Shown here piece by piece: positions 1 to 64,000 of a stretch of DNA of 64,000 nt; the stretch's first letter is position 1; the number at the start of each line of letters is the position of its first letter. Both the position numbers and the translations under genes were made by a program. The notes under the pieces were generated by a model that saw only the letters and a program-made list of their open reading frames with translations, made no database searches and was not told where the DNA came from. Source of the DNA: Yersinia massiliensis CCUG 53443 (GTDB taxonomy: Bacteria; Pseudomonadota; Gammaproteobacteria; Enterobacterales; Enterobacteriaceae); the NCBI RefSeq assembly GCF_000312485.1, contig NZ_HE997648.1, forward strand, positions 111,834-175,833. Reading direction: 5' to 3'.

Positions 1-132
1 GAAACCTGATCCAACACTTAACCGAAAGCCAGTGCGCCATCTAACCCCTCTCTGTGTCTATATCCCAAAACTTACGTTATTATTCGTGCCGTAATTGTTT
101 TCAGACTCACTTTAAGGCAGTCGAGAGTATGC

Positions 133-1125
133 ATGACCAATAAGATTGGCTGGATTGATAATCTGCGGGCGGTGGCTTGCATTATGGTAGTGATGATCCA
201 TGCCACGACCTATTACGTGACCAGTGGTGCGCGGGTAGGGGAAGTCAATTGGGATGCTGCCAATCTGCTGAATTCCCTCTCCCGTGCCTGTGTGCCGCTG
301 TTCTTTATGATCTCGGGCTACCTGTTTTTCGGCGAAAAAAGTGCAAAGCAAAAGCACTTCACCCGTATCGGGTTGTGTCTGCTGTTCTACAGCGTGGTTG
401 CATTGATCTATATCTCGACACTGACCCCTATCGACGGTTGGGCATCGCTGAAAAATATCCTGCAAAAACCGGTGTTTTATCACCTGTGGTTTTTCTACGC
501 CATCATCGTGGTTTATCTGGTATCACCGCTGATTAACGTCAAACCCGTCACTGGTCGTTATCTCGCTGTGCTCATTTTGCTGCTCGCCGTGTTCGCCAAT
601 CCGCAGACCACTAAGTTTTCGATAGGCGGTTTTCATATCCTGCCGATCAACCTCTATATCTACGGTGATACCTTTTATTACTTGCTCTACGCCCTTTTAG
701 GGCGGGCGATTGGGATGCTGGAAACACAGGGGCGAATCATCAGTTGGAGTGCGGCTGCGTTGTTTATCCTGAGCGTCATATTGATTGCGATCTCAACGGA
801 AAAGCAGACGCGGATTAATGGCAGTTTTGCGGATACTTTCTATATGTACTGCGGCCCACTCGTCTTTGTGGCGTCGGTATCGTTACTGGTATGGTTTAAA
901 AACTGCCTTAATCAGCAAATTAGCTGGCTAAGTTGGCTGGCAGGACATTCATTGGCGATTTATGGTTTTCATGCGCTGATTATTCATTTCATTCGCACCC
1001 ATCATTACGACTTTACCGCCTATCCGATACTGGATATTTTCTATGTCTTCGCGCTGGCACTGGGCTTGAGCACCTTACTGTCGATGGGATTGCAGCGCAT
1101 TGACCGGCGGCGTTTGGTCAGCTAA
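133..1125 (+). CDS. wecH: Enterobacterial common antigen O-acetyltransferase WecH (acyltransferase 3 family)
   Basis: This is an inner-membrane acyltransferase 3 protein of 330 residues, almost exactly the length of E. coli WecH (YiaH), which adds O-acetyl groups to enterobacterial common antigen. The first membrane segment carries the family's Arg-X10-His pattern (R12 and H23). Many hydrophobic segments follow, and a 'YGFHALIIH' stretch lies near residue 275. The start at 133 gives the N-terminus expected from the E. coli protein; an ATG four bases upstream is out of frame. The stop overlaps the convergent GlxA-type gene by a few bases. In E. coli wecH lies near the xyl operon, and xylB is also downstream here, but a hydrolase/regulator pair and a fimbrial cluster sit between them. 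Confidence 0.9.
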   Translation: MTNKIGWIDNLRAVACIMVVMIHATTYYVTSGARVGEVNWDAANLLNSLSRACVPLFFMISGYLFFGEKSAKQKHFTRIGLCLLFYSVVALIYISTLTPIDGWASLKNILQKPVFYHLWFFYAIIVVYLVSPLINVKPVTGRYLAVLILLLAVFANPQTTKFSIGGFHILPINLYIYGDTFYYLLYALLGRAIGMLETQGRIISWSAAALFILSVILIAISTEKQTRINGSFADTFYMYCGPLVFVASVSLLVWFKNCLNQQISWLSWLAGHSLAIYGFHALIIHFIRTHHYDFTAYPILDIFYVFALALGLSTLLSMGLQRIDRRRLVS

Positions 1126-2044
1126 TCCCCGCCTGTCCGCGCTGTTGTGCGCGCCGTAGCTGGCGACCGGAGGAAAAACCGGCTGCCAGTGCGGCTTTTT
1201 CAACATTAAACCCTTCTTGCAGTCGCACTTGCGCGACCGCTACCCGCAATTGCTCGTGGAACTCACGCACGCTGATACCGACATGTTCGCGAAATAGGCG
1301 GGTTAAATGGCGGCTGCTGACATGGGCTTTCTGCGCCACTTGCTGTAATGACCACTCCGCTTGCGGCTCCGCTGACATCACATCTTGCGCGCGGTGTACA
1401 GCGGGATGGAGATGATTACGATAACGCAGCCAAGGTGAAAGCTGTGGGTCATCGCCAGAACGGCGAAAATAAACCACCATCTCCCGCGCGACCTCTAGTG
1501 CGACTTGCGGGCTGCAATAACGGCTAATCAGATGCAATGCGAGATCAATCCCTGCCGTGATCCCCGCACTGGTATACACGCTGCGATCTTCGACAAAAAT
1601 ACGGTTTTCTTTGGTTTGCGCCGCAGGTGCCTGTTGACGCAAACGCTCAAGCACATGGTGGTGAGTGGTGCATTGATAACCGTCCAGTAACCCTGCTTGC
1701 GCAGCCAGCAATGACCCAGAACACACACAGACCAATATCGTTTTTTGCTGCGCAATGGCTGTTTTCTGCTGTTGTAACCACTGGCGTGCTATCGCCGCCG
1801 TTTCTGTCGCAAAGTAGTGGCGAGAATCGCTCACCCCTGGCACCACCAGTAAACTGCCTTCTGGTAAGTGGTCGGGGAGTGGTTGCAACTGGCCCAACAG
1901 CATTCCAGTGGAGGACATGACCTCTGGTAGTGGGCTGATGTAGCAAAGATTAAACGACCCTGCCAGCCGTAAAGTTTCAGCAGGGCCAGTTAAATCCAGC
2001 GACAGCACGCCGGGCAGCAAGAGAAAATAGACATTTCGTTGCAT
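1118..2044 (-). CDS. GlxA-type transcriptional regulator (DJ-1/PfpI domain + AraC HTH)
   Basis: The protein has 308 residues and two domains. Residues 1 to about 185 form a DJ-1/PfpI (class I glutamine amidotransferase-like) fold, with the nucleophile-elbow region 'CVCSGSLLAAQAGLL' and the closing 'TSAGITAGIDLAL' segment. Residues from about 215 form a C-terminal AraC-type helix-turn-helix pair. This is the architecture of GlxA/FtrA-type activators, which sense small metabolites. The gene starts two bases after the stop of the upstream hydrolase gene on the same strand, so the two are probably cotranscribed and translationally coupled, and the hydrolase operon is a likely target. The effector cannot be read from sequence. 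The 3' end overlaps wecH tail to tail. Confidence 0.85.
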   Translation of the reverse strand: MQRNVYFLLLPGVLSLDLTGPAETLRLAGSFNLCYISPLPEVMSSTGMLLGQLQPLPDHLPEGSLLVVPGVSDSRHYFATETAAIARQWLQQQKTAIAQQKTILVCVCSGSLLAAQAGLLDGYQCTTHHHVLERLRQQAPAAQTKENRIFVEDRSVYTSAGITAGIDLALHLISRYCSPQVALEVAREMVVYFRRSGDDPQLSPWLRYRNHLHPAVHRAQDVMSAEPQAEWSLQQVAQKAHVSSRHLTRLFREHVGISVREFHEQLRVAVAQVRLQEGFNVEKAALAAGFSSGRQLRRAQQRGQAGIS

Positions 2045-2046
2045 GG

Positions 2047-3075
2047 TTAATCCACAGTCACCGTCAAATAGCGGTTCATATAGGCCGGAATATCCGGTTT
2101 ATTCTGTAGCAAAGTATCAACAAATGCGTCGCGCTCAAAGGCCATTACTTGTAAATCCCACACACAGAATGATTCATCCCGCGCTGCTCGCCAAATTCCT
2201 TGCTCTTGCACCCAAACTTTCACCCGCATTTCATTCTCGTTATCCCACCATCCGACAATCAAGTAATTCAGTGTTTTTCCCTGATGTTCAATCACTAAGC
2301 CGACTCCGGGGCGATTAACGGTTTCGGCCTCAGTCGGTAACCATTGTCCGACGAGCTGATAAGCGGGTGTGTAATCCGGTGTGGCACCTTGTGCCTGCGA
2401 ATAGCGAATTACATAACGCTTTAATTGCCATTGATTAAGAATTTTAATGCCAGCAGGCGTGATAGCCCGAGGTAAATAAGGTTGTGGTTGCCAATGGACG
2501 GCTTTGTCTGTCGTGGCGACAACAGGGTGTGAATCCAGAGCGTCCAGTGTCTCGGCAACAGTCCGAATGGCAGCAAACCGATCGACTAACACCGTTTCCG
2601 TCCGCAGTTTCAATTCTGAGCTGCTTAGCACCACGCCATTGGGCTGTGTCATGGGGAAGGTCAGGGTGGCCTCGGTCACAAAAGTCACCTGATAACCCAA
2701 GTCTGATGCGACTCGCGCGGTGGTCTCACAACATTGCTCTGTACGCATACCGGCAATAATCAAATGGTCGATATTTCTTTCTTTTAACCATTCATCCAGC
2801 CCTGAATCGGTCAGCGCATTATGTACCCGTTTTTGTACCGAAATATCTGCCTGATGGGAAACCAGTGCCATCGGCTTAACATAGCCTGATGCCAGTGAGA
2901 ATGGGCCTTCAGGTGCGACATGAAACACATCCACCAGTGCGACCCCGCGCAGCTTGCAGCCCCTAATGAGCTGATTGAGCGCAGTAGAAAATGCGGGCAC
3001 ATCTTGCTGCTGCCAAAAAGGTCTATGTTCGAATGATTGTTGGACATCGATTATCAAAAGTGCGCTGTTGGTCAT
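2047..3075 (-). CDS. Isochorismatase-like cysteine hydrolase with an extra C-terminal domain
   Basis: I start this gene at 3075 because 'GGAGGGCC' lies just upstream on the minus strand; an in-frame ATG at 3141 has no ribosome site and would add 22 odd residues. The 342-residue protein has an N-terminal isochorismatase-like domain (about 1-180) with a visible Asp-Lys-Cys triad: D10 in 'LLIIDVQQ', K82 in 'SVQKRV' and C115 in 'GMRTEQCC'. About 150 further residues (190-342) form a second domain rich in Trp and charged residues ('LIVGWWDNENEM', 'CVWDLQVMAFERDAF'), which classical isochorismatases of about 200 residues lack. It probably hydrolyses an amide- or imide-type substrate, but the substrate is unknown. 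It is coupled to the GlxA-type regulator downstream. Confidence 0.8.
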   Translation of the reverse strand: MTNSALLIIDVQQSFEHRPFWQQQDVPAFSTALNQLIRGCKLRGVALVDVFHVAPEGPFSLASGYVKPMALVSHQADISVQKRVHNALTDSGLDEWLKERNIDHLIIAGMRTEQCCETTARVASDLGYQVTFVTEATLTFPMTQPNGVVLSSSELKLRTETVLVDRFAAIRTVAETLDALDSHPVVATTDKAVHWQPQPYLPRAITPAGIKILNQWQLKRYVIRYSQAQGATPDYTPAYQLVGQWLPTEAETVNRPGVGLVIEHQGKTLNYLIVGWWDNENEMRVKVWVQEQGIWRAARDESFCVWDLQVMAFERDAFVDTLLQNKPDIPAYMNRYLTVTVD

Positions 3076-3840
3076 TTTCGGCCCTCCGCCGTGTGGGTGT
3101 GGAACCATCATGCAAGGGTTCTCACTCAAACGGAATGCCAAATCCGGCCATCATAGGGGAATAAAAGGACTCATTTCCCATTTTCGTTTGTTGTTCTATA
3201 CTTCTTATACAATGATCTTATTTATATCTTCGACTATATTCTATTTAATAACAAGTGTAGGAATATTCATACAATAAAATCGCATCGTCTTGTTTTATTA
3301 TGTACGAATATTCCGCCACCCAGAAAGATTGCTCTGATTTATCGATCTGGTTACGATTATATAAATATCTGTGATTACAAAACTATTTGAACTATAACCT
3401 CGCTCAATGCCAATCAATCAGAGATAAAACCCAATTCAATAGGGTGTTTATGGAATAAATCACCATTTAAAATGAAATGGACGGTCTATTCGGTCGTAAA
3501 GACACGCTTTACTAGATAAAAAGATCGCGTATATTTCACTCGCATAGAAAATGTGTGAAAGAAAATAACAAAAGCGAACTTCATTCACTTTTAAATGATA
3601 TTTCACCGAGCCAAATTAATGGTTATTTAAGAGGTTTATCTCTTTTAAATTCTTAAATTTCATTTTTGGCCGGCTTTTCTAATTGATAATTAATATTATT
3701 TGATGATTTACAATCATGTCATTGTTAATTTGTATTAATAGAATTCTCATGGCTGTTTTCTTCAATAATAACGACGTGTCGTTGGTAGTCATTTATCAAC
3801 GTACTTCTTCATATGTGGTGTTTAAATAAAGGTTTTTAAT
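3076..3840. promoter_or_regulatory. AT-rich leader and promoter region of the fimbrial operon
   Basis: About 765 bases lie between the divergent hydrolase gene and the fimbrial major subunit. I see no credible coding frame. The stretch is strongly AT-rich, which suits H-NS-type silencing and phase- or temperature-controlled fimbrial promoters. It includes a long imperfect inverted repeat at 3260-3314. The start of the major subunit is preceded only by a weak 'AAAGG' ribosome site. No recombinase gene or matching pair of invertible-switch repeats was seen nearby. Confidence 0.55.
3260..3314. repeat. 55-bp imperfect inverted repeat upstream of fimbrial genes
   Basis: The left arm (3260-3279, GGAATATTCATACAATAAAA) matches the reverse complement of the right arm (3293-3314) with one mismatch and one 2-base gap, around a 13-base loop. 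The outer 13 bases match at 12 of 13 positions. It could be an operator, an mRNA hairpin or a decayed miniature element. It lies about 530 bases before the major-subunit start. Confidence 0.7.
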
Positions 3841-4398
3841 ATGTTCAATTTCAAGAAAAGTGCATTAGTTATTGCGTTGGCATCTTCAGCTTTCATTTCT
3901 CAGGCATTTGCTGCGGATGAAGGTAATGGCCGTATCCATTTCACTGGTACTGTAATTGATGCACCTTGCTCCATCGCACCAAACTCTACTGACATCAACG
4001 TAGATATGGGACAAGTGGCGAATAAAGTATTGGAAACAGGGAATAAATATTCTCAAAACGTTCAGTACAGCATCGATCTGCAAGACTGTGATTTGACTGA
4101 ACAAACTGCGGGTTCAGTGACCTACCCAGCACAATCAAAAGTCAGCGTTACTTTCGGCGGTGTTTCTGATGCCACTTCTCCTGCATTGCTGGCTAACACC
4201 GGTAGCGCTGGTGGCGCGGGTATTCGTCTGATTGACACTAACGGCGCACTGCTGAAAGTGGGCGATAAAGGTGCTGATGTGAACCTCGTCACCGGCCCTA
4301 ACCAGATCGTATTTGCTGCGCGTGTTGAAGCAACTGGTGCTCCAGTGACGACAGGGACAATCGTATCTCAAGCAACTTACGCATTGAACTATAAGTAA
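3841..4398 (+). CDS. Type 1-like fimbrial major subunit
   Basis: This is a pilin of 185 residues. A Sec signal peptide (about 1-24, ending 'AFA') is followed by a mature domain beginning 'ADEGNGRIHFTGTVIDAPCSI', which has the beta-strand and first cysteine (C43) typical of FimA/PapA pilins. The partner cysteine is in 'DLQDCDL', and the C-terminus 'ATYALNYK' has the usual penultimate tyrosine. It would be exported to the periplasm, folded by the chaperone encoded at 7122 and polymerised through the usher encoded at 4512. As the first gene of the operon, followed by a hairpin, it is likely to be made in excess over the assembly genes. Confidence 0.9.
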   Translation: MFNFKKSALVIALASSAFISQAFAADEGNGRIHFTGTVIDAPCSIAPNSTDINVDMGQVANKVLETGNKYSQNVQYSIDLQDCDLTEQTAGSVTYPAQSKVSVTFGGVSDATSPALLANTGSAGGAGIRLIDTNGALLKVGDKGADVNLVTGPNQIVFAARVEATGAPVTTGTIVSQATYALNYK

Positions 4399-4455
4399 TA
4401 TTAATTCTTTGTGCTGAAACTACAGCATGGATCGCTGTTTATTCTAGTTGTAACC

Positions 4456-4477
4456 AAAGGGGAGGAGACTCCCCTTT
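4456..4477 (+). terminator. Intercistronic hairpin after the major fimbrial subunit
   Basis: AAAGGGGAG, the loop GAGA and CTCCCCTTT form a perfect 9-bp stem in the 113-base gap between the pilin and usher genes. Only a short, broken T-run follows, so it probably acts as a partial terminator or as a 3' mRNA stabiliser that raises pilin over usher expression, as in many chaperone-usher operons. Confidence 0.7.
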
Positions 4478-4511
4478 ATTGACTATTTTTCCATAAGACA
4501 TTGATTTATTT

Positions 4512-7010
4512 ATGAAATACAATTCAAAAAGAAAAGAGATGATCTTTCGGATGGTGCGAATATTTGTATTGGCAGGCATGGGTCTATTTTTGCCTCAATG
4601 GGCTGAGGCCGTAGAATTTAATACCAATATTATCGATGCAAAAGATCGCGATAATATCGATCTCTCTCGATTTGAAGTTAGTGATTACACCCCACCAGGG
4701 AATTACTTGCTCGATGTTTTTATTAATGGTCGATTATTACCCAATAGTTATTTAATCACTTATTTACCTATTGATGAGGGAAAATCAAGCAGAGTATGTC
4801 TGTCCCCAGAATTAGTTGACCAATTAGGTCTATCCCCCGCTGTGCGTGAGTCACTGACATTATGGCACGACGGTCAATGTGTTGCTCTTGATGAAAAAGA
4901 AGAAATAACCGCAACCTACGATAAAGAGAAGCAATATTTAATTATTTCCATCCCGCAGGCTTGGTTGGCTTATAGTGATCCGAATTGGGTGCCACCTTCA
5001 CAATGGGATAACGGTGTGACGGGTGCACTATTAGATTACAACCTTTTTGGCAGTCGCTATGCACCGAAACACGGTGATAGTTCGACAAACTTTAGTAGCT
5101 ACGGAACGGCGGGGGCCAATATGGGTCCATGGCGTATTCGTGCTGACTACCAATATATTAATAATGAAACTAGCGGTTCGCAATACAGCAACTTTAACTG
5201 GTCGCAAGTTTATGCTTTTCGCGCCATCCCTTCGATAGGGGCTAAATTTGTCGGGGGCCAAACTTACCTGAGCTCCAGTATTTTTGACTCATTTCGTTTT
5301 CTTGGCGCATCGCTTTCCAGTGATGAGCGCATGCTGCCACCGACGATGCGCGGCTACGCGCCTCAGGTCATCGGGATTGCGCGGACCAATGCCAGAGTGG
5401 TGTTGAGCCAGAATGGCCGTACGCTTTATCAAACCAATGTTGCGCCGGGTCCCTTTGCTATTCAGGATATTAGTGAAGCGGTACAGGGCAATATTGATGT
5501 TCGAGTTGAAGAGGAAGATGGTCGAGTCACCACTTTCCAGGTTAGTGCTGCGACAGTGCCATTTTTAACCCGAAAAGGGGCTATTCGCTATAAAACGGCG
5601 TTGGGCCGCCCAACGCAGGGCAGTCATAACTCGGTTAGTGACCCCAACTTTTTCAATGGTGAGGTGTCGTGGGGGGCATTTAATGATGTTTCCTTGTATG
5701 GCGGGCTGATAGCGACATCACAGGATTACACTGCCGTTGCTTTGGGTGTCGGACAGAACTTGCATGAATTTGGCGCATTGTCTGTCGATGTGACGCACTC
5801 GCGCGCTCAGTTACCCAACGAAGCGAAAAAAAGCGGCGAAAGTTATCGCGTTAACTATTCCAAACGTTTTGATCAGACCAATAGTCAGATTACGTTTGCC
5901 GGATACCGTTTCTCGGAAAAGAATTTCATGAGCATGAACCAGTATCTGGATCAGCTCAATAATAATGATTATCTACAAAATGATAAGCAGACATACACCG
6001 TTACCGCTAACCAGTACTTAGCGTGGCCAGATATCACGATGTATCTCTCGGCAACCCATAAAACGTATTGGAATGATGCTTCCAGTAATAACTACGGTGT
6101 TTCTGTGAGCAAAATATTCGATATTGGTGAATTTAAAGGAATTTCGGCAACGCTTTCTGCCAACAAAGTGAAATACCAATACGAAAATGAGAATCAGGTT
6201 TTCTTCTCATTCAGCCTGCCCATTGGGACGGGGCAGCAAGTGAGCTATGACGCGCAGCACGATAAAAACAATGGCTACTCGCAAAACGTTTCTTATTTCA
6301 ACAGCCAAGATCCACGAAATATTTGGCGAGTCAGTGCCGGTGGTGCCAGCCCAGAAGTGCAACAAGGGAATGGCGTTTTCCGTGGTGGATATCAGCACCG
6401 CTCTCCTTATGGTGAGTTTGGTATTGATGGTAGCCATAAAAATAATGAATACAACTCAGTGAATACTAACTGGTACGGTTCGATAACGGCGACAGCCCAC
6501 GGTATTTCCGCTCATCAAAACAAATCAGGTAATGAGCCACGGATAATGATCGATACCGGTGATGTTTCAGGCGTGTCTCTGAATAATAATTCCGCAATGA
6601 CTAACCGATTTGGTGTTGCGGTTGTGAATGGCATTACAAGCTACCAGCAGTCAGATGTTCGAGTCGACGTACAAAGTTTGCCGGAAGATATTGAGGTTTA
6701 CAGTACGGTTATTCAAAAAACGCTGACTGAAGGAGCGATAGGCTACCGAGAAATAAGAGCGGTAAAAGGCCAACAAATTATGGCCATTATCCGCCAAAAA
6801 GAGGGCAGCTTCCCACCATTAGGCGCATCGGTTATTGCCGATAAAAATGGTGCAGAGGTGGGTATTGTCGGTGACGGTGGATTAACTTATTTAGCTGGAT
6901 TAGAAGAGAGCGGAAACTTAACCGTTCAATGGGGCAAGCAGCAGTGCAAGATAGTCTTACCGAAAAATAGTGACATGAATTCAGGAAAGATTTTGCTTCC
7001 ATGTCAGTAA
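4512..7010 (+). CDS. Fimbrial outer-membrane usher (FimD/PapC family)
   Basis: This 832-residue usher has the expected family length. A signal peptide (about 1-33, ending 'AEA') precedes the N-terminal chaperone-binding domain ('VEFNTNII...IDLSRFE'). A central 24-strand beta-barrel region follows, with the usual motif-rich stretch 'FVGGQTYLSSSIFDSFRFLG' and the plug region around 'GYAPQVIGIA'. The C-terminal domains carry a cysteine pair (C-terminus 'KILLPCQ'). It forms the secretion pore that takes chaperone-subunit complexes and assembles the pilus. It lies between the pilin and chaperone genes, an order of subunit, usher, chaperone, adhesin that differs from E. coli fim (chaperone before usher). 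Confidence 0.93.
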   Translation: MKYNSKRKEMIFRMVRIFVLAGMGLFLPQWAEAVEFNTNIIDAKDRDNIDLSRFEVSDYTPPGNYLLDVFINGRLLPNSYLITYLPIDEGKSSRVCLSPELVDQLGLSPAVRESLTLWHDGQCVALDEKEEITATYDKEKQYLIISIPQAWLAYSDPNWVPPSQWDNGVTGALLDYNLFGSRYAPKHGDSSTNFSSYGTAGANMGPWRIRADYQYINNETSGSQYSNFNWSQVYAFRAIPSIGAKFVGGQTYLSSSIFDSFRFLGASLSSDERMLPPTMRGYAPQVIGIARTNARVVLSQNGRTLYQTNVAPGPFAIQDISEAVQGNIDVRVEEEDGRVTTFQVSAATVPFLTRKGAIRYKTALGRPTQGSHNSVSDPNFFNGEVSWGAFNDVSLYGGLIATSQDYTAVALGVGQNLHEFGALSVDVTHSRAQLPNEAKKSGESYRVNYSKRFDQTNSQITFAGYRFSEKNFMSMNQYLDQLNNNDYLQNDKQTYTVTANQYLAWPDITMYLSATHKTYWNDASSNNYGVSVSKIFDIGEFKGISATLSANKVKYQYENENQVFFSFSLPIGTGQQVSYDAQHDKNNGYSQNVSYFNSQDPRNIWRVSAGGASPEVQQGNGVFRGGYQHRSPYGEFGIDGSHKNNEYNSVNTNWYGSITATAHGISAHQNKSGNEPRIMIDTGDVSGVSLNNNSAMTNRFGVAVVNGITSYQQSDVRVDVQSLPEDIEVYSTVIQKTLTEGAIGYREIRAVKGQQIMAIIRQKEGSFPPLGASVIADKNGAEVGIVGDGGLTYLAGLEESGNLTVQWGKQQCKIVLPKNSDMNSGKILLPCQ

Positions 7011-7121
7011 GGTAAAATTACTTTGAAATTTGACTCATTATTTCCAGCGTTTGACCGAAAACTAAGATTGATGACAATTTTTAATCACAGCATAGCCGTA
7101 AAAATTAGAGTGAAATAGAAC

Positions 7122-7889
7122 ATGAAAAATATGAATAACCCTACCTGTACCCGAAAAAACGGGCCATTGAGTACCGCCTTGGTCGGCGTCACATTATTGT
7201 TGACCTCCCTAGTGAGTGAGGCCGCGATAAATCTGGATCGCACGCGGATTGTTTTTAATGATACTGACAAATCTGCCAGTATTATTTTGGTGAACCAGAG
7301 TACTACTTCCCCTTATCTGGCGCAGTCTTGGATAGAAGACAGTGCAGGGCAGAAAGTGGATAGTCCGCTGGCGGCATTACCGCCGATGCAACGAATCGAT
7401 GCCGGGCAAAAAAGTCAGGTTCGCATAATGAAGCTCGCTGACGTCAGTAAACTACCGACGGACCGTGAAACATTATTCTATTTCAATGTGCGGGAAGTGC
7501 CGCCGAAAAGTGATATGTCTAATGTGGTACAAATTGCTATCCAAAGCAGAGTGAAATTATTTTACCGACCGTCAGCAATCAAAGCGGATTACAACAATGT
7601 CTGGCAGGAAAAATTACAACTCACTAAGCAAGGTGAAAGCCTCAAAATCAATAACCCGACGCCGTATTACATTACGTTGGGCTATTTAAGTCAGGACAAT
7701 CGCGGCAATTTCCCGGGCTTCGATAGCGTTATGATTGCGCCTTTTGGCACCGAGACGGTTAAGACGCCAGGTTACAGTGGTAGCCATTACACCATTGGCT
7801 ATATGGACGATTTTGGTGGCATGAAAATGCGCACGTTTAATTGCTCTGCGGTCGATTGCCAAATTCAGCCCGCTGAAAAGAAAAAATAA
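7122..7889 (+). CDS. Periplasmic fimbrial chaperone (PapD/FimC family)
   Basis: The 255-residue chaperone has a signal peptide ending near residue 34 ('SLVSEA') and two immunoglobulin-like domains. The family signature region is visible in 'TRIVFNDTDKSASIILVNQ', in 'PLAALPPMQRIDAGQKSQVRI' (the subunit-binding F1/G1 region) and in 'ETLFYFNVREVPPKS'. It donates a strand to subunits and delivers them to the usher encoded upstream. The 111-base gap after the usher contains no obvious terminator. The C-terminal tail ('QPAEKKK') is lysine-rich. Two cysteines (in 'TFNCSAVDCQ') could form a disulfide near the C-terminus. Confidence 0.92.
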   Translation: MKNMNNPTCTRKNGPLSTALVGVTLLLTSLVSEAAINLDRTRIVFNDTDKSASIILVNQSTTSPYLAQSWIEDSAGQKVDSPLAALPPMQRIDAGQKSQVRIMKLADVSKLPTDRETLFYFNVREVPPKSDMSNVVQIAIQSRVKLFYRPSAIKADYNNVWQEKLQLTKQGESLKINNPTPYYITLGYLSQDNRGNFPGFDSVMIAPFGTETVKTPGYSGSHYTIGYMDDFGGMKMRTFNCSAVDCQIQPAEKKK

Positions 7890-7927
7890 CAGATGCGATC
7901 CGTCTCTGGCCCAGAAAAGGAATAACA

Positions 7928-8914
7928 ATGACTCATGTGATTTTAAATAAAATGGGCCAGCTAGGCGGCTTGTTCGTGACTTTATTCGCGGCACTGCTGT
8001 TTTCACAAGCCGTATATGCGCTCGATTGCGTTGAGAAAGGCACGGGCACTGTGATTAAGCCGGCTATCCCTATCGGGCAATTAGCCATCCCTTCGAATGT
8101 GCCCGCAGGGACGAAAGTTTGGCAATCAAATGATATTACGGTCACGGCCTATTGCGATAATGTTTTAGGGTCAGTAACCGATCAGGTGTGGTTTTACTTT
8201 AATCCGCTACACCAATCATTAGGACAGGGTTTGCAATTAGGTGTCAGTTATAATGGCCAAGACTTAGAAACCAACTCGGCCCGCTTAAATACCAATACAA
8301 CCCCAATAAGAACAGGGCAAAACGTCACAGTGACGGTAACTTTCCGGTTATACATTAAAGTTACCGGTAATCCGCCTTCAAGTGGTTATTATGTTGGCGC
8401 AGATAATTTTACGGTATTCCAGCTTGATGGTTCAGGCGGTTTGAATCTATGGCCAGGCGCGAAGAATTTACGTTATGCTTTGTCGGGATTAACGGGAGCA
8501 CGCTTTATTGCCTGTGGTGCGGATTTAGTGGTTTCTCCGGCATCACAAATTGTGAACTTTGGCGTTTTCAATCGGACGTTACTGCAAAACACGGGGAATA
8601 ATATTAGTCAGCCTTTTTCCATCACGGCAGTGAAGCAAGGCTGTTTATCCAATTTTTCTATTCAAGCCGAATTTACCACGACCAATCCATTAATTGGTAA
8701 CAATGCGGTTGATATGCGAAATGGCACCAAACTCACGATATATAACGATGCTAATCAGGCGATTGTTTACAATCAGTATGCGAATTTTGCTGAGTTAAAC
8801 AATGTTACTCAGGTGACAAAAGGGTATACCGCCAGCTTAAATTCAATTGCAGGTCAAACCGTGCAATTGGGCCAATTTGATGCGACGGCCATTGTGAAGA
8901 TTAACTATTACTAA
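7928..8914 (+). CDS. Fimbrial tip adhesin / minor subunit
   Basis: The 328-residue protein has a signal peptide ending around 'VYA' (about residue 34) and a two-part structure: an N-terminal domain of about 180 residues with few pilin features, then a C-terminal pilin-like domain. The latter begins near 'FIACGADLVVSPASQIVNFG', with a further cysteine in 'VKQGCLSNFSI', and ends in 'DATAIVKINYY'. This receptor-binding plus pilin organisation is that of FimH-like tip adhesins. It is the last gene of the operon, 38 bases after the chaperone stop, and is followed by a terminator-like hairpin. The receptor cannot be predicted. Confidence 0.82.
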   Translation: MTHVILNKMGQLGGLFVTLFAALLFSQAVYALDCVEKGTGTVIKPAIPIGQLAIPSNVPAGTKVWQSNDITVTAYCDNVLGSVTDQVWFYFNPLHQSLGQGLQLGVSYNGQDLETNSARLNTNTTPIRTGQNVTVTVTFRLYIKVTGNPPSSGYYVGADNFTVFQLDGSGGLNLWPGAKNLRYALSGLTGARFIACGADLVVSPASQIVNFGVFNRTLLQNTGNNISQPFSITAVKQGCLSNFSIQAEFTTTNPLIGNNAVDMRNGTKLTIYNDANQAIVYNQYANFAELNNVTQVTKGYTASLNSIAGQTVQLGQFDATAIVKINYY

Positions 8915-8935
8915 TATTCACTATTCCTGATGTAA

Positions 8936-8972
8936 ACAAGGGGCAGAGAGAGGATATCTCACCGCCCCTTGT
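8936..8972 (+). terminator. Terminator-like hairpin at the end of the fimbrial operon
   Basis: ACAAGGGGC (8936-8944) pairs perfectly with GCCCCTTGT (8964-8972). The stem lies 21 bases after the adhesin stop and just before the convergent xylB 3' end. It may serve both strands. The T-tract is short. Confidence 0.65.
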
Positions 8973-9020
8973 CGTTATTGGTCTATTCAGTTATTGATGT
9001 GCCTCGTGATGTTCATCGAC

Positions 9021-10475
9021 CTAAAAGCATAATGGCTCCAATTGTTGATAGAGCTTTTTAAAGATTATCCGACGAGCAGCGTAGTCTTGATGTCGTTGTG
9101 TATCCGGAATATGGGTCTGTTCCAGTGGCAGTGCGGGTAATAAATCCGCTAAAGATTGGTGCGGATTCAACGCAATTTGTGCCAGCCGTGCTGCACCTAG
9201 CGCTGGGCCAACATCACCACCAGTGCGATATTCCAGAGTCTGACCACTGATATCGGCTAGCATCTGCCGCCAATAGGCGCTACGCGCACCACCGCCTATC
9301 AAGGTGACCGATTTCGGCTGTAACCCACTGGCATGCAAGGCATCCATTCCATCGGCCAAAGCAAATCCTACCCCTTCCAACACCGCTCGGGCTAAATCTG
9401 CTCGGCCATGTTCGTGGGTAAAGCCCCAGAATGCCCCTTTGGCATTGGGATTGTTATGTGGTGTGCGCTCGCCCGAAAGATAGGGCAGGAACCAAACTGG
9501 GGTCGTCGCGGGAAGGGTATTTTCCACTTCATTAATGAGGGCGGGCACACTCTCGACGCCCGTGAGTTGGCAGGCCCAATCCAGACAGGAGGCTGCACTG
9601 AGCATCACGGACATCAAATGCCATGTATTTGGCAATGCATGACAAAAACTGTGAACGGCACTGGCCGGATTACTGAGAAAACCGTCGCTAACCGCGAAAT
9701 AGACGCCAGATGTTCCCAATGACAGCATCGCCTGACCTGCCTGGTACAAACCAACGCCTATCGCACCCGCTGCATTATCGCCACCACCGGCGACAACCGG
9801 TATGGTGTTAATGCCCCAACGCTGCGCAATTTCAGCGCGGACATGGCCCGTAATCTGGCTACCTTCAAACAGCATTGGCATGTGCTGCCGGCTTAAATCG
9901 CAGGCGGCCAGCATGTCATCACTCCAGTCACGCTTAGCCACATCCAGCCACAGGGTACCTGCGGCATCCGACATATCGCTGGCAAAGTCGCCACTGATCA
10001 GAAAACGCAGATAATCTTTGGGTAGCAGGACTTTATTGATGCGGTTGAAGACCTCGGGTTCATGCTCTGCTAGCCATTTTAGCTTCGGTGCAGTAAAGCC
10101 CGGCATCATTAGGTTGCCCGTAATTTGGCGCGACGCGGGTACTGCGGCCTCTAATGCATGGCACTGCGCAAAACTGCGACCATCATTCCACAAAATAGCC
10201 GGACGCAGCACTTGATGCTGCTTGTCCAGTAAGGTCGCACCATGCATTTGCCCCGTCAGCCCAAGGGCTTTTACCTGTTGTAAATCATGTGTGGCGGCAA
10301 GTGATTGCATCGCCTGATCGGTTGCCTGCCACCAATCGGCAGGGTTTTGTTCAGACCATAAAGGATGGGGGCGCGAGACAGACAATGCCGCACTTTGGCT
10401 CGCAATGACTTGACCGTTTTCGGCCAGTAGGATGGCTTTGACGCCGGAAGTACCCAGATCGATGCCAATATACAT
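9021..10475 (-). CDS. xylB: Xylulokinase
   Basis: This is a FGGY-family sugar kinase of 484 residues, the same length as E. coli XylB. It phosphorylates D-xylulose to xylulose 5-phosphate using ATP, feeding the pentose phosphate pathway. The N-terminal phosphate-binding motif 'GIDLGTSGVKAILL' and the second nucleotide-binding region 'GGGDNAAGAIGVG' are clear, as is the C-terminal 'LIGGGARSAYWRQMLADI' family motif. It follows xylA on the same strand after a 135-base gap containing a strong hairpin, so the two are probably cotranscribed from the xylA promoter under XylR and CRP control. Confidence 0.96.
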   Translation of the reverse strand: MYIGIDLGTSGVKAILLAENGQVIASQSAALSVSRPHPLWSEQNPADWWQATDQAMQSLAATHDLQQVKALGLTGQMHGATLLDKQHQVLRPAILWNDGRSFAQCHALEAAVPASRQITGNLMMPGFTAPKLKWLAEHEPEVFNRINKVLLPKDYLRFLISGDFASDMSDAAGTLWLDVAKRDWSDDMLAACDLSRQHMPMLFEGSQITGHVRAEIAQRWGINTIPVVAGGGDNAAGAIGVGLYQAGQAMLSLGTSGVYFAVSDGFLSNPASAVHSFCHALPNTWHLMSVMLSAASCLDWACQLTGVESVPALINEVENTLPATTPVWFLPYLSGERTPHNNPNAKGAFWGFTHEHGRADLARAVLEGVGFALADGMDALHASGLQPKSVTLIGGGARSAYWRQMLADISGQTLEYRTGGDVGPALGAARLAQIALNPHQSLADLLPALPLEQTHIPDTQRHQDYAARRIIFKKLYQQLEPLCF

Positions 10476-10541
10476 GTAATCTCCTCTTCTGAAATGCCCT
10501 GAACAAATCCGTTATCGATTCATCAAATCGTTCGTCCAGAA

Positions 10542-10575
10542 CTTGGCGCTGCCGTTAACTCACGGCAACGCCAAG
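10542..10575 (-). terminator. Strong intercistronic hairpin between xylA and xylB
   Basis: CTTGGCG and TGCCGT (10542-10555) pair with ACGGCA and CGCCAAG (10562-10575), giving 13 pairs broken by a single C/A mismatch around a 6-base loop. No T-run follows in the direction of xylB, so it is more likely a REP-like mRNA stabiliser or attenuator that lowers xylB relative to xylA. Confidence 0.6.
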
Positions 10576-10610
10576 CTCGAGAGGAATATCTGCCGGTCAC
10601 CGATCGAGCA

Positions 10611-11930
10611 TTAACCGAAGATATAGCGGTTAACTTGATTTTCCAGTAACTCCTGATGACCGCTTTGGTGACGAGGATTCAGATTTTGTTGAGCAGCATA
10701 ACGCGCCAGATCTTCTAGCGACATTTTCCCTTTCAGAATCTGTTGGCCCAACTCAGTGCTCCAACCGGCATAGCGCTTGGCAACTTGTTGATCTAATTGG
10801 CCATCTTCAATCATTTTGGCGGCAATTTTCAGTGCCAATGCCATGGTATCCATCGCCCCAATATGACCGTAGAACAAGTCATATTTATCCGTACTTTGGC
10901 GGCGCACTTTGGCATCAAAATTCAAGCCACCGGTGGTAAAACCACCTGCCTTGAGAATTTCGAACATCACTAGCGCATTTTCTTCCACGCTGTTTGGGAA
11001 CTGGTCGGTATCCCAACCCAATTGTGGATCGCCACGGTTAGCATCGACGGAACCGAAAATACCCAATGCAATCGCACTGGCAATCTCATGATGGAAAGAG
11101 TGCCCAGCCAAGGTGGCATGGTTGGCTTCAATGTTAACTTTAATCTCTTTTTCCAGCCCGAACTGCTTGAGGAACCCGTAAACCGTTGCGACATCATAAT
11201 CGTATTGGTGCTTGGTCGGCTCCTGCGGTTTTGGCTCGATCAGCAGCGTGCCTTGGAAACCAATTTTATGCTTATGCTCAACCACCATCTGCATAAAGCG
11301 GCCAATTTGCTCACGCTCTTGGCGTAAATCGGTATTTAGCAGGGACTCATAACCTTCACGGCCACCCCATAACACATAGTTTTCGCCGCCGAGTTTTTGC
11401 GTTGCATTCATGGCAGTGAAGACTTGGGTTGCCGCCCAACTGAAAACTTCGGGATCTGGATTCGTGGCAGCCCCTGCACCATAACGTGGGTGGGTGAAGC
11501 AGTTAGCGGTGCCCCATAATAATTTTACGCCGCTGCTTTCTTGTTTCTCAGCCAATACATCGGTCATGGCGGCAAAATTACTCAGATACTCTTTTAAGGA
11601 TGCGCCTTCAGGTGAGACATCCACATCATGGAAGCAGTAGTAAGGCACATTGAGTTTATGGAAAAACTCAAAAGCGATATCGGCTTTGTGTTTTGCCAGC
11701 GCGAGTGCATCGCCGGGTTGTTGCCATGGGCGATCAAAGGCATTACTGCCGAACATATCGGCTCCGCCCCAGCAGAAGGTATGCCAGTAACAGGCCGCGA
11801 ATCGTAGGTGGTCGGCCATACGCTTACCAAGGATAATTTCATCCGGATTGTAGTGATGAAACGCCAATGGATTAGCGCTTTGGCTGCCTTCGTAACGCAC
11901 TTGTTCTAATTCATCAAAATAAGATTGCAT
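10611..11930 (-). CDS. xylA: Xylose isomerase
   Basis: This class II xylose isomerase has 439 residues (E. coli 440). It converts D-xylose to D-xylulose in the cytoplasm with divalent metal. The catalytic His101 and Asp104 are present in '[12 protein letters not shown]', and the metal-binding '[16 protein letters not shown]' and '[16 protein letters not shown]' regions are intact. It is the first gene of xylAB and is transcribed divergently from xylFGH across a 378-base regulatory gap. Confidence 0.97.
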
Positions 11931-12308
11931 GCAATACTCCTTGGAAGCTGGCCCGCATAATTGGGCTAGTGAGCTTTTATCTTCGGAGTTGTTTGTTATT
12001 CTCTCAATTACGTTATTTCACACTCAAATTCAGAGAATTATTAATTGTGGCGTAGATCTCATAAATAACCGAATAATGATAAAAACGGCTTAATAATCAT
12101 TATGTGGATAACATCTCTTTGCCGAATTATGCATTTCACAGGGAAGAAAACATGATCGTTATCATAAAATTAACATTAAACCAAAAAACATAATTGGTGG
12201 ATGAAAATCTGTAATTGCCGATGTGCAAATAAGCGTCAACAATCCCTATTGCAGTTGATGTTTACCGTTTCTCTTACCCTGCTTGCACAATAAGAAAGGT
12301 ACCGAAAG
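11931..12308. promoter_or_regulatory. xylAp/xylFp: Divergent xylA / xylF promoter region
   Basis: This AT-rich gap separates the divergent xylAB and xylFGH operons. In E. coli XylR and CRP-cAMP act here on both promoters. The sequence shows a good CRP candidate at 12046-12061 and several A/T blocks where XylR repeats would be expected. I could not assign XylR half-sites with confidence. Confidence 0.7.
12046..12061. promoter_or_regulatory. Candidate CRP site in the xyl divergent promoter
   Basis: TGTGGCGTAGATCTCA matches the TGTGA-N6-TCACA pattern at 8 of 10 conserved positions, in an AT-rich flank. It is 116 bases upstream of the xylA start codon, a position compatible with glucose repression of xylose genes. 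Confidence 0.55.
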
Positions 12309-13304
12309 ATGAAATTTAAGAACATTTTACTCTCCGCATGTGCCGCACTGGTGATGTTTAGTCAGCCAGGATTCAGTAAAGAAATTAAAATCGGCATGGC
12401 GATAGACGATCTTCGTCTTGAGCGCTGGCAGAAAGACCGCGATATTTTTGTTAACAAAGCTGAATCACTCGGCGCTAAAGTATTTGTTCAATCCGCAAAC
12501 GGCAATGAAGAAACACAAATGTCGCAGATTGAAAATATGATTAACCGTGGTGTCGATGTGCTGGTTATTATTCCTTATAACGGGCAAGTACTCAGTAATG
12601 TGATTGCTGAAGCTAAACGGGAAGGGATAAAAGTATTGGCCTATGACCGTATGATTAATAATGCGGATATTGATTTTTATATCTCATTCGATAATGAAAA
12701 AGTGGGTGAATTACAAGCCAAAAGTTTGGTTGAACGGGTGCCACAAGGTAATTACTTCTTGATGGGGGGATCACCGGTAGATAACAACGCCAAATTGTTC
12801 CGCCAAGGGCAGATGACAGTACTTAATCCACTGATTAAAGAAGGTAAAATCAAAATTGTCGGCGACCAATGGGTTGACGCATGGTTACCTGAGAATGCGT
12901 TAAAAATCATGGAAAATGCGCTCACGGCCAACAATAATAAAATTGATGCGGTGGTGGCATCGAATGACGCGACTGCTGGCGGGGCTATTCAAGCATTAGC
13001 CGCACAAGGTTTGGCGGGTAAAGTGGCTATTTCTGGTCAGGATGCTGATCTGGCAGCAATAAAACGTATCGTTGCCGGTACGCAAACCATGACCGTCTAT
13101 AAGCCCATCACTAAGTTAGCCAATGACGCGGCTGAAATTGCCGTCAGTTTGGGTAAAGGTGAGCAACCTAAAGCAAACAGTCAATTAAATAATGGCATTA
13201 AAGACGTGCCCGCTTATTTGTTAACACCGATCCAAGTCGATAAAAATAATATTGACAGTACCATTATCGCCGATGGATTCCACAAAAAAACAGATGTTTA
13301 TTAA
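12309..13304 (+). CDS. xylF: D-xylose ABC transporter, periplasmic binding protein
   Basis: This is a periplasmic sugar-binding protein of 331 residues. A signal peptide (about 1-23, ending 'PGFS') precedes a mature protein beginning 'KEIKIGMAIDDLRLERWQKD', which is characteristic of XylF. Conserved ligand-contact regions such as 'YDRMINNADIDFYISFDNEKVG' and 'SNDATAGGAIQAL' are present. It captures D-xylose and delivers it to XylGH. It is the first gene of xylFGH. The 214-base gap to xylG carries a perfect palindrome and could allow XylF to be made in excess over the membrane components. Confidence 0.96.
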   Translation: MKFKNILLSACAALVMFSQPGFSKEIKIGMAIDDLRLERWQKDRDIFVNKAESLGAKVFVQSANGNEETQMSQIENMINRGVDVLVIIPYNGQVLSNVIAEAKREGIKVLAYDRMINNADIDFYISFDNEKVGELQAKSLVERVPQGNYFLMGGSPVDNNAKLFRQGQMTVLNPLIKEGKIKIVGDQWVDAWLPENALKIMENALTANNNKIDAVVASNDATAGGAIQALAAQGLAGKVAISGQDADLAAIKRIVAGTQTMTVYKPITKLANDAAEIAVSLGKGEQPKANSQLNNGIKDVPAYLLTPIQVDKNNIDSTIIADGFHKKTDVY

Positions 13305-13475
13305 TTAACGACGCGGAAGTTATTTTCAATAAACAGCCGATGAATTGAACGATTAACGTAATTAATAGATTATTGCTAATCAGATAGACCATTAATCTGT
13401 CAGATATTAATCTAACGGGCTGAAAATCTAATACGCTGTTAATCGAATGGATTATTCATCTGGTTATTGCCAATA

Positions 13476-13509
13476 ATATACCCTGCGAACTTGAAGCCGC
13501 AGGGTATAT
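13476..13509 (+). repeat. ERIC-end-like palindrome between xylF and xylG
   Basis: ATATACCCTGCG (13476-13487) and CGCAGGGTATAT (13498-13509) form a perfect 12-bp stem around the loop AACTTGAAGC. The 'TATACCCTGC..CTTGAAG' core resembles the ends of ERIC (IRU) elements as I remember them from Yersinia and relatives. It ends 9 bases before the xylG start codon, so it could affect xylG translation or protect xylF mRNA. Confidence 0.7.
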
Positions 13510-13518
13510 GGGGGAATT

Positions 13519-15051
13519 ATGCCCTACCTACTCGAAATGAAAAATATCACCAAGCAGTTTGGTGTCGTTAAAGCCGTTGATAATATCAGCCTGACACTGG
13601 AGGCTGGGCAGGTATTATCGCTATGCGGCGAGAATGGCTCGGGGAAATCCACACTAATGAAAGTGTTATGTGGTATTTACCCTACAGGTACCTATCAAGG
13701 GGAAATAATTTTTGCGGGTGAAACGCTTCAGGCCAAAAATATTCGTGAAACCGAGCAAAAAGGTGTTGCGATAATTCATCAGGAATTGGCGTTAGTGAAA
13801 CAAATGTCCGTGCTGGAGAACATGTTCCTCGGCTCAGAATGGGGTCGGTACGGCATCATGGATTTCGACGCCATGTATCTCCGCTGCCAACGGATGCTGG
13901 CACAGGTTAAATTAGCCGTCGATCCCTATACGCCGGTCGGTGAATTGGGCCTTGGACAGCAACAGTTGGTCGAAATTGCGAAAGCACTGAATAAGCAAGT
14001 TCGGCTGCTGGTGCTGGATGAACCCACGGCCTCACTGACGGAAAGTGAAACGGCTATTTTGCTGGATATTATCCGTGACCTACGCAATCACGGTATTGCT
14101 TGCATCTATATTTCGCACAAACTTAACGAAGTGAAAGCGATATCGGATCATATATGTGTGATCCGCGATGGCCGCCATATCGGCACGCGTTCTGCGGCCA
14201 GTATGAGCGAGGATGACATCATCGCGATGATGGTGGGCCGCGAGCTAAAAGAGTTGTATCCCCATGAAGCACACAACATCGGCGAGGAAATTCTTCGGGT
14301 GGAAAATCTGTGCGCTTGGCATCCGGTCAACCGCCATATTCGCCGAGTCGATGACGTCTCTTTCTCCTTGAAAAAGGGGGAGATATTAGGGGTGGCAGGG
14401 TTAGTGGGGTCGGGCAGAACAGAAACAGTACAATGCCTGTTTGGCGTCTATCCGGGCCGCTGGCAGGGCGATATCTTTATTGATGGCAAAGCCGTCACCG
14501 TCAGCAATTGTCAGCAAGCCATGAAATTGGGTATTGCCATGGTGCCGGAAGACCGCAAAAAAGATGGCATCGTGCCCGTAATGGGGGTTGGGGCCAATAT
14601 CACACTGGCGGCATTAGCAGATTTTACCGGCACGTTGAGCGTGTTGGATGATGCTAAAGAGCAATCCACCATTGTGCAGTCTTTGGCGCGGCTAAAAGTC
14701 AAAACCTCTTCTTCTGAGCTGGCGATAGCTCGGCTCAGTGGCGGCAACCAGCAAAAAGCCATCTTGGCGAAATGCCTGCTGCTTAACCCACGGATTTTAA
14801 TCCTCGATGAACCGACGCGCGGTATTGATATCGGCGCAAAATATGAAATTTATAAACTTATCAACCAATTGGTCCAACAGGGGATTGCGGTTATTGTGAT
14901 TTCCTCTGAACTGCCGGAGGTCTTGGGATTAAGTGATCGAGTGCTGGTGATGCATCAGGGGCGCATCAAAGCCGATCTCATTAACCAGAACCTGACTCAA
15001 GAACAGGTCATGGAAGCCGCACTCAGGAGTGAAACCCATGTCGCAAGCTAA
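13519..15051 (+). CDS. xylG: D-xylose ABC transporter, ATP-binding protein
   Basis: This is a tandem ABC ATPase of 510 residues. Domain 1 has Walker A 'GENGSGKS', signature region '[15 protein letters not shown]' and Walker B '[10 protein letters not shown]'. Domain 2 has a degenerate Walker A ('GLVGSGRTE'), signature '[13 protein letters not shown]' and Walker B '[10 protein letters not shown]'. This arrangement is typical of the monosaccharide (CUT2) importers. It powers xylose import with XylF and XylH. The start codon follows closely after an ERIC-like hairpin, with 'GGGGGAATT' as ribosome site, and the 3' end overlaps xylH by 14 bases. Confidence 0.96.
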
Positions 15052-16222
15052 TCAATCTGATGTTAATGCATCCGAAAATGGCGAAAAAAAGCCATTTTTT
15101 CGGCTAAAGTCCGTGAATTTGCAAGTTTTTGTGATGTTGGCTGCCATCGCCATCATTATGTTGTTCTTTACGTTCACCACTGAAGGGGCCTATCTCAGCG
15201 CCAGAAATATTTCGAATCTACTGCGCCAAACGGCGATCACCGGCATCCTCGCGGTGGGAATGGTGTTTGTCATTATTTCTGCGGAAATCGATTTGTCCGT
15301 GGGGTCGATGATGGGGTTATTAGGCGGAGCCGCTGCTATTTTTGACGTCTGGCTCGGTTGGCCGCTTCCGCTAACCATCGTGGTCACGTTGGCTTTAGGG
15401 TTGGTACTGGGGGCATGGAACGGTTGGTGGGTCGCGTATCGCAAAGTGCCTTCGTTTATCGTCACGCTGGCGGGGATGCTGGCTTTTCGTGGCATCTTGA
15501 TTGGTATCACCAACGGCACCACCGTCTCACCAACCAGTAATGCGATGTCGCAAATCGGCCAAAGTTACCTGTCTAATGGCCTTGGGTTCGGCATTGGTGC
15601 GATTGGCTTGATGCTCTTTGTGGCTTGGCAGTGGCATCGGCGCAGCAACCGCATCCGGCTCGGTTTGCCTGTCGCCGCGCCACAAGGGGATGTGACGCGC
15701 CAATCTATCACCGCCGTTATCGTTCTTGGCGCAATATATTTATTGAATGATTATCGCGGCGTCCCTACACCGGTATTGATTTTGACGGCGCTGATGCTGG
15801 TCGGGATATTTATGGCGACCCGTACTGCATTTGGCCGCCGGATTTACGCTATTGGTGGCAATATCGATGCTGCCCGTTTGTCAGGGGTGAATGTCGAGCG
15901 CACTAAATTGGCGGTATTTGCAATCAATGGCTTGATGGTCGCTATCGCGGGCTTAATTCTCAGTTCACGTCTGGGCGCTGGCTCACCTTCGGCGGGTAAC
16001 ATTGCTGAACTGGATGCCATTGCCGCGTGTGTCATCGGTGGCACTAGCCTTGCTGGCGGTATCGGCAGTGTCGCGGGCGCTGTAATGGGCGCATTTATTA
16101 TGGCTTCTCTCGACAATGGGATGAGCATGCTAGATGTGCCGACGTTCTGGCAGTACATTGTCAAAGGCGCGATTTTGCTGCTGGCGGTATGGATGGATTC
16201 AGCCACAAAACGCCGAGTTTAA
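15038..16222 (+). CDS. xylH: D-xylose ABC transporter, permease
   Basis: This is the integral membrane permease of the xylose importer, 394 residues (E. coli 393), with about ten hydrophobic segments. The start is placed at 15038, where 'AGGAG' lies nine bases upstream; a GTG nine bases earlier would directly abut that ribosome site. The gene overlaps the end of xylG, indicating translational coupling. Typical CUT2 permease stretches are seen, such as '[26 protein letters not shown]'-type early segments (shown in part: '[15 protein letters not shown]') and '[20 protein letters not shown]'. Confidence 0.95.
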
Positions 16223-16313
16223 TCCGCCCCCCTCGCAGAGAGATCAATGCCATACTGCATTGATCTCTCTACCGATTCAGTGTCGATATCCCCCCACTTC
16301 AGGAGCCACTCCC

Positions 16314-17507
16314 ATGTTTGAGAAACGCTACCGGATAACCTTGCTGTTTAACGCTAACAAAGTGTACGACCGGCAAGTGGTGGAAGGCGTCGGTGAGTAT
16401 TTGCAGGCTTCACAATGTGACTGGGATATTTTTATCGAAGAGGATTTTCGCTGTCGTATCGATAACATCCGCGATTGGTTGGGGGATGGTGTTATTGCTG
16501 ATTTTGATGATCGACAGATAGAGCAACTGCTGGTGAATGTCGATGTCCCTATTATCGGTGTTGGCGGGTCATATCATCAGCCGGAGGACTATCCGGCAGT
16601 TGATTATATTGCGACGGATAACCGAGCCTTGGTCGAGGCTGCATTTATGCATCTCAAAGAGAAGGGGCTAAACCGTTTTGCTTTTTACGGCCTTCCCGCC
16701 AGCAGTGATAAACGCTGGGCGCAAGAGCGGGAATATGCCTTCCGTCAATTAGTGGCGGCGGAGCAATATCAGGGTGTGGTCTACCAAGGGATGGCTACGG
16801 CACCGGCTAACTGGCAATACACCCAAAATCGGCTGGCTGATTGGGTCCAGACTCTTCCTCATCAGACGGGGATTATTGCGGTGACAGATGCACGTGCGCG
16901 TCATTTATTGCAAGTGTGCGAACATCTGGATATTGCCGTCCCAGAAAAACTGAGTGTCATTGGCATCGATAATGAAGAGCTAACGCGCTATTTGTCACGT
17001 GTCGCGCTTTCTTCAGTGGCGCAAGGCACGCGGCAGATGGGGTATCGGGCGGCTAAGTTGCTGCACCAACGCTTAAACCAACGTCAAAAGCAGCAAGAGA
17101 TGCAGCCGTTGCAGCGGATTTTGGTACCGCCAGTCAAAGTTATCGCCCGTCGTTCAACAGATTTTCGCTCGCTGCGCGATCCCGCCGTTATTCAGGCGAT
17201 GCATTACATTCGTCATCACGCTTGCAAAGGAATTAAGGTTGAGCAGGTGCTGGATGCGGTCGGCATGTCGCGCTCAAATCTGGAAAAACGCTTTAAAGAC
17301 GATATTGGGCAGACGATCCATGGTGTGATTCATGAAGAAAAGTTGGATCGGGCGCGCAATCTACTCTCTGCGACCTCGTTACCCATCAATGAAATCTCGC
17401 AAATGTGTGGCTACCCGTCACTGCAATACTTCTATTCGGTATTCAAAAAGGGCTATTCCATCACACCGAAAGAACACCGCGATAAATATGGCGAAGTCAG
17501 TTATTAA
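16314..17507 (+). CDS. xylR: Xylose operon activator XylR
   Basis: The protein has 397 residues: an N-terminal LacI/periplasmic-binding-type xylose-sensing domain ('YRITLLFNANKVYDRQVVEG') and a C-terminal AraC HTH ending 'SLQYFYSVFKKGYSITPKEH'. The start at 16314 is chosen because 'AGGAG' precedes it at proper distance and the N-terminus then matches E. coli XylR; 60 codons upstream are open but belong to the xylH tail and gap. On binding xylose it activates xylAB and xylFGH. It lies 91 bases after xylH and may be read from the xylFGH promoter as well as its own. Confidence 0.96.
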   Translation: MFEKRYRITLLFNANKVYDRQVVEGVGEYLQASQCDWDIFIEEDFRCRIDNIRDWLGDGVIADFDDRQIEQLLVNVDVPIIGVGGSYHQPEDYPAVDYIATDNRALVEAAFMHLKEKGLNRFAFYGLPASSDKRWAQEREYAFRQLVAAEQYQGVVYQGMATAPANWQYTQNRLADWVQTLPHQTGIIAVTDARARHLLQVCEHLDIAVPEKLSVIGIDNEELTRYLSRVALSSVAQGTRQMGYRAAKLLHQRLNQRQKQQEMQPLQRILVPPVKVIARRSTDFRSLRDPAVIQAMHYIRHHACKGIKVEQVLDAVGMSRSNLEKRFKDDIGQTIHGVIHEEKLDRARNLLSATSLPINEISQMCGYPSLQYFYSVFKKGYSITPKEHRDKYGEVSY

Positions 17508-17603
17508 CCCTGCAGTGCCGCGATACATTTATATTTAGCCAGTCTCGGCGCGTGATTTACCCACCGGCTCGATCTAATGAATAGCGCGCTACCATAAACG
17601 CGC

Positions 17604-17609
17604 TATAAT
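17604..17609 (+). promoter_or_regulatory. Likely -10 element of selC
   Basis: A perfect TATAAT lies 26 bases upstream of the first base of the mature tRNA, within a GC-rich palindromic neighbourhood (AGCGCGCT...CGCGCT). No strong -35 hexamer is seen at the ideal spacing. Confidence 0.5.
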
Positions 17610-17634
17610 CACCGACTTAGATCATCATATCTAT

Positions 17635-17729
17635 GGAAGATCATCGTCCCCGGTGGGGCGGCTGGACTTCAAATCCAGATGGGGCCGCCAGCGGTCCTCG
17701 GCAGGTTCGACTCCTGTGATCTTCCGCCA
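17635..17729 (+). tRNA. selC: tRNA-Sec (selenocysteine), anticodon TCA
   Basis: This 95-base tRNA is nearly identical to E. coli selC as I remember it. It starts GGAAGATCATCG and ends CTTCCGCCA with CCA encoded. It has the long 8-bp acceptor stem, a long variable arm and the UCA anticodon at 17669-17671 within CTTCAAA. It inserts selenocysteine at UGA. selC is a classic island integration site (LEE and SPI-3 sit there in other enterobacteria), and an accessory region begins directly downstream here. Confidence 0.98.
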
Positions 17730-17814
17730 CTCGATATCTTCTGAACTTTCCCAGCGTCAATTAAGTCCCCGTTAAACCCTTATCGCTTACGCCAGAGCAA
17801 ACTCAGGCCGTCAA

Positions 17815-17829
17815 AGCGTTATAAACGCT
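17815..17829. promoter_or_regulatory. Small perfect palindrome upstream of rhuM
   Basis: AGCGTT-ATA-AACGCT is a perfect inverted repeat between selC and rhuM, 82 bases before the rhuM start. It could be an operator or part of an old attachment region. There is no direct evidence for either. Confidence 0.35.
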
Positions 17830-17910
17830 AAACGCGTAATGAGCTTCAACATGGATCTCTGGCATACTACGCGGATACAGCGTTGTTAGTCAGATTAAAA
17901 CGGAGGCGGC

Positions 17911-18939
17911 ATGACAGATAAATACTTAACCCAATCCCCGGCAGGCGAATTTGTTATGTTTGCCAGCGGTGATGGAAAGGTGCGCGTTGAATGCCGCTTT
18001 GAAAGCGATACCCTGTGGCTATCCCAGGCGATGATCTGCGAACTGTACGGCAAAGCTAAAGCGACTATCAGCGAACACATAAAAAATATCTTTGCAGAAG
18101 GTGAGCTGATCGAAAATTCAGTTGTTCGGTTTTACCGAACAACTGCCAGTGACGGGAAAAATTATCAAGTTCAATATTTTAGCCTGCCGTTGATACTCGC
18201 AGTTGGCTACCGCGTCCGTTCCCCTCGCGGCACCCAATTCCGCCAGTGGGCGACCCAAACGCTTCAGGAATATCTGATCAAAGGCTTCGTGATGGATGAC
18301 GAGCGGTTGAAAAATCCGCCGGTGGGTTCATCCGCAGTACCCGATTACTTTGATGAGATGCTGGAGCGTATCCGTGATATCCGTGCCAGCGAGCGTCGGG
18401 TGTATTTGCGGGTTCGGGAGATTTTTGCCTTAGCTGCCGACTATCAACCTTCACTGAAAGAAACCACGCAGTTTTTTCAAACCATCCAGAACAAGCTGCA
18501 TTTCGCCTGTACCGGCCACACTGCTGCCGAACTTATCTATCAGCGTGCTGACGCCAGCCAACCCCATATGGGGTTGAGCAGTTATAAAGGTGAAGAGGTG
18601 CGTAAAAACGATGTGACGGTGGCAAAAAACTACCTAAACCAAAACGAAGTTGGTGAGCTCAACCGCGTCGTTAACATGTGGTTGGATTTCGCTGAAGATC
18701 AGGCACGGCGGCGTCAACAGGTTTTCCTGCGTGACTGGCAGGATAAGCTGGATCAGTTTCTGCAATTCAACGATCGTGAGGTTCTACAAGGGGCTGGCAC
18801 GGTCAGTAAGAAAGTGGCCGATGAAAAAGCGCAGGCGGAATATAGTCAGTTTGCCGAGCAACAACGGCGCTTAAAAGAAGCCGAAGGTGAGAAGGATATT
18901 GCTAGTTTGCTACAGTGGAAAAAAGAGCCTAAAAAGTAA
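17911..18939 (+). CDS. rhuM: RhuM family protein
   Basis: This 342-residue protein is of the RhuM type, whose founding member is encoded in Salmonella pathogenicity island 3 at selC. The N-terminal part ('VRVECRFESDTLWLSQAMICELYGKAKATISEHIKNIF') looks like a DNA-binding or phage antirepressor-like helix-turn-helix segment. The C-terminal half includes 'GHTAAELIYQRADASQPHMG', resembling the C-terminal domain of RhuM-type proteins, and ends in a charged, helical tail. A clear ribosome site 'CGGAGG' precedes the ATG. The biochemical role is not established. The position directly after selC matches SPI-3. Confidence 0.85.
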   Translation: MTDKYLTQSPAGEFVMFASGDGKVRVECRFESDTLWLSQAMICELYGKAKATISEHIKNIFAEGELIENSVVRFYRTTASDGKNYQVQYFSLPLILAVGYRVRSPRGTQFRQWATQTLQEYLIKGFVMDDERLKNPPVGSSAVPDYFDEMLERIRDIRASERRVYLRVREIFALAADYQPSLKETTQFFQTIQNKLHFACTGHTAAELIYQRADASQPHMGLSSYKGEEVRKNDVTVAKNYLNQNEVGELNRVVNMWLDFAEDQARRRQQVFLRDWQDKLDQFLQFNDREVLQGAGTVSKKVADEKAQAEYSQFAEQQRRLKEAEGEKDIASLLQWKKEPKK

Positions 18940-19049
18940 CTCTGGATGCCCGCAAACCCCGCAAGGAAAACCATTTGGGGGGGCTTACGGGGGTTACTCA
19001 GTTATCCAATAAAAAATCAATTTCAAATCAAAAAACTAACCATCAAATG

Positions 19050-19060
19050 CGACTCCTGTG
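19050..19060 (+). other. Possible decayed attachment-site copy of the selC 3' end
   Basis: CGACTCCTGTG at 19050-19060 is identical to bases 17708-17718 in the T-arm region of selC. Eleven bases is short, and the match does not extend into the acceptor stem, so this is only a candidate for a degraded right attachment site of the element that brought rhuM. Confidence 0.2.
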
Positions 19061-19145
19061 TCAGGTTACATCCACAAATGCGGCCCTTTTCGCATTCGCA
19101 AAAATGTTTGTCCTAATTTACTACTGGCTAATTGAACAGTAGGGA

Positions 19146-19364
19146 ATGGCCGGATATAGTGCCCCCGCAGCGGCAAAATCTGCTGCCGGGTTTAGCAGCC
19201 TGAGACAAAACAGAGCGCACAACCGTGTAGGCGGTTACTATGTGCGGGTACAGTTACACCTAAGAAAAATCAATGGTGGGCTGGACGGGGGCATCGCAAG
19301 ATGCGCCGGGTTCTCTGTTGACCGGTCTGCTAACCCTGTTCAGTCCACCACCCAAAGGGATTAG
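19146..19364 (+). CDS. Small ORF in P4-like leader (Ash-like, doubtful)
   Basis: This is an open frame of 72 codons with an N-terminus 'MAGYSAPAAAKSAAGF' reminiscent of small proteins annotated as Ash family in P4-like satellite prophages. It overlaps completely the RNA segment with P4-type complementary motifs, so the frame could be a by-product of a structural RNA. No strong ribosome site precedes it. I list it because homologous frames are commonly annotated at such loci; real translation is uncertain. Confidence 0.35.
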   Translation: MAGYSAPAAAKSAAGFSSLRQNRAHNRVGGYYVRVQLHLRKINGGLDGGIARCAGFSVDRSANPVQSTTQRD

Positions 19365-19368
19365 CAGC
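19188..19368 (+). ncRNA. P4-like cI RNA immunity locus (seqA-seqB-seqC-type motifs)
   Basis: Three short motifs are arranged as in the immunity region of satellite phage P4: GGGTTTAGCAG at 19188, CTGCTAACCC at 19327-19336 and GGGATTAGCAG at 19357. The middle motif is complementary to both outer ones over ten bases, with one bulged base in each case, so they can form mutually exclusive stems. A second pair, CCACCACC (19345-19352) with GGTGGTGG (19373-19380), allows another alternative fold. In P4 the processed cI RNA uses such pairing to force early termination of the left operon and gives immunity. The motif logic is seen here; the transcript and its processing are inferred. Confidence 0.6.
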
Positions 19369-19410
19369 TCTTGGTGGTGGGATAAAACCATCAACTGAGA
19401 GGTTGTCATC

Positions 19411-19509
19411 ATGAATTCGACGACTACAGCCCACAGCAACATCGTTGTTCTTTGCCTGCCAGTATCATTAGCCGCCACTCTCTCGCTGGAGGTGCAACAT
19501 GTACGATAA
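19411..19509 (+). CDS. Small ORF downstream of the P4-like leader
   Basis: A 32-codon frame beginning 'MNSTTTAHSNIVVLCLPVSL' follows 'GAGAGGTTGTC', an acceptable ribosome site. It overlaps the start of the next small gene by 11 bases, which suggests translational coupling of two small proteins right after the RNA immunity segment, where P4 carries small genes such as kil. The middle is hydrophobic. No function can be assigned. Confidence 0.45.
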   Translation: MNSTTTAHSNIVVLCLPVSLAATLSLEVQHVR

Positions 19510-19684
19510 GACGCCTCGCGAGTTAGAAGAAGTCATTGATCACTGCCGTGCGCTGATTTACGCCATCGTCACACTCGAATCGCAGGAAGTGAAAGAAATA
19601 CTCAACTTTGTTTTATGGCAGCAAATAGATCTACTGCACCAAACCTATCAGCGGGATCTAAACGAAGCGCTCGTGGCAGCTTAA
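19499..19684 (+). CDS. Small P4-satellite-like protein of unknown function
   Basis: The 61-residue, largely helical acidic protein ('MYDKTPRELEEVIDHCRALI') starts inside the preceding small ORF after 'GGAGGTGCAAC', a strong ribosome site. By position it corresponds to the small genes following the cI RNA in P4-type satellites. Its last 24 codons and the following terminator are duplicated almost exactly at 20502-20609, on the far side of the toxin-antitoxin genes. I do not recognise a function. Confidence 0.6.
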   Translation: MYDKTPRELEEVIDHCRALIYAIVTLESQEVKEILNFVLWQQIDLLHQTYQRDLNEALVAA

Positions 19685-19719
19685 CTCCGCTATGTAAAAA
19701 GGCATCGTCAGATGCCTTT
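19612..19719 (+). repeat. 108-bp direct repeat, copy 1 (3' end of small gene plus terminator)
   Basis: This segment is repeated in direct orientation at 20502-20609 with three substitutions in 108 bases. It covers the last codons of the 61-residue gene and its terminator. The two copies bracket the toxin-antitoxin pair. Confidence 0.95.
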
Positions 19720-19720
19720 T
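19697..19720 (+). terminator. Rho-independent terminator of the small P4-like operon
   Basis: AAAAGGCATC, the loop GTCA and GATGCCTTTT form a perfect stem ending in a T-run 13 bases after the stop codon. The same terminator appears in the second repeat copy near 20586-20609. Confidence 0.85.
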
Positions 19721-19732
19721 CTGCAATGATTT

Positions 19733-19771
19733 ACTCATCAATAAATGAGTTGATACTCCTACAGGGTAGGA
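19733..19771. promoter_or_regulatory. Candidate operator palindromes of the toxin-antitoxin operon
   Basis: Two inverted repeats lie between the upstream terminator and the toxin start: ACTCAT-N6-ATGAGT (19733-19750) and TCCTAC-AGG-GTAGGA (19757-19771). Toxin-antitoxin pairs of this kind repress themselves by binding such palindromes. The assignment is by position only. Confidence 0.5.
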
Positions 19772-19820
19772 CTAATATTATCTCAGCCTAAGTAAAGGTG
19801 ATGTCAAGGATGACTACGTA

Positions 19821-20156
19821 ATGGATTTTTTACAGTTCATTGAAACTCCGTTCTTTTCTAAGCAACGGGAAGTATTACTTACCGAAGATGAGTTCAGGGA
19901 GCTTCAGCAAGTCTTGTTATTAAACCCATCTTCGGGTGCATTGATTGTCGGCACCGGCGGTGTGCGAAAGGTAAGATTTGCTATCGGTCAGAAAGGGAAA
20001 CGTGGTGGTGTTCGCATCATTTATTACTATCAAGAACCACAAAGCAGGATATGGCTTTTTACTGTCTATCCTAAAAATCAAAAAGATACACTGACGAGTA
20101 GTGAGAAACAGCAATTCAAAGATGTGATAATACAAATCAAAGGGAGTATGGCATGA
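19821..20156 (+). CDS. RelE/HigB-type toxin
   Basis: The 111-residue protein has the RelE/ParE-superfamily toxin fold seen in HigB2: N-terminal 'FIETPFFSKQREVLLTEDE', then 'NPSSGALIVGTGGVRKVRF', the core 'GKRGGVRIIYYYQ' and the terminal strand 'IWLFTVYPKNQKDTL'. Relatives cut mRNA on the ribosome. The toxin gene comes first and overlaps the antitoxin gene by four bases (ATGA), the higBA-like order. Two palindromes precede it. The module is bracketed by 108-bp direct repeats, so it probably entered an older P4-like relic. Confidence 0.88.
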   Translation: MDFLQFIETPFFSKQREVLLTEDEFRELQQVLLLNPSSGALIVGTGGVRKVRFAIGQKGKRGGVRIIYYYQEPQSRIWLFTVYPKNQKDTLTSSEKQQFKDVIIQIKGSMA

Positions 20157-20440
20157 GTGATTTTTTCAATGATTTAATGACATCCGCGAAACAGGCTGTC
20201 GCCATTAGTCATGATGAATTAAAGGCGGGTAGAGTCACTGAGGTTGCTATCCCTGATGTAAAAGAAATTAGAAAAAAAACAGGGTATAAGCAAAAAGACT
20301 TCGCGCTCCTTGTGGGTGTGAGCCTTTCGTTGGTTGAAGCATGGGAGCAACATAGAAGAATTCCATCAGGCAGTTCACTCAAGCTATTGGTCATGATTGA
20401 TCGGTATCCTTCCCTGATTAATGAGCTTTCAGGAATTTAG
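20153..20440 (+). CDS. NadS/HigA-type antitoxin (XRE HTH)
   Basis: The 95-residue antitoxin has a C-terminal Cro/C1-type helix-turn-helix ('IRKKTGYKQKDFALLVGVSL', then 'VEAWEQHRRIPSGSS') preceded by a variable N-terminal arm ('MSDFFNDLMTSAKQAVAISH'), the plan of NadS and HigA2 antitoxins paired with RelE/HigB2 toxins. It should bind and neutralise the toxin and repress the operon through palindromes upstream. It overlaps the toxin by four bases. Confidence 0.88.
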   Translation: MSDFFNDLMTSAKQAVAISHDELKAGRVTEVAIPDVKEIRKKTGYKQKDFALLVGVSLSLVEAWEQHRRIPSGSSLKLLVMIDRYPSLINELSGI

Positions 20441-20484
20441 CACTCGAGAGAAAGTAGGTAAAAGCCGATGGGGGATACAAACAA

Positions 20485-20574
20485 ATGATCGACGAAAATT
20501 GTTTATGGCAGCAAATAGATCTACTGCACCAAACCTATCAGCGGGATCTGAACGAACCGCTCGTGGCAGCTTAA
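20485..20574 (+). pseudogene. 5'-truncated second copy of the 61-residue P4-like gene
   Basis: A short frame ('MIDENCLWQQIDLLHQTYQR') ends with the same 24 codons as the gene at 19499 but has a new six-codon start. It is the coding part of the second 108-bp repeat, followed by the duplicated terminator. With two residue changes and no real N-terminus it is best seen as a duplication scar. It could still be translated from ATG 20485, although no good ribosome site is visible. Confidence 0.6.
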
Positions 20575-20609
20575 CGCCGCTATGTAAAAAGGCATCGTCA
20601 GATGCCTTT
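20502..20609 (+). repeat. 108-bp direct repeat, copy 2
   Basis: This is the second copy of the segment at 19612-19719, with 105 of 108 bases identical. Sequence before and after the two copies is unrelated, so the ends of the duplication are sharp. The distance between copies is 890 bases. Confidence 0.95.
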
Positions 20610-20717
20610 AAATATTCAGAATCACTCACTCCCGGCAGGGAAGAACACTCGATAAATCCCAAGAATCAGTCAGTAAACCTCTAAATGTTAAATTGCCCGT
20701 GAATATCACTTTTTTGA

Positions 20718-20762
20718 ATAATGAAATGAAGTACCATTTTAAATGGTTTGTTATTTCATTAT
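20718..20762. promoter_or_regulatory. 45-bp nested palindrome with two mirror-image KdgR-like boxes before the pectate lyase gene
   Basis: The sequence is symmetric about base 20740. Outer arms ATAATGAAAT/ATTTCATTAT (20718-20727 and 20753-20762) are perfect over 10 bp, and inner arms ACCATTT/AAATGGT (20733-20739, 20741-20747) over 7 bp. Each half contains a KdgR-box-like sequence: AATGAAATGAAGTACCATT (20720-20738) and its mirror at 20742-20760. Each agrees with the remembered consensus AATRAAAYRNYRTTTYATT at 16 of 19 positions. KdgR represses pectinase genes until pectin breakdown products appear. The site ends 17 bases before the pectate lyase start. Confidence 0.6.
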
Positions 20763-20779
20763 AAAAAAGGAGACAGATA

Positions 20780-21943
20780 ATGAAGATTATTTCATTCACT
20801 GCCAGCACGGTCATACTGACTTGTTTTGCCTTTAATACCCTTGCCGCACCAGGTTTGGATGGTTTTGCTGACGCAATCCATCATTATCAGAACAAAAATG
20901 GGAAGGAGTATCAGCGCCTTTCTGAAAATGATGTCAAAGCCATATCTGAGAATGTACTTTTATATCAGAAAGAGGTTGGCGGCTGGATTGAGAATCAGGA
21001 CCCATTGAGAATTTTATCACCAGAAGAAATACAGTCATTTCAAAAAGAAAAAGATAATATCAGAGTTTCATTTGATAACCGAAATACCTATTCTCAAATC
21101 GAATATCTTTCCCAAGCATGGGCCGAACTGGGGGATAAACGTTATAGCGATGCGGCATTACTGGGTATTCGCTATACCCTTAATCAACAATATAAAGTTT
21201 GTGCTGGCTGGCCACATACCATCCCGCCTAAAAGTATCACTGAGACAGAAAACACCAGTTATCAACGTTCCATTACTAATGCGGATGACGTGACATCCGG
21301 TATATTACGGATGTTTAGAAATATACTTGGCGACAAGAAAACCTATGGCTTCGTTGATAGTGAAACACTGGCCTTAATCTCTGATGCGGTATCCAAAGGC
21401 GATCAGTGCTTGCTGGAATTACAGATTGTACAAAATGGGATAAAAACCGGCTGGGCGGGTCAGTATAATCCCGAAACACTGACACCTGTTGGCGGCCGTT
21501 CATTTGAATTACCCGGCATATTGTCCGAAGAAACTGTTGGTGTGCTTGAATATTTAACTTCCATTGATAATCCATCCCCCGAAATCATTAAAAGTATTAA
21601 TGACGCGACACAATGGTTGGAGAATTCTGCATTAACTGGATTCAAAGTCGTTAAATTTGAAGCACCGGAAGAGAAATATGCTTGGCACTCCAGCAAATGG
21701 GACCGCCGAATTGAATCAGACCCTTCAGCACCTCGGATTTGGGCAAGATTTTATGATTTAAATGATAATTCTGTCATTTTGGCTAATCGCGATGGGAAAC
21801 GTGTGGCTAAATACGAGGATATCGCAAGAGAACGCCGGACAGGTTATGGCTGGTATGGCTATTACGCGGAAGAGTATTTGTCGAAAACCTATCCTGAGTG
21901 GGTAAAGAAAATGGCGTTAAAACAAATAGCGTTAAAACAATAA
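20780..21943 (+). CDS. Secreted pectate lyase, polysaccharide lyase family 10-like
   Basis: This 387-residue protein has a signal peptide (about 1-22, ending 'NTLA') and a PL10-type pectate lyase body. Helical-barrel repeats with 'QIEYLSQAWAELGDKRYSDA' and 'ITNADDVTSGIL' are followed near residues 315-335 by 'PRIWARFYDLNDN...NRDGKR', the region holding conserved catalytic residues of this family. It would cleave polygalacturonate by beta-elimination in the periplasm or outside the cell. A strong 'AAGGAGA' ribosome site and KdgR-like boxes precede it, and a terminator follows. Base composition is lower in G+C than the backbone genes, in keeping with acquisition. Confidence 0.85.
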   Translation: MKIISFTASTVILTCFAFNTLAAPGLDGFADAIHHYQNKNGKEYQRLSENDVKAISENVLLYQKEVGGWIENQDPLRILSPEEIQSFQKEKDNIRVSFDNRNTYSQIEYLSQAWAELGDKRYSDAALLGIRYTLNQQYKVCAGWPHTIPPKSITETENTSYQRSITNADDVTSGILRMFRNILGDKKTYGFVDSETLALISDAVSKGDQCLLELQIVQNGIKTGWAGQYNPETLTPVGGRSFELPGILSEETVGVLEYLTSIDNPSPEIIKSINDATQWLENSALTGFKVVKFEAPEEKYAWHSSKWDRRIESDPSAPRIWARFYDLNDNSVILANRDGKRVAKYEDIARERRTGYGWYGYYAEEYLSKTYPEWVKKMALKQIALKQ

Positions 21944-21995
21944 TACTGTTACCAAACGGGTATCAATATTTGTCGCTGCCACAAGACTGATAGGT

Positions 21996-22022
21996 AAAGC
22001 ACTCTCACGGGAGTGCTTTTTT
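21996..22022 (+). terminator. Terminator of the pectate lyase gene
   Basis: AAAGCACTC and GAGTGCTTTTTT form a stem of at least eight pairs around a short loop, ending in six T residues, 53 bases after the stop. Confidence 0.85.
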
Positions 22023-22159
22023 CATGGGCAACGCTGCTGTAGGTTATATGGGCCGCGATTGATGAGTGACTCAGCAATATGACATGCTTGGCTGCCAATA
22101 CGAGACATTGAATCTTCATCATTTTGTCTGGACATCAATACTGACCAAATGGAATTAGC

Positions 22160-22312
22160 TTAATTCCACGCACTTTTTGAGGCTTCTGGGTAGACTTCTG
22201 CAATGCGTAATGTGTAGATCATGGTGGCGTTCGGTGGCACTTTGGGTGGATAACCTTTCTCACCGTATGCCAGTTCTGGCGGTACCACCAAGGTCATCGA
22301 ACACGTGACATA
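22160..22312 (-). pseudogene. 3' remnant of an FKBP-type peptidyl-prolyl isomerase gene
   Basis: On the minus strand a reading frame without a start codon of its own encodes 'MTLVVPPELAYGEKGYPPKV' and continues 'PPNATMIYTLRIAEVYPEA', ending at a TAA at 22160. This is the C-terminal third of an FKBP domain (compare 'PPxxLAYGExG..IPP...L.F.VEL' in FkpA/FklB). The rest of the domain is absent: just upstream on that strand lies the end of the FAD-binding protein gene. It therefore looks like a truncated remnant left by a deletion or insertion. Confidence 0.7.
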
Positions 22313-22323
22313 TTCGCTTTCTA

Positions 22324-23934
22324 TCACATATCAAAATACGGCAGTCGTCTGCGGGGGCGGTGTGCTGGTTCGACGATGGCCTTGGCAATGGCTGATCCGA
22401 TTTCTGCACAAACAGTAAGGCCCTGCACAAAGGGCTGGTCGTGCATGAGATAGGGTAATGCGCCAAATGCAATACGCCCGCGAGCGCAGTCTGGTGACAG
22501 GAGCGTATAATCGTTGCCCACATCCGGAATCTCGTCACCGCAAGACTGGAGTTGCTTTTTTAATGTTGGGAACGGCAGATCTTTCGTCTTCAGCGGCTTT
22601 TGTCCTCGTGCATCGATAAAAATATCGAACTCAATGGTTTTCCCATTAGCAGAGATAACAGTCTGATGTTTTTTTACATCCATTTTGTAATCAGGCCCAA
22701 GCGCGAGAATGCTGATTATCCCTGCTTCACGTAATGCCAATAATCGGCGAATCGATTGTGAGGGAATAGCCGCATAGTTATCGATGAACACTCTGGCGAG
22801 ACCAGAATTGAATCTTTTGCTGTCCTCTTCATCCAAATAAGGGACGATTTCCTGTACAACTTCATGTAACCGAAGGATCACGTAACGCCATGGCACCGTG
22901 CGTTTTGCGCGCTTGTTGCGCTCGACTTCGTTAAGATTTGAGTAGGCCCATCGGAACGGATCGTGCTGATGTCGATCGGCAAACCATGCGTCGGAGAAGC
23001 TGTCGGCATCAAGCGTCTGAAGGGCGATATGCTCGCTCCATATTGGGTCCGCCAATTCAATTTCTGCCACAATGAGTTTGAATACGCGGTCGAGTAAACC
23101 CTCTGATCCAGCAGAAATTTCATTTTTGATCGCGTTTTCTGTCACGACGCTTAATGGTTGATAGGGGATTGGGCAGTAAAAATCAGCTTCCGGCAGGATG
23201 CCCGATCGGGACATCAACGTGATTTTAAGCGCCTCACTTCCCTCATCAAGCGTGAACTGAATATGCTCATCATCTGCTTCGACAAACTGACCATGCTGGA
23301 CCACCACAGCCATCGCGGCGTCAATGGCACTCAGTGAAGTCCCCATAATGCCGATTTTGCACGCTGGGATTTTGGCTTCCATCAGCCCAGACCAAGGGCT
23401 CGGGAAGAATGTGCGAGTCGATTCACTTTCATCGGGCCACACATGGCCCGTGGCGATGACGGCGAGATCAAACAGTTCTGCTGCCGGTTCATCCTTCGCC
23501 CACAGTCGGACGCCATCGGTGGTGGCTTCAAGGTCGGTAACTTGGCAGGATTCATGCACATTCACCGTGAAACCTTGCTGTTTTGCCTTTGTCACCAGTG
23601 CTAGAAATTGGTCGCGATAATACTCGCCCAGAAGAATACGCGGTAGGAACTGGCGGATATGAAGAGAATTCGGATGAATACCATAGCGGGCTAGATGGCG
23701 TGCGCTTTGGCCTTTTAACCAGTCGATATAAGTCGTAAAGATAGGGGGGATCTCGATGCTGGCGATGTTAGCTAACATCATCTTCGAGTTTTCTTCGTTG
23801 CTGTAAGGCATGCCAACACCGGCCTCACTGCCTTGCTCATAAATAGAAATTGAAACGGGCACTTTGAGCTTTAGCAGGGCGTCAAAGGTATAAATCCCCG
23901 TGGGGCCAGCACCAATAATAGCGATCTTTTTCAT
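22324..23934 (-). CDS. FAD-dependent NAD(P)-binding protein of unknown substrate
   Basis: The 536-residue protein begins with a Rossmann FAD-binding motif ('IAIIGAGPTGIYTFDAL', GxGxxG). It has a second nucleotide-binding motif near residue 195 ('IGIMGTSLSAIDAA') and a terminal 'FIDARGQKPL' segment, the plan of the FAD-NAD(P)-binding (HpaX/NAD_binding_9-like) oxidoreductases. It is a soluble cytoplasmic enzyme. The substrate cannot be read. It stands alone, with an FKBP remnant directly downstream and no matching operon partner. Relatives occur in some secondary-metabolite and stress loci, but no link is seen here. Confidence 0.7.
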   Translation of the reverse strand: MKKIAIIGAGPTGIYTFDALLKLKVPVSISIYEQGSEAGVGMPYSNEENSKMMLANIASIEIPPIFTTYIDWLKGQSARHLARYGIHPNSLHIRQFLPRILLGEYYRDQFLALVTKAKQQGFTVNVHESCQVTDLEATTDGVRLWAKDEPAAELFDLAVIATGHVWPDESESTRTFFPSPWSGLMEAKIPACKIGIMGTSLSAIDAAMAVVVQHGQFVEADDEHIQFTLDEGSEALKITLMSRSGILPEADFYCPIPYQPLSVVTENAIKNEISAGSEGLLDRVFKLIVAEIELADPIWSEHIALQTLDADSFSDAWFADRHQHDPFRWAYSNLNEVERNKRAKRTVPWRYVILRLHEVVQEIVPYLDEEDSKRFNSGLARVFIDNYAAIPSQSIRRLLALREAGIISILALGPDYKMDVKKHQTVISANGKTIEFDIFIDARGQKPLKTKDLPFPTLKKQLQSCGDEIPDVGNDYTLLSPDCARGRIAFGALPYLMHDQPFVQGLTVCAEIGSAIAKAIVEPAHRPRRRLPYFDM

Positions 23935-24135
23935 CGATATTCACCCCAGGTTAATATTCGCTTTTACATTTATAGGCTGGGAATAGGGTTTGCGTTAAGG
24001 GCAAAAACCGTCAATAGCTTTCGTGCAAAAACATATTCTCGCGGGGTAAGTGTGGTTGAAAATACCTATTGCGCCAAGTCATCTAGTTCTGATGAGCGTT
24101 AGCTTTATAGAATTAGGGAATAGCGGCCAAATGAC

Positions 24136-24363
24136 CTACCAGCCGATAGGTCTTCCGCAATCGGTGCTATTATCCACGCAACCTCGGCTGCGAACGTTCT
24201 CCATACGTCTGTCCCTTCTTAAATTCCCTTTATCATCAACAGTATATATTGGATTGGAGCCTATCATTATTGGCTTCTTATCCTGTTGTGCATTGTAATC
24301 GTAGGGAGCACATGAAACGAGGCTGGCAGAAAGTAATACTGAGGGCAGCAAGCGTAAATACAT
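24136..24363 (-). CDS. Small putative lipoprotein
   Basis: The 75-residue protein has a short signal peptide and a lipobox 'LVSC' with the acylated cysteine at residue 18. A hydrophilic mature part follows, 'APYDYNAQQDKKPIMIGSNP', with one further cysteine pair ('GCVDNSTDCG') that could form a disulfide. It would be an envelope lipoprotein. I recognise no family. It is monocistronic between two unrelated minus-strand genes. Confidence 0.6.
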   Translation of the reverse strand: MYLRLLPSVLLSASLVSCAPYDYNAQQDKKPIMIGSNPIYTVDDKGNLRRDRRMENVRSRGCVDNSTDCGRPIGW

Positions 24364-24575
24364 TATTTTGGCTCCACCTAAAAAGAGTGTGAATAAGGAT
24401 TTATAAGGCCGGTAAGGCTAGCACATCAGCAACATGGTGGCGGCCAGAAGAGCAGCTCGATTGAAGGTCTGTTTACGCGAGTCTGATACATGCCTACTAT
24501 TGCCGAGGCATGTACCTTAAGCACTATAGATATACTGAAGTGTGAACCGTAAATATGCAGTTTGCTACATCCATA

Positions 24576-25112
24576 TCAATTGGATAAAACAGTCTCGCTG
24601 TGCACGATATTCGCGAAATCGGCGGCGAGCAGCGCCATCGTGACCTCAAAAATAGTATTAGCTGACAGGTTGGCTGAAGGCATACCAAAGCCAAGCACGG
24701 CATCTTTTACGACCGTCATATTGAAGCCAAGATCAGCCCCTGCCCGAACGGTTGAATTGACACAAAAGCCAGCAACCGCCCCTACGACCACTAAATCATC
24801 GATACCGTTTTCCCGTAAATAGTTGGCTAAGTCAGTGGAGGCGAAGCCTGATGAAGTTGTTTTCACAAACACAGGTTCATCTGCAACCGCTTGTGCGCAT
24901 GGCATAGGTGCGTATCCAACGGCGCATGGATTAAAAGGCGATTGCGGATTTTCCTCAGCGTGCCGGATATGCACAACAGGAAGGCCTCGTTGCCTAAAGG
25001 CGGCTGAAAGCTGGGCAATCTTTTCAAGCGCATCGGTGTTTACGTGCTCCTTGCCTGATTCAATCCGATGTTGCATTTCCATCTGCATATCAATGATGAG
25101 CAAAGCCTGCAT
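24576..25112 (-). CDS. Isochorismatase-family cysteine hydrolase
   Basis: This is a standard-length (178 residues) isochorismatase-like hydrolase with the Asp-Lys-Cys triad in view: D8 in 'LLIIDMQMEM', K84 in 'VFVKTTSSGF' and C117 in 'GAVAGFCVNS'. It probably hydrolyses a small amide such as nicotinamide, N-carbamoyl or related compounds; the substrate is unknown. Unlike the hydrolase at 2047 it has no added domain. 'GGAGAA' precedes the start. It is not in an operon with its neighbours. Confidence 0.85.
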   Translation of the reverse strand: MQALLIIDMQMEMQHRIESGKEHVNTDALEKIAQLSAAFRQRGLPVVHIRHAEENPQSPFNPCAVGYAPMPCAQAVADEPVFVKTTSSGFASTDLANYLRENGIDDLVVVGAVAGFCVNSTVRAGADLGFNMTVVKDAVLGFGMPSANLSANTIFEVTMALLAADFANIVHSETVLSN

Positions 25113-25205
25113 AAACCATTCTCCTGTTGGGGGCTGCGGTTCTTTTTACGGATAGCTAGTTTAATCGACGGCTGCTTATGGCCGCCATCAGGAAAGGTCC
25201 CTTGC

Positions 25206-25231
25206 TAAAAAGCCCGTTATTATGCGGGCTT
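25206..25231 (-). terminator. Terminator hairpin on the minus strand
   Basis: AAGCCCG and CGGGCTT (25210-25216, 25225-25231) pair around an 8-base loop. Read on the minus strand the stem is followed by TTTTTAG. It is downstream of dinD and upstream of the cysteine hydrolase gene. Confidence 0.6.
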
Positions 25232-25387
25232 GGTGGTGTGGATGAGATTGGGCTAGCTCGCCAAATATTTTACTCGATGTTGAATCTGTTTGTAGAGCAG
25301 GTGGCTTTACTCTTTGTATTATAAGGGGTTGTGATAATGCGATTGACCTTTATGTACACACTAAAATAGAGTGTTCCACCGTTAAGG

Positions 25388-26212
25388 CTATTTGTCGCCC
25401 AACTTTTTGGCTGCAGTTTCAATCTGTTTGATGCTCTGTTCTGGTACTGGGAGATTTTCTGGCATTGTCCCCCCAAGCTCTTTGATTGTCTGCCTTACTT
25501 TCCTGCCTACATCGAAATGCGTTTGGTTTGCCTGCTGTTTCGAATTAACCTGATCTCTGATTAACTTCTCTTCCGCTTGAGTTGCTCTAAATAGGTTTGC
25601 CGCAAGTTCCGTTGACCCCATGTGATCTAAGATTTTTTGGCTCTTTTTTAATCCCTTTCGCTGGTGGATTGCTTTCTGGTCTAAGCCACCATACAAACCT
25701 TGGTAGCCATGATTTTGGAATATGGCAAAATCTAATCCGGTTTCGACGCCAGCCTTTTGTGCTACCTCGACTAACTGTTTGTTATGTTCCTTTAGTTCAC
25801 TTCTAAGAAACAGACGCTTTTCATCTTCGCGTAGTCGTTTGAAAGTTTCATCATCGGCCAGTTCTTGACGTCTAGTCTGGATTGCAAAGTATGTTTGCCC
25901 AGCCGCAATAACTGGCTTACTAGGATCACCATTCTGTACAACGAGATAACATGCATATCGGGATAAATGAACGTCTTCCAGCTCCCGTTGGGCACTGGAC
26001 CCCAGCACAACCATTTTGGTGGCCTCAACGAAATGGTCTGCTACCTCTAGGTTACTGGCTTCACAGGCTTGTGCTGCTCTGGATAAAACATTCTGAAAGT
26101 TCCTCCAATCTTTATAATCCAGCAAAGGAGCCAAATCTCTTGCAGACCAATATTCTTGTCCTTCATTTCCGTATTCCCGTAAATCCTCGAATGGTTGGTG
26201 ATGCTCGTTCAT
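25388..26212 (-). CDS. dinD: DNA damage-inducible protein D
   Basis: The 274-residue protein has the same length as E. coli DinD and the same N-terminal Bro/antirepressor-like domain ('EYWSARDLAPLLDYKDWRNF', 'DVHLSRYACYLVVQNGDPSK'), with a charged helical C-terminus. DinD is an SOS protein reported to act against RecA filaments. As in E. coli it lies next to yicC, so this may be the far border of the selC region or an old neighbour. Unexpectedly I find no CTG-N10-CAG LexA box in the 120 bases upstream of the start. Confidence 0.9.
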   Translation of the reverse strand: MNEHHQPFEDLREYGNEGQEYWSARDLAPLLDYKDWRNFQNVLSRAAQACEASNLEVADHFVEATKMVVLGSSAQRELEDVHLSRYACYLVVQNGDPSKPVIAAGQTYFAIQTRRQELADDETFKRLREDEKRLFLRSELKEHNKQLVEVAQKAGVETGLDFAIFQNHGYQGLYGGLDQKAIHQRKGLKKSQKILDHMGSTELAANLFRATQAEEKLIRDQVNSKQQANQTHFDVGRKVRQTIKELGGTMPENLPVPEQSIKQIETAAKKLGDK

Positions 26213-26333
26213 TGCTCACTCCATATATATTGTGCTGTTAGGGGGGTATCTACCTGATGCTGTGCTGGTTCCAATATCTCACATCCAGATTATTGTATAA
26301 CAGTTCTATCCTACAATAAGGAATCAGCTAGCC

Positions 26334-26567
26334 ATGAGAATGACCGCCCATAAGAAAGAAATCCTGACTTATTACGAACCGGATAACCTCGAATGGGTCA
26401 CTGGGGAAATCGGCCCGCCGCCTTTCGACGTATCCGACGTTGCTTATCTGGTAAGGGTCGGACTCCTTCAACTCAAAACATCCTTTGAAATCCGCGCGGC
26501 GAACGCTGGGAGCAATGGTTCGTGGTGGCCTGTTAGATCAATGCTATGTATGACACAAAGGCGTTGA
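26334..26567 (+). pseudogene. Frameshifted winged-helix-like gene
   Basis: The open frame gives 77 codons, but its reading changes character after 'DVSDVAYLV'. From about 26459 the frame one base later reads 'GSDSFNSKHPLKSARRTLGA' and continues 'MVRGGLLDQCYV', ending at a TGA at 26551-26553. That is the natural continuation of a small winged-helix DNA-binding protein, with a recognition helix followed by 'GGLL'. The first part ('AHKKEILTYYEPDNLEWVTG') is the N-terminal half of the same domain. So one extra base (or two missing) separates the two halves. The original may have been a phage- or island-borne regulator. Confidence 0.65.
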
Positions 26568-26694
26568 CTGAAAATATCTCGGTTCTGTCGCTCTGAGTTC
26601 ATGACGACGATACTCGTAGGAAAGAACCGTTCTAGATACTACGAAAAACGTAGCGAATATATTTGAATAAGAATGACAGCAAATCTAATAAAAT

Positions 26695-26717
26695 AGCCCG
26701 TAAATTTATTACGGGCT
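26695..26717 (-). terminator. Terminator downstream of yicC
   Basis: AGCCCGTAA and TTACGGGCT form a perfect 9-bp stem. On the minus strand, the direction of yicC, it is followed by a T-rich ATTTTATT run. Confidence 0.75.
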
Positions 26718-26756
26718 TTAAAGGAATTTTGCGACGTACTGAAATGCGGTGAGAAG

Positions 26757-27620
26757 TTACTCGATATTCTGAATCTGCTCGCGCATCTGTTCGATAAGCA
26801 CTTTTAGTTCGATGGCGGAATTGGTGACTTCGGCATTGATCGATTTCGAGGCTAGCGTATTCGACTCGCGGTTGAATTCTTGCATCATAAAATCAAGGCG
26901 GCGGCCGACAGCTTCTTTCTTCTTCAAGATATTGTGCGTTTCTTTGACGTGCGCTTCGAGGCGATCCAGCTCTTCGGCGACATCGACACGCTGTGCCATC
27001 AGCACTAACTCTTGTTCCAGACGGGTATTTTCCAACTGGACTTGTGCTTCTTCCAGCTTGGTGAGCAGGCGCTCGCGTTGCCACTGCAAGATATTGGGCA
27101 TGTGCGCACGCACTTTAACCACTTCCGCACTCACACCGTCTAGGCGCTGTTCGATCAGCGTTTTTAATGCTGCGCCTTCGGTTTCGCGAGAAACGATAAA
27201 GTCATCAAGAGCCACATCCAGTGCGAGCATTAACTCAGTGCTAATGACATCCAGATCTTGCTCTTCGGCTGACATCACACCCGGCCAGCGCAAAACATCA
27301 AGTGGATTGATCTCGCCCTCATCACTTTGCATTTTGACCCAGTTCGCGGCTTCAACCAGTTGCTTAGCCAGTTTTTCATTCAAGATCAACGAACTTTGCG
27401 CTGCGGTATCCAGCTCAAAACGCAGGCTACACTCAATCTTGCCTCGTGTCAGACGGGCGCGGATACGTTCGCGAATGACGGGCTCTAAGCTGCGGAACTG
27501 TTCAGGCAAGCGAATATAGGTTTCTAAATAGCGTTGGTTAACGGAACGTAGCTCCCAAGCTGCGCTGCCCCATTCGCCTTTAATATCACGCCGAGCGTAG
27601 GCGGTCATGCTGCGGATCAT
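26757..27620 (-). CDS. yicC: YicC family endoribonuclease
   Basis: The 287-residue protein matches YicC: N-terminal 'MIRSMTAYARRDIKGEWGSA' (YicC-N) and C-terminal 'GRRLDFMMQEFNRESNTLAS' (DUF1732), with a long coiled-coil-like middle. YicC proteins are endoribonucleases linked to small-RNA decay. It is transcribed divergently from rph, the arrangement also found in E. coli. A long open frame on the opposite strand is a shadow of its codon bias. Confidence 0.95.
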   Translation of the reverse strand: MIRSMTAYARRDIKGEWGSAAWELRSVNQRYLETYIRLPEQFRSLEPVIRERIRARLTRGKIECSLRFELDTAAQSSLILNEKLAKQLVEAANWVKMQSDEGEINPLDVLRWPGVMSAEEQDLDVISTELMLALDVALDDFIVSRETEGAALKTLIEQRLDGVSAEVVKVRAHMPNILQWQRERLLTKLEEAQVQLENTRLEQELVLMAQRVDVAEELDRLEAHVKETHNILKKKEAVGRRLDFMMQEFNRESNTLASKSINAEVTNSAIELKVLIEQMREQIQNIE

Positions 27621-27749
27621 TGTGCGTACCCGTTTTAATTAAAGAAAAGATGCAGGGATTATAGCCTCCGAGGCGCAGGCAGGATAGGCATTACATCACT
27701 AAGGCCGTATAATGCGCGACCAATATCGATTTAAAGCCGGAGAAAGCCC

Positions 27750-28466
27750 ATGCGTCCAGCAGACCGAGCAGCACAACAAGTCCGCCCATTAACCCTGACC
27801 CGTAATTACACGAAACACGCTGAAGGTTCCGTGTTGGTTGAGTTTGGCGATACCAAAGTATTGTGCACCGCCACGGTGGAAGAGGGTGTTCCGCGCTTTC
27901 TAAAAGGCCAAGGTCAAGGCTGGATAACCGCTGAATACGGCATGCTGCCACGTTCTACCCATAGCCGTAATGCTCGCGAAGCGGCAAAAGGTAAGCAAGG
28001 TGGGCGTACATTAGAAATTCAGCGCCTGATTGCCCGCTCTTTGCGCGCCGCTGTCGATTTGAAGAAGTTAGGTGAGTTCACCATTACTTTAGACTGCGAC
28101 GTTTTGCAGGCTGATGGCGGCACGCGTACTGCTTCTATCAGTGGCGCTTGCGTCGCATTGGCTGATGCCCTGAATAAATTAGTGGCTAGCGGTAAATTAA
28201 AAGCTAACCCAATGAAAGGGCTGGTTGCCGCTGTTTCTGTCGGGATCGTGAAAGGTGAAGCCCTTTGCGATCTGGAGTACGTGGAAGATTCTGCGGCAGA
28301 AACGGACATGAATGTGGTGATGATGGAAGATGGCCGCATGATTGAGGTGCAGGGCACCGCAGAAGGCGAACCTTTCAGTCACGAAGAATTACTGGCGTTG
28401 CTGGCGTTGGCTCGTGGGGGGATAGAAACTATCTTCCAGGCGCAGAAGGCGGCGTTAGCGCAATAG
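27750..28466 (+). CDS. rph: Ribonuclease PH
   Basis: RNase PH of 238 residues, a full-length enzyme, unlike the frameshifted rph of E. coli K-12. It trims tRNA 3' ends using phosphate. Recognisable parts are '[20 protein letters not shown]', '[20 protein letters not shown]' and the phosphate-site region '[20 protein letters not shown]'. The gene runs into the pyrE attenuator and pyrE, so translation of its end would couple to UTP-sensitive control of pyrE. Confidence 0.97.
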
Positions 28467-28473
28467 TTGATTT

Positions 28474-28500
28474 AGGCGACTTAGTAGTCGCCTTTTTTTT
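28474..28500 (+). terminator. pyrE attenuator
   Basis: AGGCGACT, the loop TAGT and AGTCGCCT are followed by a run of eight T (including the end of the stem), 8 bases after the rph stop. This is the classical rph-pyrE attenuator position, where coupled translation relieves termination when pyrimidines are low. Confidence 0.9.
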
Positions 28501-28577
28501 GCCTGCAATTTGAGGCACCCCATAAATAACCCGAGTGGTTAATGTCGGTAGTCACAATCTGGAAAGGAGAAGTCCCC

Positions 28578-29225
28578 ATGAAAGCCTATCAGCGCGAGTT
28601 TATTGAGTTTGCGCTTAACAAGCAGGTGTTGAAGTTCGGCGAATTTACCCTGAAGTCTGGGCGAATTAGCCCTTATTTCTTTAATGCAGGGTTGTTTAAT
28701 ACCGGGCTTGATCTGGCAAAACTCGGGCGTTTTTACGCCGCAGCATTAATGGATTGTGGTGTGGAGTTTGATCTCTTGTTCGGGCCTGCCTATAAAGGCA
28801 TCCCAATTGCAACCACAACGGCAGTCGCATTGGCAGAGCATCATGCGCGCGATGTACCTTACTGCTTCAACCGCAAAGAAGCGAAAGACCACGGTGAAGG
28901 CGGCAGTTTAGTGGGGAGCCCGTTACAAGGGCGAGTCATGCTGGTGGATGATGTTATCACCGCTGGCACTGCGATTCGTGAATCAATGGAAATCATTAAT
29001 GCCCAAGGCGCAACACTGGCCGGCGTGATGATTTCATTGGATCGTCAAGAGCGCGGCCGTGGTGAGATCTCGGCGATTCAAGAAGTTGAACGTGATTATC
29101 ACTGCAAAGTCATCTCGATTGTGACGCTAAATGATGTGGTGAGTTATCTGGAAGAGAAGCCGGAAATGGCCGACCATCTGGCGGCGGTACACCGTTATCG
29201 TGAACAGTATGGCATTACCCTTTAG
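28578..29225 (+). CDS. pyrE: Orotate phosphoribosyltransferase
   Basis: The 215-residue enzyme joins orotate to PRPP to give OMP in pyrimidine synthesis. The PRPP-binding signature is '[13 protein letters not shown]', and the flexible loop '[12 protein letters not shown]' is intact. The start at 28578 is preceded by 'AAAGGAGA' and gives the E. coli-like N-terminus; an earlier in-frame ATG at 28542 would add 12 residues in the leader. Confidence 0.97.
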
Positions 29226-29716
29226 TTGTTGGTGATGAGTGGTGGAATAGTTATTGATGATGAAGAGTTATTGGTGACGAGCCTTCGTCACTAATACGCA
29301 ATATTGTTGAGTATCGTGCTGTATTTCCTCTGAGGGGCGGTGCAGTACGATATTCGTTTTTGATTTTCCTTCCCGCCAAAATACGCCCTACCATTGCTCC
29401 CCATTGCAGAATGACTGCAAAAATCCGCATTTACCTCTTCTGACACTTTGAATAGCTGCTTTTTCATACATTTTCCTCATTAATCATTTTGGGGTATTTG
29501 TCTGGTTGATCTCACTGCATTTCTGTTGTTGCCCCCGCTTGAAGCGTTTCAGTTCTTAATTTCGAGTTAAGGGTGCAATCCAGTACAACTAATAATTTCC
29601 ATATTGTTATGAGGGTGTTATTTTCCGCGCAAGCACGGATAAAAAAGAAGTGACACTCAATCATCAATGAGAACAAAGCGACAGGCTGCCGTGTATTTCT
29701 CCAAAAGGACATAGTT
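29226..29716. other. Intergenic region between pyrE and dctA
   Basis: About 490 bases without a believable gene. It holds a small hairpin GTGACGA-GCCT-TCGTCAC at 29274-29291 soon after pyrE, which lacks a T-run, and an imperfect GC-richer inverted repeat near 29313-29352. The rest would carry the dctA promoter, normally under DcuSR and CRP control; I could not assign operators. Confidence 0.5.
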
Positions 29717-31012
29717 ATGAAAGCTTCAATATTTAAAAGTCTTTATTTTCAGGTGTTAACGGCGATTACACTGGGCGTCTTATTAGGTCATTTCTATCCT
29801 GAACTTGGCGCTCAGATGAAACCACTGGGTGATGGATTTGTTAAACTAATTAAAATGATTATCGCACCCGTGATTTTCTGTACTGTCGTGACCGGCATCG
29901 CGGGCATGGAGAGTATGAAGGCCGTAGGCCGTACCGGTGCGATAGCGTTGCTCTATTTTGAGATTGTTAGCACCATCGCACTACTGATTGGTCTGGTGAT
30001 TGTGAACGTGGTGCAACCCGGTGCTGGCATGAATATCGATCCGGCGACACTGGATGCCAAAGCGGTTGCGCTTTATGCTGAGCAAGCCTCGCAGCAAGGG
30101 ATTGTACCCTTCTTACTCGATATCATCCCTGGCAGTGTGGTAGGGGCGTTTGCGAGTGGCAATATTCTGCAAGTGTTGCTGTTTGCGGTGTTATTCGGCT
30201 TTGCGCTGCATCGTCTGGGTGAGAAAGGCCAAATCATCTTCAATGTTATCGAAAGCTTCTCCCGCGTTATTTTCGGTATTATCAACATGATCATGCGCTT
30301 GGCACCTCTTGGGGCGTTCGGTGCGATGGCTTTCACTATCGGTAAATACGGTGTGGGTAGCTTGGTGCAACTGGGGCAGTTGATTGTCTGCTTCTACGTC
30401 ACCTGTATCCTGTTTGTGGTGGTTGTGCTCGGCTCGATTGCCAAATTTAACGGCTTCAACATTTTCAAATTTATCCGTTACATCAAAGAAGAACTGCTGA
30501 TCGTCTTGGGGACATCATCTTCTGAATCCGTGCTACCACGTATGCTAGATAAGATGGAAAAAGCCGGTTGTAAGAAATCGGTGGTTGGATTGGTTATTCC
30601 GACGGGTTACTCATTTAACCTGGACGGCACGTCTATCTACCTGACGATGGCCGCGGTCTTTATTGCACAAGCCACCAACACCCATATGGATGTGATTCAT
30701 CAGGTTACCTTATTGGTGGTGCTGTTACTCTCCTCCAAAGGCGCGGCAGGGGTGACGGGCAGTGGCTTCATTGTGTTGGCAGCAACAATTTCTGCGGTAG
30801 GGCATTTACCACTGGCTGGGTTGGCACTGATTCTGGGTATCGACCGCTTTATGTCAGAAGCCCGTGCGTTAACTAACTTGGTGGGTAACGGTGTCGCAAC
30901 CATCGTGGTAGCGAAATGGTGTAACCAACTGGATAACGATCAACTGCAAGCCGTGTTATCGAATAAAACGCCGCCGAATAGCGAAATAAAAGGCAGTGTT
31001 TCTTCCTCTTGA
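29717..31012 (+). CDS. dctA: C4-dicarboxylate:proton symporter DctA
   Basis: This DAACS-family transporter of 431 residues takes up succinate, fumarate and malate aerobically. Family features are the serine-rich re-entrant loop '[14 protein letters not shown]' and the '[20 protein letters not shown]' and '[20 protein letters not shown]' motifs. About eight membrane helices are expected. 'AAAGGA' precedes the ATG. Confidence 0.97.
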
Positions 31013-31539
31013 TCGATAAATAACCCATTTATCGGCGAGTTTCAAAGATTCAGACTTTTCACATAAAAACCGTCAGTGGCTAGCTGTCACTGGCGGTTCC
31101 TACGTAGATAGAACATCCCATCCCCCGTTTTTTTGTGTTTATTGTCCTTTAACTACTATTTTTTACACTGATGAGTGACATCCGCAAAAGCACGCGGTCT
31201 AACACAATGGTACACTCCCATCTCCGGTTTTCACGGTGGTGATAGCCGTTGATTTTTAACCTAATGATGTCGGCATATGATGTGCTTTTGAACGTGGGAT
31301 GACTCATCCCTGCCTTTATGGCTGCGATATCGAGCATGGGTCGCGGATATGCTGAGCATTAGACGTTCACGTTAAGCACAAGTGACTTACGTAAAATTGT
31401 ATTATTTATACCCGAGGTAATTGGCGTTGCAGGTAGGCCGTTAGCGATGCACTGACTTCAGTCAGGGAAGGCAGCTAACCGCACTGTAGCTTCAAACGAG
31501 AAGGGTTAAAATTGGATAGATTATTAAGTAGGGGTTCAC
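31013..31539. other. Intergenic region between dctA and yhjJ
   Basis: The 527 bases start with a terminator-like hairpin around 31066-31099 (AACCGTCAGTG with CACTGGCGGTT, two G-T or mismatched pairs). A minus-strand frame at 31149-31337 gives 62 codons, but no family, ribosome site or neighbour supports it. A degenerate ERIC-like element occupies 31407-31509, just before yhjJ. Confidence 0.5.
31407..31509. repeat. Degenerate ERIC (IRU) element
   Basis: The left end (TATACCCGAGGTAATTGGCG, then TTGCAGGTAGGC) and the right end (GCAGCTAACCGCAC, then GTAGCTTCAAACGAGAAGGG) resemble the ends of the 127-bp enterobacterial ERIC sequence as I remember it. The conserved centre is shortened and altered, leaving about 103 bases. 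The ends are mutually complementary in part. It abuts the yhjJ leader. Confidence 0.55.
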
Positions 31540-33039
31540 ATGCAGGGCACCAGAATTCGTCTTATAGTGGGTGGATTATTGTTGGCGGCCGCCAGCAGTA
31601 ATGCGCCGGCTGAAGCACTACAACCCGATCCTGCTTGGCAGCAAGGGAAGTTAGAAAACGGGTTTTCATGGCAGATGCTGGCAACGCCGCAGCGCCCAAG
31701 CGATCGAATCGAATTACGTCTGGTCGTCAATACAGGTTCATTAGCAGAAAGCGCGCAGCAAGTGGGTTTTGCCCATCTGTTGCCACGCTTGGCATTATTG
31801 AGCAGCGCGAGCTTTACGCCTGCCCAACTTCAGTCGCTGTGGCAGCAAGGGGTCGATAACGAACGCCCGTTGCCACCGGCGATCACCTCTTATGACTTCA
31901 CGCTATACAGCCTGAGTTTGCCTAATAACCGCCCTGATTTGCTGAAAGAAGCATTGGCTTGGTTATCCGATACCAGCGGTAAGTTGGCCGTCAATGAGCA
32001 AACGGTGAATGCGGCGCTAAACAGTGCCACCGATCCGATTGCCACTTTCCCGCAAAATATTCAGGAGCCTTGGTGGCGTTACCGGCTTAAAGGTTCTTCG
32101 CTGATTGGGCATGATCCGGGCCAGCCGGTGGCGCAACCGGTAGATGTCGAGAAGCTACAACAGTTTTATCAGCAGTGGTATACCCCTGATGCCATGACAT
32201 TGTACGTGGTGGGGAATGTGGACAGCCGCAATATCGCGGCTCAAATCAGTAAAACTTTCTCGGAACTGAAAGGGAAGCGCACGACACCGGCCCCGATTGC
32301 GATGTTAGCGCCATTACCGCCAGAGCCGGTGAGTTTGATGGGTGAACAGGCGACGCAAGATACGTTATCACTGATGTGGGATACTCCTTGGCATCCGATT
32401 CAAGACTCCGTTGCATTAAGCCGCTACTGGCGCAGTGATTTAGCGCGTGAGGCGTTGTTCTGGCATATCCAACAAGTGCTGAATAAGAACGATCAGAAGA
32501 ACCTGAAGTTAGGCTTTGATTGCCGTGTGCAATATCAGCGTGCCCAGTGTGCTATTCATTTGAATACGCCGACGGAAAATCTCACGTCGGGGATGACGTT
32601 TGTTGCCCGTGAATTGGCCGCATTGCGCACCAATGGCTTGAGCCAGGCTGAGTTCGATGCGTTGATGGCGCAGAAAAATGAGCAGCTCAGTAAGCTGTTT
32701 GCGACCTATGCTCGCACTGATACTGACATTCTGATGAGCCAGCGCCTGCGTTCACAGCAAAGTGGTGTGGTTGATATCGCGCCAGAGCAGTATCAAAAAC
32801 TGCGGCAAGCATTTTTGTCGGGCTTAACATTGGCAGAGTTGAATCAGGAATTGAAACAGCAGTTATCGCAAGATACCACGCTGATTCTGACGCAGCCAAA
32901 AGGCGAGCCGGAAGTGAATGTGAAGGTGTTGCAAGAAGCCTATAACGCAATTATGACGCCGCATACGGTAGTGCCAGAGGATGCGGTACCAGTCGCGAGT
33001 GCGGAGGCGGTGCCGCCGACGCCAACGACCGCTCAGTGA
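31540..33039 (+). CDS. yhjJ: YhjJ, M16 peptidase-like protein lacking the zinc motif
   Basis: The 499-residue protein matches E. coli YhjJ in length and position between dctA and kdgK. It has an N-terminal signal-like segment ('LIVGGLLLAAASSNAPAEAL') and the M16 fold. Where active M16 enzymes have HxxEH after 'GxAH', this protein reads 'VGFAHLLPRLALL', so the catalytic Glu and second His are missing. It is therefore probably a non-catalytic periplasmic M16 homologue. The C-terminus is rich in Pro/Ala/Thr. Function is unknown. Confidence 0.9.
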   Translation: MQGTRIRLIVGGLLLAAASSNAPAEALQPDPAWQQGKLENGFSWQMLATPQRPSDRIELRLVVNTGSLAESAQQVGFAHLLPRLALLSSASFTPAQLQSLWQQGVDNERPLPPAITSYDFTLYSLSLPNNRPDLLKEALAWLSDTSGKLAVNEQTVNAALNSATDPIATFPQNIQEPWWRYRLKGSSLIGHDPGQPVAQPVDVEKLQQFYQQWYTPDAMTLYVVGNVDSRNIAAQISKTFSELKGKRTTPAPIAMLAPLPPEPVSLMGEQATQDTLSLMWDTPWHPIQDSVALSRYWRSDLAREALFWHIQQVLNKNDQKNLKLGFDCRVQYQRAQCAIHLNTPTENLTSGMTFVARELAALRTNGLSQAEFDALMAQKNEQLSKLFATYARTDTDILMSQRLRSQQSGVVDIAPEQYQKLRQAFLSGLTLAELNQELKQQLSQDTTLILTQPKGEPEVNVKVLQEAYNAIMTPHTVVPEDAVPVASAEAVPPTPTTAQ

Positions 33040-33069
33040 TTTTCTCTGATCGGCTACTGCGCTTTGCCA

Positions 33070-33170
33070 TTTTAGGATTGGGCAGTGCTCGTCATCCTCA
33101 CGTACTGCGTGTACGCTCCGGTGACTGTGCGCTGTCCGCACCTAAACTGTCTTTGCTCGCAACGCCTTGA
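33070..33170. repeat. Possible Yersinia intergenic repeat
   Basis: The stretch containing 'CTCGTCATCCTCACGTACTG' and 'GTGTACGCTCCGG' resembles, from memory, an intergenic sequence that recurs in Yersinia genomes. It includes the small hairpin CGTAC-TGCGT-GTACG. Only one copy is in this window, so repetition cannot be shown. Confidence 0.3.
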
Positions 33171-33196
33171 TAAATTTGAAAACGATTATTGATCAT

Positions 33197-33228
33197 CTAC
33201 GGCTGAGCCTCTGATGGCTCAGGCGTAG
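33197..33228. terminator. Hairpin between yhjJ and kdgK
   Basis: CTACGGCTGAGCC (33197-33209) pairs with GGCTCAGGCGTAG (33216-33228) with one internal G/G mismatch around a 6-base loop. It is a convergent intergenic structure that may end transcripts from both sides. Confidence 0.6.
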
Positions 33229-33307
33229 TAGGTTGGGCTTTTTGATGGCAAATGCTGAGCGAAGGGGAAACGTGCCGTTAACCCCTTCGAACGCGATCCT
33301 GAGTTAA

Positions 33308-34252
33308 TCAGACCGCAGGCATTGCCGCCAATGGGATGATGGCACCACGATACTGAATCACTGTACTGGCCGTTAAGTGGCCACGTACGGCTGCATCATG
33401 GGCGCTGCCACCGGTCAGGCGAACCGCCAGATAACCGGCACTGAAAGAATCCCCAGCGGCGGTGGTATCCACCACTTTTTCTTTCGGCAATTTGACCGCC
33501 GGAACATCGTATTGGTGTGCTTCAAAGCCGTCTTTTACCCAGACGATGCAAGAATCCGCGCCACGCTTGATAATGATCTCACTCACGCCCAATGCTTGAG
33601 TACGATCAATCACCTGCTCTAATGGCTTCTCGCCCCACAGCATGTCTTCATCATCCAGTGTCAGGAAGGCGATATCCGTACAGGCCAACATGTCACGGTA
33701 GGCTTCTTGAGTCTCTTCTTTGCTCTGCCACAGACGTGGGCGGTAGTTGTTATCAAAGATAACTTTGCCACCATTTGCTCGACAGGCTTGCAGCAATTTC
33801 AGTAAGCGCTGGCGCGAGGCGCTGTCCAGAATCGCCAAACTGATGCCACTGAGATACAGATAATCAAATTTTTCCAAACGTTGGCAGATATCATCTGCTG
33901 CTGGGCTGGTCAGCCAGAAACGCGCAGCAGCATCATTACGCCAGTAATAGAAGGTACGCTCGCCAGTGCTATCGGTTTCGATGAAATATAGTCCTGGCAA
34001 CTTATTATCCATACGCTGGATAAGGTCAGTATGGATCTTCTCTTGCTGCCAAGCGGTCAACATCTCTTCGCTGAAGCTATCAGTGCCGAGTGCCGTCACA
34101 TAGTGCACATTCAGCGCCTGCTCAGAAACCTGACGGGCAACATACACCGCTGTGTTCAGCGTATCACCGCCAAAGCCCCGGCTAAGGTCGGAACCTTTTT
34201 GTGACAGTTCAATCATGCATTCGCCGATAACGGCAATATTTTTGCTAGTCAT
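33308..34252 (-). CDS. kdgK: 2-keto-3-deoxygluconate kinase
   Basis: This pfkB-family kinase of 314 residues phosphorylates 2-keto-3-deoxygluconate, the common intermediate of pectin and hexuronate breakdown, to KDPG. The C-terminal pfkB signature with the catalytic Asp is seen in 'KVVDTTAAGDSFSAGYLAV', and the N-terminal substrate region begins 'IAVIGECMIELSQKGSDLSR'. A KdgR-like box lies 84 bases upstream of the start. The pectate lyase at 20780 could feed the same pathway. Confidence 0.95.
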   Translation of the reverse strand: MTSKNIAVIGECMIELSQKGSDLSRGFGGDTLNTAVYVARQVSEQALNVHYVTALGTDSFSEEMLTAWQQEKIHTDLIQRMDNKLPGLYFIETDSTGERTFYYWRNDAAARFWLTSPAADDICQRLEKFDYLYLSGISLAILDSASRQRLLKLLQACRANGGKVIFDNNYRPRLWQSKEETQEAYRDMLACTDIAFLTLDDEDMLWGEKPLEQVIDRTQALGVSEIIIKRGADSCIVWVKDGFEAHQYDVPAVKLPKEKVVDTTAAGDSFSAGYLAVRLTGGSAHDAAVRGHLTASTVIQYRGAIIPLAAMPAV

Positions 34253-34335
34253 GGAAAGCTGGCCTATTCCTGAATGTGTCTGTGATGAGAGTGGTTTAGG
34301 TTAGTCTCACTGCTGACTCCGCCAGAGTCAATAGT

Positions 34336-34354
34336 ATTAAAACGACGTTTTAGA
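34336..34354. promoter_or_regulatory. KdgR-like operator upstream of kdgK
   Basis: ATTAAAACGACGTTTTAGA, with the perfect core AAAACG-A-CGTTTT, agrees at 16 of 19 positions with the KdgR consensus I remember (AATRAAAYRNYRTTTYATT). kdgK is a known KdgR target in pectinolytic enterobacteria. Confidence 0.65.
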
Positions 34355-34408
34355 TTTTTTATGATATAGGTTGGGAAACTGGCAAGTTTCCCACGCAGAT
34401 GGGCAAAA

Positions 34409-34609
34409 TTATGACGATTTTCGAAGGTCAGTGACACACTGACCCCCAATCCCCCAGTTATCGGTATCCACCTCATCAATCACCACCACGGTCGTTGCTG
34501 GGTTTTTACCTAAGGTGTCGACTAAGAGTTGAGTCACGCCAGCGATCAGCTGTTTTTTCTGTTCAGCCGTGGCCCCTTCGCGAGTAATCTTAATATTTAC
34601 ATAAGGCAT
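34409..34609 (-). CDS. 4-oxalocrotonate tautomerase family protein
   Basis: This small tautomerase has 66 residues. After removal of Met the N-terminal catalytic proline is exposed ('MPYVNIKITREGATAEQKKQ'). The start at 34609 is chosen for this proline and the 'GGAGAT' just upstream; a longer frame to 34744 is open but would bury the catalytic residue. Members isomerise enol/keto acids and work as oligomers. The substrate here is unknown. Confidence 0.88.
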   Translation of the reverse strand: MPYVNIKITREGATAEQKKQLIAGVTQLLVDTLGKNPATTVVVIDEVDTDNWGIGGQCVTDLRKSS

Positions 34610-34827
34610 ATTCATCTCCATTAAGTGTAATGGCATTATTGAGTTATCTACTATAGATGGCTTAAAAGTACCGCGCCAACTCGCCTGAGAGCAAGAATCT
34701 GTCATGACACAATATAAAGTTATGGTCTCTGGAGTCGATAACATGTCCAGAAGGAATCACCTTTACCACAGGATGTCATCGAACGGTCGGCGGTACGAAC
34801 TGCCATTAGGGTCTGATGACATAAAAC

Positions 34828-35619
34828 ATGGCGACTAAACTGATGATGACGAATAAAGTATCAGGTTTGCTAGCGCCATCCTTTGCCGCCATTGATCGTA
34901 ATAAAGGACAGAGCTTCTGGCGGCAATGTCAGCGTCGGTACACTTTTCAACCTATCTATCGCACATCCGGAGCGTTACTGGCGATCGAGTTACTCACGGC
35001 TGTTTTTCACCCTTCATCGCCGGATACTCGCCTGAATCCGGAGGATTACTTCAATGCCATCAGTATCGGTGACCGCTTAAATGTGGTGCTGGAACAACTG
35101 AACATGATCAAGCAGTGGCACGCAATATTTGTTCACCACTCAGTGTTGGTGTCGATCAACATCGATGGTCAGGCGTTAATGGCGATGCAAGATGACAGAC
35201 AGGCCAAACTGCTGATAGACGCTATGCCTTATGTCCGCTTTGAATTACTCGAGCATGTCGATACCTCCCTTGATACCCCCTTTGCGCGCATTGCCGAAGC
35301 TGATCGACTGTGGCTGGACGATTTTGGTAGTGGGATGGCGAATTTCACGTCATTTCTGAGTTGGCGCTATGAGTACATCAAAGTTGCCCGCGATCTGTTT
35401 ATCGTTTTGCAAGAAAGTGATGTTGGGAACCAACTGTTTTTCACGCTAATCACCTTGATGGACCGCTACAGTAAAGGGGTGATTGTCGAAGGCGTAGAAA
35501 CCTCACAAGAGTGGGCTATGGTACAACGTTCTGATGCCGCAGCCGCGCAAGGTTATTACCTTTCTCGACCCACCTCATTTGATCGATTACAGGCGCTGCC
35601 AATGCTGTTTTGTGGCTAA
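34828..35619 (+). CDS. pdeH: PdeH-like cyclic-di-GMP phosphodiesterase (EAL domain)
   Basis: The 263-residue EAL-only protein is close in length and sequence pattern to E. coli PdeH (YhjH) and has the same neighbours (kdgK, yhjG). The signature motif is present as 'AIELLTAV'; 'SVNIDG', 'LDDFGSGMANF' and 'GVIVEGVET' supply the metal- and substrate-binding residues expected in an active enzyme. It should degrade c-di-GMP and so favour motility over attachment. The stop codon lies within the first unit of a 17-bp tandem repeat. Confidence 0.92.
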   Translation: MATKLMMTNKVSGLLAPSFAAIDRNKGQSFWRQCQRRYTFQPIYRTSGALLAIELLTAVFHPSSPDTRLNPEDYFNAISIGDRLNVVLEQLNMIKQWHAIFVHHSVLVSINIDGQALMAMQDDRQAKLLIDAMPYVRFELLEHVDTSLDTPFARIAEADRLWLDDFGSGMANFTSFLSWRYEYIKVARDLFIVLQESDVGNQLFFTLITLMDRYSKGVIVEGVETSQEWAMVQRSDAAAAQGYYLSRPTSFDRLQALPMLFCG

Positions 35620-35665
35620 TGTTTTATGAGTGCTAATGTTTTATGAGTACTAATGTTTTATGAGT
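35615..35665. repeat. Three tandem copies of a 17-bp unit at the pdeH stop
   Basis: The unit GCTAATGTTTTATGAGT occurs three times in a row (35615-35631, 35632-35648, 35649-35665, the last with A for G at its first base). The first unit contains the pdeH stop codon, and a degenerate fourth start (GCCAATGCTGT) follows. Confidence 0.9.
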
Positions 35666-35903
35666 GCCAATGCTGTGATTTCCCCGCTGTTGCCTCTCCA
35701 GCGTCACGGCATTGATCTGCCCAAATAATGGATTCTATCCCATCATCGACTATGGTTAGTGTAGTCTTCTAAATCCACAGTATTCATCGGCTCATCACTT
35801 TCCTGACTGATTTTTCGACTAAAATACCGCAAAGTGACCCTCGAATAAGCACACCATAACGGTGGATTTAGCATTATCTTCTGATGACTGGCATGGAGCT
35901 ATT

Positions 35904-38018
35904 ATGACCAAAACTGGAAAAGTGCTCACGGGCATTGGCGGCGTGATTGTTCTGTTGGTGGTGGCGATGATTGTGTTTGTGATGACTTTCGACTGGAATC
36001 GCCTCAAACCAACGATTAACGAAAAAGTGTCCACTGAATTGCAGCGACCATTTGCCATTCGTGGCAATTTGGGGGTTGATTGGTCCCGAAAAGGCGATGA
36101 ACCAGGTTGGCGCGGCTGGGTGCCTTGGCCACATATTCATGCAGAAGATTTGGTGTTGGGCAATCCACCGGATCTAGTGAGCGATAAAAAGGCCGACGAT
36201 AAAACCGATTCTACAGCATTTCCCTCCGGTGAAATGGTCATCCTCAAACGAGTCGATGCGAGCATCGCACCGTTAGCCTTACTGGCGAAAGAAGTCTGGA
36301 TCCCCCGAATTTGGCTAACACAACCGGATGCTCACTTGTTGCGGCTAGCTGACGGCAAAAATAACTGGACGTTTCATCTGGCCAATAGCCCAACAGAAGG
36401 TGAGAACACCGCATCCTCTTGGTCGGTCAATATCGACGATATCGTTTTTGACCGTGGTGAAATTAACCTGAACGATGCCACTTTAAAAGCGGACCTGCGC
36501 GCTGTGATTGATCCCTTGGGTAAACCTTTGCCATTCGCCGAAGTGACCGGCACGGACAACAAAGAGAAAAAAGGCCAGCAGGCTGCAAATAACGGGCAAA
36601 GCAACACGGAAGACTATATTTTCGGTTGGAAGGTTGACGGCAAGTATCAGGGCCAGCCATTGACGGGCAGTGGCAAAATTGGCGGTATGTTGTCGATGAG
36701 TGACGCGAGCCGGCCATTCCCGTTGCAGGCTGATTTACGCTCGGGCTCAACTCGAATCGTGGTGGCCGGTACTTTAACGGACCCGGGCAATCTGGCGGGT
36801 TTGGATTTGCAATTGAAATTCTCGGGTGCGAGCTTGGATAACCTCTATCCGCTTATCGGTGTATTACTGCCCGCGACGCCGCCTTACAACACCGATGGCC
36901 GCTTAGTCGCGAGCCTCAAGCAAGCGGGTGGCGCAGTTTATCGCTATGAAAACTTTAACGGTAAGATTGGCGACAGCGATATTCACGGTGATTTGACCTA
37001 TGCCGCCAGCCAACCGCGCCCCAAATTAACCGGCAAAATGTCATCAGAGAAATTACGCTTTGCCGATTTAGCGCCATTGATTGGGGCTGACTCCAATCAG
37101 GAAAAAGCGAATCGTGGCGAGCGAAATCGCCAACCGGCTAATAAGGTCTTACCGACTGAAAAGTTTGATACCAAAAGCTGGGACGTCATGGATGCCGATG
37201 TGACCTATGCAGCGAAACGTATTGAACGCGATAAATCATTGCCGCTGAGTAACCTGTCGACGCATGTGGTGCTGAATAATGGGGAGCTGTTACTCGATCC
37301 ATTACGCTTCGGCATGGCAGGGGGGAACTTGAATGCGACACTACGGCTGAATGGCAACAAGAACCCGATGCAAGGCAAGGTTGATCTCCATGCCCGCAAG
37401 CTGCAATTGAAAGAGCTATTGCCAGAGGTCACGGCGATGCGTAACAGCTTGGGGCAACTGAATGGCGACGCGTCCTTTACGGCGAGCGGTAACTCGGTTG
37501 CCGCCCTACTGGCCACCAGTAATGGCAACCTACGTTTGCTGCTCAACCAAGGATTGATCAGCCGCAGTTTGATGGAGTTACTGGGTCTGAATGTGGGTAA
37601 CTATGTGGTGGCGAAGTTGTTTGGTGATGATGAGGTGAAGATTAACTGTGCAGTGGCAGATATTCAGCTACGTAATGGGCTAGCCACACCACGGTTGTTT
37701 GTCATCGATACCGAAAACGCCATTATCAGTGTGACGGGCAATATTAACTTCGCGACCGAACGATTGGATTTATCCATCGATCCAGAGAGTAAAGGGCTGC
37801 GTATTCTGACCTTACGTTCCCCGCTCTATGTGAAGGGGACGTTTAAGCAACCGGATGCGGGAGTCAAAGCGGGGCCATTGATCGCCCGAGGCACCATTGC
37901 GGCGGTGTTGGGGGTTGCGCTGACGCCAGCGGCGGCATTACTGGCACTGATTTCCCCCAGCGAAGCTGAAGAGAATCAATGCACACCCTTGCTGAATAAA
38001 ATGAAGCAGAAAAAATAA
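35904..38018 (+). CDS. yhjG: AsmA family protein YhjG
   Basis: The protein has 704 residues with one N-terminal membrane anchor ('VLTGIGGVIVLLVVAMIVFV') and a long periplasmic AsmA-type body of repeated beta-rich modules; the C-terminal conserved block includes 'DLSIDPESKGLRILTLRSPL'. AsmA-like proteins act as bridges for phospholipid transport or influence outer-membrane assembly. The start at 35904 follows 'GGAGCT'; the frame is open for 14 more codons upstream. The position after the PdeH gene is as in E. coli. Confidence 0.9.
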   Translation: MTKTGKVLTGIGGVIVLLVVAMIVFVMTFDWNRLKPTINEKVSTELQRPFAIRGNLGVDWSRKGDEPGWRGWVPWPHIHAEDLVLGNPPDLVSDKKADDKTDSTAFPSGEMVILKRVDASIAPLALLAKEVWIPRIWLTQPDAHLLRLADGKNNWTFHLANSPTEGENTASSWSVNIDDIVFDRGEINLNDATLKADLRAVIDPLGKPLPFAEVTGTDNKEKKGQQAANNGQSNTEDYIFGWKVDGKYQGQPLTGSGKIGGMLSMSDASRPFPLQADLRSGSTRIVVAGTLTDPGNLAGLDLQLKFSGASLDNLYPLIGVLLPATPPYNTDGRLVASLKQAGGAVYRYENFNGKIGDSDIHGDLTYAASQPRPKLTGKMSSEKLRFADLAPLIGADSNQEKANRGERNRQPANKVLPTEKFDTKSWDVMDADVTYAAKRIERDKSLPLSNLSTHVVLNNGELLLDPLRFGMAGGNLNATLRLNGNKNPMQGKVDLHARKLQLKELLPEVTAMRNSLGQLNGDASFTASGNSVAALLATSNGNLRLLLNQGLISRSLMELLGLNVGNYVVAKLFGDDEVKINCAVADIQLRNGLATPRLFVIDTENAIISVTGNINFATERLDLSIDPESKGLRILTLRSPLYVKGTFKQPDAGVKAGPLIARGTIAAVLGVALTPAAALLALISPSEAEENQCTPLLNKMKQKK

Positions 38019-38026
38019 CTAGCTAG

Positions 38027-38806
38027 CTAGTGTATCGGTGGTTGGGGAAGCAACTGACAAGCGTGATCCTGCAACTCCTCCACTGATGCACGGTGTAGCT
38101 TCGACACACTGGCTTTACTGGCAAGCAGCAAAAATTCACCGTTCGGCAAAGCCGTCATGGCTAAACCATAACTGCCCATCTGATCTTTTGCCCCAGAGAC
38201 TTCATCGGCGAGTAAGCGAAACGCGCCTAAATGTTGTAATTCGATTGCTGTGGTGCGCCGAACTAAATAATCATGGCCCAATAGGCCACCGGTTAAGGGT
38301 TGCCATTGTGGGCTGAAATTGGCCACATGTGCTGCTAGCGCCTTTTTTACCTCTGGTTTCAGGCAAGAGATATGAATATGTAACTGGTTCTGAGAGCGGC
38401 CAAATTGCGAATTAATGGTGAGGGAGATAATTGAATCATCAATGGGCGCGCCATATTTATCAGCCATAAAGTGGCGAGCTTGCCAAGCATCCCAAAAGTA
38501 GTTCGGGCTGTTGGCCGCGAGTATCTGAGGGCTTTCTATACCTGTGACTTTTTCCGTCGGCATCAATAAATATTGCAATGGCCCATGCATATCTTTGTAC
38601 ACCACAAATCCCCCCTGAGTATCAACCTCAACGCAAGGCTGCGGGTCATGATTGGCTTCCATATTCGGCACGCATTGTTGGCTGACAATTCGCCACAATG
38701 CATCGGCATGATTAGAGCGCGTTTGGTAGGCTGCAAGCAGTCCAATAACCGCTATCAACACCAATATAATCCCTCTAAATTCCGTTTTTTTTATCGCGCG
38801 TGACAT
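38027..38806 (-). CDS. cdh: CDP-diacylglycerol pyrophosphatase
   Basis: The 259-residue protein aligns by eye with E. coli Cdh: an N-terminal membrane anchor ('GIILVLIAVIGLLAAYQTRS'), then 'LWRIVSQQCVPN', 'GPLQYLLMPT', 'SPNYFWDAWQAR', the HIT-like catalytic motif 'QNQLHIHISC' and 'MGSYGLAM'. It cleaves CDP-diacylglycerol to phosphatidate and CMP at the membrane. It is convergent with yhjG, with only 8 bases between the stops. In E. coli cdh lies elsewhere. Confidence 0.92.
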   Translation of the reverse strand: MSRAIKKTEFRGIILVLIAVIGLLAAYQTRSNHADALWRIVSQQCVPNMEANHDPQPCVEVDTQGGFVVYKDMHGPLQYLLMPTEKVTGIESPQILAANSPNYFWDAWQARHFMADKYGAPIDDSIISLTINSQFGRSQNQLHIHISCLKPEVKKALAAHVANFSPQWQPLTGGLLGHDYLVRRTTAIELQHLGAFRLLADEVSGAKDQMGSYGLAMTALPNGEFLLLASKASVSKLHRASVEELQDHACQLLPQPPIH

Positions 38807-38929
38807 AGGTGGTCCTTCACTTTAGATGATGGGCCATCAGTGTAATGACAAATTTGAAACAAGGGCAGACCCCATGATGCTGAGTTAGCATTATGGGGTG
38901 TTGGCCTTAGTGGGTAGGGGGTTAACGCA

Positions 38930-39916
38930 CTAACGTGTTTTTTCGCCTGAACTTGGCGGTAAGGTGTCGTCCTCAGCATATTGGGCCGTGGCAATCCAAG
39001 CGGCGCAAAAGAGGGTCAATCGAGCAAAGAAGTAGAAAAAAGCCATCAAACCAATAACGGAACCAAATGCTGCGCCAGATGGTGAACTGGCAAGGCGTGG
39101 CAGCATCATGGTCATAATAAATTTGATAATTTCAAAGCCGATAGCCGCAATTAGCGTACCGCGCAGCAGGGCTTTTTTCTTGGGTTTATGTCGTGGCAGA
39201 ATCCAGAATATCCATAAAAATAACAGATAATTAGCGGCTATCGAGATCGACATTGCAATCAAGGTCATGGCAGGTCGTAGCCATTCAATATCCCCCAGCC
39301 CTAATGCGTTGACGATGGCTGATTGCGCCGCACCCGCGATAGACGTCAGTGAGAGCGTGATAATGAGCGCGACAACTAACCCGATGAGCGAGACAAAATC
39401 GCGAGCATAGCGATAATAGAATCTCTCCTGATCCTGCGGGTTACGTTCCCAGACATCCCGTGACTGAGCGCGGATAGCTTCACGTAAATTCCCCATCCAA
39501 CTGATACCGGAATAAAGCGCAATCGCCAAGCCGGTCAACCCGACCGTGGTTCGCTGCTGAATAGCGGTATTGACCGTATTTTTGAGGGTGGCCGCTAGCG
39601 AAGGATCACTGATGGTATTCACGATTTTATTAATCAATTCAGCCAGTAGGTCAGGGTTTGATGCCAGAACAAAACCCACGGCGGCGAAAGAAACCATCAA
39701 AATGGGGATCAGTGACAAAAACGAAAAATACGTAATAGCAGCCCCAAACTGGCTACCTAATCGGTCATTAAAACGATCTGTGGCACGGATAAGGTGGGCG
39801 ACCGCCGGATATTTTTTCACTCGCAGTGTCATTCGTGTCATATAAGAAATCGCTTTCTTACCCGATTCAATGCTCGACGACAGTGGTGCGGCGCTGTTTT
39901 TCGGTGCGTTCGGCAT
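38930..39916 (-). CDS. yhjD: Inner membrane protein YhjD (YihY/BrkB family)
   Basis: This polytopic membrane protein has 328 residues and about six hydrophobic segments, and carries the YihY/virulence factor BrkB family pattern ('FGAAITYFSFLSLIPILMVS', 'GISWMGNLREAIRAQSRDVW'). In E. coli YhjD variants affect lipopolysaccharide export suppression. The start at 39916 is preceded by 'AAGGAGA'; an ATG six codons upstream overlaps that ribosome site. The C-terminus is charged. Confidence 0.9.
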   Translation of the reverse strand: MPNAPKNSAAPLSSSIESGKKAISYMTRMTLRVKKYPAVAHLIRATDRFNDRLGSQFGAAITYFSFLSLIPILMVSFAAVGFVLASNPDLLAELINKIVNTISDPSLAATLKNTVNTAIQQRTTVGLTGLAIALYSGISWMGNLREAIRAQSRDVWERNPQDQERFYYRYARDFVSLIGLVVALIITLSLTSIAGAAQSAIVNALGLGDIEWLRPAMTLIAMSISIAANYLLFLWIFWILPRHKPKKKALLRGTLIAAIGFEIIKFIMTMMLPRLASSPSGAAFGSVIGLMAFFYFFARLTLFCAAWIATAQYAEDDTLPPSSGEKTR

Positions 39917-40319
39917 AATTCTCCTTAAATGCATTAATCCATGCCTTATGCAGATGATTCCTCTACAAAATATGACATTAGCTGATAAGTAATCTGTTGA
40001 TAATAGCAGAGTCGATAGTTATCACAAATGCAGTGGACAAAATCTAGCGTTAATCTATTTAAAAATTATCACTAATACGCTTATTAAGAATCACCATTAA
40101 ATCTTAAATAAAAATCTTAACGCCTATATTATAGAAATATATCTCTATTAGCGGTTGCGCATTCTTATATTAAATATATAGTTAAAATTATATTTCCAAT
40201 TAACTGAAATGATTGCTTATGGAGAATTAACCTCTCCGTCAAACAACTATCGTAAAAATAAAATAATCAATAAATCTAAGATTTTCTTCCCTTCATTTAT
40301 TTATATTTGGGTTGTTAAT
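39917..40319. promoter_or_regulatory. AT-rich region upstream of the autotransporter
   Basis: About 400 bases between divergent yhjD and the autotransporter are very AT-rich in the right half, with multiple TTAAATAT-type runs. The frame of the autotransporter is open back to 40209, but the extra 37 residues are not signal-like. Probably the region holds the promoter and a long leader. No specific operator was recognised. Confidence 0.45.
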
Positions 40320-43300
40320 ATGAGAATAAATAAAACAGCAGCTCGACCCTATTTCAGCAAAACACTTCTTGCCACTTTGCTATTACCCACTTTTAGCCCC
40401 CTTGATAGCTGTGTGGCACAAACTATCAGTGTCACTGATGGTCGTACCGTCGCGATTTCAGGGGATTACGACTCAAGCGGTCACTACCAGCCTGCGGTGA
40501 TAGTGAAGGGGGTAGGCAGCACCGTGACTGGGGCGTCAGACCTCGCAATATACACCACTGGGCGAGTCGGTAATGGCGTCAACCTCTCTCAAGGCGGAGC
40601 CCTCAAATTGCAGGGTTCCATTATTAGGACGGAAGGAGAGTTCGCTGCGGGTATTCGTAACAGTGAGGGGACGATTAATCTGCAAGGGGGGGTAATAATG
40701 ACGAGTGGCGATAAGGGAAGTGGTATTTATTCCGCGGGAATCGGTAGTCGAGTGAATATTAATGGCACCGTCTTGAATATTTCAGGCGACCACGCTAATG
40801 CAGTGGAAGGGTTTGATGGTGCAAAATTAACCTTGAATAATACGATAATGAATATCAGTGGTGGGCATGGTATTTATTTGGATGATTTTGGCACCACATT
40901 AACCGGTACAAATAACGCTATTCACAACACCCATTCTGACAGGGAGAGCGGCATTGGCGTTTATATCGCCAATGGTGGATTAAATGCCACATTGGATAAC
41001 ACAACGTTGAATATGACTGAGGGATATGCCGGTGTCGCTGTCGGGCAAGACTCCATGATCACGATGAATGGCCTGACCGTCACGGGTACGATGAATAACG
41101 TATTTGATATCAATGGCAGCGCCAATATCAGTAATGCCAATATTGATCTCGTTTCTGGCGCAGTACTGCGTGCCGCAGGCGACAACCTGGGGAATAAAGC
41201 CGTTATCGTTTTCAATAACGTCAATGCGATTTCTCGCGGTGGGAATTCTGCGCTGGTAGATGTAAATTCGTACACCGATGTCACGCTTCATGGCGGCTCG
41301 TACCATACTAAAAGTGCTTATGCCACGGGGGTTTGGGTACCGGATAACACATCATCAGTAAATATTAGCCATGCCACAGTCATGACGGATGGGAACAATG
41401 CGATTGCCATTGAGAACCGAGGAACCGCAGTCGCTTCCCATACCACGGTAAAAACCACGGGCGATAACGCCCATGGCCTTTATTCTCAATCAATATTTAA
41501 TGCCACCAATATGTTTATCTCGACAATGGGGAATGGCAGTGCGGGGGCCATCACGGCTAAACGGAGTCACCTCAATCTTGATGGCGCAACGGTCCAGACG
41601 ATGGGCGATGCGAGCATGGTATTAGGGACTTTTGTCGGGTCATCCATCAACGCCAACAATCTGGTCGGCACATCCAGTGGCACCAATGCCTATGCACTGT
41701 GGACGCAAGCCCGTGGCACCATGGTGTTGCAGAACAGCCAAATAACCACGACGGGTATGGATGCGGGCGGTATTTATGCCGCCGGTGCTGATGCGATTTA
41801 CAGCGAAGTGACATTAGACAACGCTCAAATTGTCAGTGAACAGGGGACTGGGGTTCGGGCCATTGGTGCCAATATCAATATCGAGCTAAAAAATGGGTCG
41901 CAGCTCGTCGGCGGTAACGGTTTGCTCGTGAATGCCAATACCCATGTCGGCACAACGGCCTCACCGCTAAATATCATCAGCAACGTCAATTTGAAGGCGG
42001 ACAACCATTCTGTTCTGGTCGGCGATATTCAGGCGGATGCCAATAACAATGTCAGTCTGACGCTAACAAATAACGCAACTTGGACCGGGGCGGCACTTAA
42101 CGCCGCTCATATTGATATCGACCAGAGCAGCCGTTGGAATGTGACCAGTGATGCCGATGTGAGATCACTAAATGTGTTGGGCCAAGTGAATTTTCTTTCT
42201 ACGGCCAACCGTGGCGCGGCTACAGCTCGGAGCCATGATTTCAATACCTTAACCGTGAACGGGGACTTAACCGGCAATGGTCGTTTTGTCTTTAATGCAC
42301 GGCTAGGCGATGACAACTCACCGGCGGATAGGCTGCATGTGACAGGCAATGCGACAGGTGAACATAATGTCACGGTGGTGAATCAAGGAGGGCTGGGCGC
42401 ATTAACCACCGGTTCAGGGATCCCATTGATTCGCGTTGACGGCGATGCCCGCTATAGCCAGTTTTTGATGAGCAACCTCGTGACCGCCGGCGCCTATAAA
42501 TATTATTTATACCAAACTGATGAACACAGTTGGAATTTACAATCTTATCTGTCACCGGTCGACCCTGCTGACCCTGCTGACCCTGCTGACCCTGCTGACC
42601 CTGCTGACCCTGCTGACCCTGTGGGCCCTGCGAACCCAGCAGATCCTGGCAAACCCATTACCGTTATGCCGAGCCGCCCAAAGCAACCTGTGATCGCCTA
42701 TCGTGACGAAGTGGCTGGCTATATTGCGGCTCCTTGGCTTAATGCCTTTTACGGTTTTACAACATTAGGTCGTTTAAACGAGCGCCGTGGTTCAGTTAAA
42801 GGGGCCACGAATGGTTTCAATCAAGCATCTTGGGGACGAATCAGTGGGCAGCATAACCACTTTGATGCGGGCCGTTTTAGTTATGGCTCAGATATTCGCT
42901 TTGCGCAGTTGGGTCATGATCTTTACCAAGCTGAAAATACGCTGGGAACGCAGGTCACGGCAGGGGTGATGATGACGCTTGGTCAGCAGAAAACCGATAC
43001 GCAGGATAAAGCGCGTGCGATACGTCCAGAGTTATCAATTGATACCGGCAAAATCACAACTGATGCCTATGGCGTAGGAGGCTATTACACACTAATCACC
43101 TCGCAGGGTGGCTACGTTGATCTCGTCGGGCAGGGAACGCTATACCGCAACCGCTATCAAAGCCAGCATGATGCTAGACAGAATGGTTATGGGGTAGCGA
43201 TGTCTGCCGAAGTCGGTCAGGCATACCTTATCGCCAATAACTGGAAAGTCGCTCCACAGGGCCAGTTGAAGTACCAATACTTGCATCTCAGTGGTTTCAG

Positions 43301-43631
43301 CGATGATATTTCTGGCGTTAATGGCACCCATTATTCTATCGGAGAAGCTCGTACAGGCTTGCGAGTCTTCCGTGAGGCAACCCTGTCACAAGTTATAACG
43401 CCTTATTTCTCAACGGACATCGTGTATCAACTGGGTGATAACCCCGAAGTGACCATTGATACCGCAAGCCTACGCCCGACATTCAGCCAAACCTACTGGC
43501 AGGGCGGTGCAGGGGTTAATGCCAAAGTGAATAGCAACGTTGATATTTATGTAGATGCTAAATATCAACGCGCCTTTGATGGCGAGATGGACGGTTATAC
43601 GGGCAACTTGGGAGTGAAAGTCAGTTTCTGA
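40320..43631 (+). CDS. Type Va autotransporter (pertactin-like passenger, Asp-Pro-Ala hinge)
   Basis: The protein of about 1103 residues has three parts. A signal peptide ('MRINKTAARPYFSKTLLATL' and on to about residue 33, 'SCVA') is followed by a long beta-helical passenger with many 'NISGGHG', 'TLDNTTLNMT'-type repeats. A hinge of six Asp-Pro-Ala triplets starts near residue 748. The C-terminal beta-barrel of about 260 residues ends in 'LGVKVSF', the aromatic outer-membrane signature. It would be surface exposed, as adhesin or similar; no protease motif is seen. The start at 40320 is chosen for a normal signal peptide, but 40209 is also open and an extended signal cannot be excluded. Confidence 0.88.
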   Translation: MRINKTAARPYFSKTLLATLLLPTFSPLDSCVAQTISVTDGRTVAISGDYDSSGHYQPAVIVKGVGSTVTGASDLAIYTTGRVGNGVNLSQGGALKLQGSIIRTEGEFAAGIRNSEGTINLQGGVIMTSGDKGSGIYSAGIGSRVNINGTVLNISGDHANAVEGFDGAKLTLNNTIMNISGGHGIYLDDFGTTLTGTNNAIHNTHSDRESGIGVYIANGGLNATLDNTTLNMTEGYAGVAVGQDSMITMNGLTVTGTMNNVFDINGSANISNANIDLVSGAVLRAAGDNLGNKAVIVFNNVNAISRGGNSALVDVNSYTDVTLHGGSYHTKSAYATGVWVPDNTSSVNISHATVMTDGNNAIAIENRGTAVASHTTVKTTGDNAHGLYSQSIFNATNMFISTMGNGSAGAITAKRSHLNLDGATVQTMGDASMVLGTFVGSSINANNLVGTSSGTNAYALWTQARGTMVLQNSQITTTGMDAGGIYAAGADAIYSEVTLDNAQIVSEQGTGVRAIGANINIELKNGSQLVGGNGLLVNANTHVGTTASPLNIISNVNLKADNHSVLVGDIQADANNNVSLTLTNNATWTGAALNAAHIDIDQSSRWNVTSDADVRSLNVLGQVNFLSTANRGAATARSHDFNTLTVNGDLTGNGRFVFNARLGDDNSPADRLHVTGNATGEHNVTVVNQGGLGALTTGSGIPLIRVDGDARYSQFLMSNLVTAGAYKYYLYQTDEHSWNLQSYLSPVDPADPADPADPADPADPADPVGPANPADPGKPITVMPSRPKQPVIAYRDEVAGYIAAPWLNAFYGFTTLGRLNERRGSVKGATNGFNQASWGRISGQHNHFDAGRFSYGSDIRFAQLGHDLYQAENTLGTQVTAGVMMTLGQQKTDTQDKARAIRPELSIDTGKITTDAYGVGGYYTLITSQGGYVDLVGQGTLYRNRYQSQHDARQNGYGVAMSAEVGQAYLIANNWKVAPQGQLKYQYLHLSGFSDDISGVNGTHYSIGEARTGLRVFREATLSQVITPYFSTDIVYQLGDNPEVTIDTASLRPTFSQTYWQGGAGVNAKVNSNVDIYVDAKYQRAFDGEMDGYTGNLGVKVSF
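42561..42614 (+). repeat. Six perfect 9-bp tandem repeats encoding Asp-Pro-Ala
   Basis: GACCCTGCT occurs six times without change, followed by degenerate copies (GACCCTGTG, GGCCCTGCG and on to 42650). Because the unit is three codons, copy-number change would alter hinge length but keep frame. Confidence 0.95.
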
Positions 43632-43691
43632 GTGATGGAGGTGAACTAACGAATTCTTGATCGCTAATAATAAAAAGGCTTTAGAAACGAC

Positions 43692-43714
43692 GAAGCCCAC
43701 CTAGGGTGGGCTTC
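43692..43714 (+). terminator. Terminator after the autotransporter
   Basis: GAAGCCCACC and GGTGGGCTTC form a perfect 10-bp stem with loop TAG, 60 bases after the stop. The following bases are only moderately T-rich. Confidence 0.75.
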
Positions 43715-43869
43715 TATAATCGCTTTGCCTATTATGTACGCAACTAGTACCTACTGAGTAGGGGAAGTAGACAGTACAGGCTCTTGAGTCACAGGATAGG
43801 GGGCTATGATGGGGCCGTCAAGCCTAAAATAATGCTATGGTATGCGCAAAAAAATAGGGAGACTTGAAC

Positions 43870-44811
43870 ATGCCGTTACCCATTGATTACAACTATAGCC
43901 CTGTCATTGCTCTTATCTCTAGTCCTCGATTAGCAACTTATGGCGCAGCTTTTAAAACCACTTCTGACGATGAACTCTATGGAATTTATGTTTGGTCGCA
44001 ACATGCTGCGTCTGCCCTATACCCATTATTACAGAACTTAGAAATTTCATTACGTAATGCCGTCGATCAGGTCGCAAAGGAACGTTTTGGCGAGTTTTGG
44101 TGGGAGCATATTCGGTGTGCAGAACAAACTGAAGAGAACAATTTTTATCGCAATATAGAAAAGGCAAAGCTATCACTGACAAAAAACTGGCAGAAGATGG
44201 AGAAGCGCCGTCGAAGGGCGGGGAAAAAGGCCGAGCAAGTTCCTGAATGGAGCCATGATCAGATTATCGCCGCAACAGATTTTAGTACGTGGCATTTTAT
44301 CCTGAATAACTGTTTCTCCGCTTATCATCCAGTGGATAATGCCTACTATCTATGGCCAAAATCTTTAAGTAAGGTATTTAGGCATTACGCATCTATCAAT
44401 CGTGACCAGAAGAAAGTAAGAAAAGAGCTCACTGACCTACTTTTTGAAATGAGAGAATACCGAAATCGCGTATTTCATCATGAACCCATTTGGGCTAAGG
44501 CTCCCGATGTAAATGATGCAGCGAGTGCTATCGGCACTATTATTTTAAAGATCGAAAAACTGGAAAAACTCATTGGTGCAATAGAACCTAGACTCCTAAA
44601 AACGATGCAGATGGCAGGTCTTTTTAATCATGCAAGACGAGTTTGCTCAATAAAAGAGCTAAATATTTATAAAAATAGAGAGTCAATGTGTGAGCTAACT
44701 TCTGAACAAAAAGATGTGCTCTACTCCCATTGCATGGCGTCAATGGCGCGAAATGAAACCTTGATCTGGCAACAGGATAACTCAAAGTTTGGGTTACATT
44801 TGATTAATTAG
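43870..44811 (+). CDS. Abi-like protein with HEPN-type RNase motif
   Basis: The 313-residue protein resembles the AbiD/AbiF (Abi_2) family of abortive-infection proteins. The N-terminal part has 'LYGIYVWSQHAASALYPLLQ' followed by 'NLEISLRNAVDQ', and near residue 200 the motif 'EYRNRVFHHEPIW' supplies the R-X4-H pattern of HEPN ribonucleases. Such proteins are thought to cleave RNA after phage attack, and stop growth. A TTG six bases upstream is also in frame, but spacing from 'AGGGAGA' favours the ATG at 43870. It stands alone between the autotransporter and gor, with no antitoxin-like partner. Confidence 0.75.
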   Translation: MPLPIDYNYSPVIALISSPRLATYGAAFKTTSDDELYGIYVWSQHAASALYPLLQNLEISLRNAVDQVAKERFGEFWWEHIRCAEQTEENNFYRNIEKAKLSLTKNWQKMEKRRRRAGKKAEQVPEWSHDQIIAATDFSTWHFILNNCFSAYHPVDNAYYLWPKSLSKVFRHYASINRDQKKVRKELTDLLFEMREYRNRVFHHEPIWAKAPDVNDAASAIGTIILKIEKLEKLIGAIEPRLLKTMQMAGLFNHARRVCSIKELNIYKNRESMCELTSEQKDVLYSHCMASMARNETLIWQQDNSKFGLHLIN

Positions 44812-44848
44812 TAAGAAGGTTGAGTGGTGAGAAAGAAGGGGAACGAAA

Positions 44849-44882
44849 AAAGGCTACAAACCCAAGGGGGCTTATAGCCTTT
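44849..44882 (-). terminator. Terminator of gor
   Basis: AAAGGCTA and TAGCCTTT enclose an 18-base loop. On the minus strand the stem is followed by six T. It also lies 38 bases after the Abi-like gene and may serve both convergent genes. Confidence 0.7.
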
Positions 44883-44917
44883 AACGATAGTTTGCCGATG
44901 TTATCGGCAGCTCACGC

Positions 44918-46270
44918 TTAGCGCATGGTGACAAACTCTTCGGCGGCGGTTGGGTGGATAGCGACAGTGTTGTCGAAATCTTTCTTGGTCGCGCCCATCT
45001 TCACGGCTACGGCGAAGCCTTGCAGGATCTCATCCATCCCGAAACCAATACCGTGGATGCCAACAATCTTTTCTTCTGCGCCCACGCAGACTAACTTCAT
45101 GCGACAAGGCTGGCGGTGCTGAGTGACCGCGCTGTACATTGCCGTGAACGACGACTTGTACACTTTCACCTGATCGTCACCAAACTTCTCGCGAGCTTGC
45201 GGCTCGGTCAGGCCAATGGTGCCGATAGGTGGGTGGCTGAACACTACCGTCGGGATATTGCTGTAGTCCAAATGCTCATCAGGCTTGTTATTGAACAGGC
45301 GCTCAGACAAGCGGCGACCTGCTGCGACTGCCACAGGGGTCAGTTCAACTGCACCGGTGTTATCACCGACAGCATAAACACCAGGGACGTTGGTATTCTG
45401 GAACTTATCAACCTCGATATAGCCTTTATCATTGGTTTTGACGCCACTGGCAGCCAGATTCAGGTTGTCTGTTGCCGGTTCACGGCCAATCGCCCAAATG
45501 AGGTGATCGACAGTCACTGCTGTGCCATTTTCCAATTGCAGCGTTAGGCTGCCATCTGCATTTTTGATGACCGCTTTAGGGACAGATTCGGTATGCAGTG
45601 TCGGCCCTTCGGTGTTCATCACTTCCAGCAGCGTGTCCACAATCAACGGATCGAACGAGCGCAACGGTGCATGTTTGCGAACAAACAGGTGCGTTTCTGT
45701 GCCTAACCCATTGAGCACACCCGCGATTTCGACCGCGATATAGCCCGCGCCCACGACAGCAACGCGTTTTGGCATTTCATCCAAATCAAAGAAACCATCG
45801 GAATCGATACCATATTCAGCGCCGGGGATATCCGGATGGCTCGGGCGACCACCGGTGGCGATCAGAATGTGATCGGCGGTGATTTTTTCACCGTTAACTT
45901 CCACGGTATGTGCATCAACAAAACGTGCAAATCCTTGAATCACATCCACCTTATTATTGCCTAAACCACGCTCATAAGATTGGTGGATACGATCAATGTA
46001 AGCCGTACGATTGGCGACCAGTTTCTTCCAATCGAAATGATTCACGGTGGTATCAAAGCCGTAATCAGGGCCATACAAGTGAATGGCTTCGGCAATTTGT
46101 GCGGCATGCCACATCACTTTTTTCGGCACACAACCGACATTCACACAGGTGCCACCGAGCTGTTTAGCTTCGATCAGCGCACATTTTTTACCATACATGG
46201 CTGCCCGGTTGATCGACGCAATCCCGCCACTGCCACCGCCAATTGCTAGATAGTCGTAATGTTTGGTCAT
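44918..46270 (-). CDS. gor: Glutathione reductase
   Basis: This is an FAD disulfide oxidoreductase of 450 residues, the E. coli length. It keeps glutathione reduced with NADPH. The redox pair C42/C47 is in '[13 protein letters not shown]', the FAD motif is '[14 protein letters not shown]', the NADPH motif is '[17 protein letters not shown]', and the terminal catalytic His is in '[10 protein letters not shown]'. The start at 46270 gives the usual '[13 protein letters not shown]' N-terminus; five extra codons upstream are open. Confidence 0.97.
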
Positions 46271-46414
46271 CAGGGTCATTTCCAATATTCACCCGCAAAT
46301 TACTGAGGGTAGAGTTGTTTAAAATTTGCCTAAGAGTTTAACGCTTACCAGCGTTTTGTCGCAAAGGTTGCATCAATGGCTCTGATTCGCGTGACCAATT
46401 GATTTAGGCTGTGC

Positions 46415-47257
46415 TTATTCAGGTACTACCCATTTCACCAGTGTATGACCATGGCCGGACGGTACGAGTGCCTTGTGTAGCCATGGCAACAGCGTGTTCA
46501 TTTGCTGTTCCAGTTTCCAAGGTGGATTGATCACAATCATGCCAGAAGCCGTCATACCGTGCTGATCGCTATCAGGGCGAACCGCCAGTTCAATTTGCAA
46601 AATACGGCGAATACCTGTGGCTTCAAGATCTCGCAATAAGCGTTTGATTTGCTGACGCAAGACCACTGGATACCATAAGGCATAGGTGCCGGTTGCAAAG
46701 CGCTTATAGCCTTCCTGAATACCTTTCACCACGTCCTGATAATCTGTCTTCATCTCATAAGGGGGATCAATCAGAATGAAACCACGGCGAGACGCAGGCG
46801 GTAACTGCGACTTAAGCTGTTGATAGCCATCGGCGCGTTGAACTTTTGCACGCTCATCTTTGGCGAATTCATTGCGCAGCAACGGATAATCGCTCGGGTG
46901 CAGTTCGGTCAGATGAATTTTGTCATCTTCACGCAATAAATGGCGTGCGATCAATGGTGAGCCTGGGTAATAACGCAACTTCTCGGCACGGTTAAAATAG
47001 TGGATAGCGCTCATGTACGGGGATAAATCTTCCGGTAAATCATCGCGTTGCCACAGTTTACCGATGCCCTCAAGGTATTCACCCGTGCGTTCTGCATGCT
47101 CACCACTCAACTGGTAGCGACCGGCACCCGCGTGGGTATCCAAATACAGAAAGGGTTTTTCTTTCTCTTTCAAAGACTCAATAATCAGGCTTTGAACGGT
47201 ATGTTTAAGGACGTCGGCGTGGTTGCCAGCGTGAAAACTATGGCGGTAACTGAGCAT
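46415..47257 (-). CDS. rlmJ: 23S rRNA (adenine2030-N6)-methyltransferase
   Basis: The 280-residue methyltransferase starts 'MLSYRHSFHAGNHADVLKHT', the RlmJ signature, and has the N6-adenine methyltransferase motif 'ILIDPPYEMK' (DPPY). It methylates A2030 of 23S rRNA with S-adenosylmethionine. It lies next to gor, as in E. coli. Confidence 0.96.
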   Translation of the reverse strand: MLSYRHSFHAGNHADVLKHTVQSLIIESLKEKEKPFLYLDTHAGAGRYQLSGEHAERTGEYLEGIGKLWQRDDLPEDLSPYMSAIHYFNRAEKLRYYPGSPLIARHLLREDDKIHLTELHPSDYPLLRNEFAKDERAKVQRADGYQQLKSQLPPASRRGFILIDPPYEMKTDYQDVVKGIQEGYKRFATGTYALWYPVVLRQQIKRLLRDLEATGIRRILQIELAVRPDSDQHGMTASGMIVINPPWKLEQQMNTLLPWLHKALVPSGHGHTLVKWVVPE

Positions 47258-47470
47258 ATTATTTTAACCAATTGAGATTTTGTTCATTGCGGCTGTGCTT
47301 ATTGCGGCTTTTCTCTGTGAATGCAACAAAACATCATCGTCAGACACCGCAGCCAACACATTATGGCCACTAGTATAAACTGTCTGATGGATAAAAAGTG
47401 AAAAGCATTAAATTGCGCTGAATAACGCATCATTCGGTGAATATTTTATCGAGATACCCTAGGGAAGAGA

Positions 47471-47878
47471 ATGAATAATAAGATAATTGCACAGCGATAC
47501 CCTGATACCTTGCAGTGGGCGTTTGGTGATAGCCCTGAAATGGCAGATGAGCTGGCACAACTGGTCATTAGTGGTGCTAAAACAGCGACATGCGGCTCTT
47601 ATACGGCCTATAAGTCAGAGGCTTCGCCGGGCATTGGCGATCATAATGTTGTCTTGAATAGCCGCAATGAGCCGGTTTGTGTTATTCAGACAGTGGCCTT
47701 AACGCTGGTCCGTTTTTGCGATGTGACCGCAGAGATGGCCGCGAAAGAGGGGGAGGGTGATAAAAGTCTGGCGTACTGGCAGAAGGAACATCAGGCCTTT
47801 TTCACCCGCGAGGGGGATTTCTCGCCTGAAATGTTGCTGGTCTTTGAAGAATTTAAGCTCATTGAGATTTTTGATTAG
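47471..47878 (+). CDS. ASCH domain protein
   Basis: The 135-residue protein is essentially a single ASCH domain ('FGDSPEMADELAQLVISGAK', 'TATCGSYTAY', 'VCVIQTVALTLVRFCDVTAE', 'AYWQKEHQAFF'). ASCH proteins have a PUA-like beta-barrel that binds RNA or modified nucleosides, and some have RNase or amidohydrolase activity. It stands between rlmJ and prlC with its own 'AGGGAAGAG' ribosome site. Exact function is unknown. Confidence 0.88.
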   Translation: MNNKIIAQRYPDTLQWAFGDSPEMADELAQLVISGAKTATCGSYTAYKSEASPGIGDHNVVLNSRNEPVCVIQTVALTLVRFCDVTAEMAAKEGEGDKSLAYWQKEHQAFFTREGDFSPEMLLVFEEFKLIEIFD

Positions 47879-48006
47879 CGAGTTGGGGCTGGGTGCCATT
47901 GATTTTTATGCGAACAGACCTCATGTTAATTATTCATTCATCACTTATTTTCCGGCGTTGGACCCGCTCTAGCGCTGGTATTCAAAATTATAATTAGGAC
48001 TACCCT

Positions 48007-50049
48007 ATGACAAATCCGCTGTTGACCCCGTTCTCCCTGCCGCCATTTTCTGCTATTCGCCCTGAAGATATCGTGCCTGCGGTGAAATCCGCTCTGGATG
48101 AATGCCGTCAAACGGTGGAGCGGGTTGTTGCCCAATCAGGGCCTTTCACTTGGGATAACCTGTGCCAACCATTGGCTGAAACAGATGACCGCTTATCACG
48201 GATCTGGTCACCGGTTGGGCATTTAAACTCCGTGAAGAATAGTCCGGAATTACGGACTGCTTATGAACAAAGCCTGCCGCTGCTGTCGGAATACGGCACT
48301 TGGGTCGGGCAACACAAAGGTTTGTATCAAGCCTATGTCAGCCTAAAAGAAGGGCCAGGGTTTGAGGCGTTGACGGCCCCGCAGCGCAAAGCCGTTGAAA
48401 ACGCACTGCGTGACTTCCAGTTGTCCGGTATTGGTCTGGCACCTGAGCAGCAAAAACGCTATGGCGAGATTGTGGCTCGCCTGTCTGAATTAGGCTCGAC
48501 TTATAGCAATAACGTGCTTGATGCCACTATGGGTTGGAGCAAGCTGATTACTGATGTCGAGCAACTTAAAGGTCTGCCAGAGAGTGCATTAGCTGCTGCT
48601 AAAGCGATGGCAGAGGCCAAAGAGCAAGATGGCTGGTTGTTGACGCTGGATATGCCAAGTTATTTGCCAGTACTGACTTATGCTGATAACGCCGAACTGC
48701 GCGAAGAGATGTATCGCGCCTTTGCAACTCGCGCCTCTGATCAAGGGCCAAATGCAGGCAAGTGGGATAACAGCGAAATCATGGCTGAGATCCTCACGTT
48801 ACGCCATGAATTGGCACAGTTATTGGGCTTTAATAGCTATGCCGATAAATCGCTGGCGACCAAAATGGCCGAGAACCCACAACAGGTATTGGGTTTCTTG
48901 AATGATCTGGCGAAACGCGCCCGCCCACAGGCGGAGCAAGAGCTGGCACAGTTACAGGCATTTGCTGAAAAACAGTATGGTGTCAGTGAGTTAGCAGCTT
49001 GGGATATTACCTATTATTCCGAGAAACAAAAACAGCACTTGTTCTCCATCAGCGATGAACAATTGCGGCCTTATTTCCCAGAGCAGCGTGTGGTTGAAGG
49101 GCTGTTTGAAGTGGTTAAGCGCATTTACGGGATCACCGCGAAAGAGCGCCACGATGTCGATACTTGGCACCCTGATGTGCGCTTCTTCGAACTCTATGAC
49201 GCCAGTGGCGATCTGCGTGGCAGCTTCTATCTTGACTTGTATGCCCGTGAACATAAGCGCGGTGGCGCTTGGATGGATGATTGTGTCGGCAGCCTGCGTT
49301 TGGCGAACGGCCAGTTACAAAAACCCGTGGCCTACCTGACCTGTAACTTTAACGGGCCTGTCGGCGGTAAACCGGCGCTCTTTACCCATAACGAAGTCAC
49401 CACGCTGTTCCATGAATTTGGCCATGGCTTGCATCATATGTTGACCAAAATTGATACTGCGGGTGTGTCGGGTATCAATGGCGTGCCGTGGGATGCGGTC
49501 GAATTACCAAGCCAGTTTATGGAAAACTGGTGCTGGGAGCCGGAAGCGCTGGCATTTATTTCGGGTCATTACGAAACTCACGAACCGTTGCCGCAAGAGA
49601 TGCTAGATAAACTGTTGGCGGCAAAAAACTACCAAGCGGCACTGTTTATTTTACGCCAACTGGAGTTTGGGCTGTTTGATTTCCGTATGCATTACGAGTT
49701 CGATCCACTGACGGGCGCACAGATCTTGCCTATCTTGTATGAAGTGAAAAAACAGGTCGCGGTTGTGCCATCGCCAACGTGGGGCCGCTTCCCACATGCC
49801 TTTAGCCATATCTTTGCTGGGGGTTATGCCGCCGGTTATTACAGCTATCTGTGGGCAGAAGTACTTTCGGCTGATGCGTTCTCGCGCTTTGAAGAAGAAG
49901 GGATTTTCAACGCAGCAACGGGGCAATCCTTCCTCGATGAAATTCTGTCCCGTGGCGGCTCAGAAGAGCCAATGACGTTGTTCAAGCGCTTCCGTGGTCG
50001 TGAGCCGCAGTTGGATGCTATGCTGCGCCATTACGGTATCAAGGGCTAG
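48007..50049 (+). CDS. prlC: Oligopeptidase A
   Basis: This M3 zinc metallopeptidase of 680 residues (E. coli 680) has the zinc motif HEFGH at residues 469-473 in 'TTLFHEFGHGLHHM'. It breaks down signal peptides and other small peptides in the cytoplasm. The gene ends three bases before rsmJ, so the two form an operon, as in E. coli. Confidence 0.97.
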   Translation: MTNPLLTPFSLPPFSAIRPEDIVPAVKSALDECRQTVERVVAQSGPFTWDNLCQPLAETDDRLSRIWSPVGHLNSVKNSPELRTAYEQSLPLLSEYGTWVGQHKGLYQAYVSLKEGPGFEALTAPQRKAVENALRDFQLSGIGLAPEQQKRYGEIVARLSELGSTYSNNVLDATMGWSKLITDVEQLKGLPESALAAAKAMAEAKEQDGWLLTLDMPSYLPVLTYADNAELREEMYRAFATRASDQGPNAGKWDNSEIMAEILTLRHELAQLLGFNSYADKSLATKMAENPQQVLGFLNDLAKRARPQAEQELAQLQAFAEKQYGVSELAAWDITYYSEKQKQHLFSISDEQLRPYFPEQRVVEGLFEVVKRIYGITAKERHDVDTWHPDVRFFELYDASGDLRGSFYLDLYAREHKRGGAWMDDCVGSLRLANGQLQKPVAYLTCNFNGPVGGKPALFTHNEVTTLFHEFGHGLHHMLTKIDTAGVSGINGVPWDAVELPSQFMENWCWEPEALAFISGHYETHEPLPQEMLDKLLAAKNYQAALFILRQLEFGLFDFRMHYEFDPLTGAQILPILYEVKKQVAVVPSPTWGRFPHAFSHIFAGGYAAGYYSYLWAEVLSADAFSRFEEEGIFNAATGQSFLDEILSRGGSEEPMTLFKRFRGREPQLDAMLRHYGIKG

Positions 50050-50052
50050 AAT

Positions 50053-50805
50053 GTGTCACAGGTAAGTATTTGTCTATTGTCTGAAGCAGGCGCCGATACC
50101 GGCGCCTTGTCTATTCTGGCTGAACGTTGGGGCTTAGTCTCTGATGAGCAAGCCGTTATGGCGCTGGTGTTGACACCTGAACGCCTTGAACTGCGCAAAC
50201 GAGATGAGCCAAAACTGGGCGGCATTTATGTTGATTTTGTTGCTGGCACACAGGCCCATCGTCGCAAGTTTGGCGGCGGGCGGGGTGAAGCTGTCGCTAA
50301 AGCGGTAGGGATTAAAAAAGGTTATCTTCCTCGGGTGGTTGATGCTACGGCAGGTTTGGGGCGGGATGCTTTCGTATTGGCCTCGCTAGGCTGTCATGTG
50401 CAAATGCTAGAGCGTCATCCGGTGGTGGCGGCCTTGCTAGAGGATGGTTTACGCCGTGGGTATCAGGATGCTGAAATTGGTCCTTGGTTACGTGAGCGCT
50501 TAACACTGCTGCATGCTTCCAGCCTGACGTCGCTCGCGGCGATTGAGCCTCGGCCAGAAGTGGTTTACCTCGATCCGATGTACCCGCACCGGCAAAAAAG
50601 CGCCTTGGTTAAAAAGGAGATGCGGGTGTTCCAATCGCTGGTGGGTGCAGATGAAGATGCTGATGGTTTGCTGGCTCCGGCCCGAGCATTGGCAACTAAG
50701 CGGGTGGTGGTTAAGCGGCCCGATTATGCCGAGCCTCTGGCGGGGATTGCGGCTCAGGCAGCGGTGACAACGAAAAGCCACCGTTTTGATCTCTACTTAC
50801 CTTAG
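50053..50805 (+). CDS. rsmJ: 16S rRNA (guanine1516-N2)-methyltransferase
   Basis: The 250-residue methyltransferase has SAM-binding motif I in '[20 protein letters not shown]' and the catalytic region '[14 protein letters not shown]'. It modifies G1516 of 16S rRNA. A GTG start at 50053 fits the frame; an overlapping ATG two bases upstream is in another frame. It is coupled to prlC, and followed by a hairpin. Confidence 0.95.
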
Positions 50806-50822
50806 CCGCTCTTTATTTCAAT

Positions 50823-50857
50823 TTCAGGCTACCTCACGATAAAGTTGGTAGCCTGAA
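50823..50857. terminator. Hairpin between convergent rsmJ and the metalloprotease gene
   Basis: TTCAGGCTACC and GGTAGCCTGAA are perfectly complementary (11 bp) around a 13-base loop, with AT-rich flanks on both sides. Likely a bidirectional terminator. Confidence 0.75.
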
Positions 50858-50876
50858 TTTGAATATTGATAAGTTA

Positions 50877-52250
50877 TTACGCAGTCAGTTGTGGGCTAAC
50901 AATAAAATTATTGGTTGTCAGTTGATGTTTGCCAATAAGCGAAATTATCATGTCGGTTTCATGCACATTATTGTCAAAATCAATCATGAGATAAGTGATA
51001 TCTCTTAGCTCATGATATTTTTGTATTATTTCCGTTTGGTCACTAGAACTGAATCTATCAACAAGCGCAATGCCGCTGCTGCCAAACAAGATAGGCGATA
51101 AGTCAATTTTATCTTTATCTGACTTAAAGTCATGTAGGGTATCTGGGCGTGTCGAGATGGATTCACTCGTCCTGTTGTAACGGAAGATATTATTTCCTCC
51201 ATTACCCCACAACTGATCGGCACCAGCACCGCCGGTCAGAATATTATCCGCTTCGTTACCATATAATTTATCATCTCCATTGCCGCCAATGGCATTTTCA
51301 ATCACAACATCCGCAGCAATTGAGATATTCCCCATTAGTCCACCGACATCCGAAAAACTCATTTCCTGAAGGTTAATAGTTTGATTCTCGCTATATCCGG
51401 AGAAATCGAATGTATCAATGCCACCCGCATCCCAAACACAAAATATCAACTTATCTGATGCTACGTTTGCCGAAAGAAACTCTCTTTCGCTATTAGAGTT
51501 GAAACCATAGACGGTATCACCAGTGCGGGTGTTCATGTTCGCCCCATAGAGGTGTTGGAGTGCGGCGATATCAAGTAATAGTGGTGTTGTTGGATCGAAT
51601 GTACCAAAATCCCCACCTGAATAACGTTCTGAACGGTAACTCATGATGCTGATTTGTAGAGTGTGTTGCTTTTGTTTCGGCTTATTTATTAAATTGTGGG
51701 TGTGTTTTAGCCCAACAGCATGCCCTATTTCATGAGCCAATACATGACCTCCGAGATTAGAATTCACAGGGCTATTATTTGCGTCAAAATACGTATTGAT
51801 GCTTACTGAAACAAATTTTTTGTAGTTCGGGAAATTGGCGATACCAGAGAAAGTAGATTTTTGGTGATGATTATAAAATCCGATATTTACATGTTTATTC
51901 TCCGATGACTTAACAAATGAAATGTTAGCTACATCAGAAAAATACGGCATTAATTTTTCAGTGAATAAAATTTGTGATGGACTAAATAATGATATGGGGC
52001 TGCCTCTAAGACTTGCGATCGTTGATTTTTCTGTTGGATGAGTAAATGAATATATTAACCTAATGCTTTTCCCATATATTTTTCTACCGTTAAATGTGTA
52101 TTCCGATACTACTTTTTTTACTAGTTTTTTTGTTGCTTTCTTTTTTATATTATTTTTGTAATTCATAGTTTTTCGTATGTCTTTAGGCTTGATATATATG
52201 ACTTTCTCATTGATGGCGTGCATAACTAACTTGACCTTATTAAATAGCAT
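50877..52250 (-). CDS. Serralysin-like RTX metalloprotease (peptidase M10B)
   Basis: The 457-residue protein has the extended zinc motif HEIGHAVGLKH (H173, H177 and H183) and a Met-turn 'IMSYRS' near residue 203, then 'LDIAALQHLYGANMNT' as in serralysins. The C-terminal half carries RTX calcium-binding nonapeptides ('GGNGDDKLYGNEADNILTGG', 'AGADQLWGNGGNN'). There is no Sec signal; serralysins leave through a type I secretion system, but none is encoded nearby, nor is an inhibitor gene. The N-terminal 60 residues are lysine-rich, and the 5' end is AT-rich. Start could be 52250, 52223 or 52166; ribosome sites are weak. Insertion between rsmJ and gdhA suggests acquisition. Confidence 0.85.
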   Translation of the reverse strand: MLFNKVKLVMHAINEKVIYIKPKDIRKTMNYKNNIKKKATKKLVKKVVSEYTFNGRKIYGKSIRLIYSFTHPTEKSTIASLRGSPISLFSPSQILFTEKLMPYFSDVANISFVKSSENKHVNIGFYNHHQKSTFSGIANFPNYKKFVSVSINTYFDANNSPVNSNLGGHVLAHEIGHAVGLKHTHNLINKPKQKQHTLQISIMSYRSERYSGGDFGTFDPTTPLLLDIAALQHLYGANMNTRTGDTVYGFNSNSEREFLSANVASDKLIFCVWDAGGIDTFDFSGYSENQTINLQEMSFSDVGGLMGNISIAADVVIENAIGGNGDDKLYGNEADNILTGGAGADQLWGNGGNNIFRYNRTSESISTRPDTLHDFKSDKDKIDLSPILFGSSGIALVDRFSSSDQTEIIQKYHELRDITYLMIDFDNNVHETDMIISLIGKHQLTTNNFIVSPQLTA

Positions 52251-52425
52251 AATACTAGTGAATAAAAACAGGTCATTATATTAACAATAAATTTTACTTT
52301 TTTAATGAATGGCGTCTTAAATTGTTTGCAAAGTTATTATACTTAAAATTATAAGTCATTATATATATGAATACCCATATTCTTTATTTATATATCATAA
52401 AGAATATGGGGTCATATTGTATTAT

Positions 52426-53769
52426 TTACAGTACGCCTTGGGCCAACATAGCATCTGCCACTTTGACAAAGGCGGCGATGTTCGCACCGTGTACATAGTG
52501 AGTTTGCTTACCTTCACCACCGTACTCAACACATGACTGGTGAATATCCAGCATGATGTGATGCAGTCGAACATCGACTTTCTCAGACTTCCAGCTCAAG
52601 CGGGCCGCATTCTGCGCCATTTCCAGACCAGATGTTGCCACTCCCCCTGCATTCGCGGCTTTACCCGGCGCGAAGAGAACACCCGCTTCCAAAAATGCAT
52701 CCGTTGCCTGAATGGTCGTTGGCATATTTGCGCCTTCGGCCACAGCTTTCACGCCATTAGCAATCAACTGACGCGCCGCCGGCAAGTCGAGTTCATTCTG
52801 CGTCGCACAAGGCAAGGCGATATCAACGGGGACGCTCCATGGCTGTTGGTCCGCCAAATAAACCAGATTACGTTCACGGGCATAGTCTTCAATGCGGCCA
52901 TAACGTTTGTTTTTAATTTCAGACAAATGGGCCAGTTTTTCTGGTGTGAAGCCCGCTTCATCAACCACGGTACCGCCTGAATCTGAGGCAGTGATCACTC
53001 TGGCACCCAGTTCCATCGCTTTCTCAATGGTATATTGCGCGACGTTCCCAGCACCGGAAACGGACACTTTGCGGCCTTCAAAACCTAAACCATGGCGTTT
53101 TAACATCGCATCTGTGAAATACACCAAGCCGTAGCCTGTTGCTTCTGGGCGAATCAAGCTCCCCCCGAAGGACAGCCCTTTGCCGGTAAATACACAAGCG
53201 GTGTTATTTGATAGCTTTTTCATCATGCCGGACATAAAGGCCACTTCACGGCCACCAACGCCAATATCACCTGCTGGGACATCCGTATCGGGGCCAAGAT
53301 GGCGATACAGTTCGGTCATCAGTGCCTGACAAAAACGCATGACTTCAGCCTGACTTTTACCTTTTGGATTAAAGTCAGAGCCGCCTTTACCCCCCCCCAT
53401 AGGTAGTGTGGTCAGGGCATTTTTGAATGTTTGTTCAAATCCGAGGAATTTGAGAATTGATAAGTTGACTGATGGGTGGAAGCGCATCCCCCCCTTAAAA
53501 GGACCAATTGCAGAGCTAAACTGAACGCGCCAAGCGCGGTTAACTTGCACTTTGCCTTGATCGTCCGTCCAAGCCACACGGAATTGAATCACCCGCTCTG
53601 GTTCGACTAAGCGCTCCAGTAGACTCTGTTCACGGTAATGTGGGTTCTGTTCCAGAAAGGGCCAAAGCGAGGTGAACACCTCACGTACCGCTTGTAGATA
53701 TTCTGGTTGATTGGCATCACGTTGTTGTAACGATTCTAAAAACGACTCCAGAGAGTTTAAATCATTCAT
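52426..53769 (-). CDS. gdhA: NADP-specific glutamate dehydrogenase
   Basis: The 447-residue enzyme makes glutamate from 2-oxoglutarate and ammonia. The substrate-binding segment 'LPMGGGKGGSDFNPKGKSQ' contains the catalytic-region lysines, and the dinucleotide motif is in 'VSGAGNVAQYTIEKAMELGA'. It is monocistronic between the metalloprotease and uspA. Confidence 0.97.
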   Translation of the reverse strand: MNDLNSLESFLESLQQRDANQPEYLQAVREVFTSLWPFLEQNPHYREQSLLERLVEPERVIQFRVAWTDDQGKVQVNRAWRVQFSSAIGPFKGGMRFHPSVNLSILKFLGFEQTFKNALTTLPMGGGKGGSDFNPKGKSQAEVMRFCQALMTELYRHLGPDTDVPAGDIGVGGREVAFMSGMMKKLSNNTACVFTGKGLSFGGSLIRPEATGYGLVYFTDAMLKRHGLGFEGRKVSVSGAGNVAQYTIEKAMELGARVITASDSGGTVVDEAGFTPEKLAHLSEIKNKRYGRIEDYARERNLVYLADQQPWSVPVDIALPCATQNELDLPAARQLIANGVKAVAEGANMPTTIQATDAFLEAGVLFAPGKAANAGGVATSGLEMAQNAARLSWKSEKVDVRLHHIMLDIHQSCVEYGGEGKQTHYVHGANIAAFVKVADAMLAQGVL

Positions 53770-53968
53770 TACTAATCATTCCTTGTACAAATTAAGACTC
53801 TCCTTACGATCATTTCTCAGTATTATTTTTATCAAACAAAGTAAGGAGACGATGTTGTGCATCGTCGACTATATCACTGCTTTATATTCATACAGCAAGG
53901 GATTTTGAGAAAAAGTTAGCGTGGTTATCAATGAGTGGGGAAGGGGGTTAGGTTATCGATAGCACCAT

Positions 53969-53994
53969 AAAAAACGCCCGCAAAAGGCGGGCGT
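53969..53994 (-). terminator. Terminator of uspA
   Basis: ACGCCCGC and GCGGGCGT form a perfect 8-bp stem with a 5-base loop. On the minus strand it runs into TTTTTTAT. It begins 33 bases after the uspA stop. Confidence 0.85.
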
Positions 53995-54026
53995 GAGGGG
54001 TAACAACGTTAAGCCTAATTGCGTGC

Positions 54027-54473
54027 TTAATCGTCTTCACCATTTTCATCATCGCGCAGAGGCACGATAAGCATGTCAACATGCACGGTATTGATCAGCT
54101 GGCGAGCTGAGGACATCAACTTACTCCAGAAGTCCTGATGATGGCCGCATAATACCAAGTCCATGTCATATTTCTTAATCGCATCGACCAAGACCTGACC
54201 CAAATCACCACTACCGCTGAGGGTTTGCTCAATAGGATAGCCTGCATTTTGAGAAAGCTCAGTCAGTGCGTTGTGGGTTTCTTCTGAGATGCGTTTTTGC
54301 ATATCGCCAAGATTAACGTCAATCAAGCCGGTATAAAGATCAGAGTAGTTAACATCGACATGGATCAAGGAAACTTTGGCATTGTACGGTTTGGCCATGG
54401 AGACCGCCTTTTCCACCAACACCTTACTTTCCGGAGATAGGTCAACCGCAATCAGAATGTGTTTGTAAGCCAT
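54027..54473 (-). CDS. uspA: Universal stress protein A
   Basis: This is a UspA-family protein of 148 residues starting '[20 protein letters not shown]'. It is a cytoplasmic dimer induced in growth arrest. The UspA class lacks the classical ATP-binding G-2X-G-9X-G(S/T) loop of UspFG; the corresponding region here reads '[20 protein letters not shown]', as in UspA. It is divergent from uspB across about 670 bases. Confidence 0.95.
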
Positions 54474-55142
54474 AAGTAAACTCCTTCCATAATGTTAATT
54501 AATGGGTAAGCAAACATTCAACCTGTTGAACGGGTGCTAACACGATATCTACATACTAGCATTGTGACCCCTAACTGAAGTGTTTCACGGATCACAACAC
54601 ACTGTTTTGACGATGATCACTAAAGTAACCGTATGTCATTTGACCTCAATTCTCGCTGAGGCATAACCCAATTTTGCCATTCGACAACCAGAATTTAAAG
54701 TAGATCATTGTCTTAAGTATAGCGCTGATAACACATCTGAATGAATGGAATTTCATATTTGTGATGCAAATATAATTTAGTGAAAACAGCAGCCAAAGAT
54801 ATTCTTTTTAGTTAAGAAGAATTAATGATTTGTCATTTTGATCTGTTGAAAGCGGGTTTTTAGCTGATAAATTCGATATAAGTTAATGCTAATCGATACT
54901 TAACAAATGCCTAAATAGACTTAATTTAGAGATTATCAGGCTATTTCCCAATTCATTTCCTACACTCATAAAGGGAGTCCTACACGTTCGGATAGTGTGT
55001 TGAGCAAATGGCACATCGAATAACAGTAAGAAAGCGAACTAGAGGGTGGCTTTTGGGCCCTGGGGGTGTTTGTATCGGCTAGAGTGAGCGATAACGCAAA
55101 GGTTCCGTAAACAATGCGTTAGAAATCGCTGGGAGGATAATT
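54474..55142. promoter_or_regulatory. Divergent uspA / uspB regulatory region
   Basis: These 669 bases hold no believable gene. The uspB start is preceded by 'GGGAGGA'. In E. coli uspB depends on RpoS and uspA on sigma-70, with ppGpp. AT-rich blocks occur at 54760-54940. I could not place promoters exactly. Confidence 0.45.
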
Positions 55143-55478
55143 ATGATCAGTACCGTCGCGCTTTTTTGGGCTTTATGTGTGGTATGTGTGATTAATATGG
55201 CACGCTATTATTCATCATTACGTGCTTTGTTAGTGGTATTACGTGGCTGCGACCCGTTGCTGTATCAATATGTTGATGGTGGTGGATTCTTTACCTCCCA
55301 TGGTCAGCCGAGCAAGCAGATTAGATTAGTAGGTTATATCTTTGGTCAACGCTATCTCGATCATCATGATCCCGAGTTTATCCGTCGCTGTGAACGGTTG
55401 CGTGGGCAATTTATACTGACCAGTGCGTTATGTGGCTTGGTCGTGGTGAGTTTGATGGGGTTAATCTTGTGGTATTAG
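55143..55478 (+). CDS. uspB: Universal stress protein B
   Basis: This small membrane protein of 111 residues has an N-terminal and a C-terminal hydrophobic segment ('[20 protein letters not shown]' and '[20 protein letters not shown]'). This matches UspB, an RpoS-dependent inner-membrane protein linked to ethanol tolerance in stationary phase. It is convergent with pitA, as in E. coli. Confidence 0.93.
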
Positions 55479-55504
55479 CATGAAATACGGGCGGAGTAGT
55501 ATTT

Positions 55505-55534
55505 AAAAAGGCGACCTGACTAGGCCGCCTTTTT
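55505..55534. terminator. Bidirectional terminator between uspB and pitA
   Basis: AAAAAGGCG and CGCCTTTTT (plus partial pairing of the inner ACC/GGC bases) give a stem with A-run and T-run on either side, placed between convergent uspB and pitA. Confidence 0.85.
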
Positions 55535-55579
55535 ATTTATTGCCTACTGCTTTTTATTTATTGCTTACAGTAGCAGCGC

Positions 55580-57076
55580 TTAAATGAACTTCAACGCTAC
55601 CCAGTACAACCCACCGGAAAGAAGAATAGAGATTGGCAGAGTTAATACCCAAGCCAACATAATGTTCTTCACCGTCTTACTCTGTACACCGCCGCCATCA
55701 ACTAACATCGTCCCGGCAACAGCGGAAGAGAGCACTTGCGTGGTTGATACTGGCATCCCAGTATAACTCGCAATCCCGATGGAAACCGCCGCAGTCATCT
55801 GGGCAGAAACCCCTTGCGCGTAGGTCATGCCTTTCTTACCGATTTTTTCACCGATGGTCACTGCAACACGTTTCCAGCCAATCATGGTCCCCAAAGAGAG
55901 GGCCAGAGCAACGGCAACGATAATCCAGGTCGGTGCGTATTCCACGGTTTCTAACAAATCTGTACGCAGATTGTTGAGGAAACGACGGTCTTGAGCACTG
56001 GTCTCTGGCAGCTTGGCAACAGTCCCTGCCGTTTCTGCTACACACATTAGCAAGCGACGCATATGGCTGCGTTGATCAACCGTCAGGTCGTCGTAGCTTT
56101 GCAGATTAGCCAGCAGCGTTTGCGCATGATCAATGGCTATCATGGCGCGCGAGCTATCACAGTGGAATTGTGCAGGGGTATTTGGCAAAGTTTCTGGCGC
56201 CGGTACCAGCGGTTTCAACGCAACGGCATGAGGCAATACCTCAATGTGTTGCTGATAAAAATGTTGCAGATTAGTCACTGCATCGCGGGTGCGGGCAATA
56301 TCATAACCGGTCGCATTCATATTCACGACAAACCCAGCCGGAGCCACGCCGATTAGTACCAGCATGATCAAGCCAATCCCTTTCTGACCATCGTTAGCGC
56401 CATGAGAGAAGCTCACGCCGATAGCGGAAATAATCAGTGCAGTACGGGTCCAGAATGGCGGCTTACGTTTACCGTCTTTCTTTTCACGTTCAGCAGGTGT
56501 CAGGTGAATACGTTGCTGCTTTTTAGTCCCGTTCCAGTAACGACGTAGCAGGAACACCATCAAACCGGCAATAACCAGACCCACTATCGGGGATAAGATT
56601 AATGACAGGAAGATTTGGATCATCTTAGGAACGTTCAGCGCATCTACCACAGATGTACTGGTCATTAATGCATTGGTTAAACCAATACCGATGATCGCAC
56701 CAATCAGCGTATGAGAACTGGAAGCCGGGATACCGAAATACCAAGTCCCCAAATTCCAGATAATCGCGGCCAGCAGCATTGAGAAGACCATAGCCAACCC
56801 ATGTGCCGAACTAACGTTTAACAGCAGATCAGTAGGCAATAAATGAACAATGGCATAGGCCACGCTCAAACCGCCCAGCATCACGCCGAGGAAGTTAAAC
56901 ACCCCCGCCATCACAACAGCAACTTGTGAACGCATGGCACGGGTATAGATTACGGTCGCAACCGCATTGGCTGTATCATGAAAACCATTAATGGCTTCGT
57001 AAAACAGCACGAACATCAAAGCAAGAACTAACATTAGGCCGGTATGGAAATCCAGGCCAGCGAAAAGATGTAGCAT
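55580..57076 (-). CDS. pitA: Low-affinity inorganic phosphate transporter PitA
   Basis: The 498-residue PiT-family transporter has the two PHO-4 signature repeats: '[20 protein letters not shown]' near the N-terminus and the C-terminal '[20 protein letters not shown]'. It also has a long hydrophilic central loop with '[16 protein letters not shown]'. It imports phosphate with metal ions in symport with protons. Confidence 0.96.
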
Positions 57077-57387
57077 AAGCGTTACGCCAGTTAGTGGACA
57101 TGAACGCGGCGCATTATCAGTGACAATGGGGGGTGGGGAAAAGGAAAATATGACCTTTTTTTGACATGGCCGCAGACGAACTGCGCTTTTTAAACAACAT
57201 ATGTATGTTATATCAGCAAGTTACTTAATTTTACCGTATGAGACATTTTCTTACTATGGCGATCTTTTGGAGCGCGACTTACAATCCCCCTCCGCTATTT
57301 TGTCGGTTGAATGACTTAAATTGTCTAAAAATAAGCCGAAGGCGCGCAAATTGACAGCAATGAAGAATTTACTCAATGAGGCTCTGT
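57077..57387. promoter_or_regulatory. Divergent pitA / yhiN intergenic region
   Basis: About 310 bases with no gene. It would hold the promoters of pitA and yhiN. An ACATATGT palindrome at about 57198-57205 was seen, with no known meaning. Confidence 0.4.
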
Positions 57388-58584
57388 GTGGAACAGTTTG
57401 ATGTGGTAGTGATAGGTGCAGGTGCTGCAGGGCTATTTTGTGCGGCTCAAGCCGGACAAGCAGGGCGTCGAGTGTTATTGGTTGATAACGGCAAAAAAGC
57501 GGGGCGCAAAATTTTGATGTCCGGTGGTGGTCGCTGCAATTTCACTAATCTGTACGTAGAACCTGCCGCCTACCTGTCGCAGAACCCTCATTTCTGTAAG
57601 TCTGCTTTAGCACGCTATACCCAATGGGATTTTATCGATCTGATGAATCGCCATGGTATCGCTTGGCATGAAAAAACGCTGGGGCAACTCTTCTGTGATG
57701 ATTCTGCTCAGCAAGTCGTCACGCTGTTGCTGAAAGAGTGTGAATTAGGGCAAGTGACGATCCGGCTGCGCAGTGATGTACTGTCAGTGGTAAAAACGGA
57801 AAACGGTTTTGTGCTCAATATCAATGGCGATGAAGTGAACGCTCACTCACTTGTCGTGGCTTCAGGCGGGTTATCCATGCCCGGCCTTGGCGCTTCCCCG
57901 TTTGGCTATAAGCTGGCAGAGCAGTTTGGTTTGAACGTTTTGCCGACTCGCGCGGCATTGGTGCCTTTTACCTTACATAAGCCCTTACTGGATCATCTAC
58001 AAACACTCTCGGGCGTTTCAGTTCCAGCGGTGGTCACGGCGGAGAATGGTGTGAGTTTCCGCGAAAGTATTTTATTCACTCATCGTGGGCTTTCTGGCCC
58101 AGCGATATTGCAACTTTCAAGCTATTGGCAGGCTGGCGAGTATGTGAGCATTAACTTACTTCCTGACACTGACCTAGACGCTTTCTTGAGTAGTGAGCGA
58201 CAAGCGCACCCTAATCAAACGTTAAAAAACACATTGGCTCAACTATTGCCTAAGCGTCTGGTGGAGTGCCTACAGACATTGGAGCAATTGCCTGATGTCA
58301 CGCTGAAGCAATTAAATGTACCGCAGCAGGCGGCGCTGGTGGCCCATCTTCAGCAATGGCAAGTGCAGCCCAATGGAACCGAGGGTTACCGTACTGCTGA
58401 GGTCACGATTGGCGGCGTAGATACCCAAGCGCTTTCCTCCAAGACGATGGAGGCCCAAAAAGTGCCGGGGTTATACTTTATTGGTGAAGTGGTTGATGTC
58501 ACAGGTTGGTTGGGTGGTTATAACTTCCAATGGGCGTGGAGTTCAGCCTGGGCCTGTGCGCAAGCATTGGCAGCTTTGAAGTAA
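57388..58584 (+). CDS. yhiN: YhiN, HI0933-type FAD-dependent oxidoreductase
   Basis: This HI0933/BaiN-like flavoprotein is 398 residues from the GTG at 57388. FAD motif 'DVVVIGAGAAGLFCAAQA', the conserved 'KILMSGGGRCNFTN' and the terminal 'DVTGWLGGYNFQWAWSSAWA' identify the family. I prefer the GTG because 'TGAGG' is well placed and the N-terminus then matches E. coli YhiN; ATG 57376 is four codons upstream. Relatives include BaiN and flavoproteins of unknown substrate. Confidence 0.9.
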   Translation: MEQFDVVVIGAGAAGLFCAAQAGQAGRRVLLVDNGKKAGRKILMSGGGRCNFTNLYVEPAAYLSQNPHFCKSALARYTQWDFIDLMNRHGIAWHEKTLGQLFCDDSAQQVVTLLLKECELGQVTIRLRSDVLSVVKTENGFVLNINGDEVNAHSLVVASGGLSMPGLGASPFGYKLAEQFGLNVLPTRAALVPFTLHKPLLDHLQTLSGVSVPAVVTAENGVSFRESILFTHRGLSGPAILQLSSYWQAGEYVSINLLPDTDLDAFLSSERQAHPNQTLKNTLAQLLPKRLVECLQTLEQLPDVTLKQLNVPQQAALVAHLQQWQVQPNGTEGYRTAEVTIGGVDTQALSSKTMEAQKVPGLYFIGEVVDVTGWLGGYNFQWAWSSAWACAQALAALK

Positions 58585-59757
58585 AGATAATAAAAGAATT
58601 TATAAGCTACCAAAGTCATCGATCAGGTTTACATCGGCTCAACTCAGCTTTCTAAGCGATATACCTGTGGGGATCTGCTCGGATGATGGCACCACTGTTA
58701 ATGTCTGCCGTGCTGATGGAGGTCGTCGAATGTAAGTAGTACGAGTGCTACAGCTTCTGGCTCCTCCTATCTATGATTGATATCGTCATCAACTCACATA
58801 TTTATAAGTCAATTCAAATGTATGAATAAAGTAAGTTACTCGTGAATATTCAGGTTGCATTATATAAATCACCGGTGGGTTAATAAAGAAACAAACAGAT
58901 TAATTATGAAGTGAGATTCATCGCTTATTACTTAAAAACATTATATTGTGTCGCAACATTCTATTTTCAGGGTGTTTATACTATTTGTTGTTGCATATAG
59001 TTAATATTTTTTTTGTTTCTTAAATTGAATAGAATGATGGCAAATCGAATTAAGATATAGAATGACGAGTTAAAGATGTCTCTCCCTCCTCCCCTGCATG
59101 AAAATTAATACAAGAAAATTCTCAATAATTAATTATTCTAAGTTGGTAGTTACTATGCGATACAATGCGCTTTGCAATAGACGAAACTAAAACAGCATGT
59201 ACTTTTTTTAAGTGGTAATTAAGTTAATTAATCTAGTTAATTGTATTTTGTTAGTTCTTTAAGTGGAAAATTATCATTGAAGCGGAATTTAAAATCGAAT
59301 ATACTGCAAATCAAAATTGCATAATGCTCTCAATTTGACTCTTAATAAATATCATTTTAGATGGAGGGGAATCCCCGAGCAGACAGATTTTAGGGTTTGA
59401 ATGATTAATATGAAAATATAGGGTTTCAGTGCATCTTTAATAAAATGACTGATATCCCTTCTGTTTCTGTGCATCAAACTTAATTTTATGATTATCGCTA
59501 ATAAACTTACTTCACAAAAAACGTGATGCAATCACTAATTGCTCTTTCAAATTTGCATGTTGCCGATAATCACTCCCACTCACTGGAATATAGTAATGAT
59601 GAAACCACTCCTATTTTCAGTCGCTGCATCACTACTGGTAGGTTAAGGTATTTAATCAGGGAGCTCGTTGGGTGAATATGCAGAAACTCTTTTCATGATT
59701 TTATAAAAATCAAATTATTTCAATAAGATAAAATATATTGTCTTTCGGGGGTAGACC
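58585..59757. other. 1.17-kb AT-rich region without a recognised gene
   Basis: No frame here looks coding. The right two thirds are markedly AT-rich and end at the first of three small regulators. At 59599-59646 a frame reads 'MKPLLFSVAASLLVG' and then stops: a signal-peptide-like stub with no body. The region may be the decayed site of a surface-protein gene or fimbrial operon, or a long regulatory leader. Confidence 0.5.
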
Positions 59758-60198
59758 GTGAATAACGTACTCATTTTGGCTTTTGATGAACACCCTTTAA
59801 TCAGGTATGCAGTGAAAAATCTGATTGTAAAGAGAGGTTGGCAGTTTTTGGATACAGGATGCCAAAAAAAAACGCTCAAATTAATATCTACCTATAAGCC
59901 TAATCTCATTATTTTGGACATCCTTATGCAGGGGTGCTTGGGGCTAAACTATATAAAAAAAATCAGGCAGTTGTCTCCTACGTCTAAAGTATTGGTATTC
60001 AGTTCCTTACTTCCTACATTTTTTATTAAGAGATGTCTGGAGATAGGCGTCCATGGCTATGTCTATAAAAAAGATGATCTTTATAATCTAGACGGCGCCA
60101 TTGATGCAGTGTTATCTGGTCATTGCTGTTTTCCTGATATTGATGTGAACGGCGAAGATTCGCGAGTGCCCTTGGGGATGTATTATCATGAGGAATAA
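59758..60198 (+). CDS. Stand-alone receiver domain protein (FimZ-like receiver)
   Basis: The 146-residue protein is a response-regulator receiver alone: acidic 'AFDEHPLIRYAV', phospho-acceptor Asp in 'PNLIILDILMQG', Ser in 'VLVFSSLLP' and Lys in 'GYVYKKDDLYNLDGAI'. It has no DNA-binding domain, and the DNA after its stop shows no remnant of one. It resembles the receiver of the regulator encoded at 60405. The start is GTG at 59758. It may act as a phosphate sink or partner of the neighbouring regulator. No kinase is nearby. Confidence 0.75.
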   Translation: MNNVLILAFDEHPLIRYAVKNLIVKRGWQFLDTGCQKKTLKLISTYKPNLIILDILMQGCLGLNYIKKIRQLSPTSKVLVFSSLLPTFFIKRCLEIGVHGYVYKKDDLYNLDGAIDAVLSGHCCFPDIDVNGEDSRVPLGMYYHEE

Positions 60199-60404
60199 CT
60201 TGTTGTCTTCATGTGACGACAAAAGGAGATACTTATTTTTCTCTGATACCTTCTCTTTCTTTACTCATGATATCTGCGTTCATCACTATGAACAGATGAC
60301 AGAACCTCTCCCAATCTCCATGACATGGCTGAAATCATCTATCCACTGCACTGGAAGATGATTCGACAGAAATCTTTATAGTTCTCTTATAAATATATTG
60401 GAGT

Positions 60405-61091
60405 TTGCCCATGGAAACAGGTAACGCTTTAGTTTTTGACAGACACCCGTTAATTAGAAATACGCTCAGAACATTGCTGATGGCCAGAGGTTTCGCTGTT
60501 TTTGATACTGGATCAGAAGTCGAATTATTAAAAATGGCATCAGAGCAAAAACCAGAAATCATCACTCTAGATATTCCCTCCCGCGTCACGGCAATAGATA
60601 CCCTGATCAAAAACTTAATTCGAATTACCTCCTCGTCATCAAAAATATTGATCATTACCTCCCAACCTACCGAATATTATTCTGCTTGCTGTGTACAGGC
60701 GGGAGCATCGGGCTTGGTCTCCAAGAAGGCCAGAATGTCCTGTCTCAATGCCGCAATAGATGCGGTTATCCATGATTATATTTTCTTTCCTTCCAAAGAC
60801 TTACTGCTAGTTTCCTCAGATAACGTGGCATTTAACAAAAATCAGCGCGAGTCCATTGACTGCTTAACTGGCAGAGAAAAGGATGTCTTGTATAAAGTTC
60901 TGCAAGATAAGTCTTTGACACAAGTGGCTGAAGAATTGGGCGTGAGTATCAAAACCATTAGCACTTATAAGAGCAGGATATTTAAGAAATTGGATGTGAC
61001 GAACCTTGTTGAGCTTTCTTTACTTCTAAATCGGATTTTGCGCAGAAACAGTGAGCGGGCAGATCATGGCTTATCTGTATCAAGCGATTGA
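60405..61091 (+). CDS. LuxR/NarL-family response regulator (FimZ/EvgA-like)
   Basis: The 228-residue regulator has a receiver (1-120) and a LuxR-type helix-turn-helix ('LTGREKDVLYKVLQDKSLTQ', then 'VAEELGVSIKTISTYKSRIF'). The HTH is canonical. The phosphorylation region reads 'ITLDIPSR', keeping the Asp, but the conserved Lys region is 'GLVSKKARMSCLN'. It may activate surface-structure genes. It follows the receiver-only gene by about 200 bases and precedes a PapI-like gene by 25 bases. Confidence 0.85.
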   Translation: MPMETGNALVFDRHPLIRNTLRTLLMARGFAVFDTGSEVELLKMASEQKPEIITLDIPSRVTAIDTLIKNLIRITSSSSKILIITSQPTEYYSACCVQAGASGLVSKKARMSCLNAAIDAVIHDYIFFPSKDLLLVSSDNVAFNKNQRESIDCLTGREKDVLYKVLQDKSLTQVAEELGVSIKTISTYKSRIFKKLDVTNLVELSLLLNRILRRNSERADHGLSVSSD

Positions 61092-61116
61092 TTTGCAATA
61101 AGGCAAGGGTCATTTT

Positions 61117-61398
61117 ATGGAAGAAAAACTAAAAAAGTATGACATCCGAAAGTCACGGATTTTGAACGTACTCAAGACGATGTGCTCAGAATACACAGTA
61201 ATAGAAAAATCGCTGCTACTCCCTCCTGTAGAGGTATGGCCAAAAACTAGGGACCTGGCCGATAGATGTGGAGAAAGTATCTATTCAGCGCGCTCATTGC
61301 TGATCGCACTGGAAAATGAAGGCAAAATCCACTGTTTCCATCGGCGCATAAATAACTCTTTGTGTTGGTTTGTATGTACTGAAGAGAAGGAGCATTAA
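61117..61398 (+). CDS. FaeA/PapI-like winged-helix regulator
   Basis: The 93-residue protein has a winged-helix domain ('VWPKTRDLADRCGESIYSAR' then 'SLLIALENEGKI') that resembles the FaeA/PapI family of fimbrial phase-variation coregulators. It is a little longer than PapI at its N-terminus. It is 25 bases from the LuxR regulator and could be cotranscribed with it. The likely targets are fimbrial genes, yet no fimbrial gene is adjacent; the nearest are 53 kb away in this window. The family call is tentative. Confidence 0.6.
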   Translation: MEEKLKKYDIRKSRILNVLKTMCSEYTVIEKSLLLPPVEVWPKTRDLADRCGESIYSARSLLIALENEGKIHCFHRRINNSLCWFVCTEEKEH

Positions 61399-61525
61399 CC
61401 CTTGGGACATTAAGTACAGCCGCAGCCCCTTTACGCTAAATACCATTCAGGGCAACAATAGGGGCTGTGAGCTACTAGGCAACTGCACCACTCTTCCCCA
61501 GAAATGTTCGACAAGACCACCCACA

Positions 61526-62497
61526 TCACTTCCGGCTGTTATTCTTTTTCAATCGCTGCGGTAGGCTTGGGCTTTGCGTTCCAGCCAGATTCGGCATGGC
61601 TTGGCGCATAATATCCAAAAATGCTCGTAATCTGGCGGGGTAAAAACTGGCGTGGGGATAGACTAAATACAGCGGTAAGGGCAATCCTCGCCAATCTGGT
61701 GTTAGGTGCACTAATCGGCCCTGATCAATGTCATCACTTATCATCCATGTAGAGGCAATTCCTGCGCCTAATCCAGCCAATGCAGCGTTACGCAGCGCAT
61801 ACAAACTGTCGGTACTCAGTTTCGGTTGAATCGCGAGACGATAGATCTCATCCTCTATTTTGTGGCTCAATACCACCTCATGACGGTAGAACGAGTTAAA
61901 TGCCAACCATGGAACATTTTGCAGTTGTTCCGGGTGTGTCGGAAGCGGGTTATTGCCCAGTAACTCGGGTGCAGCAACCACGATACGCGGTATCTCAGCC
62001 AACAAAATGGCCACAACAGAAGGGTCAGTGACTGCGCCGACTTGAATGGCACAATCAATACCTTCTGCAATAAAATCAGGGCGACGATCACTCAGCATCC
62101 ATTCAACACGCATTTTCGGGTAACGATGCAGATAGTCATTAAGTGGTGGAATTAACTGGTCTTGGCCAAATGCATGAGGGACCAAAACTCGCAATAGCCC
62201 TCTCGGTTCATCCGTTGCACCACGCAGGTCATCTGCCATGGTATCCCAGCTATTCACTAACGCTTTGGCGTGAGCATAACAGCGCTCTCCATCATCGGTT
62301 AATTTCATGATGTGTGTCGTGCGTTGCAGTAATTTGAGCCCCAGTAGGCGCTCGAGTGTCTGTAAGCGCCGGCTTATCGTTGGCTGACTCGTCCCCAAGC
62401 GTACGGCTGCTCCGGATAAACTCCCCGCCTCGACGATACGTATAAATGTTTGCATCAACTCTATACGGTCAATGCTTGCTAAATTAGATTCTGTCAT
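61526..62497 (-). CDS. LysR-family transcriptional regulator
   Basis: The 323-residue LysR protein has its HTH at residues about 10-65 ('TFIRIVEAGSLSGAAVRLGT', 'SQPTISRRLQTLERLLG') and a substrate-binding domain to about 300. The start at 62497 is chosen; six codons upstream are open but lie in the divergent promoter. It is transcribed away from the MFS transporter gene, the usual arrangement for a regulator and its target. Confidence 0.9.
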   Translation of the reverse strand: MTESNLASIDRIELMQTFIRIVEAGSLSGAAVRLGTSQPTISRRLQTLERLLGLKLLQRTTHIMKLTDDGERCYAHAKALVNSWDTMADDLRGATDEPRGLLRVLVPHAFGQDQLIPPLNDYLHRYPKMRVEWMLSDRRPDFIAEGIDCAIQVGAVTDPSVVAILLAEIPRIVVAAPELLGNNPLPTHPEQLQNVPWLAFNSFYRHEVVLSHKIEDEIYRLAIQPKLSTDSLYALRNAALAGLGAGIASTWMISDDIDQGRLVHLTPDWRGLPLPLYLVYPHASFYPARLRAFLDIMRQAMPNLAGTQSPSLPQRLKKNNSRK

Positions 62498-62592
62498 ACG
62501 CTCAGCGTATAACAATTTTACTTTCTAGGCGACTACCAAGATGGAAGAGGGCACGCAAAAATAGCGGCTCAATATCATTACAGGTGACCATC

Positions 62593-63804
62593 ATGTCAGT
62601 CATTCAAGCCATATCTAGCCAAACAGAAAGCGCCGAGCGTCCCCTTTCCCGTCGAACAGTTCTGATGTTGGCAACCGGCGCAGGTCTTAGCGTTGCATCA
62701 ATTTATTACAGTCAGCCACTATTGGGTGTAATGGGAAGTGACCTACAGGCGAGCGTAGGTGCGGTGGGAATGGTGCCGACATTGACTCAAATTGGTTATG
62801 CGTTGGGCATTCTGTTACTGGCTCCATTAGGTGATCGTCACGACCGTCGGATTATCATTTTATTGAAAGGTATTTTGCTAACAATCGCACTACTGCTTAG
62901 TGGTTTTGTTCATGACATCAGCGGGTTATTAATCACCAGTCTTATTGTCGGAGTGGCAGCCACTATGGCACAAGATATCGTACCGGCATCCGCTTCGTTA
63001 GCGTCGGCTGCGCAACGAGGAAAAACAGTGGGTACGGTCATGACGGGCTTACTGTTAGGCATTTTACTGTCACGAGTGTTGAGTGGTTTTGTTGCCGAGT
63101 ACTTTGGATGGCGCACATTATTTATGGGGGCATCGCTGTCGATTATTGCGATCACTTTGGTGATATGGCGTAGCTTACCGCAGGTTCCTGCCACCTCAAC
63201 GTTGAGCTATCCGGCACTGTTCGTCTCAATGAGCCACTTATGGCTTCAGTATAAAGATTTGCGCCGTGCCGCGCTGTCACAGGGCTTGTTATCCATTGGC
63301 TTCAGTGCATTTTGGTCAACACTTGCTGTGATGCTACAAGATACGTATCACCTAGGGAGCGCTGTTGCAGGGGCATTTGGTCTGGCAGGCGCCGCAGGTG
63401 CATTAGCCGCACCTTTAGCCGGTATGCTCGCCGATCGCCGTGGGCCGCAAGTTGTTACCTTGATTGGCACGGGGTTGGCGACGGTATTTTTTGCTGCTCT
63501 GTTCCTATTGCCGCTGCTGCCATTTCATTTGCAAATAGGGCTTATTGTCATCAGCGCGGTTGGGTTTGATTTTGGTGTTCAGGCAACATTGGTAGCGCAT
63601 CAAACGATTATTTACAGCTTAGAACCCGCCGCGCGTAGTCGGCTTAATGCTCTACTTTTTACCGGTGTATTTGTGGGTATGGCCGTGGGCTCTGCATTGG
63701 GTAGCTTGATTTTAGAACAAATAGGGTGGACGGGGGTTGTTGCCCTTATCAGCATCGCGGGTATGGCTAGCTTGGCAGTCAGATGGAGTGGCCGCCGTGC
63801 TTGA
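62593..63804 (+). CDS. MFS transporter, probable drug/sugar efflux
   Basis: The 403-residue transporter has about 12 hydrophobic segments and the MFS loop-2/3 motif 'LLLAPLGDRHDRRIIIL', with its counterpart 'PLAGMLADRRGPQ' in the second half. It looks like the efflux families of the YnfM/AraJ type. The start at 62593 follows 'AGGTGA'; a GTG three codons upstream is also in frame. It is divergent from the LysR gene, which may control it. Substrate unknown. Confidence 0.88.
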   Translation: MSVIQAISSQTESAERPLSRRTVLMLATGAGLSVASIYYSQPLLGVMGSDLQASVGAVGMVPTLTQIGYALGILLLAPLGDRHDRRIIILLKGILLTIALLLSGFVHDISGLLITSLIVGVAATMAQDIVPASASLASAAQRGKTVGTVMTGLLLGILLSRVLSGFVAEYFGWRTLFMGASLSIIAITLVIWRSLPQVPATSTLSYPALFVSMSHLWLQYKDLRRAALSQGLLSIGFSAFWSTLAVMLQDTYHLGSAVAGAFGLAGAAGALAAPLAGMLADRRGPQVVTLIGTGLATVFFAALFLLPLLPFHLQIGLIVISAVGFDFGVQATLVAHQTIIYSLEPAARSRLNALLFTGVFVGMAVGSALGSLILEQIGWTGVVALISIAGMASLAVRWSGRRA

Positions 63805-64000
63805 TGATGAGTATTTCGGGAGGCCTAATTGGCTAGGCATCCCGAAAACCCCGCTCTCGTTTTATCTGTGGCACTCAGTTTTTGCGCTTAGTTTTAGTCT
63901 TCAGTTTTAACACTCATTTTTAATACCCAGTTCTAGCATTCAGCACGGGCACTTAACGAGAACAGGTAGAGCCAAATCATTAGCGTCAACAAGCGTTACT

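Follow-up and report, generated by a model that had tools for sequence, protein, structure and literature searches.

What might an RNA switch of the P4 kind be doing in a place where the genes that such switches normally control are missing? The question is raised by a locus next to the tRNA gene selC of Yersinia massiliensis CCUG 53443, in a stretch of 64,000 nucleotides referred to here as the window. The original prediction regarded this locus as the remains of a P4-type immunity module that had outlived its prophage and might still protect the host from related satellites. The analysis described below leads to a somewhat different reading, which we consider probable: the C4 locus is complete, likely the last piece of a selC island, and most likely a stand-alone switch that would keep a small gene, orf61, unexpressed. 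This explanation rests on three Rfam matches, an exact three-way complementarity, the fixed edges of the unit and a copy of it in an intact island of another Yersinia genome.

The three short motifs from which the prediction started are present where it had placed them, on the forward strand as are the other elements of the unit: seqA (b1), GGGTTTAGCAG, at 19188-19198; seqB (b'), CTGCTAACCC with the core CTGCTAA (TTAGCAG when cores are compared), at 19327-19336; and seqC (b2), GGGATTAGCAG, at 19357-19367. SeqB is the reverse complement of seqA and of seqC, with one extra, bulged base in each outer motif, and the duplex energies predicted in context are -22.3 kcal/mol for seqB/seqA and -20.6 kcal/mol for seqB/seqC. 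The second alternative pair is there as well: a', CCACCACC (19345-19352), lies in the predicted closing stem of the C4 RNA and is complementary to a2, GGTGGTGG (19373-19380). A bare triple of this kind is nevertheless not beyond chance, as dinucleotide shuffles produce it with 7-mers in 14 of 2000 cases (0.7 %) and with 6-mers in 230 of 2000. The arrangement was therefore set aside as proof in itself, and it is the covariance models that decide.

The covariance-model search that the prediction had proposed settles what the motifs are. With cmscan and Rfam, c4-a1b1 (RF03163, 48.2 bits, 19154-19206), an overlapping isrK-type leader RNA on the seqA side (RF01394, 58.7 bits, 19167-19241) and the C4 antisense RNA itself (RF01695, 19269-19355) are found in the expected order on the forward strand, each above its gathering score. 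The C4 match reaches 85.2 bits against a cut-off of 45 (E-value 2.3e-15), and the fold predicted for the segment has -46.1 kcal/mol (z -5.4). As a positive control, the P4 record gives 74.9 bits for C4 and 60.8 bits for isrK in its cI/eta region. Since the same two models match both, the window and P4 fall into one RNA family, and the analogy with the seqA/seqB/seqC logic of the P4 cI RNA holds. Passages of PMC10111431 present the two profiles (C4 and isrK) as detecting relatives of P4 CI and seqA, and IsrK is called a structural homologue of P4 seqA in PMC4825925.

Whether the motifs are conserved as complementary sets was one of the points on which the prediction had staked itself. The sample comprised 173 C4 places in 71 genomes: 52 from Yersinia (of 53, one below the cut-off being excluded) and 121 from other genera, the latter being among the matches listed and mostly from genomes with several C4. 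In this sample, with its 121 places among the matches listed, the 7-nt core of seqB is exactly matched in both seqA and seqC at 155 of the 173 places, a count slightly favoured by picking the core as the best of four offsets; a further six places match seqA only, three seqC only and nine neither. The Yersinia places taken alone show both exact pairings at 40 of 52. There are 26 different cores among the 164 places with at least one exact match, so that complementarity is kept while the sequence changes; the refutation foreseen by the prediction, motifs that fail to persist as complementary sets, did not come about. Foreign cores fitted both sides in none of 27,886 trials, even in a second control that had the same freedom of four offsets. 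Predicted duplexes over 25 cores agree: cognate means are -15.0 (A) and -10.9 kcal/mol (C), non-cognate means -7.8 and -4.4 kcal/mol, and among 600 non-cognate A pairings only 8 are as strong as the cognate median. The pairing of seqA, seqB and seqC is thus real. With a covariance model above its cut-off and a seqB that is complementary on both sides with covariation, the observation of these motifs of a C4 antisense-RNA locus is confirmed, and the window RNA by itself is unexceptional within the known C4 family. The c4 specificity of phage P1 is not that of P7, and the three-way covariation seen here extends this known principle.

What is less ordinary is what surrounds the RNA. The unit to which it belongs (19065-19719) is made up, in this order, of a promoter-like site, seqA, C4, seqC, a leader ORF, a 61-aa ORF and a hairpin. 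The predicted sigma-70 promoter, TTGAAC-17-TATAGT (19132-19160), stops 7 nt upstream of the isrK match and its sequence is kept in the aligned copies; the consensus scan finds 5 promoter-like sites in the region for 3.0 expected, which makes the site weak evidence when taken alone. The two small overlapping ORFs that the prediction had pointed out are a leader ORF of 32 aa (19412-19510), which occupies the place of kil in P4, and orf61 (19499-19684); they share 12 nt, the stop of the leader lying beyond the start of orf61, and a ribosome-site-like GGAGGT precedes the latter. As for the strong terminator that it had named, a hairpin with a U-rich 3' arm is present at 19697-19720 (-14 kcal/mol, z -4.6); the consensus scan did not list it. 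We consider that it is likely a terminator.

As in other members of RF01695 (c4 of P1 and P7, cI RNA of P4), the sequence and structure model is accompanied by an upstream seqA-type leader, a downstream seqC and a small ORF behind it with an overlapping start. However, where P1 has icd/ant and P4 has eta-epsilon-alpha, the window has orf61 and the hairpin. Thus the P1-type immI arrangement is not seen, as no icd/ant lies behind the unit and a RelE/HTH gene pair and a pectate lyase gene follow it. The IsrK-orf45-anrP region of Salmonella Gifsy-1 likewise combines an isrK-type leader with a small overlapping ORF, but it includes an antirepressor gene and none is found behind the window unit. No account of the C4-orf61 unit was found among the open-licence papers searched, and novelty is confined to this stand-alone setting of the RNA.

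The product of orf61 belongs to phrog_16030 (E 2.1e-27) and has no Pfam match at the cut-off; the leader ORF has neither a Pfam nor a PHROG match. AlphaFold2 models orf61 as a helical hairpin (helices 7-25 and 29-60, mean pLDDT 82.5). Its best Foldseek hit among viral models has an E-value of 0.21, with none at 0.001, and tblastn against phage records returns no match at 1e-5. The ORF is found in 14 of 25 Yersinia genomes, and relatives outside the genus occur in Morganella, Moellerella, Providencia, Brenneria, Dickeya and Pectobacterium; the Yersinia pestis relative (P0104) is distinct from that of the window (P0007), at 83 % over 85 %.

Conservation of this ORF bears on a first alternative, in which C4 would act as an RNA antitoxin to a harmful orf61, so that the unit would be kept by addiction while it moves between islands. 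Orf61 has 17 invariant columns in 23 sequences, and a C4 lies within 300 nt upstream of 25 of its 26 matches in the genus, the exception being a partial copy in the window. The unit also recurs in front of unlike neighbours, and according to passages of PMC8198154 and PMC10111431 P1 Icd and P4 Kil, whose genes also follow RNAs of the C4 type, block division or are lethal. A kinship of orf61 with P4 Eta or Kil was considered and dropped, since there is no recognisable similarity (blastp E 9.6). Moreover, two loci (L264 and L265) have an orf61-like segment between C4 and a primase gene, a position that suits a replication helper equally well. Addiction therefore seems to us an unlikely explanation. 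The gene order in these two loci is AlpA, C4, an ORF ending in the orf61-like segment (in L264 the ORF has 176 aa and matches phrog_16030 over residues 119-164, E 2.3e-10) and the primase gene. They resemble the window in the C4, the leader ORF, the orf61-like segment and their order, and differ from it in that the primase gene overlaps the end of the ORF and the core is TTGGCGT. From this we infer that the C4-orf61 unit was cut from an operon of the type AlpA, C4, orf61-like, primase.

In Yersinia the unit behaves as a block with fixed edges. In blastn comparisons with 28 stretches, relatives begin at 19065-19074 and end at 19719; the edges are seen in L061-L067, L069 and L076, the right edge recurring in L061, L062, L064-L067, L069, L076 and the second copy of L063. 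DNA relatives occur in 14 of 25 Yersinia genomes. Beyond the right edge the neighbours change: a pectate lyase gene in L061, AbiE genes in L062, L065, L066 and L076, a convergent P4-type integrase in the second copy of L063 and in L064, L067 and L069, and the RelE/HTH pair in the window, the first copy of L063, L068 and L070. A match to P4-type integrase or alpha is missing from the flanks of 14 of 25 C4-orf61 copies, some of which lie at contig ends, so that an island setting is seen for 11. Locus L063 carries two copies in direct orientation (6544-7199 and 10599-11244) with different cores; between them lie the RelE/HTH pair, a Fic gene and a fragment of alpha. A single unit could be stranded if copies arranged in this way recombined.

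The region from selC (17635-17729, forward strand; tRNA-Sec by ARAGORN, Rfam 80 bits), an island attachment site, to yicC holds a RhuM gene (17911-18939), an att-like scar, the C4 unit, the RelE/HTH pair, the pectate lyase gene and then three more genes, for an NAD-binding protein, an isochorismatase-type protein and a Bro-N protein. The scar, CGACTCCTGTG (19050-19060), repeats 11 bases from the 3' end of selC and closes the RhuM block 4 bases upstream of the C4 unit. In genome G021 (L104) a RhuM block with a piece of P4-type integrase lies behind selC and ends at the same scar, and the motif also bounds the intact island in L062. The RhuM block would thus be a separate small insertion placed in front of the C4 unit. 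The RhuM gene also matches the PADLOC candidate models PDC-S05. The Bro-N gene (25388-26212, phrog_8036) has a counterpart, 79 % identical at the protein level, next to the selC satellite in G015 (L091) and is perhaps another selC-island leftover.

On the other side of the unit, a 108-bp direct repeat (97 %) formed by 19612-19719 and a partial copy of the unit's 3' end at 20502-20609 flanks the RelE-type toxin gene (19821-20156) and the HTH gene (20153-20440). This bracketing looks like recombination between unit copies. Control of the pair by C4 was considered and set aside because of the intervening hairpin and the promoter-like site of the pair itself (19750-19778). The insert is absent from the sister genome G014, where the unit meets the pectate lyase gene with the same junction, some 30 kb behind selC, and an integrase is still present. 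Beside that C4 unit (L061, 6483-8156) lies a 557-aa ORF that by eye has the look of a CdiB-type transporter.

The best model of the parent element is the island in L062 (genome G008). Its unit is 84.8 % identical to that of the window, has the same core and lies at the same tRNA gene, in the order selC-int-AlpA-alpha-Fic-[C4-orf61]-AbiE (AbiEi/AbiEii), between two att copies 10.4 kb apart (17063 to 6652). The island encodes a P4-type integrase, AlpA, an alpha-type primase 41 % identical to P4 alpha and an opposed Fic gene; it has no second C4, and P4 sid, delta and psu find no match in it. Its C4 unit lies beyond alpha and the opposed Fic gene, that is, not in front of alpha, and would therefore not block replication as in P4. 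Compared with this island, the window lacks a match to integrase, AlpA and alpha, and has RhuM before and RelE/HTH after the unit.

Yersinia does have selC elements that look like true P4-like satellites. In G010, G015 and G022 they comprise integrase, delta, sid, AlpA/vis, eta with C4, orf106 and alpha; psu has no match in the three, in agreement with a survey in which Yersiniaceae elements without psu were found (PMC8628076). The window unit shares with these satellites (L081, L091 and L094) the attachment site, related integrase and alpha types and the C4 RNA. However, their C4 lies within eta before alpha and they match sid and delta, whereas the window unit is followed by orf61 and a hairpin and the window has no set of integrase, AlpA and alpha with sid, delta and psu, of which L062 itself has only the first three. 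The comparison with intact P4-like elements that the original prediction had called for goes against it at the level of the code: their cores are GTGAGAA, GTAGGAA and GTGGAAA, and the 12 Yersinia places with cores of this satellite type are all unlike the TTAGCAG of the window. In G022 a P4-like satellite and an island of the L062 type stand in tandem behind selC (L094 and L065), with the cores GTGGAAA and TTAGCGT, both different from the window's TTAGCAG; the integrase of the second island matches in two pieces.

The absence of sid and delta, the placement of C4 and the core of the L062 type together assign the window unit to islands of the L062 kind rather than to the satellites. Of the claim that the locus is a P4-like relic, the origin from a mobile element at selC with loss of its other genes thus stands, while the parent seems to have been an island type other than a P4-like satellite. 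The description as the relic of a selC element is supported, and the window unit probably remains from a mobile element that has been lost from this site. The missing genes had been correctly reported: at E 1e-3 the window shows no match to any of ten P4 proteins, namely alpha, sid, delta, psu, epsilon, eta, orf88, orf106, orf151 and part of the integrase (bases 1-2999 of the P4 record lying outside this set). The host genome as a whole has this one C4 locus and, elsewhere, two full-length P4-type integrase matches.

The same evidence bears on the immunity question. If the locus came from a genuine P4-like satellite and its C4 (cI) RNA still protected the host against such satellites, this would account for the RNA families shared with P4 and for the P4-type integrase, AlpA and alpha of the selC relatives. 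P4-like satellites use selC in the genus (G010, G015 and G022), and the host lacks a full alpha gene, its one match spanning 70 residues at 40 %. However, the closest intact island has no match to sid, delta or psu and its C4 is not before alpha; satellite-type cores are unlike that of the window, and the window seqB pairs weakly with GTAGGAA targets (predicted -9.0 and -4.5 to -4.7 kcal/mol) compared with those of L062 (-14.5 and -16.3 kcal/mol). Furthermore, same-core loci share genomes freely. We therefore regard protection against P4-like satellites as very improbable, and the window RNA would probably target its own kind of unit, not such satellites in general. The original interpretation is supported in part, and the RNA-only defence that it proposed would be no more than a possibility.

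The idea that C4-mediated exclusion of same-core elements would be visible in genomes was dropped, as same-core pairs are not depleted. They account for 20 of 178 pairs within genomes against 11.1 expected (probability of at most the observed number 0.994), in a test that used 164 places, left out the nine without exact pairing, drew on 121 non-Yersinia places among the matches listed, which favour multi-C4 genomes, and relied on a 7-nt core that is possibly too coarse. The figures are 7 of 45 (6.0 expected) in Yersinia and 13 of 133 (8.0) in other genera, or 2 of 9 (2.8) for P4-type cores and 18 of 104 (8.1) for the remaining cores. Same-core loci thus coexist at least as often as expected by chance, and the genomes give no sign of exclusion.

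Could the unit simply be silent and slowly decaying? Most of the element is gone and the position is an orphan one. Moreover, nine C4 places, one each in L068, L070, L072, L073, L083, L084, L260, L169 and L170, have no exact 7-nt partner on either side; these are probably decayed copies, which indicates that C4 relics do decay. The window, however, keeps the promoter-like hexamers, the three motifs, both ORFs, the hairpin and, ahead of orf61, the GGAGGT. The unit is also retained in G014, where 19 of 655 sites differ, none of them within 19259-19394 (a stretch chosen post hoc), and three of the four differences in orf61 fall at third codon positions. A dead relic is accordingly doubtful.

This leaves the stand-alone switch as the explanation that we favour. 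Rho-type termination and RNase P processing operate in P1- and P4-type systems. By analogy with P1, P4 and Gifsy-1, transcription would start near 19167, and processing of the transcript would release a C4 RNA some 85 nt long. The seqB loop of this RNA would then pair with seqA and seqC of its own or of another transcript, and this pairing would stop translation of the leader ORF and terminate the transcript before orf61. In trans, only units with the same core would be silenced; for some TTAGCGT copies the predicted energies are -11.7 and -11.8 kcal/mol, so that between TTAGCAG and TTAGCGT weak cross-talk would be expected at most. The most likely job of the RNA would thus be the silencing of orf61, in cis and for same-core copies. 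A more far-reaching version, to which we give little credence, is that of a portable RNA-controlled unit, cut from a replication operon, closed by a hairpin and passed from island to island in Yersinia with its own code, whose stranded copies would silence newcomers of the same code.

The setting is the less usual aspect of this locus: the replication or antirepressor genes governed by such a switch in P4 and P1 are absent, and the unit recurs with fixed edges. With the 26 seqB cores as a simple code, it may be predicted which elements would silence one another. Should stranded copies of this sort be expressed, protein-based searches for defence systems would miss some of the resistance of a strain to mobile elements, namely that residing in RNA genes.
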